A stretch of DNA of 36,679 bases, from positions 49,134-85,812 of the forward strand of contig JAJZYM010000007.1 of assembly GCA_021798115.1 (NCBI GenBank), read 5' to 3'. The notes under the pieces are model-generated. The model did not search any database. It was not told where the DNA came from and worked only from the letters and a program-made list of their open reading frames with translations. Positions 1 through 36,679 of the stretch are shown piece after piece. Both the position numbers and the translations under genes were made by a program. This DNA comes from Pseudomonadota bacterium (GTDB lineage Bacteria > Pseudomonadota > Gammaproteobacteria > JAKAQQ01). The stretch's first letter is position 1; each line of letters begins with the position of its first letter.

Positions 1-174
1 CCCGCCAAGGCCACGGGCACGGAGACCGAGGTCGAGGCCGCCTTCACGAGAACCTATCGCATCCTGCGCCAACGCATCGAGGCGCTCCTCAAGCTGCCGG
101 TCGCCCAACGACTGGTCGAGGATCCGGAGCGTTTGCGCCGGGAACTCGAGCGTATCGGCCACGAGGGACGCTGA
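1..174 (+). CDS. Arsenate reductase-like protein (low-molecular-weight phosphatase type), C-terminal part
   Basis: The window opens inside this gene. The 57 visible codons run in frame 1 and end in TGA at 172-174. The stretch PAKATGTETEVEAAF followed by a helix rich in Arg and Leu is the usual C-terminal end of thioredoxin-linked ArsC proteins of the LMW-phosphatase fold, in which a DPA.A.G.EEE...AF segment precedes the last helix. The catalytic Cys loop is outside the window, so activity cannot be judged. If correct, it reduces arsenate to arsenite in the cytoplasm, and an ars operon may lie upstream. It could also be another member of the LMW tyrosine phosphatase fold. Confidence 0.55.
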   Translation, partial: PAKATGTETEVEAAFTRTYRILRQRIEALLKLPVAQRLVEDPERLRRELERIGHEGR

Positions 175-614
175 GCTTTTCCGATGAATGCCGGGCCCTC
201 ATCCCGGGGGCCATTTCTTTGGACCTCTACGAGACTCAATACCGTGAGTGCAAACCGGCGTGGCATGCACGAGGTTGACTCCTCGTGGTCGACCCACGGA
301 GTGGCCATAAACTCTTTGTCCCCCGGGAACGGTTCCTCCATGCCACCGCAAAGCCGTCTCAGTGATCCGATCACGTTCTATCCCCTGCTGCACTCGTGGA
401 TCGACTGGATCCGCGAAAACGGTGGTGTGTTTCACCCGGTCCGCCGCTTGAAGCCAGCCAGTTCCGGACGCTGACCGGGACGAGGCGCGGCATGAGGCCG
501 GAGCGGATCGTGCAATGGCGAAGTCCCGGATCCTCTGTCCATTCAGGTCATGACCCGGAACCTGATCGGGTGATCGCCTCTTGGGTCCGGGCCTTCGCTC
601 AGGATTCTGGCGTT
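175..614. other. Intergenic region without a recognisable gene
   Basis: This is the gap between the convergent arsC-like gene and the export operon. Open frames exist on both strands (for example 184-474 plus), but none resembles a known protein or has a convincing ribosome binding site. There is a perfect 10-base palindrome, GGTCATGACC, at 546-555. I see no hairpin followed by a T-run that would clearly end the export operon. Confidence 0.4.
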
Positions 615-3062
615 TCAAGATCGGAGCACCCTGGAAAGTTGGGAATGGCGCAAGCGGAGCGCGGGGAGCGCGCAGGCGCAGAAGACGACAAGCCCGACCC
701 CGAGCGTCGGGAGACCATAGACCAGTGGCCCCGGGGCATGAATCCCGTAGAACCGGTGTTCGAGTAGCAGGATCGCCCACCAGGCGCCGACGATGCCAAG
801 CGTACTCCCGAGGATCCAGATCCAGAGTCCCTGTCTCAGGATCATCTCGATGACCTTGGCGGGGGTGGCACCGAGAGATTCCCGGACCGCGAACTCGCGC
901 TCACGCATGTCGACGAGGTAGGCGATCACGCCGAAGGTTCCCACACTGGCCAAAAGCAGTGCGAGGAGGCCGAAGGTTCCGAGGAGGGTGACCAGGGCGG
1001 AGGTGCCACGGAGCGCCTGCGCAACCCGGCGATGCATCGATTCGAAGTGGGACAGGACGAGATCCGGGAGCGTCCGGTGGAGTTCGGCCTTGAGCGTGCG
1101 CTCGACCCGGGAACTGGATTCCCGGGAGCGGATCAGGATATCGATGACCGGGGCACCGAGCGGAAAGCTCCTTTGGTTGTCCGCGAAAAACACGGTTCCC
1201 TGCACGGAACGCAGGCTCGGGATGAACCGGTCCCGGATGCTCCCCACGATCCCCACGATCCGGGTCGCCCCGTTGTATCCCGTGATGAGCCTGCCGAGAA
1301 CGCGGGTGGTCCCAAAAAGCCGTTTCGCAAATCTCCGGTCCACGACCGCGACGTGGGCATTCTCGGCAATGTCCGCGGCATCGATCAGGCGTCCGGAAAG
1401 GAGGTGCACTCCCATGAAGGCGAGGGTCCCGGGGCCGACCGCGACGTCGCTTGCGAGGACGTGACGGCCGCCCGAGGTGTAATGCGCGCCCGCCGCAAAC
1501 AAGCTGTAGTTGCTCGCGCTCAAGGGCGGGATATTGCGCCCGATCGCGGTGGACAGGCCGGCGGGGAGGTGTTGCAGAGCCTCGTCAAGCCTCCCTTCGA
1601 CCGTCTTGAATGTGCTCCAGTGGCGATCATCCTGCCGCGGAACGACGACCTGGCCGACATCGAGATTCTGGAGATTGAAACCGAGGTTTTGGGTGAGCAT
1701 CCGGTTGAGCGAGAGTCCGATGAACAGGGTCGCGATGAGGAGCAGCACGGCGAGAGTGATCTGGGCCACGCTGAGCCCGGTCCGGATGCGGCCAACACCA
1801 CCGGATCCGGTGATGCGCGTGCCGCCGGCGAGCAGTGTCCGAGGATTTCCCCGCAACAGGAGAATCCGTGGCAGCCCGAGCAACAGGAAACTGAGCAGCC
1901 CAGCCAGGATCCAGACGAGGATCCAGCGTTCAGGACCCTGATGGGCCTCGAAGGCACTCCGGTGCGAGGCGATGCCGAAGCTCACGAAGGCGTGCGTGCC
2001 CCAGCGGGCCAAAGGCCAGGCCACGAGTGTGGCCACACTCGCGAGGACGAGTGCCTCCCCTGCGCTGGCCGCGAGGGCGTGACGCCTGCTCGCGCCAACC
2101 GCCGCACGGAGCGCGTCCTCCGCATGACGCCCGAGACTCCGGACCAGTGCCAGATTGGCGAGGCTCGCCAACGCGAGAAAGAACAAGAGCCCCGCGCCAA
2201 GCTGGATGATGAGAAGCCGCTTCCCGGTGGCGCCGACCAGCCAGTGACGGAGAGAGAAGGTATCGGCGCGTCCGTCGACTTGCCGAACGAGGTTCTGAAG
2301 TATGGGGTCGGCCTTTCGCATCAACTGGTGAAACTCCAGGGCCAAGGCTTCCCGCAGGCGTTCGCGGGTTGTCCCCGGAGCGAGCCGGGCCAGCATCATC
2401 GAATCCACGCGATTGAACGGGTTTCGGAAATGAGCTGGCTTGAGTCTCGTGGAAAGCCAAAGACTTGTCTGCCGGGTGGGGAAAGCGAAGCGTCCAGGCA
2501 TGACGCCCATGATGGTGTAGCTGTGGCCGTTGACGGTGATGGGCTGTCCGAGCACGTGTGGGTCTTGCCCGAAGGCACGACGCCAGATGGCCGCGCTCAA
2601 GAGCGCCTCGCGGGGGCCGCCCGGCTCACCGGCCTGGGGGCTCATCCCGTTTCCGATCAAGGGAACCATGCCGAGGGTCGGAAAGACCGACGGCGTAACG
2701 AAGCCCGCGGTCAACAGGCGCGGCAGGCTTCCCGGATGCAGCCGGACGATGGCCGTGTTCTCTTGCCGGATCAGTCCGGAGTCCGTGAAGACGGGGGCCT
2801 GGCGCAGCTGGTGATAGGCTGTTGAGGACAGAGCCTGGATCGGAAATTTCCGTGTGGTCGTGTAGACCATGACCAGCCTTCGGCTTTGTGGGTAGGGCAA
2901 GGGGTGGAAGAGATAGGCATCGAGCACGGAGAAGACCGCCATGTTGGCGGCGATGCCGAGCCCGAGGGTGACCGCGAACGTCAGGAGAAAGCGGCTTTCC
3001 GGGTTCCAGTGCGCGAGGGATCTGAACAGTTGCCTGATGGAGGTGACGATCGAATCGAACAT
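615..3062 (-). CDS. FtsX/MacB-type ABC transporter permease, internally duplicated (third of three)
   Basis: Last gene of the export operon, about 815 residues. It has one N-terminal helix (about 25-48), a long periplasmic MacB-core-like domain, then four helices at roughly 280-455. A second periplasmic domain and three more helices (about 680-800) follow. This is two MacB_PCD + FtsX halves in one chain, eight helices in all, as in the acidobacterial-type duplicated orphan permeases. Conserved marks include PLPYP after helix 1, TIMGVMPGRFAFP in the first periplasmic domain, and REFAVRESLGATP before the last helices. I prefer ATG at 3062 to GTG at 3071 because it aligns with the start of the neighbouring paralogue. 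It probably works with the ATPase at 8221-8952 as a mechanotransmission-type exporter. The substrate is unknown. Confidence 0.85.
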   Translation of the reverse strand: MFDSIVTSIRQLFRSLAHWNPESRFLLTFAVTLGLGIAANMAVFSVLDAYLFHPLPYPQSRRLVMVYTTTRKFPIQALSSTAYHQLRQAPVFTDSGLIRQENTAIVRLHPGSLPRLLTAGFVTPSVFPTLGMVPLIGNGMSPQAGEPGGPREALLSAAIWRRAFGQDPHVLGQPITVNGHSYTIMGVMPGRFAFPTRQTSLWLSTRLKPAHFRNPFNRVDSMMLARLAPGTTRERLREALALEFHQLMRKADPILQNLVRQVDGRADTFSLRHWLVGATGKRLLIIQLGAGLLFFLALASLANLALVRSLGRHAEDALRAAVGASRRHALAASAGEALVLASVATLVAWPLARWGTHAFVSFGIASHRSAFEAHQGPERWILVWILAGLLSFLLLGLPRILLLRGNPRTLLAGGTRITGSGGVGRIRTGLSVAQITLAVLLLIATLFIGLSLNRMLTQNLGFNLQNLDVGQVVVPRQDDRHWSTFKTVEGRLDEALQHLPAGLSTAIGRNIPPLSASNYSLFAAGAHYTSGGRHVLASDVAVGPGTLAFMGVHLLSGRLIDAADIAENAHVAVVDRRFAKRLFGTTRVLGRLITGYNGATRIVGIVGSIRDRFIPSLRSVQGTVFFADNQRSFPLGAPVIDILIRSRESSSRVERTLKAELHRTLPDLVLSHFESMHRRVAQALRGTSALVTLLGTFGLLALLLASVGTFGVIAYLVDMREREFAVRESLGATPAKVIEMILRQGLWIWILGSTLGIVGAWWAILLLEHRFYGIHAPGPLVYGLPTLGVGLVVFCACALPALRLRHSQLSRVLRS

Positions 3063-3137
3063 GCTTGTCACCGGGTTGATGAATGGTCCAACGAGTGGGG
3101 AGATCTCGAAGCGCTTGGTCGGAATCCCCGGCGTGAT

Positions 3138-5606
3138 TTACTCACGGTGGAGGGCCACGGCCGGTGGGATGCGGCTCGCCCGCGCCGCGGGGATCCAGGT
3201 GGCGAGCAGGAAGACCAGCGCGAGAAGGGCAATGCTCGACGAGATGCTGAAGGGATCGTCCGGCGCGATTCCGTAGAGCAGGGTGGAAAAGAGGTGCCCG
3301 AGGACGATCATGCCGGCGAGCCCGACCAGGAGGCCCGTTCCGAAGAGGCGGGCGGCCTCTCCGAGCACGTGGCGGAGGAGTGCGGGTGGATCTGCGCCGA
3401 GCGCCGTGCGGATGCCGAACTCCCGAGTTCTCCGGTTGACGAGATAGCTTTCGACGCCGTAGAGGCCGATCGCCGCGAGGAGGAGCGCGCCCAAGGCGAA
3501 GAGGCCGATCAGTCCGAGAAGAGCATCACGGTTCCGGAGTCTCTGGTGAAGACGGGCCTCGAGCGTACGGAGGTGATAGATGGGGAGCCAGGGGAAGCTC
3601 TTTCGGACGGTCCGGCGCAGAGCGGTCTTGAGAGTGGCCGTGCGCAGCGGGGAGCGGATCACGAAAGCCCACGTCCGAAGAGAGAACCAGGCGGGAGCCA
3701 GTGCCCCCGCCTGTGGGGCATCGAGGTAGACCGTTCCGGTTGTTGGCGATCGGCCGAGGTGCCGGTTCCGGACTGTTCGCACGAGGCCGATCACCCGGTA
3801 ACGGAGGCCCGGCCGGGTATTGTTCGGTGTGTTGAGTGTGAAGATCCTGCCTACGGGATTGTCGTGGCCAAAGAGCTGATGTGCGGCCAGCCGGTCGATC
3901 ACGGCCACGCCGGCTGTCGATCCGGCATCCTCCGGCGTGAAAAGCCGCCCGCGCAGTGGCACGAGACCCAGTGTCTTGAGATAGCCGCTATCCACCGCCC
4001 GGAGATAGGCGGTCACCATCGGATCACGGGGCGACCAGGGAACGGGGAAAATGGCCTCGGTGAAAGAGTTCGTTTTGGCGAACGGCAGTCCCGACGTGAT
4101 GCCGGTGGCCCGGACACCGGGGATGGCCCCCGTCATGGATTGGAGATGGTCGAGAGTCGGCCAGAGCTTCTGGGGAGTGATTTGACTTGAGGGGAGGTCA
4201 ACGTCAAAGGCGAGTGTGTGGGCGGTTCGAAATCCTGGGTGCACGGACGCGAGATCGAGCATCGTATGCGCGAGGAGGAGAGTGATCCCGATCATGGCGG
4301 TGGCCAGGGCGGTTTGCCCCCCCACCAGGATGCGCCGGAGACGTGCGGCCCCTCGTGAGGTCCCCGACCGCTGTCCGGCTTCCCGGAGGGCCCCTCCGAG
4401 GTCCATCCTGCGGGTTGACAGGTAGGAAACGAGCGTCATGACCAGGATCGAGGATCCGGCAACGGCGAAGGTCAAGACCGTCATGAAGAGAGGTTTCCCC
4501 TGGGCGATCGGCACGGTTCCCGGCAGGATTCGCGCATCGACCATGAAATCCGTGAGCCCCGCCCCGATCAGGAGACCGAGAAGCAGGCCCGGAAGGGTGA
4601 TCCAGAAGGTTTCGAGTGCGAAACGCACGAGGAAGCTTCCCGGTTGGGCCCCCAACACTTCCCGCAGGTTGATCTCACCGCGCTTGACGAGTCCACGGGC
4701 GAGAAAGAGATTTGCGAGATTGAACCAGACGAGAATGAGGAGAAGGACGGAGGCCATCTCGATGAGGGTGAGGAGCGACCGGACGCCGCCGCTCGTGGCC
4801 TCACGCCAGCTTTCCGCCCGGGCCGAAAAGTGGGCGAAGAAATCTTTCCGGGCCGCGGGGGGAAAGCGTCTCAGGAGTGCCGCGGTCAGGGTCCGGACTT
4901 GCGTGTCAAGGGCGGCGATCGAACGGCCGGGAGCGAGACGTCCGATCAGGTGGCCTCTGAACTCGGTCAACTGGAAATAGCGGAAATCGTAGGGCGTGAA
5001 GGGATAAGGGAGCCACAGGGCCACCCCCCGGTCCGGGAAGTGGAATCCGGGCGGCATGATCCCGATCACGGTGTAGGCGTGTCCATTGAGATCGAGGGTG
5101 GCCCCGAGGGCATCGGCTCGGCCGTCGAACTCGCGTTGCCAGAAGCGATCGCTCAGGACGACGACGGGCGGTGCTCCCGGTTCGCTCGCCCGGTCGACAA
5201 AGACCCGTCCGAGGAGCGGCTTGACCCCGAGGGTCGGGAAGAGGGAGCCGGTCGTTTCCACGGCGGTGATGCGGGTGACGCGTCCGTGGACATCGAGGTT
5301 CTCGCCGCGTGAGCGGTAGAACGCGGCATCGGCGAGGGCCCGGGCACCGGTTCGGAAGTGCGCGTACGCCACCGGAGACATGGGTCGCGAGAGACCCGGG
5401 TTCCCGGGCATCGTGAGCGAGACGCTGACGAGACGGCTGCCGTGGGGATAGGGCAGCGGTCCGAGGAGCGCCGCGTAGAAAATCCAGGAGGAGGCGAGAA
5501 TCACGCCGATGCCGAGCGCGAGCGTCAGGATCGAGGAGAGGGAGAAGCCCCATTCCCGGCGAAGTCGCAGGAGCGCCTGGCGGGATTCGATCAGGAGATC
5601 TTGCAT
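3138..5606 (-). CDS. FtsX/MacB-type ABC transporter permease, internally duplicated (second of three)
   Basis: 822 residues, same double architecture as its neighbours: N-terminal helix (about 20-45), periplasmic MacB-core domain, four helices (about 270-455), second periplasmic domain, three C-terminal helices (about 695-810). Family marks are GPLPYPHG after helix 1, YTVIGIMPPGFHFP near residue 180, and RTREFGIRTALGADP before the last helix pair. ATG at 5606 is preceded by GGGAG about 9 bases upstream. The stop is 75 bases before the next permease gene. It differs from the two neighbours at most positions, so this is an old expansion, not a recent copy. With one ATPase gene for three permeases, the subunits probably share the ATPase or form alternative complexes; that is inference. 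Confidence 0.87.
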   Translation of the reverse strand: MQDLLIESRQALLRLRREWGFSLSSILTLALGIGVILASSWIFYAALLGPLPYPHGSRLVSVSLTMPGNPGLSRPMSPVAYAHFRTGARALADAAFYRSRGENLDVHGRVTRITAVETTGSLFPTLGVKPLLGRVFVDRASEPGAPPVVVLSDRFWQREFDGRADALGATLDLNGHAYTVIGIMPPGFHFPDRGVALWLPYPFTPYDFRYFQLTEFRGHLIGRLAPGRSIAALDTQVRTLTAALLRRFPPAARKDFFAHFSARAESWREATSGGVRSLLTLIEMASVLLLILVWFNLANLFLARGLVKRGEINLREVLGAQPGSFLVRFALETFWITLPGLLLGLLIGAGLTDFMVDARILPGTVPIAQGKPLFMTVLTFAVAGSSILVMTLVSYLSTRRMDLGGALREAGQRSGTSRGAARLRRILVGGQTALATAMIGITLLLAHTMLDLASVHPGFRTAHTLAFDVDLPSSQITPQKLWPTLDHLQSMTGAIPGVRATGITSGLPFAKTNSFTEAIFPVPWSPRDPMVTAYLRAVDSGYLKTLGLVPLRGRLFTPEDAGSTAGVAVIDRLAAHQLFGHDNPVGRIFTLNTPNNTRPGLRYRVIGLVRTVRNRHLGRSPTTGTVYLDAPQAGALAPAWFSLRTWAFVIRSPLRTATLKTALRRTVRKSFPWLPIYHLRTLEARLHQRLRNRDALLGLIGLFALGALLLAAIGLYGVESYLVNRRTREFGIRTALGADPPALLRHVLGEAARLFGTGLLVGLAGMIVLGHLFSTLLYGIAPDDPFSISSSIALLALVFLLATWIPAARASRIPPAVALHRE

Positions 5607-5735
5607 GGGCCCGCTCCCGGGTGGTGACGCCGCCTTCCCCGGCCTGAGGGCCTGCGATTTGGTAGGGCTCGCCGGACTTCCCGTGCGCGAGGCGAATCGC
5701 TCAGGGGGTGACCCGGGGGGCGTGTCCTGAGCATG

Positions 5736-8204
5736 CTAGGCGGCTCCCGATTTGAGGAGATGGCTCCAGTCCGCCTGGGCGATGTTTCGGACCGGAACCC
5801 AGGAAGCCGTGAGCACGGTCGAGACGATGATGAGAATGCCGAGGACATCCGCCGGCCAGTCGAGCCCCGGGATCCCGTAGAGCACGCCCTCGAGAAGGTG
5901 GGTGAGGAAGAGAGCCAGGGTCACTCCCAGGGAAAGACCCAGGGCCAGCATCCAATACCCTTCCGCGAAGGCCATGCGGTTCAGGGAGGTGGGACTCGCG
6001 CCCACGGCTGTACGGATGGCGTACTCCTGGCGACGGTTGAGGCTGGTCTGTGCGGTCAGGGCATAGACCCCAAAGATCGTGAGAAAAAGCGCCACCAGGG
6101 CGAAGACGGAGGTGATCTCGGTGATGCCGAGAAAGAGGCGGTCGGAGGCTCGGATCAGGGTCTCGAGCCGGATCAGATGGGTGGCGGCCACTCCCGGGGC
6201 GGCGCCTTCGAGCGCTCTCTGGATCATCCGGAGGTGATTCAAGGCGCCTGGGCTCAGCCTCAGGATGACATTGCCGGCGACGAATTTGTACCCCGGATAC
6301 GTGAGAGGCATGTACATCATGCCGACGATGTTTGTCGCCGGCGTCGCTCTCCAGGACACTTTCCCCACGACACCCACGACAGTGGCTCGAGGGGATCGGG
6401 GCCCGAACGGCCGGAAGCTGTGCCCGACCGCTTCCACGGTTCCGAAAAGACGTCGGGCAAGCCGTGCGCTCAGGATGACGACGGTGGCTCGATCCCTTTC
6501 TTCCGCCCGAGTGAAGTTTCGTCCGGCCACGAAGGGAATGCGGAGGGTCCGGAAATAGGCCCGCGACACTTTCTCGGCGCGGACATAGAGGGATTCGTGG
6601 GGGGGCGTGGGGGATCGGATCGTACTGTGGGAACTCATGAGGTTATTGAAAGGCACCATGAAGCCCAGCGCCGCATGCCGCACCCCAGGGAGATGCTGCA
6701 AGGCCGGGGTTATCTCTGTCCAGAAGTGGGCCATGGAGATGTGATGCGGCATGATCACCATCGTTTCAACACGATTCCTCGGATCGAAGCCGAGGGGGCG
6801 GTTGAGGATGTTGATGAGACTTTGAAAGATGACCAGCCCGACCATGACGAGCACGGTCGCCATGAGGACCTGAAAAGCCCCGAACCCTCTGCGCATGAAC
6901 CGGGCCGCTCGTGCCGTGCCCCGCTCGCCGGCTTCATGCACGAGCGTTCCGAGCCGGGATTCCCGTCCGGAAAAAAAGAGTGCCATGAGCTGGATCGTGG
7001 TCACGATGAGGAGAGCCGTCCCGATTCCGTAGATCACCGAGAATTCGCCAAAACGGATGGTGAAAGGGAGAGCTACGGAAACGGGTCCGGTGAGGGCGGA
7101 GCTGATGAGGGTGCGGAAGAGTGAGCAACCGAAATCAGAGATCACGAGCGAACCCAGGATGACGGCACCGAGCGTCACGAGCGATTCGACGAGCATTGCC
7201 TGGAAGAGGTTCATGCCGGTGGCACCGAGTGCGCGCCGCACGGCAAAGTGGGTGGCACGTCGCCGAGACCGGACGAGGGTCAGGTTAATGGAGTTCACGA
7301 TCGCGATGAGCGGCAAGAGGAGGCCGATCAGCGCGAGCAGGAAGAGCAGGACCGGCTTACCGCCGAGGAAGATCTTGAGGAGCCCTTTGTGGAGAGGCTC
7401 CGCATCGATCGTGAAACCGTCCTGTTCGGCACGCAGGCGCTGGGCTGGGCTCTCGGCGGCCAAAGACCGGTTCCGATACCCCTCGAGCCAGACATTGAGC
7501 TCTCTTGGCGAAGTGCCCGGAGACAGGCGGGCCACCATCATATGGTTGATGTTGTGGTCCCGCAGGCGGGCGGGTGTCAGGACCCGTGGGATCCAGAAAT
7601 CCGCCCCCGGGTAGATCGTGAAGAAGCTTCGGGGCATGACCCCGACCACGCGGAAGCGCTTCCCGTTGAAGCGGAAACGTTCGCCGATGGCCGCCGGTGA
7701 GCCCGCGAAGGCGGATTTCCAGAAACCGTATCCGAGGACGGCCTCCTCAGGACCGCCGGGCCGACCGGATGCAGGGCTCAGCCAGTGACCGAGGAGCGGC
7801 GGGACGGCGAGCGTGCGGAAGAGCGAGGGGGTTGCGAAACCCCCGAAGGCCACATGTCTGACGCCGTGGACCGTGAGCGGGCCTCCCGTCATGTCGATCG
7901 TCCCTCCGGATCGGATGAACGGGGTGCCTTTCCGGAGAGCCGCGTAGGCATGAAAGGAAACCTCGTGTCCCATGAGTCCCACTCTGGGCAGGCGTTCGCG
8001 GATCAAGACCAACTGGCGTGGATGGGGGTAGGGCAAAGGTCGCCAGAGGAAGCCGTCGAGGACGGTGAACATCGCGCCCGAGGTGCCGAGCGCCAGCGCG
8101 AGCATCATGATGATCGCAGGGGAGGTCGAGCGCAGGGCGTGCCAAATGTGGGATCCCGAATGGGATGACGGTTCACCCGGATGCAAGGAATGCGGCATGG
8201 TCAT
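5736..8204 (-). CDS. FtsX/MacB-type ABC transporter permease, internally duplicated (first of three)
   Basis: 822 residues. It directly follows the ATPase gene, with 16 bases between the ATPase stop and the ATG at 8204. A second ATG at 8198 (MPHSLHPGE) has better spacing from the GGGAG ribosome site and may be the real start. Layout: N-terminal helix (about 30-52), MacB-core periplasmic domain with VVGVMPRSFF, four helices (about 280-460), second periplasmic domain, then three helices with the FtsX mark RRQEYAIRTAVGASP. As the permease next to the ATPase it is the most likely primary partner. No residue loss or frameshift is seen. An orphan permease role independent of the ATPase cannot be excluded. 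Confidence 0.87.
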   Translation of the reverse strand: MTMPHSLHPGEPSSHSGSHIWHALRSTSPAIIMMLALALGTSGAMFTVLDGFLWRPLPYPHPRQLVLIRERLPRVGLMGHEVSFHAYAALRKGTPFIRSGGTIDMTGGPLTVHGVRHVAFGGFATPSLFRTLAVPPLLGHWLSPASGRPGGPEEAVLGYGFWKSAFAGSPAAIGERFRFNGKRFRVVGVMPRSFFTIYPGADFWIPRVLTPARLRDHNINHMMVARLSPGTSPRELNVWLEGYRNRSLAAESPAQRLRAEQDGFTIDAEPLHKGLLKIFLGGKPVLLFLLALIGLLLPLIAIVNSINLTLVRSRRRATHFAVRRALGATGMNLFQAMLVESLVTLGAVILGSLVISDFGCSLFRTLISSALTGPVSVALPFTIRFGEFSVIYGIGTALLIVTTIQLMALFFSGRESRLGTLVHEAGERGTARAARFMRRGFGAFQVLMATVLVMVGLVIFQSLINILNRPLGFDPRNRVETMVIMPHHISMAHFWTEITPALQHLPGVRHAALGFMVPFNNLMSSHSTIRSPTPPHESLYVRAEKVSRAYFRTLRIPFVAGRNFTRAEERDRATVVILSARLARRLFGTVEAVGHSFRPFGPRSPRATVVGVVGKVSWRATPATNIVGMMYMPLTYPGYKFVAGNVILRLSPGALNHLRMIQRALEGAAPGVAATHLIRLETLIRASDRLFLGITEITSVFALVALFLTIFGVYALTAQTSLNRRQEYAIRTAVGASPTSLNRMAFAEGYWMLALGLSLGVTLALFLTHLLEGVLYGIPGLDWPADVLGILIIVSTVLTASWVPVRNIAQADWSHLLKSGAA

Positions 8205-8220
8205 CGCTCCCGGTGGTGCT

Positions 8221-8952
8221 TCAGGGATGCGTGAGACCGGACGAGAAACTCTCTTCCTGGGTCTCCGCGTCGTCCACGATCTGCCCGTCCATGAGCCGGA
8301 TGATCCGGCGGGCGAAGCGGGCGTAATGGGGATCGTGGGTGACCATGAAAAGGGTTGCGCCCTTTTCGTGGAGGGCCGCCAAAAGTTCCATCACCGCCTC
8401 GCCGCTCTTCGAATCGAGGTTGCCGGTCGGCTCATCGGCCAGGAGGATCGACGGCTCTCCGACCAGGGCGCGGGCGATCGCGACCCGCTGTTGCTGTCCG
8501 CCGGACAGTTGCCCCGGGTAATGCCGCAGGCGGTGGCCCATGCCGACTTCCTCGAGCACGGTCCGGACCTTGTCCCGCCGCTCGGCACGGGGGATGGAGC
8601 CCCGATAGACCAGGGGGAGCTCGACGTTCTCCTCGACCGTGAGATCTCCGATCAGGTTGAATGCCTGGAACACAAAGCCGATATGCCGGTTCCGGACCCG
8701 CGCCCGCTCGGCCGCGTTCAGCGTTTCGACGGGGGTCCCGGTGATGCGGTATTCCCCGGCGGTCGGAGTCTCGAGGAGCCCGAGGATCGAGAGAAGCGTG
8801 GTCTTCCCGCAGCCCGAGGGACCCATGGCGACAATGTACTCGCCGGGATCGATGGTGAGCTCGATCCCTGTCAGGGCATGGGTTTCGACTTCTTCGGTGC
8901 GATAGACCTTGGTCAGGCCTTTGACCTCGATCACGGGTCCGGTGGCGTTCAT
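8221..8952 (-). CDS. ABC transporter ATP-binding protein, MacB/LolD type
   Basis: 243-residue nucleotide-binding subunit that would power the FtsX-type permeases encoded next to it. All motifs are intact: Walker [10 protein letters not shown] (residues 44-52), Q-loop in FVFQAFNL (about 93-100), signature LSGGQQQR (149-156), Walker B ILLADEP (169-175) followed by TGNLDS, and H-loop VTHD (His206). The pattern, with TGNLDS after Walker B, is that of the MacB/LolD/FtsE group, in which ATP hydrolysis moves periplasmic domains and does not carry substrate through the membrane. ATG at 8952 has a strong GAGGAG ribosome site 8 bases upstream. It is the only ATPase gene in the operon. Cytoplasmic, membrane-associated. 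Confidence 0.93.
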
Positions 8953-9024
8953 AAGGATTCTCCTCGGGGTGATGGGGAAGGGATCGGTGGGCTCACCGAA
9001 GGGCGCGCGGGTGAATCGGGGGGA

Positions 9025-10449
9025 TCACGGAGGGCTCTCGCCCGTATCGGATTGAAACATCTTGCTCAGCGTCAAGAGACTCAGGGGTGTGAGCAGGCCC
9101 GCCGTCGATTCGAGCGCCAGGGCGTCATTGATGACGGCGGCCTGGACTTGCGGAAGATGGGTTTCCGCGCTGAGGAGCGCGAGACGCGCATTGACGAGAT
9201 CGAATTCCGAACGCAACCCGGCCTTGACACCGTCTTGCGTGGCCGTGACGGCGCGGTGTGCGGCCACGACGCTCTCTTCGTAAGCATGGAGATCGGCGAA
9301 ATCGGCGTGGAGGGCGCTCAAGGCGCGTTCGGCCTGAGCCTCACTTCTGAGCGCCGCGCGGACCGCCTGTTCACGTGCGAGTGTGTACTCATCCTCGGCC
9401 CGGTCGACCGAGGCATTCGTGCCGCCGCCGGCATAAAAGTTCCAGTGCAGGTTGAGAAGGATGAGGTTCTGCTGGGCGGTGTTGGCGGCGGGTGCGGGAA
9501 GGTCGAGCACACCCGGCACGGCATAACCGTAGGTCCCGCCTGTGAGATTGCGCGTGTGGCTCACCTGGACACGGATCGAGGGCCAGTATCCGCCGCGCGC
9601 GGCCGAGACCTCCGCGTGGGCCGAACGAGCCTTGAGCTTTGCGGCCACAACGACCGGGTTTGCGAGACGGGCGGCATGGACCCACTGCCGTCGCCGGAGT
9701 GGAGGCAGGGGAATCAAAGGGATGGAGGATGTGCGCGCGGCGAGGTCCGGCATGAATGAGGGACCCGTCAGTTCCGCCAGTGACGACAGGGCCTGGCGGA
9801 GTTCGCGGTGGGCGTCGATCACCCGGGCTCGAGCGCTGGCCTCGGCCGACCGAGCCTCCTCAAGCCCGATGATTCCGCGGAGTCCGGCCTTGTGGCGCGC
9901 GCGCGCCTGCGCGGCCTCGATCGCAAAGGCTCTCGCGGTTTTCCGGGTCGCGAGAAGCTGCGATTGGGCCACCAGGACGGCCAGATAGCGGCGGACCAGG
10001 CTCCTCATGAGGGCCATCCGGGTCGCCGTGTAGGTTGCCCCGGCGGCGGCGGCGGCGCCGTTGGCCGCCGCCAGTTTTTCGATGGCCGTCCAGCTGAAAA
10101 GCGGCTGCGTCAAGGTCACGGTCCAATAGCTCTGGCGGGTGTTCTCGGACTGTTCGACCGTGAGAAGGCTGCTTCCGTAAAACTCGGGACCGACGCTCCA
10201 GGCGTTGGTATAGAGACGGTCGGCATCCAGACTCAATCGCGGCAGGAGTCCGGCCAGTGCCGCGGGGCGCCGGGTCCGGGTCGCCGCAAGACGCGCCCGG
10301 GCTTCCCGGAACTGGGGATCGAAATGCCGGGCGGCGAGCCAGGCGGCCCACAAGGATCCGGGTTGGACCCTGGAGCGGGGTTGGGCGTGTGCCTGAGGGA
10401 GGCCGAGTCCACAGAGGATGAATCCGAGGCTCGTACAGGCAAGCCTCAT
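9025..10449 (-). CDS. TolC-family outer-membrane efflux protein
   Basis: 474 residues. From ATG at 10449 the protein begins with a typical signal peptide (MRLACTSLGFILCGLG, then AHAQ as a likely cleavage site). The open frame extends upstream to 10620, but that part overlaps the adaptor gene and lacks a signal-like sequence, so I use the internal start. The mature part is rich in Ala and Leu helices with two OEP-type repeats. LTQPLFSW and LHWNFYAGGGTNASVDRAEDEYTLARE are in the places where TolC proteins have their conserved strands and the following helix. It would form the outer-membrane duct for the adaptor and the ABC complex. The gap to the adaptor stop is 52 bases. Second gene of the operon. 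Confidence 0.88.
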   Translation of the reverse strand: MRLACTSLGFILCGLGLPQAHAQPRSRVQPGSLWAAWLAARHFDPQFREARARLAATRTRRPAALAGLLPRLSLDADRLYTNAWSVGPEFYGSSLLTVEQSENTRQSYWTVTLTQPLFSWTAIEKLAAANGAAAAAGATYTATRMALMRSLVRRYLAVLVAQSQLLATRKTARAFAIEAAQARARHKAGLRGIIGLEEARSAEASARARVIDAHRELRQALSSLAELTGPSFMPDLAARTSSIPLIPLPPLRRRQWVHAARLANPVVVAAKLKARSAHAEVSAARGGYWPSIRVQVSHTRNLTGGTYGYAVPGVLDLPAPAANTAQQNLILLNLHWNFYAGGGTNASVDRAEDEYTLAREQAVRAALRSEAQAERALSALHADFADLHAYEESVVAAHRAVTATQDGVKAGLRSEFDLVNARLALLSAETHLPQVQAAVINDALALESTAGLLTPLSLLTLSKMFQSDTGESPP

Positions 10450-10501
10450 GGCACGCCTGTTTCGGGGCTCGGCCGGATCTCGGGTCGGAAACGCCACGGC
10501 T

Positions 10502-11773
10502 TCAACCGCGAATGCGGACGCGGGGGGCGCCCGAAAATCCGGAAGTGTCGGAGATGATGACCCGTTCCCCGGGCTTGAGTCCCTCGAGAACCTGTATCGC
10601 ATTGCTCGAGGCCATCCCAAAGCGCACGCTCACCGGAGTGGCTTCGCTTCCGCCGTGCACCAGCCGGTAGAGGGTCATGGTTTTTCCGTTGGCGCTGTAG
10701 GCCGGACGCTCGACATAAACGGCATCCTTGAGTGTGGTGACAAGGATGAGACCATTGAGAGCGAGGTTGGGCCGGGCGTCGGCGGGAAGGGTCCCCTTGG
10801 GTTCGGCATCCACCGTGACGGTTCCGCCCTCCACCGAGGGAGAGACCCGCGTCACGACCGCGGAGAGATGATGGCCGGATCCCGTGTCCAGTGTGAGCTC
10901 CACGGGCTGTCCGGTTGCGACCTCGGCGGCTTCACTGGCCGGAACCTCGAGCTTGGCCTTGAGCGCGTGCATATCGGCGATCTCGGCAATGGCGCTCCCG
11001 AGGTCCAGGCGCTCCCCTTCCTTCACGGCGACGCTTTGGACGACACCGGTCAGCCCGGCGCGGATCCTGAGCGAGGCCAGCTCATGCTCATCGTTCCGGA
11101 GTGCGGCCCTGAGCGCATCGATGCGCGCACGTTGGGCGTGGATCTGGGCGGTCTGGTTCTTCTTGAAATCGACGATGCGTTTCTGTGTCAGTCTCACTTC
11201 TTGTGCGAGCGACTCGGACACGAGCCGGCTCCGGGTGTATTGCAGTGATCCCACAACCTCCTCGGCCAAGAGCCCCTTTTCCGCCTGGGCCTTGAGTCTT
11301 GCCGCCTGGGCCTCGGCGCTGATCTGTGCGAGCGTGCCTTGGAGCGTCAAAAGATGGTCGTCCAAGGCGGCTTCCTGTGAGACCAGGGACGCTTCGGCGT
11401 CCGCGAGTCTGGCCCGGGCTTCCGTGACCTGGTCCTCGAGACCGGGGTTCGAGACAATGGCGAGGATGCTGTTGGCCTGGACCGGATCGCCGGGCTCGAC
11501 CCGGATCTCCTGAATGGTTCCCGGGGCGCCGGCCGTCACCATGCGGATCCTGCGCGGGGTCAGGGTTCCTGGAGCACTCACCGTCACAGAGAACCGGCCT
11601 TGCTTGACCGTCGCGATCCAGAGGCTCGATTTGGCAACACTCGGCCCGGCCGGTGCCAGCCTCAGGATCAGGACGGCGGCCACGAGGAGGACCAGGACAA
11701 CCGCGCCGAGAAGGCCCACACGGCGCAACTTCTGGCGACGGCGCTCGGCCGGCGGGATGGCGATATCGACCAC
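10502..11773 (-). CDS. Periplasmic adaptor (membrane fusion) protein, HlyD/MacA-like
   Basis: First gene of the export operon, 423 residues. Start GTG at 11773, with GAGGT about 8 bases upstream and a sigma-54 promoter just before it. A membrane anchor spans about residues 18-38. It is followed by a biotinyl-lipoyl half motif (TVSAPGTLTPRR, then GTIQEIRVEPGDPVQANSILAIV), a long coiled-coil hairpin (about 110-240, rich in Ala, Glu and Gln) and the second half motif GVVQSVAVKEGERLDLGSAIAEI. Beta-barrel and membrane-proximal domains follow, ending in GLKPGERVIISDTSGF. It should bridge the inner-membrane permease and the TolC-like channel. Substrate specificity is not visible. The family cannot be split finely into MacA or HlyD by eye. 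Confidence 0.9.
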   Translation of the reverse strand: MVDIAIPPAERRRQKLRRVGLLGAVVLVLLVAAVLILRLAPAGPSVAKSSLWIATVKQGRFSVTVSAPGTLTPRRIRMVTAGAPGTIQEIRVEPGDPVQANSILAIVSNPGLEDQVTEARARLADAEASLVSQEAALDDHLLTLQGTLAQISAEAQAARLKAQAEKGLLAEEVVGSLQYTRSRLVSESLAQEVRLTQKRIVDFKKNQTAQIHAQRARIDALRAALRNDEHELASLRIRAGLTGVVQSVAVKEGERLDLGSAIAEIADMHALKAKLEVPASEAAEVATGQPVELTLDTGSGHHLSAVVTRVSPSVEGGTVTVDAEPKGTLPADARPNLALNGLILVTTLKDAVYVERPAYSANGKTMTLYRLVHGGSEATPVSVRFGMASSNAIQVLEGLKPGERVIISDTSGFSGAPRVRIRG

Positions 11774-11805
11774 GGCATGGACCTCGAAAGTCTTCTTCTA
11801 TCCGA

Positions 11806-11821
11806 TGCAATTCGTGTGCCA
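11806..11821 (-). promoter_or_regulatory. Sigma-54 (-24/-12) promoter of the export operon
   Basis: Read on the minus strand the bases are TGGCACACGAATTGCA, preceded by C. This matches the sigma-54 consensus (TGGCAC, one base, N4, TTGCA) at every conserved position: GG at 11820-11819 and GC at 11808-11807. Transcription would start near 11795, leaving about 20 bases of leader with a ribosome site before the GTG at 11773. The divergently encoded NtrC-type regulator is the obvious activator. Confidence 0.87.
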
Positions 11822-11858
11822 GGTAGCTCGAAAAACGATTTATTTCTGATTATCAGAA

Positions 11859-11903
11859 GGATACACACAAGTCCTGCTGCATCGTGGGGTTGTGTGCGTA
11901 TCC
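11859..11903. promoter_or_regulatory. Inverted repeat, candidate enhancer site for the NtrC-type regulator
   Basis: GGATACACACAA (11859-11870) and TTGTGTGCGTATCC (11890-11903) are inverted copies of each other apart from two extra bases. They lie about 65-110 bases upstream of the predicted transcription start, where sigma-54 activators usually bind. A small palindrome, CTGATTATCAG (11846-11856), sits just beside it. Binding is inferred. Confidence 0.5.
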
Positions 11904-11931
11904 CGCTCCTGCAACGGATTTGATAGAGTGA

Positions 11932-11945
11932 TCCCAGAACTGGGA
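11932..11945. promoter_or_regulatory. Perfect palindrome before the response regulator gene
   Basis: TCCCAG-AA-CTGGGA is a perfect 6-base inverted repeat ending 13 bases before the GTG start of the response regulator. It overlaps the region where that gene's promoter or leader must lie, so it may be an autoregulatory operator or a second activator site. Confidence 0.45.
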
Positions 11946-11958
11946 CGAGGACCGGTGT

Positions 11959-13347
11959 GTGGACGACTCCGTCAAACAGGAATCCGTTGATCGGAACCGG
12001 GCCTGTGTCCTCATCGTGGATGACCAGGCTGACGTCCGGCGATCCCTCAAACTCCTGATTGAAGGAGAAGGCTACCGAGTGGTCACGGCCGCGAGCCCTG
12101 AAGAAGCCATGGTCGAGGCCCGGAGGCTTCAACCCGACATCGTGTTCCTGGATCTCAACTATCAAACGGACACGACGTCGGGACTCGAAGGACTCGAACT
12201 CCTGAGCCGCCTCCGTGCGCTGGATGCCAACCGCCCACTGGTGGTCCTGACCGGTTGGGGGACCACCTCCCTCGTGGTCGAGGCCATGAGACGGGGCGCG
12301 CAGGATTTCCTCGAGAAACCCTGGGACAACGCCCGTGTCCTCACGGTGCTCAAAAACCAGTTGGCCATGGTCAGAGTCCAAGAGAGATACCAGAGACTCG
12401 CGGCCGAGAACCGGCTCCTCCTGGAACCTCCTTCCGGGCTGGTCACCCGGTCCGAGGTCATGAAAGAGATTCTCCAGAGCGCCGAAAGGGTGGCGGCTTC
12501 CCATGCCACCGTCCTCATCACCGGTGAAAGCGGTACCGGCAAGGGGCTTCTGGCCCGCTGGCTGCACGAGCACTCGTCCCGTAAAGACGGTCCTTTCATC
12601 CCGGTCAACCTGGGTGGGCTGGTCGAGAACCTTCTCGAGAGCGAGCTCTTTGGACATGTCCGGGGCGCCTTTACCGATGCCCGGAATGAACGGATCGGAC
12701 GCTTCGAACTCGCCCACAAGGGGACACTCTTTCTCGACGAGATTGCCAACCTGTCACCCGCCTCCCAGGCCTCGCTGCTCCATGCCTTGGAGGAGGGATT
12801 CATCGAACGGGTGGGCAGTTCAAAACCGACTCCGGTCGATGCCCGGATCGTGGCGGCGACCAACGCCGACATCCGGGCCCAGGTGAAGGACGGTCGGTTC
12901 CGGGCGGATCTCTTCTATCGGTTGAACACGGTCGAGATTCATCTGCCGCCCCTGAGGGAGCGGGGGGAAGATATCGTTCTTCTGGCGAACCACTATTTCG
13001 AGGAAGCGGTCCGTCGTCACGGGAAGGACCTGACCGGCTTTTCGCCGGGGGCCCTCCAGGCGCTCACTCAATACGACTGGCCCGGCAATGTCCGTGAGCT
13101 TGCCCATGTGGTGGAACGCGCGGTTCTCCTGGCGGGGGGGCGCTCCATCGAAGCCCGTGACCTGCGGCTCACGTCCGGAGTATCTTCCGGGTCGTCCGAG
13201 ATCGAGGCCCTGACCCTGGAGCAGGCCGAACGCTATCTCGTCTCCCGTGCACTCGAGCAGTGTCAGGGTGACGCGGACGCGGCGGCACGAAAACTCGGGT
13301 TGAGCCGAAGCGCCTTTTATCGCCGTCTCTCCAAATACCGGCAATGA
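11959..13347 (+). CDS. NtrC-family sigma-54-dependent response regulator
   Basis: 462 residues, GTG start at 11959 with a GACGAGG ribosome site. The receiver domain (about 14-138) has the acidic pair D21/D22, phospho-acceptor D65 in FLDLNY, T98 and K120. The AAA+ domain has Walker A GESGTGKG (189-196), Walker B TLFLDE (256-261) and the arginine-finger region FRADLFYRLN. The sigma-54 contact loop reads GAFTDA (236-241), not the classical GAFTGA. The C-terminus is a Fis-type helix-turn-helix (AARKLGLSRSAFYRRL). It is followed after one base by the kinase gene and diverges from the export operon, whose promoter it most likely activates when phosphorylated. Confidence 0.92.
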   Translation: MDDSVKQESVDRNRACVLIVDDQADVRRSLKLLIEGEGYRVVTAASPEEAMVEARRLQPDIVFLDLNYQTDTTSGLEGLELLSRLRALDANRPLVVLTGWGTTSLVVEAMRRGAQDFLEKPWDNARVLTVLKNQLAMVRVQERYQRLAAENRLLLEPPSGLVTRSEVMKEILQSAERVAASHATVLITGESGTGKGLLARWLHEHSSRKDGPFIPVNLGGLVENLLESELFGHVRGAFTDARNERIGRFELAHKGTLFLDEIANLSPASQASLLHALEEGFIERVGSSKPTPVDARIVAATNADIRAQVKDGRFRADLFYRLNTVEIHLPPLRERGEDIVLLANHYFEEAVRRHGKDLTGFSPGALQALTQYDWPGNVRELAHVVERAVLLAGGRSIEARDLRLTSGVSSGSSEIEALTLEQAERYLVSRALEQCQGDADAAARKLGLSRSAFYRRLSKYRQ

Positions 13348-13348
13348 T

Positions 13349-14698
13349 ATGAAGGGGCGCCGGTTTTCATTGCACTCTCTCACGATGGCGGCCATGGGGG
13401 TCGGCGTCCTGCCGTTCTTGCTTCTCACACTCGCCTGGCTCGTGGGCGGGATCACGACCCGCACCACAGCCTTGGGAGGGCTGGCCGTGGCGGTGATTCT
13501 CGCGGCGTCGGTCGCGAGCGGGTTGGGTCGCTACCTGGAACGGCGGATGCGCCAGGGCGCCTCCTTGCTGCAGGCGATCCGTGAAGGAGATTACTCCGTC
13601 CATGCGCCGATCGAGGATCGGGGCGGGCTGCGCGAGATGTTCTCGGAAATCAACCGTCTCAGCACGGAGCTCAGCGGTGCCCGTCAGTCCGGTATTGAAT
13701 CCGATGCCCTGTTGGGTCGCCTGCTGAGCCATCTCGAACTCGCGGTTTTCGTCTTTGATCCCGCAGGCCGTCTGACCGGTCTCAACCGTGCGGCCGGGGA
13801 CCTCATGGGAAAGTCCGTTTCTCCTTTGAGAGGACGCACGGCGGAAACACTGGGACTCGCGGACTGGCTGTCACCGAGCTCCGATGTGCGAGTGGCCCGG
13901 CGTAGTTTTGCCGGGAGATCGGGCCCCTGGGAAGTGCGTGCCCTCAAGTTCCGTCGGGGAGGGCGCACGCATACGCTGCTCGTCATGACCGATGCCAGCC
14001 GCACATTGCGTGAAGAGGAAAGAAGGGCGTGGCGCCGCCTGATCCGAGTCCTGGGGCACGAACTCAACAACTCCCTCGGTCCGATTGCCTCGGTCGCCGA
14101 TACGCTCAAGCGGCAGGTCTCCTCCCGCGGCGAGCACTTCGCGCCGCTTCTCGAGGGGCTCGAACTCATCGAACGCCGGACCCGGAACCTCACGGATTTT
14201 CTCAAGCGGTATCGGGAGTACGCGCGCATGCCGCCACCGAGTTTCAGCGAAGTGAGCCTGGCACGGCTCGTGAGGGAGGTGGCCGCCGTAGCCGGAGATC
14301 CGAGACTCAGAGTGCAGGGAGGCCCGGAAGTCACCTTCCGCGCCGATCGGGCCCAGCTCGAGCAGGCCCTGATCAACTTGATCCGCAATGCCCTCGACGC
14401 CGTCGCCCGACCGGAGGGCACGGTCGAACTCAACTGGAGCGAGACCTCTCAGGCCGTCGTGATCGAGATTGTGGATGACGGTCCGGGACTTCCTCAAACG
14501 GACAATCTGTTCGTTCCATTCTTCACGACCAAGACGGGTGGCAGCGGCATCGGTCTTCTCATTGCCAGGGAAGTGGCCGAAAACCATGACGGGGCTCTCG
14601 AGCTCACCAACCGGGAAGACCGGGGGGGAGCGATCGCCCGCCTCTCGCTGGCAAAAGCCCCGCGCGTCACCCCGGTCCGTGATGAGCGCCCGTTCTGA
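13349..14698 (+). CDS. Membrane sensor histidine kinase, NtrY-like
   Basis: 449 residues, co-transcribed with the regulator (one base between stop and ATG). Two membrane helices lie close together (about 14-34 and 41-58) with only a few residues outside, so there is almost no periplasmic sensor. A HAMP-like linker (about 60-110) and a PAS-like domain (about 120-220) follow. The kinase core has H237 in RVLGHELNNSL, N347 in NLIRNALDAV, DDGPG (376-380), the F-box FFTTKTGGSGIG and a second G box. The HELNN form and overall layout are those of NtrY-type kinases. The signal is probably sensed in the membrane or cytoplasm. The partner is the regulator at 11959-13347. Confidence 0.9.
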   Translation: MKGRRFSLHSLTMAAMGVGVLPFLLLTLAWLVGGITTRTTALGGLAVAVILAASVASGLGRYLERRMRQGASLLQAIREGDYSVHAPIEDRGGLREMFSEINRLSTELSGARQSGIESDALLGRLLSHLELAVFVFDPAGRLTGLNRAAGDLMGKSVSPLRGRTAETLGLADWLSPSSDVRVARRSFAGRSGPWEVRALKFRRGGRTHTLLVMTDASRTLREEERRAWRRLIRVLGHELNNSLGPIASVADTLKRQVSSRGEHFAPLLEGLELIERRTRNLTDFLKRYREYARMPPPSFSEVSLARLVREVAAVAGDPRLRVQGGPEVTFRADRAQLEQALINLIRNALDAVARPEGTVELNWSETSQAVVIEIVDDGPGLPQTDNLFVPFFTTKTGGSGIGLLIAREVAENHDGALELTNREDRGGAIARLSLAKAPRVTPVRDERPF

Positions 14699-15341
14699 CA
14701 GGAGGCCCCCAACAGTAGCGCCCGACTCCCGATGGCCGGGCACACGTCGGCAGTGGGGCTTCAGGGGTTTGGTCGGGCTCACCCGAGCGGACGGATCACT
14801 CTCGTGATACTCGCGGGCTGGTATTCAAGGGATCAGCCCGCGCTGCATCTCGGACGTGTGGCTCCGACAATGGTCGGGGTGGGGACTGTCCGGCCCCCCC
14901 TGTCAGACTACCCGGTACTGAACCAGGTCCTCACGTATTGCCGCGGCTTCACCTCTTGGTGGTACTCATACACCCCCCGAACCAACCCGGAGTAGCAATT
15001 CCCCGGCAGCTAATCCCGAATTGCATCCAATACTGTGTTCCTGAGACCCCATCGGTGCCGTCCGGGAGGACGGTTGGATTGAGGCGACGGGGCGAGAGGT
15101 CTTGCCTATGAGGCGTTAGACAGTCGGGCCGGTCGACGAGTGATATCCGGAGCGGTTCGACCGTGCGGGAGATGGGTACCGCACGTACGTTTCATGAGGA
15201 GACGGCTTGTTGGTGCCTCTGGATTCCTCAAGTCGTTGATCAGGGACGTGAGTGCCGCGCCATTCTTGGGGCTGCCCTTTCCCGCGCCAGAGTCGGTCAC
15301 GGGATGGTCCAGTCTCCACGAGGATCTAAGGCGGATCTTGA
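14699..15341. other. Non-coding gap with two hairpins
   Basis: No open frame here looks like a protein. A 9-base perfect stem lies at 14812-14820/14834-14842 (CGCGGGCTG/CAGCCCGCG) about 115 bases after the kinase stop. A second hairpin, CCGTCC-GGGA-GGACGG, is at 15058-15073. Neither has a T-run, so they are at best factor-dependent or bidirectional terminators. The stretch separates the export and sensor genes from the accessory region and may hold decayed DNA. Confidence 0.4.
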
Positions 15342-15370
15342 TAGACAAAAAACACGGAAGCGTCTATGAT
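15342..15370 (+). promoter_or_regulatory. Sigma-70-like promoter of the abiE pair
   Basis: TAGACA (15342-15347), 17 bases, TATGAT (15365-15370). The start would be near 15377, about 34 bases before the first ATG. A short palindrome, ACAT-AA-ATGT (15386-15395), lies in the leader and could be part of the operator. AbiEi antitoxins are known to repress their own operon through inverted repeats. Confidence 0.5.
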
Positions 15371-15410
15371 GTGATAAGAAACCCTACATAAATGTCTGGT
15401 TCACATCCAC

Positions 15411-15953
15411 ATGAAGCGGTTTGATCTGTTGAATCGCCTATCCGCCCTGGAACAGAAAGGTTTCGTCGTCTATCCCCGACGAGACTTGGAGAAGGTTTTT
15501 CCGGAAGATGGTGAAAAAGCGCTGGAGAAGGGTTTGCAGCGCATGTGCCGGGACAAGCTTCTGGTTCGCGCCGCTCGCGGCATCTACGTTTTTGCTCCAG
15601 CTGTCCCGCGTCACCGAGGTTGGTTGATCGAGCACATCGCGCAAGCCCTACGCCCTGGAGATTTCAATTACGTTTCCCTGGAAAGCATCCTCTCGGAATA
15701 CGGCGTGATCTCGCAGATTCCCGTGGACCGTCTGACGGTCATGACGACGGGCGCGAAAGGGCTCCACAAGACTCCCTTTGGGACCATTGAATTTACGCAC
15801 ACCCGGCGCAGCATTCCGGATCTTCTGGAACGAACGTTGGTTGTTGAGGGACACCCGTTGCGCATTGCCAAAAAGCAGGCGGCCCTCCAGGATCTACGCC
15901 GTGTGGGACGGAACACGAACCTGATTGATTGGGACGAGGCCAATGATGAATAA
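15411..15953 (+). CDS. AbiEi-family antitoxin / transcriptional regulator (type IV toxin-antitoxin)
   Basis: 180 residues. The N-terminal part (about 1-65) is a winged-helix domain ending in LLVRAARGIYVFAP, typical of AbiEi proteins. The rest, with YVSLESILSEYGVISQIP and PFGTIEFTHTRR, matches the antitoxin domain of the family. It should repress its own operon and counteract the nucleotidyltransferase toxin encoded next to it without binding it directly, as known for type IV systems. The stop overlaps the start of the toxin gene. The ribosome site before ATG 15411 is weak. Base composition is less GC-rich than in the export operon, which fits horizontal acquisition. Confidence 0.82.
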   Translation: MKRFDLLNRLSALEQKGFVVYPRRDLEKVFPEDGEKALEKGLQRMCRDKLLVRAARGIYVFAPAVPRHRGWLIEHIAQALRPGDFNYVSLESILSEYGVISQIPVDRLTVMTTGAKGLHKTPFGTIEFTHTRRSIPDLLERTLVVEGHPLRIAKKQAALQDLRRVGRNTNLIDWDEANDE

Positions 15954-16851
15954 AAATGATTTTGCGCAATACGTCGATATGGCCATGCAGGGTGACGGGC
16001 TAGGCTTTCTGCGTCCCGTGGTGGAGAAGGAATTGCTGCACTATGAGATTTTCAGCGCATTGGACGAAGAGGGGTTGTTGAAGAACCTGGTGTTTCAAGG
16101 GGGAACCTCTCTGCGTCTCTGTTACGGCTCCGAGCGATTCAGTGAAGACCTTGACTTTGCGGGTGGAAGGAATTTCTCCGCTCGGAATATGGCCGCCGTC
16201 AAGAACTGCATTGCCGGGAAGATTGGCGAACGCTTTGGCTTGGATGTGACGGTTCGGGAGCCCAAGGACGCTCCTTTCGAGGGGGCGGTACGAGTGGATA
16301 GATGGGTGATCACGATCCAGACCAGCCCAGATCGCCCGGACGTTCCACGGCAAAAGATCAAGCTGGAAATTTCCAATGTTCCGGCCTATTCCCGGAACAT
16401 TCTTCCCTTGAGAATTAACTACTCCGTCCTGGAGGGTCGTGCTCAGCCCTTGGTGGCGGTCGAGTCCAAAGATGAGATTTTGGCGGACAAGATGATTGCC
16501 CTTCCTGCTTCCATTTCCAGGGTATCGGATCAAGGGATGGAGTTCACCCCGTTGCGGATCAGGTATCGGGATGTTTGGGACATTGCGTGGTTGTCGGGTC
16601 AGGGAGCGCGGATGGATGTCCGTCTGGTCGGAAAGAAAATCGTGGATTATGGATTGGATGAATTTCCTAGGCTTCTGGATCACGCCATGGCCAAGATTTC
16701 GGGGATTGCGGGTGGAGAGGAGTTCGACGCACAGATGGCACGGTTCCTGCCGCAGACTCAACATGACCGGGTGTTCGGCAAGGCGGGGTGCGAGAAATAT
16801 TTCGAGAGTGCCGTTGGTGATTTGTTGCGCCGGCTGCGAACGGAACTCTAG
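15943..16851 (+). CDS. AbiEii-family nucleotidyltransferase toxin
   Basis: 302 residues from ATG 15943. A second ATG at 15946 is better spaced from GACGAGG (15933-15939). The gene overlaps the antitoxin by 11 bases. The nucleotidyltransferase core is clear: FQGGTSLRLCYG (about 51-62) followed by SEDLDF with D69 and D71, the GS...DxD motif of the family. Later come ESKDEILADKMIAL and RYRDVWDIAWL, corresponding to the conserved Lys and Asp motifs III and IV. AbiEii proteins transfer nucleotides to RNA (tRNA in a studied homologue) and cause growth arrest or abortive infection. All key residues are present, so the module looks functional. Confidence 0.88.
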   Translation: MMNKNDFAQYVDMAMQGDGLGFLRPVVEKELLHYEIFSALDEEGLLKNLVFQGGTSLRLCYGSERFSEDLDFAGGRNFSARNMAAVKNCIAGKIGERFGLDVTVREPKDAPFEGAVRVDRWVITIQTSPDRPDVPRQKIKLEISNVPAYSRNILPLRINYSVLEGRAQPLVAVESKDEILADKMIALPASISRVSDQGMEFTPLRIRYRDVWDIAWLSGQGARMDVRLVGKKIVDYGLDEFPRLLDHAMAKISGIAGGEEFDAQMARFLPQTQHDRVFGKAGCEKYFESAVGDLLRRLRTEL

Positions 16852-16987
16852 CCCGCGCCCGGAGAAACCCCGTCGCTACGGTCGGGGAAGAAAAAACTTG
16901 AGCCGGAGTTTAAGGCATCCGGAATTTCGACTTATAAGGCATTCTGGCCGGAAGCGGTGCGGGGCGCGCACGCCTGCGGCGGCCGTC

Positions 16988-17312
16988 CTGCGCATGCGCG
17001 AAGACTATCGCAATCGCATCACCAAGCATCTGGCCCAAGCTGCCGCCAACGGCCACCGCATCATGAGAAGCTTTCCGATCATCCCATCGTGTCCGTCGTC
17101 ACCGTGCGCCAATGGCTCGATGCGAGCCTCACGGCGGACAATCACTGGTCAACCGCCTCGTCGAGGCGGGCGTGCTTCGTGAGATCACGGGCTACGCCCG
17201 TGACCGGCGGTTCCGCTTCGATCCGTATCTGCGCGTGTTCGAGGAACCCGAAGGAAGAGAGAGGGGCCTGACACCGAGCACGTTTTTGTGGCATCCCGCC
17301 CTGCGGGTGTAG
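16988..17312 (+). pseudogene. Decayed C-terminal tail of a Fic-family protein
   Basis: Three reading frames in succession give the winged-helix tail common to Fic proteins: RMREDYRNRITKHLAQA..NGHRIM in frame 2, then SDHPIVSVVTVRQWLDASLTADN in frame 1, then SLVNRLVEAGVLREITGYAR and FRFDPYLRVFEEPE in frame 3 up to the stop at 17310-17312. Two single-base losses (near 17075 and 17144) explain the frame changes. The catalytic Fic domain is absent. This is a relic, probably of an AMP-transferase or regulatory Fic gene, left between two toxin-antitoxin modules. Confidence 0.7.
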
Positions 17313-17860
17313 AAGCCCCTGCGCTCCCACCGTGGACGTGTGGGACCTCGAGGAACGGAGGAACGGCAGGCGAGTGGATCGGGAAGACACGCGACAAGAC
17401 TGCCGATCCATCCGCACGGCTGCCTCCCCTGAACAGGGGGTCATCACCCGGTCGTGCACCGATCCCGGATTCCTTCTCGTGAAATCCGGTGTTCGAATAT
17501 ACAGAGACACAAGAGTCTTCCCCGGGCCGGGCTCCACCACGATTGGTGCTGTCCGGCTCATTTTCTGGTCGTTTCATCGGTTGAAAGATGCTCCGGCGGG
17601 TTCATGCCGTGTGCCTGCCTTTTTGTCGAATATGGCTCGAAACGGGCCATGATGAGCATGGAGCCTCGGCGAATAAATCAGAGGTTCCTTGGTTTTTCTT
17701 GCCTGCCGTGTCGGCTCTGGCGGGGCTGTCGTCGCCCCGTTTTTGCCGTCGTGACTCGGACGACTCGACGCGTTAGGGCCTGAAGCTGTTTCGGCAACGC
17801 ACTCTGCAACTGCAGGTTATCACGCTGCTATGGCGGGGTGCGGGAGCGGATGAGTATTTG
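17313..17860. other. Non-coding gap after the Fic relic
   Basis: No convincing gene is seen. The only clear element is an intrinsic-terminator-like hairpin at 17721-17744, listed separately. The sequence is mixed in composition, and open frames on both strands lack family resemblance. Confidence 0.4.
17721..17744 (+). terminator. Intrinsic terminator-like hairpin
   Basis: CGGGGC, a 7-base loop (TGTCGTC), GCCCCG, then TTTTT. This is the best rho-independent terminator in the window. There is no intact gene just upstream on this strand, so it may be a leftover from the decayed Fic locus or may end an unseen small transcript. Confidence 0.6.
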
Positions 17861-17896
17861 TTGCGTAAGGACTGAATAAAGACTATATTAAGTCCT
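17861..17896 (+). promoter_or_regulatory. Promoter and operator of the Phd/ParE pair
   Basis: TTGCGT (17861-17866), 17 bases, TATATT (17884-17889). The -10 element lies inside an inverted repeat, AGGACT (17868-17873) and AGTCCT (17891-17896). This is where an autorepressing Phd-type antitoxin would bind. The antitoxin ATG follows 22 bases later. Confidence 0.6.
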
Positions 17897-17918
17897 CATC
17901 GGGTCAAGGAGCCAGCTC

Positions 17919-18194
17919 ATGCGCTACTCATCGCAAGTCAAACCCATCAGTTACCTCAAGGCGAACGCGGCTGAAGTTTTGGCCCAATTGATCGAGAGGC
18001 GGGAGCCTCTTGTCATTACCCAGAACGGGGAGGCCAAGGCGGTTATTCAGGATATCGCCTCCTTTGAGGAAACACAGGAAACACTGGCGCTGCTAAAAAT
18101 TCTCGCGCTCGGCAATGCGGAGATTGAGGCTGGCAAGGTCAAGCCCGTAGCCAAGGTGGTCACAAGATTGCGAGCCAAACGAGCAGCCAAGTAA
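17919..18194 (+). CDS. Antitoxin, Phd/YefM family
   Basis: 91 residues, ATG at 17919 with AGGAG upstream. The N-terminal half (SYLKANAAEVLAQLIERREPLVITQNGEAKAVIQDIASFEE) is the classical Phd/YefM DNA-binding and dimer fold. The C-terminal tail is charged (KVVTRLRAKRAAK) and would wrap the toxin. It is translationally coupled to the toxin gene through TAATG. It neutralises the toxin and represses the shared promoter, as known for the family. Confidence 0.88.
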   Translation: MRYSSQVKPISYLKANAAEVLAQLIERREPLVITQNGEAKAVIQDIASFEETQETLALLKILALGNAEIEAGKVKPVAKVVTRLRAKRAAK

Positions 18195-18529
18195 TGGGGG
18201 GGCGAAAATACGAAGTCTTGCTGACCGAAGGGGCCGAGCAGGATCTGGAATCGATCTACGACTACATCGCCGAATTTGATTGCAAGGCCAACGCTGACCA
18301 CGTGCTGGATCGGCTATTGGAAGTCGTCGAGGGCCTGTCAACCTTTTCTGAGCGCGGCGCCTACCCCAAGGAACTGGTGGCCCTTGGCATCCGGGAATAT
18401 CGGCAGACCGCTTTCAAGCCCTATCGAATGATCTACCGTGTCACGGCGCAGAAGGTTTACATTTATGCGATCGTCGACGGCCGGCGGGATATGCAGTCGC
18501 TCTTGGCGCGGCGCCTGCTTGGGGCTTGA
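18194..18529 (+). CDS. Toxin, RelE/ParE superfamily
   Basis: 111 residues, ATG overlapping the antitoxin stop by one base. Family marks are the N-terminal LTEGAEQDLESIYDYIAEF helix, the central ELVALGIREYRQTAFKPYRMIYRV strand segment, and VYIYAIVDGRRDMQSLLARRL at the end. The R..PYRMIYRV pattern and the C-terminal DGRRDMQSLL resemble the ParE branch more than the ribosome-dependent RelE branch. The target could therefore be gyrase, but family members vary. Reading frame and context are intact, so the pair is probably active. Confidence 0.86.
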   Translation: MGGRKYEVLLTEGAEQDLESIYDYIAEFDCKANADHVLDRLLEVVEGLSTFSERGAYPKELVALGIREYRQTAFKPYRMIYRVTAQKVYIYAIVDGRRDMQSLLARRLLGA

Positions 18530-19023
18530 TTGCCGATGGTGCGGAGATGACCGTAGAAGCGTTTCTTGCCTCCCAGAGAGAGTTGTTTTTCTGTAACCTT
18601 CCCGCCACCAACACCAAGAGATCAGTCGTTTTCGGTTGACCTTTTCTCTGTCCTGGCGTATGAGGTCCCTGGGGTTCGGCGTTGCCCTTCCGGAGTGGAG
18701 ACGGATGAACCACGACGGCGTCCCTGTCAAGCGCCCTTTGACTCCCTGTCGTACGGTCGAGAATTTTCCATGTTCATGCGGGCGTCACGTCAACCGCCGC
18801 GTCTTGGCAGAGTCGGGTCGAGCGATTTTCGATTCCGCTCCCGGCGAACGAACCGCCCGCGGCGCTCTTGTCAGCCTTCCGAGGCTCTGCCGCCGTCGGC
18901 GAAGATCCCGATCGCTCCAACCCGGGCGTTGATCGGGAACTCCAATACCCATGCTATCCTGCCAGAAATCATCCAGGTTTCGCTCTTCTCACGAACGAAG
19001 CGGCCGGGAAGAGGTGTCGAGCA
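18530..19023. other. Non-coding gap before the racemase gene
   Basis: No family-like open frame is seen on either strand. TATCCT at 18955-18960 is a possible -10 element about 64 bases before the racemase start, but no good -35 is paired with it. The first 80 bases after the toxin stop are AT-richer than the rest. Confidence 0.35.
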
Positions 19024-19736
19024 GTGATCAAGGCCGGCATGATCGGTGGTATCGGGCCGGAATCGACGATCGCCTATTACCGGCACATCGTGACCGCCCA
19101 CCGCGCACGCGCACCGTCCGGCGCCTACCCGAGGCTGCTCATCAACAGCATTGATTTCGGCGCGATGTTGGCTCGGCTCGAACGCGACGACCGGCCGGGG
19201 TTGATCGCCCTTCTTCGCACCGAGGTGGAATCGCTGGCGTGTGCGGGCACGGGGGTTGCGCTGCTTGCGGCCAACACGCCGCACATCGTCTTCGACGAGC
19301 TTCAGCGGGAGGTGTCGATCCCCCTTCTCAGCATCGTCGAGGCCACCTGCCGGGCCGCGTTGGCGCAAGGCCTCAGGCGGCTCGCTCTCTTCGGCACACG
19401 GTTCACCATGCAGGGCCGCTTCTATCCGTCCGTGTTGGGCGCCCGGGGCATCGAGCTGGTCGTGCCCGATCCTCAGGAACAGGCCTACATCACGACAAGT
19501 ACATGCACGAATGGGTTCACGGGGTGTTTGATCCGGATGTGCGCCGACGTTTGCTCGAAATGGTGCAGTCACTCAAACAACGCGCGTCCATCGACGGTGT
19601 CATCCTCGGTGGGACGGAGTTGCCGCTGATCCTGGACGACAACGGGACGACCGGGATTCCGTTTTTGGACACCACCGCGATCCACGCCGACGCGCTGGTC
19701 GAATACATGCTGGCGGCCTCGTCCGCGGCCTCGTGA
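19024..19736 (+). pseudogene. Aspartate/glutamate racemase family protein, frameshifted
   Basis: GTG at 19024 with GAGG upstream starts a protein beginning VIKAGMIGGIGPESTIAYY, the standard start of amino-acid racemases of the Asp/Glu type. The first catalytic-loop region is ALLAANTPHIVFDEL. The usual first catalytic Cys (A.CNT) appears to be replaced by Ala/Asn here. The frame is sound until about 19490, where one base is missing (TACATC then ACGACAAG). The rest (KYMHEWVHGVFDPDVRRRLLEMV, GVILGGTELPLIL, TTAIHADALVEYML) continues in the next frame to TGA at 19734. The second Cys position, normally in GCTE, reads GGTE. Without the shift it would be about 237 residues. Sequencing error is possible, but the missing cysteines also argue against racemase activity. 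Confidence 0.75.
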
Positions 19737-19762
19737 AACGTCTGTCCCTGAGGAGGTCTCCC

Positions 19763-20167
19763 GTGTCGATCGTCCTGAACCCCGAAGCCATCGCCGCCGG
19801 GCTTTCCGAGTACTGGTCACCGCGCGTCATCGGCGAGGTGGACGATGCCTATTACGTCAAGGTGGCCAAAATCAAGGGTGTGCTCGCGTGGCACAGCCAT
19901 GACGACGAGGACGAGCTCTTCTACGTTCTGCGGGGAACCATGCGCATCGAGCTGAACGAGGGCACGGTCGAGCTCGGCCCGGGCCAGATGTGGGTCGTGC
20001 CCAAGGGGGTGCGTCACAATCCCGTGGCGGAGGACGAGTGTTTGGTGATGCTGATCGAGCGCAAGTCGACTCTGCACACCGGCAACGTCGTGACCGAAAA
20101 AACGCGCACGATCGCCGAGCAGCTCGCCGACCATCTTGGAGCGGCGGAGACTTCGACTGACCTCTAG
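19763..20167 (+). CDS. Cupin-domain protein
   Basis: About 134 residues. I choose GTG at 19763 because GAGGAGG stands 5 bases upstream. A longer frame starts at 19733 inside the racemase stop but has no ribosome site. A single small cupin barrel is visible: KGVLAWHSHDDEDELFYVLRGTMRIEL holds metal-ligand motif 1 (H, H, E, then G) and GPGQMWVVPKGVRHNPVA holds motif 2 (final His). All four usual metal ligands are present, so it should bind a divalent metal. The substrate is unknown. It is closely linked to the racemase-like gene and may have been co-transcribed with it. Confidence 0.82.
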   Translation: MSIVLNPEAIAAGLSEYWSPRVIGEVDDAYYVKVAKIKGVLAWHSHDDEDELFYVLRGTMRIELNEGTVELGPGQMWVVPKGVRHNPVAEDECLVMLIERKSTLHTGNVVTEKTRTIAEQLADHLGAAETSTDL

Positions 20168-20554
20168 GTCCTCGCCCGACATTCCGCCGGCTCGGGGCGC
20201 CGGGCCTCCGATCTTCGCTTGGCAAGGGGCATCCCATTCGTGCCGGCCTGGGAGCCGCGCGAGCATCCCGTACGGGGCTTCCGAATCGGAGCCGGTTCTT
20301 GCGTTCCGACCGACCGGCTGTCGGCCTTGCCCATATAACGCGGTTCCTGAGGCGTCCCTCGTCCATCCCGGCTCAGATCAAGATGCGATCCCTGCCCCGG
20401 CGTGCTAGGGACCCCACCGTTCAGGGTGGGCAAGGATCGCACGGACCGATTGGATGTGGTATACCGTGCATGTCTGTGAGGGGGACATCAGATATGGGGA
20501 AACTGCCTCCTGCAAGGCAGGGCCCCGCCGAAGTCACAGCACGGGGAGCGATCC
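20168..20554. other. Intergenic region holding a possible IS200/IS605 relic
   Basis: No protein-coding frame is convincing here. The notable part is the inverted-repeat structure at 20384-20441, listed separately. A short hairpin, CTGCCT-CCTGCA-AGGCAG (20503-20520), lies in the leader of the following membrane-protein gene. Confidence 0.4.
20384..20441 (+). repeat. Long inverted repeat resembling the right end / omega-RNA end of an IS200/IS605-type element
   Basis: TGCGATCCCTGCCC (20384-20397) pairs with GGGCAAGGATCGCA (20428-20441) at 13 of 14 positions. The loop contains CTAGGGACCCCACCGTTCAG, and its CCCACC can also pair with GGTGGG around GTTCAG. A CCC-rich/GTTCA/GGG-rich hairpin followed by an AGGATCGC-like stretch is the usual 3' end of IS1341/TnpB elements and their guide RNA. 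No tnpB gene is left in the window. Recognition rests on recalled pattern, not on a search. Confidence 0.4.
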
Positions 20555-21016
20555 ATGCGTAGCGCCGGAGGAATCCCGGCCCCCGAGGCCGGGAAGGAGA
20601 TCACTGAATCGGCGGAGTCTTGCGCATCGTGCCGCGATCTCGCGGGAAGTTGCCGGCGGTCGCTCGCATGGTGGGGCCCGGCCGTCCTGCTGTTGGCCGT
20701 CACGGCGAGCGCGGGGTGGTGGTGGCATGTCGCGGGCTGGTCGCTTGGCCTTGCGTGGATCGGGGGACTCTGCCTCGTGAACGCTGCACGCTGCGGGCGT
20801 GTGCATTGCCGGTTTACGGGACCGTTTGCTCTGGCGATGGCTCTTTTTGTCCTTGCGGTAGGGTGGCGCCTTATTCCGGTTGGCCGCCACCCGTGGCATC
20901 CGATCACGTGGACTTTCATCATCGGTTGGTGTGTGCTTTACTACGTCCCTGAATGGATTTGGGGACGCTACGCGACGCAGAGACGTTCCCATCGTGAAGT
21001 CGGGGGGAAACCTTAG
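20555..21016 (+). CDS. Uncharacterised four-helix membrane protein with CGRVHC..TGP motif
   Basis: 153 residues, ATG at 20555 with GGGGAG upstream. After a soluble N-terminal 35 residues containing three cysteines (CASCRDLAGSC) there are four membrane helices, at about 38-58, 60-78, 90-107 and 118-135. Between helices 2 and 3 is NAARCGRVHCRFTGP. Its C-x4-C followed by TGP is a motif I recall from a widespread family of small membrane proteins without assigned function. The second half ends WCVLYYVPEWIWGRY. No operon partner is seen. The cysteines could bind metal or form a redox pair, which is speculation. Confidence 0.65.
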   Translation: MRSAGGIPAPEAGKEITESAESCASCRDLAGSCRRSLAWWGPAVLLLAVTASAGWWWHVAGWSLGLAWIGGLCLVNAARCGRVHCRFTGPFALAMALFVLAVGWRLIPVGRHPWHPITWTFIIGWCVLYYVPEWIWGRYATQRRSHREVGGKP

Positions 21017-21040
21017 AAGCCATAGCCATCTAGGCCGGGC

Positions 21041-21355
21041 CTAAGGGTCTCCGTAAAGCGCTCGGATCGGCGCGGTTGGTTTTTCGGCGGACTCGTGGCG
21101 GGCATTCCCGTCATTGTTGTGAACACGTTGCTTCTCAAGATCGCTGACGCAATCCACCTTGCCGTCGGGGGCGACGGTGGCCATGACCTTGGGCATGCCG
21201 TCCGACGTGAAGCGCGTCAGCACGGCGCCCGAAGGGCTCACCCGATACAGATCGTTGGCCAACGACACCAGGGCGTTGCAGGCGGGCGGCGTCGGTTGAG
21301 CGGCCTCTTCCGCCCGTATCCGGTGCGGTCCGTTCGCCGACGTCACTGATGTCGC
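21041..21355 (-). pseudogene. Unidentified protein fragment fused to transposase scrap
   Basis: The frame continues from the IS256-like scrap and encodes about 100 residues containing DLYRVSPSGAVLTRFTSDG and PKVMATVAPDGKVDCVSD, ending at a stop at 21041-21043. The beta-rich pattern with APDGKV suggests the C-terminal end of a small secreted protein. It has no start of its own and I do not recognise the family. It may be a truncated gene cut by the insertion sequence. Confidence 0.35.
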
Positions 21356-21359
21356 AGGT

Positions 21360-21530
21360 AAGGGATACGGCTCTTCCAGGTGCCGTGCCGCTCGGCAAAA
21401 GCCGTGAGGGCCTCGTCGAGCCCCTTGTTGATGACGGCGCTGATGCTGGAGGCCGAGAAGCTGTGTCCGCAGAGCTCCTCGGTGATGTCCTTCACCTTCC
21501 GTGTGGAGGCGCCTTCCGATCGCCATGAAT
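21360..21530 (-). mobile_element. IS256-family transposase fragment
   Basis: On the minus strand one frame gives STRKVKDITEELCGHSFSAS followed by SISAVINKGLDEALTAFAER, and the next frame continues with LEEPYP. This is the middle part of IS256/Mutator-type transposases (VKDITEELCGHSFSAS...INK.LDE.L..FA.R.LEEPYPYL). Only about 55 residues remain, with a frameshift and no DDE residues, so it is dead. No terminal repeats could be identified. Confidence 0.72.
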
Positions 21531-21709
21531 TTGCACACAAGTCCGTACACTACCCGCGTGAGTGACTGTTCCCCAAGGTTGCGCTCCCTGAACAGCCTGC
21601 TGTGGTCCGACTTCCCGACCGATCGGGTGACGGGTGGGCCAAGCCTGAGGATGTGGGTTTGGGAGGGCAGGGCCTCGTGGTCGATCAGATGATGTACTGA
21701 ATCTAAGTT

Positions 21710-23985
<2,276 letters not shown>

Positions 23986-23998
23986 ACGGCCGATCAGC

Positions 23999-24058
23999 GA
24001 CCGGTGGGACGGAGCGTAGAGGCGGCCTTCATCCGGCTGTGCTCCGTCCCTCCCGGTC
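23999..24058 (+). terminator. Large stem-loop after katG, possible terminator
   Basis: GACCGG (23999-24004) with GGGACGGAGC (24006-24015) pairs with GCTCCGTCCC (24041-24050) and CCGGTC (24053-24058). This gives 16 base pairs broken only by a 1-2 base bulge. There is no T-run after it, so it may act as an mRNA-protecting structure or a weak terminator. It begins 14 bases after the katG stop. Confidence 0.55.
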
Positions 24059-24140
24059 CTGAGGGAGCGTCGTGACAGGGAGAGCGAAATGCGGTTGCGG
24101 CCGATGGAGCCCTGGTCGTCTCTCTCCTTTCCCGACCACG

Positions 24141-24230
24141 TTGGAATGTTCCTGAATTCCTTGGAATGGAGTGGGGGATGTCGTAGGAGATTCGGCCTGG
24201 ATTCTAGACTGATTCCAATGTTGGTATAAT
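24141..24230 (+). promoter_or_regulatory. Rubrerythrin promoter with three TTGGAAT repeats
   Basis: An extended -10 element, TGGTATAAT, lies at 24222-24230, 38 bases before the rubrerythrin ATG; the -35 is weak. Upstream are two direct copies of TTGGAATG (24141-24148 and 24161-24168) exactly 20 bases apart, and one inverted copy, ATTCCAA (24212-24218), just before the -10. The spacing and the weak -35 suggest control by a regulator binding these repeats. Confidence 0.55.
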
Positions 24231-24267
24231 TCTCTGGCTGACCTCTACCAGCACGGGAGACACGACC

Positions 24268-24690
24268 ATGAAGAGCCTCAAAGGCACCAAGACGCACGAA
24301 AACCTCAAGTACGCCTTCGCCGGCGAATCGCAGGCGAACCGTCGCTACCTCTACTTCGCGGCCAAAGCCGACGTCGAGGGTTACAACGATGTCGCGGCCG
24401 TCTTCCGCTCGACCGCCGAGGGCGAAACGGGCCACGCCCATGGTCACCTCGAGTACCTCGAAGCGGTCGGCGATCCCGCCACGGGGGAACCCATTGGCCC
24501 CACGGACAAGAACCTTCGTGCCGCCATTGCCGGCGAGACGCACGAATACACGGACATGTATCCCGGGATGGCCAAGGCCGCCCGCGAGGAAGGCTTCGAG
24601 GAAATCGCCGACTGGTTCGAACGCCTGGCCAAGGCCGAGCGTTCCCACGCCAACCGCTTCCAGAAAGCTCTCGAAACCCTCGGCTCCTGA
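24268..24690 (+). CDS. Rubrerythrin-family diiron protein (erythrin-type, no rubredoxin domain)
   Basis: 140 residues, ATG at 24268 with GGGAGA upstream. The whole protein is a ferritin-like four-helix domain. Diiron ligands read E20, E53, H56, E90, E93, E124 and H127 by comparison with rubrerythrin. The C-terminal rubredoxin domain with two CxxC pairs is missing: the protein ends at ALETLGS. Such proteins reduce peroxide in the cytoplasm and need an external electron donor. The Fe-S protein encoded next could be that donor or part of the route, which is inference from gene order. A strong hairpin separates the two genes. Confidence 0.93.
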
Positions 24691-24703
24691 GTGGATCAGC
24701 CTT

Positions 24704-24733
24704 GTCCCCCCGCGGCCTGGCCGACGGGGGGAC
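24704..24733 (+). terminator. Strong hairpin between rubrerythrin and Fe-S protein genes
   Basis: GTCCCCCCG (24704-24712) pairs with CGGGGGGAC (24725-24733), with an inner GGCC/GGCC stem. The following bases are GGCGTTTG, so the T-run is poor. It starts 13 bases after the rubrerythrin stop and ends 13 bases before the next ATG. It is a likely partial terminator or mRNA-stability element that sets more rubrerythrin than downstream product. Confidence 0.55.
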
Positions 24734-24746
24734 GGCGTTTGCGACC

Positions 24747-26132
24747 ATGAGCCAAGAAGGTGGATTGAGAGCCCCCGAACGCCACCCCGTGCGCTGGGAG
24801 GAGGCGGAGTACACCGACCGGGCCAGCCTCGAGAAGGAGGCCGCCCGGGTCTTCGACATCTGTCACGGGTGCCGCCGCTGCTTCAACCTCTGTGCGGCTT
24901 TCCCTCTCCTCTTCGACGCTGTCGACGAGACCCCCGGCGGGGAAGTGGGCGAACTCGGTCGTGAGGTCGCCTGGAAGGTCGCGGAGCAGTGTTATCTCTG
25001 CGATCTCTGTTTCATGACCAAGTGCCCCTACGTTCCGCCGCATCCCTTCGCCCTCGATTTTCCCAAACTCATGCTGCGCCTCAAGGCGACGCGCTTCCGT
25101 GAGGAAGGGCTGCGCCCGCGCGATCGCCTCCTCACCGCGACCGACGCCGTGGGCCGTCTTCTCGGGGTCCCGGTGGTGGCCCCGGCCGTCAACGCGCTCG
25201 CCCGCAACCGGGCCGCGCGCCGTACCCTGGAGGCCGTGGCCGGCGTGGCCCGCGAAGAACCGCTCCCGCCTTACGCGTCGCGCTCTTTTCGCGCCCGTCG
25301 GCGCAAGGCCCCGAAGAGCCCGCCGCGCGCGGTGGCGGGCGAACGGACACGGGGACGCGTCGCCCTTTTCGTCACCTGCTACGCGAACCGCAACGAACCC
25401 GAGATCGCTCAGGACCTCGTGCGTGTCTTCGAGCACAACGGCATCGTCGTCGATCCCGTACCGGAGGAGATCTGCTGCGGGATGCCGCGGTTCGAGCACG
25501 GCGATCTCGAGACCGTCGCCGCGCACGCGCGGCGGAACCTTCCGGTCCTGGCCCGCCTGGTGGACGAGGGTTATGAGCTCACCGCTCCGGTGCCGTCCTG
25601 CGTTCTCATGTTCCGGCGCGAGCTCCCGCTCCTCCTCCCCGACGATCCCCTTGCGGCCAAAGTCGCCGCCGCCTTCCGCGACCCCTTCGAGTACCTCATG
25701 CTGCGCGCCCGCGACGGGTTGCTGTGCAAGGATTTCAAGAGACCGCTCGGCGAAGTGGTCTACCACGCGCCCTGTCACCAACGGGTCCAGAACATCGGCC
25801 CGCGCACACGGGAGTTTCTTGAGCTGATCCCCGGCACGCGGGTTCGGGCGATCGAGCGTTGCTCGGGTCACGACGGCACCTACGCCGTCCGCCGCGAAAC
25901 GCACCCGCATGCGGTGGCCATCGGACGGCCGGTTTTCGCCGCGGTCCGAGAGGCCCCCGAGGCCGTCGTGACGAGCGATTGCCCGATGGCCGGGCGTCAT
26001 ATCGCCTGGGGGGGCGGGCACGCCCCCGCCGTCCACCCCCTGCGTCTCGCCGCCGTCGCCTACGGACTCGTTGACCCCGTGGGGCTTCACCCCTCACCGT
26101 CCTCTCCACCGGAGCCCCCGTGCGCCCTCTAA
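24747..26132 (+). CDS. Fe-S oxidoreductase related to heterodisulfide reductase / GlpC (CCG domain)
   Basis: About 461 residues from ATG 24747. An upstream TTG at 24702 would put the hairpin inside the gene. The N-terminal half holds two [4Fe-4S] motifs, C39-x2-C42-x2-C45-x3-C49 and C82-x2-C85-x2-C88-x4-C93 (the latter followed by PYVPPHP). The C-terminal half has one classical CCG motif (EEICCGMPRF) and a second, altered one. There YHAPCHQRVQNIG is followed by ERCSGHDGTY, not a CCG. This variant second site is what I recall from the branch found beside rubrerythrin. It should be a cytoplasmic electron carrier or thiol/disulfide-type enzyme. It overlaps the next gene by 13 bases, so the two are coupled. 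Confidence 0.85.
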   Translation: MSQEGGLRAPERHPVRWEEAEYTDRASLEKEAARVFDICHGCRRCFNLCAAFPLLFDAVDETPGGEVGELGREVAWKVAEQCYLCDLCFMTKCPYVPPHPFALDFPKLMLRLKATRFREEGLRPRDRLLTATDAVGRLLGVPVVAPAVNALARNRAARRTLEAVAGVAREEPLPPYASRSFRARRRKAPKSPPRAVAGERTRGRVALFVTCYANRNEPEIAQDLVRVFEHNGIVVDPVPEEICCGMPRFEHGDLETVAAHARRNLPVLARLVDEGYELTAPVPSCVLMFRRELPLLLPDDPLAAKVAAAFRDPFEYLMLRARDGLLCKDFKRPLGEVVYHAPCHQRVQNIGPRTREFLELIPGTRVRAIERCSGHDGTYAVRRETHPHAVAIGRPVFAAVREAPEAVVTSDCPMAGRHIAWGGGHAPAVHPLRLAAVAYGLVDPVGLHPSPSSPPEPPCAL

Positions 26133-26713
26133 CCCCCGACGACCTCTTGAGCCTCGAGGCTTACGACCGTGTTCGTCCCGAGTTCCGCCGCCGCGCCATC
26201 GACCATCAAAAACGCCGCCGCGTCGCCCTCGGTCCCGACGTCACCGTCGCCTTCGAAGACCGCCTCACGGTCCAGTACCAGATCCAGGAGATGCTGCGCA
26301 TCGAGCGGATCTTTGAACGCGAGGGTGTTCTCGCCGAACTCGAGGCGTACAACCCCCTGGTTCCGGACGGCACGTGCCTCACGGCGACGATGATGATCGA
26401 ACTGCCCGACCCCGAGATCCGCCGTGTGCGTCTGCGCGAACTTCGCGGGATCGAGGATCGCCTCTCCCTGCGCGTCGGTAACGCTCCGGCCCGCGCTGCA
26501 CGCGCCGACGAGAATCTTCCGCGCACGACCGATGAGAAGACCGCCTCGGTCCACTATCTTCGCTTCCCGCTCGCGCCCGAGGACCGCCGGGGGTTCGTGG
26601 CTTCGCGGGTGGTGCTGGCCTGCGATCATCCGCTCTACCGCCACGAGACGGTGCTCGACGAGGAGACGCGCGGCCTTCTCGCCCGTGATTGGCTCGACGG
26701 ATCCTCCGGCTGA
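26120..26713 (+). CDS. DUF3501-family protein
   Basis: 197 residues, GTG at 26120 inside the end of the Fe-S protein gene, GGAG upstream. It has the typical DUF3501 start (LTPDDLLSLEAYDRVRPEFRRRAIDHQKRRRVALGPDVTVAFEDRLTVQYQIQEMLRIER). Further marks are LEAYNPLVPDGTCLTATMMIE and VHYLRFPL..ED...F. No cofactor motif is seen. The family has no assigned function. Its repeated place after rubrerythrin and the GlpC-like protein, as I recall from other proteobacteria, suggests it is a third subunit or a chaperone of the same peroxide-reducing route. Cytoplasmic by sequence. Confidence 0.85.
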   Translation: MRPLTPDDLLSLEAYDRVRPEFRRRAIDHQKRRRVALGPDVTVAFEDRLTVQYQIQEMLRIERIFEREGVLAELEAYNPLVPDGTCLTATMMIELPDPEIRRVRLRELRGIEDRLSLRVGNAPARAARADENLPRTTDEKTASVHYLRFPLAPEDRRGFVASRVVLACDHPLYRHETVLDEETRGLLARDWLDGSSG

Positions 26714-26766
26714 GGAATCTTCCGCCCGTTACAATACCGCGAGCCCGCCGGCCGAGGCCCTTCTGT

Positions 26767-28677
26767 GTGAGCACGAGCTACCGCGCCCGCGACATCGAGG
26801 TTCTTGAGGGTCTCGATCCCGTCCGCCGGCGGCCGGGCATGTACACCGACACCTCGAGCCCCGAGCATCTCGCCTGGGAGGTCATCGACAACAGCGTCGA
26901 CGAAGCTCTGGCAGGCCACGCGCGGCGCATCGAGGTTCGCCTGCACGCCGACGGGTCGCTCTCCGTCCGCGACGACGGGCGGGGCATGCCCGTCGACCTT
27001 CATCCCACGCTCGGACGCCCAGGGGTCGAGGTCATCCTGACCACCCTGCACGCCGGGAGCAAGTTCTCCGAGCGTGTCTACCGCTACGCGGGCGGTCTCC
27101 ACGGGGTGGGGGTCTCGGTCGTCAACGCCCTCAGCCGTCGCCTCGAAGTGAGCGTCTGGCGCGACGGGGCCGAGTACCGCATGGCCTTCGCACAGGGTGA
27201 AGTGGCCGAGAACCTCACCCGCAGCGCCGCCGCGCGTGGGGCGGGGACGGGGACCCTCGTCCGTTTCTGGCCCGAACCCCGCTATTTTGCGAGCTCCACG
27301 TTCTCTTACGATCGGCTCGCGCGTCTCCTCCGGGCAAAAGCCGTTCTCCTCCCCGGACTCGAAGTCGCCATCGTGGCGGAGGATCCGCCCCGGAGCGACC
27401 GCTGGCGCTACGAGGACGGCCTGGGGCCGTATCTCGCAGAGACGCTCGGGGACGCGCTTTCCCGTCCGACCCCTCCCCTGATCCTTTCCGTTCCGGGCGA
27501 GAAGATGGGCCTCGAGTGCGCGCTGGCCTGGGTCGACCCCGAGAGCGCGGAGGCGCCGCGCCCGACCGAAAGCTACGTGAACCTCGTGCCCACGCCGCTT
27601 GGCGGGACGCACGTGGCGGGTCTGCGGTCCGGAGCGGCCGAGGCGGTGCGCGAGTTTTGCGAGGTGCGCGGTCTTGTCCCGCGCGGGCTCAAACTGACGA
27701 TCGAGGACGTCGTGGGGAGTCTCGCCTACGTCCTTTCGCTCCGTCTGCGCGAGGCGGAGTTCGCCGGGCAGACGAAGGAACGGCTCACCGCCCGCGACGC
27801 CCAGGGGGCGACGGCGGGGGCGATCAAGGATGCGCTCTCGCTGTGGCTCCACCGCCATCCCCAGATCGGTGAGGAGATCGTCGCCGGTCTCGTGCGTCTC
27901 GCGCAGGCTCGCCAGCAGGCCGCGGCCGTGGTCGAGCGCAAGAAATTCAGCGCCGCCCTGGCGCTGCCCGGGAAGCTGGCCGACTGCACGAGCCGCGACC
28001 TCGAATCGAGCGAACTCTTCCTCGTCGAGGGCGATTCGGCCGGCGGCTCGGCCCGCCAAGCCCGCGACCGGGCGACCCAGGCCGTCCTTGCGCTGCGCGG
28101 CAAGATTCTCAACACCTGGGAAAGCCGCAGCGAGGAGATCCTCTCCTCGAACGAAGTGCGCGATATCGCCCGTGCGCTCGGGGTGGCCCCCGGACAAGCG
28201 GACACTGCGGGTCTTCGTTACGGCAAGGTCTGTATCCTTGCGGACGCCGACTCCGACGGGGCGCACATCGCCACCCTTCTTCTGGCCCTCTTCCTTCGCC
28301 ATTTCCGGAGCCTCGTCCGCGAGGGTCGCGTCCATGTCGCCCAGCCTCCGCTCTACCGCATCGATCTCGGCGAGACGGTGGCCTACGCCCGCGACGACGC
28401 CGAGCGCGATCGGATCCTGGAGACTCTGGCGGGCGAGGCGCCCGGGCGTCGGGCGACGATCACCCGCTTCAAAGGTCTCGGGGAGATGAATCCCGAGCAG
28501 CTCCGGCTCACGACGATGGATCCCGCGAGTCGGCGGCTCGTCCGCTTGGTCCTGGCCGATGTCGAAGCCGCGCGCTCGACGGAGGACCTGTTCCACATGA
28601 TGTTGAGCCGGCGACGGGCGGGGGACCGGAGACTCTGGCTCGAACGGCGCGGGGCCGAGGCTCGCTCCGAGGTTTGA
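26767..28677 (+). CDS. parE: DNA topoisomerase IV subunit B
   Basis: 636 residues from GTG 26767 (VSTSYRARDIEVLEGLDPVRRRPGMYT). The frame is open back to 26689, but that part overlaps the DUF3501 gene. GHKL ATPase marks are EVIDNSVDEALAG, DDGRGMPVD, and YRYAGGLHGVGVSVVNALS. The transducer follows, then the TOPRIM domain with LVEGDSAGGSARQ and ILADADSDGAHI. The C-terminal PLYRI...ITRFKGLGEMNPEQL is complete. Length and the lack of the gyrase-specific insert make this ParE and not GyrB. With ParC (outside the window) it separates linked daughter chromosomes. A ParE-type toxin is encoded elsewhere in the window, but the names are coincidental. Confidence 0.95.
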   Translation: MSTSYRARDIEVLEGLDPVRRRPGMYTDTSSPEHLAWEVIDNSVDEALAGHARRIEVRLHADGSLSVRDDGRGMPVDLHPTLGRPGVEVILTTLHAGSKFSERVYRYAGGLHGVGVSVVNALSRRLEVSVWRDGAEYRMAFAQGEVAENLTRSAAARGAGTGTLVRFWPEPRYFASSTFSYDRLARLLRAKAVLLPGLEVAIVAEDPPRSDRWRYEDGLGPYLAETLGDALSRPTPPLILSVPGEKMGLECALAWVDPESAEAPRPTESYVNLVPTPLGGTHVAGLRSGAAEAVREFCEVRGLVPRGLKLTIEDVVGSLAYVLSLRLREAEFAGQTKERLTARDAQGATAGAIKDALSLWLHRHPQIGEEIVAGLVRLAQARQQAAAVVERKKFSAALALPGKLADCTSRDLESSELFLVEGDSAGGSARQARDRATQAVLALRGKILNTWESRSEEILSSNEVRDIARALGVAPGQADTAGLRYGKVCILADADSDGAHIATLLLALFLRHFRSLVREGRVHVAQPPLYRIDLGETVAYARDDAERDRILETLAGEAPGRRATITRFKGLGEMNPEQLRLTTMDPASRRLVRLVLADVEAARSTEDLFHMMLSRRRAGDRRLWLERRGAEARSEV

Positions 28678-28819
28678 CCTCGCGCGAACGCCGGTGAGCG
28701 GTCGGAGCGCGTCCCTTGTCGAGGCCTTCGTGGAGAGGGACGGGGTCCGACGATCCCTGCAAGGACTCCAGTGGCGTGACGGCGTTCTCTGCGGATTGAC
28801 TCGCCCGACGAAATCCTAA

Positions 28820-29480
28820 GGAAGCTCTGATTTATTCGCCAATGTGTCGATCATTACGTCGTGACATCGAGTCACGACTCAATGATCTCTCTTGGCCCTT
28901 GACGCGGAGAGCCCCCATGAGCCAAGAGACCCTCGCCGACGAAGGTTTCGAGAAGTCCCGCAAACCCACCCGCCGCGAACAATTTCTCGACGTGATGGAC
29001 CGCCTCATTCCCTAGGCGGAGCTTGCGGCCGTCCTCGAGCCGTTTGACCCTCGGGGCGAGGGCCGCGGCCGTCCGCCGATCGGCGTCGAGCGCCTGCGAC
29101 GGATTCCCTTCTTGCCGCACGGGTTCAATCTCTCGGACCCGGCGGTGGAGGAAGCGCTCGACGATTCCCGGGTCCTGCGTCGGTTCGTCGGCATCGACCT
29201 CGGGCGGGAGCCCGTGCCGGACGAGACCACCATCGGCAAGTTCCGTCTTTTGCTGGAGCGCCAGCATCTGGGGGAGCGTCTCTTCGCCCTCATCGGGGAG
29301 CCCCTCCAGGAGACGGTCTCAAGGTCCACACCGAGACCATGGTGGATGCCACGATCACCAGTTTCCCGAGCTTGACCAAGAACCGGGAGAAGGCGCGTGA
29401 TCCCGAGATGCACCAGACCCGGAAGGGCAAGCAGTGGGATTTCGGCATGAAGGCCCACATCGGGGTCGATTTCGGCTCGC
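28820..29480 (+). mobile_element. Decayed IS5-family insertion sequence
   Basis: The left end resembles an IS5-type terminal repeat (GGAAGCTCTGATTTATTC at 28820-28837), about 80 bases before the transposase start. The transposase is interrupted and its 3' third and the right terminal repeat are missing. The copy lies after parE and immediately upstream of the TIGR04255 cassette, so it probably marks an insertion boundary. Confidence 0.75.
28917..29480 (+). pseudogene. IS5-family transposase, interrupted and truncated
   Basis: From ATG 28917 the product reads MSQETLADEGFEKSRKPTRR and continues to FLDVMDRLIP, where TAG (29013-29015) replaces a codon that is usually Trp. It then runs on through [41 protein letters not shown] and [11 protein letters not shown]. 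One missing base near 29311 shifts the frame to [40 protein letters not shown] and [10 protein letters not shown], after which similarity stops. The family pattern is very clear (IS5 group, DDE enzyme). With a stop, a frameshift and a lost C-terminus it is inactive. Confidence 0.88.
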
Positions 29481-29512
29481 TTGGCGTCTTGACTTCATCG
29501 CACACCGAATCT

Positions 29513-29601
29513 TAGGCTTTCAGCCTAGTGCCAAGCGTTGGCAAAAGTGGTAACAGGCAGATTGTCAACTATCGTGTAAACTAGACAACCAGAATGTCAA
29601 C
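29513..29601 (+). promoter_or_regulatory. Hairpins and repeats before the TIGR04255 cassette
   Basis: Two perfect small hairpins stand in tandem: TAGGCT-TTC-AGCCTA (29513-29527) and TGCCAA-GCG-TTGGCA (29529-29543). They are followed by TTGTC (29562-29566) and its inverted copy GACAA (29584-29588), with TGTCAAC present twice (29563-29569 and 29595-29601). This is the only regulatory-looking DNA before the cassette. The HTH protein of the cassette could bind it. I could not place a confident -35/-10 pair. Confidence 0.4.
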
Positions 29602-29617
29602 CGGTGAGGGAGTTTAC

Positions 29618-30418
29618 GTGAGCGAGAGGATGTCGAACGCACCCGTCTACTACGCTCTTGCCCAGGCGAGCTTCAATCCCATCGCAGCAATGTCGAAGTA
29701 TGTCGATCAGATCCAGGACAGCCTCAGGTTGAAGGGTTACCCGTTGTTTGAGGCGAGGCTGGTTCCACAGCTTACGCCTCCCTCTCCCGATCAAGCGCCC
29801 CAGGCCGTCCTCCAGGTGACGCCGGTGCCCGTCTGGTTCATCACACGCAGCGATCGTACGTCCGGATTTGTCTTGACGCCCGGGGGCATCATCTATCACA
29901 CGACCCACTACGAAACGCACAACGAGTTCATCCGAGAGTTGCTAGAGGGGTTGATGACCGTGCACGAGGCGGTGACCCTCGATCACGTCAGCCGGTTGGG
30001 TCTTCGTTATCTCGATGCCGTGCTGCCCCGTGCGGGTGAGAGTGTCGAAGCGTATCTCGCCCCGGGCGTGCACGGAATTGAGTTTCGTGCCATAGAGCGC
30101 TACAGCCTGACGGAATCCGTCTTTGAGACCAGCCCGGGCCCGCTGGTCACCACCGGGACTCTTGTAGCTCGGGTGGTCCGGACGACAGGACCTCTCGGAT
30201 TCCCTCCGGATCTGCAACTCAACGAGCTCGTGATGAATCCGAAATTCGACACAACAGATTCCCGCGTCCACGCGGTCATCGACACGGATCATTTCGTCCA
30301 AGGTCGTATGCCCGTCGACGCGGAGGGGCTCCGTGAGGAATGGCTCTCGCTGCATGCCGCTGTCAAATCCGTTTTCGAAGCGATGACCACGACTCACGCG
30401 CGAGAGGCGTGGGCGTGA
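29618..30418 (+). CDS. TIGR04255-family protein, first gene of an uncharacterised three-gene cassette
   Basis: 266 residues from GTG 29618, chosen because GAGGGAG stands 6 bases upstream; an ATG at 29594 is in frame. The sequence fits the sporadically distributed TIGR04255 family: SNAPVYYALAQASFNPI near the start, SGFVLTPGGIIYHTTHYET, then SRLGLRYLDAVLPRAGESVEAYL and TTGPLGFPPDLQ, ending AVIDTDHFVQGRMPVD. No catalytic motif, signal peptide or membrane helix is seen. The family's function is unknown. The HTH gene starts 22 bases after the stop with a strong ribosome site, so the genes are probably one operon. Confidence 0.8.
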   Translation: MSERMSNAPVYYALAQASFNPIAAMSKYVDQIQDSLRLKGYPLFEARLVPQLTPPSPDQAPQAVLQVTPVPVWFITRSDRTSGFVLTPGGIIYHTTHYETHNEFIRELLEGLMTVHEAVTLDHVSRLGLRYLDAVLPRAGESVEAYLAPGVHGIEFRAIERYSLTESVFETSPGPLVTTGTLVARVVRTTGPLGFPPDLQLNELVMNPKFDTTDSRVHAVIDTDHFVQGRMPVDAEGLREEWLSLHAAVKSVFEAMTTTHAREAWA

Positions 30419-30440
30419 TCTGGGCAAGAGGAGCGCGACC

Positions 30441-31118
30441 ATGAACATTGTCCTCTCTACACCGCCATCGACATCGTATGTCCCACGCACGGAGGATGGG
30501 TCCGGCATCGCTTTGGCGCGGGCCGAGCGGACCCTCGTGACTTTTGGTACCGGCAGTGTTTACGGGATCTCCCGGACCACACACTGGAAACACGGGCCGT
30601 CGTGGTACGAATTGTTGAAGTACCGGCTCCCCTGTTTCACCCTCTTTCCCCTTGACGACATGACGGCGGTCGACAGGATTCACGAGCCACGTCCGGATTT
30701 GCGATCGGCGTCCGAACATCTCGAGAACATCCGTCGGGTCTTCAAGCCGGCCGTCGCGGATCTGGCAGTCGCGTTCGGCGTTTCCCGGCAGGCGGTCTAC
30801 AAGTGGATCGACGACGGTGTGACACCCGAACCCGCGAACTTCAAGCGAATCGTCGAGCTCAGCCATGCGGCCGACGCTTTCCGAGACGCTGGAATCACGA
30901 GGGCGTCCAATCTTCTGAAGATGAAAGCGTTTCAGGGGCGGTCGTTGTTGGACCTCCTCGCGGACGGGCGGCTTCAGTCTACGCATGTTCAAGCACTGAT
31001 CACCGAAGCCCGGGCGATGGACGCCGCCTACGATCGATCCGGCCTGGCGAAGTCGAGAGCGAAACCCTCGGACGATTGGCGGACGGAGCTGTCCATTCCC
31101 GGCGTGCCGGGGGAATAG
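30441..31118 (+). CDS. Helix-turn-helix protein of the TIGR04255 cassette
   Basis: 225 residues, ATG at 30441 with GAGGAG 8 bases upstream. The N-terminal 90 residues match nothing I know. Residues about 100-135 form a helix-turn-helix (PAVADLAVAFGVSRQAVYKW), followed by a helical region with LLKMKAFQGRSLLDLLADG. The HTH resembles those of Cro/XRE-like regulators, with the phrase SRQAVYKW as recognition helix. It probably represses the cassette or acts as an antitoxin-like partner; this is inferred from the place between two unknown proteins. It ends 15 bases before the next gene. Confidence 0.7.
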   Translation: MNIVLSTPPSTSYVPRTEDGSGIALARAERTLVTFGTGSVYGISRTTHWKHGPSWYELLKYRLPCFTLFPLDDMTAVDRIHEPRPDLRSASEHLENIRRVFKPAVADLAVAFGVSRQAVYKWIDDGVTPEPANFKRIVELSHAADAFRDAGITRASNLLKMKAFQGRSLLDLLADGRLQSTHVQALITEARAMDAAYDRSGLAKSRAKPSDDWRTELSIPGVPGE

Positions 31119-31133
31119 GTTGGGGCGTGACGA

Positions 31134-31976
31134 ATGTCGGCGCGCGATACGGAGTGGCGGCAGGGCGATCTCCTGACACGCGAATCCGCGGCGGTCCTGG
31201 ACCTGGCTCCCGCCGCCGAGACCGCGCGCCGCGTCGTCGTCGTGACACACGACTGCGACCTGATGCACCCAGACGAGCCCCTCGTCGAGGTCATCGTCGC
31301 CGACGAGGCCGAGAAGCTCGATTCGAGGTTCACCTACGCCAAAAATCCACGACGGCTCCACCTCGTCTACGACGACCCCGCCCCTGCCTCCTTGATTCTC
31401 GAGCTCCGGCAGGTCGATCGTCGTGGCATCGCAAAGCGAGATTTCGTCGAGCACGCGGTCAAAGATCGCCGTCTCGTTCTCTTGATGAATGCCAAGCGTG
31501 TTCTCAAACAGTGGCTCGCCGCACGGTATGGCCGACCGGCCTTTCCCACCGAGTTTGATGCGCGGCTGGGTGGGCGGTTCAAACAAAAAATTGAAGACAT
31601 TCTGAGCCGCGATGCCGAACACGTGCTCGCCGTGTTCTTCGATCTGGGCGAGCACAGACACCTCGAATTGCCCCCTGATGAGCTGTACACACTGTCGGTG
31701 ACCGTTGTCTACGACACCCAGGAAGGTGTTCAAAACTCTCTTGACGCCAGAAGAAAGGCGGTCGAACATGTGGCCGAGCAGCTGCGTGATCTGTTCGAAA
31801 CCACCTATGAAAGGCGCGGAACGGCCTCGTCAATCGCGCTCGAGAACTGCGAGGCCGTGGCGGATAGGGAACTCTCGCTCGCCGATCTCCGCCGGCTGGA
31901 TCAGTGGCGCCTCGAGCATTTCAGCCACGGTGGTGAGCGTGGTGATTTTCTCCCCGTTGGTGAGATGCCGCCGTAG
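31134..31976 (+). CDS. Uncharacterised protein with THDCDL motif, third gene of the cassette
   Basis: 280 residues, ATG at 31134 with only a weak ribosome site, so translation may be coupled. The clearest feature is RRVVVVTHDCDLMHPDEPLVEVIVAD (T38, H39, D40, C41, D42), a beta strand ending in His-Asp-Cys-Asp that looks like a metal or active site. It is followed by KNPRRLHLVYDD and later LAARYGRPAFPTEFDARL, and it ends with LDQWRLEHFSHGGERGDFLPVGEMPP. I recall related proteins next to TIGR04255 genes in other bacteria, but no function. No membrane segment. It could be the effector of the module; a hydrolase or nuclease is possible but not shown. Confidence 0.65.
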   Translation: MSARDTEWRQGDLLTRESAAVLDLAPAAETARRVVVVTHDCDLMHPDEPLVEVIVADEAEKLDSRFTYAKNPRRLHLVYDDPAPASLILELRQVDRRGIAKRDFVEHAVKDRRLVLLMNAKRVLKQWLAARYGRPAFPTEFDARLGGRFKQKIEDILSRDAEHVLAVFFDLGEHRHLELPPDELYTLSVTVVYDTQEGVQNSLDARRKAVEHVAEQLRDLFETTYERRGTASSIALENCEAVADRELSLADLRRLDQWRLEHFSHGGERGDFLPVGEMPP

Positions 31977-32220
31977 TCACCGAACGTGTCACGAACGCGA
32001 CGTCCCGGGCGTCGACCGCGACGCTCGTGGATAGCTCGTAACGAGACGGGGGAACCTTACGCACGGGTGTCACGCGGCGGGTGCGCCCGGAGTGCTGTGG
32101 ATACGCCGCAAGAGTGTGCCCGGCACGTGGAGCCAAAGCCCCACAGCTCGCCACGAAAGTCTTGCGGCGCCACGACGCCCCCGGTGGGTGGGGACCCGAG
32201 CGTTTCCCCGCCCGGCACTC

Positions 32221-32799
32221 TCAGAGGATTCCGGGGATGAGCCGGTACCGCGTGCGTGTGCAGTATTCGGGATAGGCGGGGAGATGCCGCAAGATCGATT
32301 CCTCTCGGCGGATGCGCGTCAGAAACATGACCATCATGCCCAGTCCCAAAAGAACGATGACGGCTGTTTCGCCGGACAATACGCCGAGACCGACGAGCAC
32401 GACGAGACCGCCCGTATAGGACGGGTGGCGGACGTAGCGATAAGGTCCCCTGGTCACGACGGATTGGTCTTTCTCGACCCGTAGCAGGAAGGAAAAGGCC
32501 CGTTTGAGCGTGGCCATGGCGTAGAGACGGAGAGCGTAGCCGGCGGCGATCAGGCCGATTCCTACGGCCGGCCACCCTGCTGTCGGGCGGGAAAGAGTCG
32601 GCAGATGAACGACTTTCGTGAGCCGGTTGCCGACCATGAAAGAGGCAAGAATGACCACGCCGACGAGCCCAAAAAAGTACCGGTCGAAGAAGGCGCGACT
32701 GTGGGGCAGGGAAGGATCGAAACCGCGGAAACGCCGAGCGAGGTAGCTTTCCGTGATGAGGACGCCGAGACTCGCGGCGGGCAACAAGAAAGAGGTCAT
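32221..32799 (-). CDS. Membrane methyltransferase, isoprenylcysteine carboxyl methyltransferase (ICMT)-like
   Basis: 192 residues, ATG at 32799. It has four to five membrane helices: about 2-18, 44-62, 77-96 and two near 130-160. The family signature is LKRAFSFLLRVEKDQSVVTRGPYRYVRHPSYTGGLVVLVGLGVLSG, with RGPYRYVRHPSYTG as the cofactor-binding centre. After the last helices comes RREESILRHLPAYPEYCTRTRYRLIP (the E...L...F/YP.Y...T...R.IP ending). Such bacterial enzymes methylate unknown lipophilic or thiol substrates in the inner membrane. It is transcribed away from rpsP and has no operon partner in view. Confidence 0.88.
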   Translation of the reverse strand: MTSFLLPAASLGVLITESYLARRFRGFDPSLPHSRAFFDRYFFGLVGVVILASFMVGNRLTKVVHLPTLSRPTAGWPAVGIGLIAAGYALRLYAMATLKRAFSFLLRVEKDQSVVTRGPYRYVRHPSYTGGLVVLVGLGVLSGETAVIVLLGLGMMVMFLTRIRREESILRHLPAYPEYCTRTRYRLIPGIL

Positions 32800-33063
32800 C
32801 TGCGCTTACCATCCCCGTCGTGAAGAACGCGCAGAATGTACCGCTCGTACACGACAAAATCACGAACGGGGTGGACGGGCTTCGTGTCATGATGTCACGG
32901 GTCGGGACCCGGAATCCTGGTGCCATTCGAGCGTGCGATCTCCCGTTTGGGAGGCGGATCCGTGGCTTCCGAGGAGGGGGACGGCGGGTTCCCACCCGAG
33001 CAGGCCGTTCTTGCCTTAAAATTGCCCTTTACGGTCCTGGAACCCCTGGAGTCACTCCGAGAC

Positions 33064-33336
33064 ATGGTCACCATCCGGCTTTCCCGTGGCGGCGCCTGCA
33101 AGCGCCCCTTCTACACGATCGTCGTCACCGACCGTCGAAGCCCCCGCGACGGGCGCATGCTCGAGCGGATCGGGTTCTTCAATCCCCTCGAGCCGGAGAC
33201 GGGCACGCGGCTCCGCGTCAATCTCGAGCGCTACGAATACTGGACCGCCCGGGGGGCGCACCCGTCCGAGCGGGTCGCCGCTCTCGTCGGGCGTTACCGG
33301 CGCAACCCTCCCGCGGCGGCCCCCGCCGCGGAGTGA
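33064..33336 (+). CDS. rpsP: 30S ribosomal protein S16
   Basis: 90 residues, ATG at 33064. It begins [41 protein letters not shown], the standard S16 start, and ends in a short Pro/Ala-rich tail. S16 binds 16S rRNA early in 30S assembly. The ribosome site is weak. TAAAAT at 33017-33022 could be the -10 of the operon promoter, but no good -35 is paired with it. The stop overlaps the GTG of rimM by four bases (GTGA). Confidence 0.96.
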
Positions 33337-33866
33337 GTCCCGTCGCGAGCGACGGACCTGGACGCCTCGTCCCCGCGGGGACGATCGGGTCTCCGCACGG
33401 GATCGAGGGGGCGCTCCGGCTCTGGTCCGAGACGTCGCCTCCGGAGGCCATCTTCGATTACGGTCCGTGGACGCTCGCGAAAGGTGAGCTTCGCCGCTCC
33501 GTTCGTGTCGTCGGCCACGGCCGCTCCGGCGGACGGCTCATCGTCCGCCTCGATCTCGCCGCGACCCCCGAGGAAGCCCGCCTCTGGACGGGGGCGACGG
33601 TGCTCGTTCCCCGCGCTTCCTTCCCGCCAGCTCCTCCCGGGCAATACTATTTCGTCGATCTCCTCGGTCTGGCGGTTTGCGACGAGGACGGTTGCCTGCG
33701 GGGCACGGTCGAGGAGGTGACGGAGGCTCCGGCGCAACCCCTCCTCAGGATCAGGGACGGGAATCGCCACCACCTCGTTCCCTTCGTTCGGGAGGCGATC
33801 GTCCTCGAGGTTGATCTCGCGGCGGGGATCGTGCGCGTCCGCCGCTCGGCTCTCGAGGCCTCGTGA
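33333..33866 (+). CDS. rimM: Ribosome maturation factor RimM
   Basis: 177 residues from GTG 33333, which overlaps the rpsP stop. The N-terminal RimM domain begins [23 protein letters not shown]. The C-terminal PRC-barrel part contains [26 protein letters not shown] and [24 protein letters not shown]. RimM binds S19 in the head of the 30S subunit and helps its maturation. Length and motifs are normal. The gene overlaps trmD at TGATG. Confidence 0.94.
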
Positions 33867-34564
33867 TGCGCCTTCACGTGCTCACCCTGAGCCCGGAGGC
33901 CTTTGCCTGGCTCGAAGACTACGGGGTGATCGGCCGTGCGCTCCGTTCCGGACGGATCACGCTTCGGACCTGGAATCCCCGCGACCATACCGACGACCCC
34001 CACCGGAGGGTCGACGACAAGCCCTACGGGGGCGGGGCGGGGATGGTGCTGCAAGCCGAGCCGCTGGCCCGGACGCTCGAGGCGGTGCGGGCCGAAGAGC
34101 CGGACCTCACGCGCGTCGTCTGTCTGAGCCCGCAGGGCAAGAGGTTCGTCCAGGCGGACGCGGAGCGGCTCGCGGGCTTGGGCTCATCGCTGGCTTTCGT
34201 CTGCGGCCGTTACGAGGGAATCGACGAGCGTTTCATCGAGACCTTTGCCGACGAGGAACTCTCGGTCGGGGATTTCGTCCTGAGCGGCGGGGAGACGGCG
34301 GCCCTTGTCGTCCTCGACGCCGTCGTGCGTCTTCTCCCGGGGGTGCTCGGCGATCCCGCCTCCCTTGCCGACGAGAGTTTTGGCCCGGGGGGAGGTCTCG
34401 CCGGTCCGGTCTACACCCGTCCCGAGGTCTGGCGCGGGCGGGCGGTTCCCGAGATTCTCCTCGGCGGGGATCACGCCGCGATCGAACGCTGGCGGAAAGA
34501 GCAGGGCCAGCGGCGCACGGCGTACCGCCGCTCTTCTTCGCCATCGGCGAACCCTCACCGGTGA
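33866..34564 (+). CDS. trmD: tRNA (guanine-N1)-methyltransferase TrmD, C-terminus replaced
   Basis: 232 residues from ATG 33866 (TGATG overlap with rimM; GTG 33863 is an alternative). TrmD makes m1G37 in tRNAs and prevents frameshifting. NPRDHTDDPHRRVDDKPYGGGAGMVL, VCGRYEGIDERFIETF, and the knot segment LSVGDFVLSGGETAALVVLDAVVRLLPGVLG are intact. The loop with the usual catalytic Asp (EDSF in many enzymes) reads ADESF here, and YTRPEVWRG follows. The native end stops at about RRTAYRR. The last 10 residues (SSSPSANPHR) are read from an antisense stretch of Tn3 resolvase DNA. About 10-25 native residues are therefore missing. The enzyme may still work, since the core is whole. Confidence 0.92.
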   Translation: MRLHVLTLSPEAFAWLEDYGVIGRALRSGRITLRTWNPRDHTDDPHRRVDDKPYGGGAGMVLQAEPLARTLEAVRAEEPDLTRVVCLSPQGKRFVQADAERLAGLGSSLAFVCGRYEGIDERFIETFADEELSVGDFVLSGGETAALVVLDAVVRLLPGVLGDPASLADESFGPGGGLAGPVYTRPEVWRGRAVPEILLGGDHAAIERWRKEQGQRRTAYRRSSSPSANPHR

Positions 34565-34844
34565 AGGTCAGACTCGTCGTTGACGAACTCGATGTGCACG
34601 CCGCGTTTGGTCAGCTTTTGTACAAGGCGGGCAAATCATCGAGGTTGCGCGCCCATCCGATCCATGCTGTGAACCACCACGGTGTCGCCTTCGCGCACGA
34701 AGGCCAGCAGCGTATCGAGTTCAGGCCGCTGGGTGTCTTTGTTCGACGCCTTGTCGGTGAATACCCCGCCGACTTCGACATGCTCCAGTTGCCGTTCCAG
34801 GTTCTGGCCGAAGCTGCTGACCCGGACATATCCGATGCGCTGAC
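34537..34844 (-). pseudogene. Tn3-family resolvase TnpR, decayed
   Basis: Read on the minus strand: QRIGYVRVSSFGQNLERQLE (catalytic Ser in VRVSS), then VFTDKASNKDTQRPELDTLL and AFVREGDTVVVHSMDR. After this the frame is broken: one extra base gives ARNLDD in the next frame, then one lost base gives KLTKRGVHIEFV. A further shift leads to SLTFTGEGSPMA, and homology stops at the trmD junction. The start codon is not evident (GQRIGY is preceded by a stop in frame). The C-terminal DNA-binding part is lost. Inactive. Confidence 0.82.
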
Positions 34845-34890
34845 CCTATTCTGAGGTTTCGATGTGCCCTGTCCTGACATCAGAATAGGG
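34844..34890. repeat. Perfect 11-base inverted repeat upstream of the resolvase relic
   Basis: CCCTATTCTGA (34844-34854) and TCAGAATAGGG (34880-34890) are perfect inverted copies around a 25-base loop. The position directly upstream of tnpR is where Tn3-family elements have their res site. It may also be a scar of a rearrangement, since one arm abuts the first resolvase codons. Confidence 0.6.
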
Positions 34891-34915
34891 CCTACTCTAA
34901 CCGGACGCCTTTCGG

Positions 34916-35539
34916 TTACAAAGCATCGGCTTCCGTCTTCTCCCAAGAATCAAGCGCCTGGACTTGCATGAACCATCGCTGGAGATTGGGCAGATCAGTT
35001 ACCGGGAGTTTGGCACGATGCTGGTCAGCAAGCGGTGCGGCGATAGCAAAATCGGCGAGTGAAAGACCGGTGTCGCAAATCCATTCTCGATGACCAAGGT
35101 GCGCGTCAAGAACTTTTGCGGCCTCCGTCAAAAGTCGCTCTCCACGAGCGACTTCAATGGGATCGGGCGAACCAATTCCGGCCATAGATTTGATCGAGTT
35201 CTCCCAGTTGAGTATGGAGATACCCGGTGTGAAGTCCTGCCCACACCAAAAAAGCCAGCGGTTAACGTCAGCACGAGCACGGGGCTCGACGGGATAAATT
35301 GCTTGGCCAGAGGTCATGTCTGCCAAATACTGCATGATGGCGTACGATTCCCAAAGAATAAATCCATCCATTTCGAGCACCGGAACCCGATGGTTCGGGT
35401 TAAGTTTCAGAAACCCGGGAGAGTTTTGCTCTCCCTTGAACAGGTTTACCAATACGAGATCGACTTTGATTTCGAGGTGATGTGCGGCGAGCAGCACTCG
35501 ACGGCTGCTGGTTGATCTGGGATGGTAGTGAAGACGCAT
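34916..35539 (-). CDS. Glutathione S-transferase family protein
   Basis: 207 residues from ATG 35539 (AGGAA about 9 bases upstream). The frame is open further to 35620 but without need. The thioredoxin-like N-terminal domain has MRLHYHPRSTSSRRVLLAAH with Ser residues at the usual catalytic place, then NPNHRVPVLEMDGFILWESYAIMQYL, the glutathione-binding cis-Pro and ES motif. The C-terminal helical domain has LLTEAAKVLDAHLG and SLADFAIAAPL, the N-capping region. It conjugates or reduces toxic electrophiles in the cytoplasm. Codon use is less GC-rich than the chromosome. It is divergent from the regulator gene, which likely controls it. Confidence 0.9.
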   Translation of the reverse strand: MRLHYHPRSTSSRRVLLAAHHLEIKVDLVLVNLFKGEQNSPGFLKLNPNHRVPVLEMDGFILWESYAIMQYLADMTSGQAIYPVEPRARADVNRWLFWCGQDFTPGISILNWENSIKSMAGIGSPDPIEVARGERLLTEAAKVLDAHLGHREWICDTGLSLADFAIAAPLADQHRAKLPVTDLPNLQRWFMQVQALDSWEKTEADAL

Positions 35540-35582
35540 GGTTTTGGTTCCTTGGTGAGTGATCAAGATCGCCATTGTCTCG

Positions 35583-35596
35583 CTGTATACTGACAG
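35583..35596. promoter_or_regulatory. Candidate operator between GST and regulator genes
   Basis: CTGTATACTGACAG has inverted arms CTGT/ACAG. It lies about 44 bases upstream of the GST start and 94 bases before the regulator start. On the minus strand CTGTCA and TATACA-like elements overlap it. TGCC and GGCA half-sites at 35635-35652 form a second weak inverted repeat. Binding by the WYL regulator is inferred from position. Confidence 0.4.
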
Positions 35597-35689
35597 AAAG
35601 TGGCAGTAGCGATGACGCAATCGGCTGTTGTAGTTGCCGCCAAATAATGGCAGGATTTCACTGAAGTCTCAGCATCCATAAAGCGGCCC

Positions 35690-36400
35690 ATGTCTCGTAC
35701 CGAAAGATTATTTGATCTGATTCAGGCTCTACGAAGCCATCGTTTCCCAGTGACCGGCAGCCATCTGGCCAAAGAGCTTGGGATAAGCATTCGTACGCTT
35801 TACAGAGATATCGCAACGCTTCAGGGACAAGGAGCCAACATTGAGGGAGAGCCTGGGCTTGGTTACGTTTTGCGCCCCGGCTTCATGCTGCCGCCGTTGA
35901 TGTTTACCGAGGAGGAAATTGAGGCTCTTGTCTTGGGTTCCCGCTGGGTATCTGAACGCGCCGACCTTCAGTTGAGTAGCGCCGCAAAAAGCGCATTGTC
36001 AAAGGTAGCTTCTGTTGTGCCCCAAGACCTTCGGATCGCAATGGACACCAATTCATTAATAGTAGTTGGCAAAGGGGAGCAAACCAAAACAGAGAGTATC
36101 GATCTGTCGCACATTCGAAAAGCCATTCGAGTCGAGCATAAGGTGCTCATCAAATATTTGGATCTGAAGGGCAACAGTTCAGAGAGAACAATTTGGCCAG
36201 TTGCGCTTGGCTACTTTGATCATGCGCGGATGCTTGCCGGGTGGTGCGAACTGCGGCAAGAGTTTCGCCACTTTAGAACTGATCGTATATCCGCTTTGAC
36301 AGTCATGCCTGAGCGCTACCCTCGTCGGAGGCAGGTTTTACTGAAAGAATGGCGCGAGGTGGACTGGCTTCAGAAACATCGGCGGCCGCATAACTCTTAG
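35690..36400 (+). CDS. YafY-type transcriptional regulator (HTH + WYL domain)
   Basis: 236 residues, ATG at 35690. Residues about 1-60 form a winged HTH (TERLFDLIQALRSHRFPVTGSHLAKELGISIRTLYRDIATLQGQG). The WYL-like ligand domain covers about 130-210 (RKAIRVEHKVLIKYLDLKG..SERTIWPVALGYFDHARMLAGWCELRQEFRHFRTDRI). These proteins are usually repressors or activators of a neighbouring gene in response to a small ligand or nucleic acid. The natural partner is the divergent GST gene. The stop codon (36398-36400) lies inside the transposon terminal repeat, so the end of the protein is encoded right up to the mobile-element edge. Confidence 0.9.
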   Translation: MSRTERLFDLIQALRSHRFPVTGSHLAKELGISIRTLYRDIATLQGQGANIEGEPGLGYVLRPGFMLPPLMFTEEEIEALVLGSRWVSERADLQLSSAAKSALSKVASVVPQDLRIAMDTNSLIVVGKGEQTKTESIDLSHIRKAIRVEHKVLIKYLDLKGNSSERTIWPVALGYFDHARMLAGWCELRQEFRHFRTDRISALTVMPERYPRRRQVLLKEWREVDWLQKHRRPHNS

Positions 36401-36433
36401 CGTGCTTTATTTTCCGTTTTCTGAGACGACCCC
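36396..36433 (-). repeat. Tn3-family 38-base terminal inverted repeat
   Basis: On the minus strand it begins GGGGTCGTCTCAGAAAACGG and ends GCACGCTAAG. This is the standard 38-base end of Tn21/Tn3-type transposons, with no visible mismatch to the consensus I remember. It is the outer end next to lipB. No second copy exists in the window, so the target duplication cannot be checked. Confidence 0.88.
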
Positions 36434-36434
36434 C

Positions 36435-36679
36435 TCAGCGGCGATTCCCGACCGCCAGTTCTTCGCGCAACGCCGCGGCGAGACGCGCGCGCGCTTCCGC
36501 GGGATCGAGATCCGCGACGAGCCGCCCGAGATCGGTCATCGCCAGTCCGCGATAGCCGCAGGGATCGATGCGGCTGAAGGGTTCGAGATCCATCGCGACG
36601 TTGAAGGCGAGACCGTGGTAACTGGCCCCGCGCCGAACACGGAGCCCGAGGGAGGCGATTTTGGCCTCCCCGACATAGA
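36435..36679 (-). CDS. lipB: Octanoyltransferase LipB, C-terminal part
   Basis: 80 codons plus stop (TGA read from 36437-36435). The start is beyond the window end. [45 protein letters not shown] is the typical C-terminal half of LipB; the Cys of DPCGY is the catalytic acyl-carrying cysteine and the Lys of AKIASLG is its partner. It moves octanoyl groups from acyl carrier protein to lipoyl domains. The stop codon sits one base from the transposon terminal repeat, so insertion happened exactly at the gene's end and left the protein whole or almost whole. Confidence 0.93.

Follow-up and report, generated by a model that had tools for sequence, protein, structure and literature searches.

How the exporter operon on the minus strand of this locus is switched on, and through which DNA sites, is the question raised by the two-component genes that diverge from it. 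The sequence-only reading had proposed a sigma-54-dependent exporter with all of its parts inside 14 kb of the window (the whole 36,679-nucleotide stretch of DNA analysed), and the genes concerned do span 615-14698, or ~14.1 kb, with the divergent pair encoding an NtrC-type regulator and a histidine kinase as it had stated.

10502..11773, minus strand, HlyD/MacA-type periplasmic adaptor, exporter gene 1 (PF13437, PF16576; TIGR01730 above cut-off)
9025..10620, minus strand, TolC-type outer membrane channel (PF02321)
8221..8952, minus strand, ABC ATPase of the MacB/LolD type (PF00005; NF038007, TIGR02211 and others below cut-off)
5736..8204, minus strand, ADOP-like MacB/FtsX permease A (PF12704, PF02687; TIGR03434 440 bits, below cut-off)
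3138..5606, minus strand, ADOP-like permease B (TIGR03434 591 bits, below cut-off)
615..3071, minus strand, ADOP-like permease C, with which the operon ends (TIGR03434 477 bits, below cut-off)
11959..13347, plus strand, NtrC-type response regulator composed of a receiver, an AAA+ domain with a GAFTDA loop, and a Fis HTH (PF00072, PF00158, PF02954)
13349..14698, plus strand, sensor histidine kinase with two TM helices and a very short periplasmic loop (PF02518; hydropathy)

The three permeases resemble the ADOP family (TIGR03434) in their full-length matches of ~800 aa and their duplicated MacB_PCD and FtsX domains, with two MacB_PCD stretches in each; B and C also have two FtsX stretches, and A has one. 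All three score under the curated cut-off of 622.3 bits and are therefore named ADOP-like here rather than filed as members; also unlike that family, separate genes for an ATPase, an adaptor and TolC share their operon. The adaptor, MacB-type permease and ATPase, and outer membrane channel are the components of MacAB-TolC and of the darobactin exporter DarBCD, but the present operon encodes three permeases, all of the duplicated type. MacAB expression is controlled by PhoPQ in Salmonella and E. coli (PMC5985334), and we found no direct precedent in the open-access literature for sigma-54 control of MacB/ADOP exporters. Orthologue matches to the TolC-type ORF start near residue 45-58, and its true start is probably an ATG near 10452, before the signal peptide. 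Beyond permease C lie convergent housekeeping genes (phosphoglucomutase, TIM).

Other genes of the neighborhood were noted in passing. Near the two-component genes, a DUF6088-like gene (below cut-off) is followed by an AbiEii nucleotidyltransferase gene (15411-16851), and the two look like a type IV toxin-antitoxin pair. An apparent aspartate/glutamate racemase ORF, identified by eye, seems to be split across two frames (18868-19629 and 19239-19736), as a pseudogene or through a sequencing frameshift. The same neighborhood holds a catalase-peroxidase-like gene (21769-23985; PF00141, two stretches).

Two elements precede the adaptor gene.

11806..11821, minus strand, sigma-54 (-24/-12) promoter of the exporter operon, TGGCACACGAATTGCA (exact match, unique in the genome, kept in 13/13 operons)
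11781..11786, minus strand, Shine-Dalgarno-like CGAGGT of the adaptor gene, 7 nt before its GTG

The promoter had been placed 33 bases before the adaptor GTG on the minus strand, and that is where it stands: TGGCACACGAATTGCA occupies 11821-11806, and the GTG begins 33 bases further on, at 11773. It carries the GG-N10-GC core within TGGCACR-N4-TTGCW. Its description as perfect holds in that the strict consensus is matched exactly, but is slightly generous, as position 7 of TGGCACG is an A. By chance, 0.26 matches with at most one mismatch would be expected per window; one was found, and it is exact. Across the whole 1,880,174-base genome, TGGCACRNNNNTTGCW was matched once, at this promoter. The same genome encodes rpoN (PF04552, E=4e-40). 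A comparable site, TGGCATGGCTCTTGCA, precedes a glutamine synthetase-like (glnA-like) ORF that starts 33 nt after it, with a second NtrC-type gene ~3 kb away, and serves as an internal positive control for the sigma-54 promoters of this genome. The looser pattern TGGCAYNNNNNNTGCW gave 13 sites across the genome versus 29 control matches, so these are mostly chance and the glnA-like one alone stands out. On this sequence evidence, we regard the exporter promoter as a genuine sigma-54 promoter. A predicted -24/-12 site also precedes the HlyD-type adaptor gene of XF2093-94 in Xylella, although that operon encodes an RND pump and the predicted site is 263 nt upstream (PMC3224663).

Related operons were located by regulator protein homology alone, independent of any promoter pattern, and 20 loci were fetched, several of them from incomplete MAGs. 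Regulator identity was 57-100% in 18 of the 20, which fall into two clades. The near clade belongs to the same family as the window and shares its divergent gene order; the distant clade, at 57-59% regulator identity, has adaptor-(TolC)-ATPase-permeases-regulator-kinase in one direction. The adaptor start is covered in 13 non-redundant operons (the window included), and each of them, in either clade, has TGG-N9-TGC 48-56 nt upstream of the adaptor start codon. One genome (G007, a MAG of another genus; noted at L033, JAJYFY010000066.1, and G007:C9) contains a contig with a regulator 100% identical to that of the window besides its own diverged copy (L036), the identical one being either binning contamination or a recent transfer.

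Upstream of the promoter, the alignment of these operons (A1) contains paired TCCC-N6-GGGA dyads 30-31 bp apart, whose centers, counted from the -12 GC, lie at -125 to -130 and -95 to -99. Those of the window stand on either side of a predicted promoter element of the regulator gene.

11932..11945, no strand, distal dyad A, putative enhancer, TCCCAGAACTGGGA (TCCCAGTTCTGGGA read towards the exporter); position and sequence kept in all related operons
11901..11914, no strand, proximal dyad B, putative enhancer (TTGCAGGAGCGGGA read towards the exporter); aligns with perfect dyads of the relatives
11921..11929, plus strand, putative extended -10 of the regulator gene, TGATAGAGT; TGnTAnAnT kept in L034-L039

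Dyad A is perfect in the window, and 130 bp separate its center from the -12 GC. Dyad B, 31 bp from it, is half-degenerate: its GGGA half is invariant, and the other half is missing in the window species, L034 and L035. Dyads at one or both positions were found in 13/13 operons, and in L048, where the contig is too short to reach the distal dyad, it was found in the whole genome. The geometry of promoter and dyads persists despite the different gene order of the distant clade. Such tandem dyads at a fixed distance upstream are candidate enhancer sites for the cognate activator. An IHF-like site was absent from the loop region of the window; in the relatives, L039 has one exact match, and the matches of L034, L038 and L041 are weak, and we propose no IHF site for the loop.

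Whole-genome scans tie this architecture almost exclusively to the exporter. A composite pattern (dyad, spacer, GGCAY-N6-TGC) was run on 17 genomes and gave 0 control matches. Full-architecture matches precede the adaptor gene in 16 distinct operons, with the proximal dyad half-degenerate in three. The sole full-architecture match elsewhere stands before an ADOP-like permease gene in G004 (C70), apart from the operon. The exporter operon of G004 is without permease B; its unlinked permease is closest to permease B of the set (37%) and is 54% identical to a permease of the G048 exporter operon. A tandem-dyad scan of 369 genomes of the class matched in only three, two of them in the family of the window, where one match belongs to an exporter and one is the unlinked permease of G004. 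In the relatives G001 and G008, regulator, adaptor and promoter are absent together.

Some matches from the scans were set aside. Single-dyad matches in L088, L090, L105, L111 and L113 have no second dyad and no exporter and were taken as chance, as was one in L100, which failed a re-scan under the same criteria. Dyad matches in G048:C1 were rejected as part of a 27-bp tandem repeat, TCCCAGACGTGGGACGACCCTTGGAAG, present in at least three copies (5542-5636).

The sequence-only reading overlooked that the dyads coincide with the predicted promoter of the regulator gene. The extended -10 of that gene falls between dyads B and A in the near clade, which suggests exporter activation combined with autorepression, and a regulator bound at the dyads would probably block the promoter of its own gene. 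The dyads might instead be operators of the regulator gene and nothing more, with some other element activating the exporter. Their position astride the regulator -10 agrees with this, as does L036, a regulator paralogue (2228-2488) lacking an adaptor over the 2.5 kb upstream that its locus covers, in which both dyads are kept at the regulator promoter and the -24/-12 element is broken through a 4-base loss; the role at the regulator promoter is thus separable from activation. However, the distant clade has its regulator gene further down the exporter operon and its dyads before the exporter only, yet at the same distance from the sigma-54 promoter. In L038, whose intergenic region is longer at 340 bp, the best dyads still hold that distance, and the unlinked permease of G004 carries the full set with no regulator gene beside it. 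L036, L038 and the distant clade are three natural cases that separate the two roles of the dyads, and we consider an operator-only function very unlikely. In the distant clade (L041, L043, L044, L046-L048, L050), GCATAAT occurs ~5-10 nt before the regulator ATG, near enough to suggest a leaderless internal promoter.

The regulator contains the receiver, the AAA+ sigma-54 interaction domain and the Fis HTH of a group I bEBP. Its sigma-54-contact loop reads GAFTDA in all orthologues (alignment A2), while GAFTGA is found in most other regulators fetched. This variant could mean that the regulator makes no contact with sigma-54, so that the promoter is driven by another enhancer-binding protein, such as NtrC, with the local system as a repressor. 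For the GAFTDA protein VfmH, interaction with sigma-54 was not detected, and its activity was not settled there (PMC10714721). A survey of Desulfovibrio vulgaris, on the other hand, lists GAFTDA among the loop variants expected to keep activity, and DVU2106 of that organism carries it (PMC4641369). The sigma-54 promoter is, moreover, kept wherever regulator and adaptor co-occur, and a regulator without sigma-54 contact seems a shade less probable still than dyads that act as operators only. Least probable of all is the enhancer of the sequence-only reading, an inverted repeat at ~11860-11903 or the palindrome 11844-11858: both repeats (11844-11858, and 11859-11870 with 11890-11903) do exist, imperfect or short, with arms GGATAC..ACACAA / TTGTGTG..GTATCC at a plausible distance, but neither was found in the promoter of any other species, 28% of dinucleotide-shuffled versions of the region contain exact 7-nt arms, and dyads at fixed positions explain the enhancer geometry better. 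Both candidates were therefore rejected, and the conserved palindrome, at 11932-11945, falls outside the coordinates first reported.

We return to activation through the tandem dyads, and give a probability of roughly 0.85 to a locally closed sigma-54 circuit made up of kinase, regulator, dyads, TGGCACACGAATTGCA and exporter operon. Weighing against it are the GAFTDA loop, the half-lost dyad B of the window, the absence of an IHF-like site from its loop region and the incompleteness of many of the MAGs compared. Upon stimulation, the kinase would phosphorylate the NtrC-type regulator, which would assemble on the two TCCC-N6-GGGA dyads, ~95-130 bp ahead of the -12 element. It would then loop the DNA and hydrolyze ATP to open the sigma-54 polymerase at TGGCACACGAATTGCA, and the transcript would cover the adaptor, TolC, the ATPase and the three ADOP-like permeases. 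In the near clade, the bound regulator would probably also repress its own gene through the same dyads flanking its extended -10. What can be read from the DNA itself is the conservation and geometry of promoter and dyads, the gene content, the presence of rpoN and the near-exclusive link to the exporter. At this level, 13/13 operons and the whole-genome scans give strong support to the core claim that a sigma-54 promoter links the exporter with the divergent NtrC-type system; what emerges is a conserved, largely self-contained predicted circuit with its enhancer position corrected.

The closest model is NtrC at glnAp2 of enteric bacteria, a sigma-54 promoter with two tandem enhancer sites near -140 and -108, about three helical turns apart. 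The activator is of the same class, the paired dyads lie ~30 bp apart at a similar distance, and the site is likewise usable for autorepression. Unlike glnAp2, the circuit here has a TCCC-N6-GGGA dyad, a GAFTDA loop, a tripartite exporter as its target and a dedicated kinase. The exporter switch is a soundly supported case of a well-known type of control.

The kinase has no periplasmic domain, with ~10 residues joining its two TM helices. Its orthologues are similar in layout by simple window hydropathy, with one merged segment in L045. This near-absence of a periplasmic part suggests that the signal may be perceived inside the membrane or by way of the permeases. A two-TM kinase with a minimal extracellular loop, encoded beside a MacB-superfamily permease, recalls the Bce modules (BceRS-BceAB), in which the response of BceS requires BceB (PMC5985334), and makes sensing through the permease conceivable. 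The described Bce modules, however, are those of Gram-positive bacteria and involve neither sigma-54 nor TolC. A Gram-negative, sigma-54-dependent counterpart, in which the kinase monitors how the ADOP-like permeases are working and the regulator adjusts linked and unlinked exporter genes via the tandem dyads, is a speculative and rather unlikely extension by analogy. If it were true, the exporter would report its own load via the kinase.

ADOP-type permeases are common in some bacteria, and little is known of their cargo or control. With its complete, conserved set of parts and its defined regulator site, the switch offers a way to induce the exporter and so to find its signal and substrate. 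The dyad motif also allows further members of the regulon to be found in other genomes, as in the case of the unlinked permease of G004.
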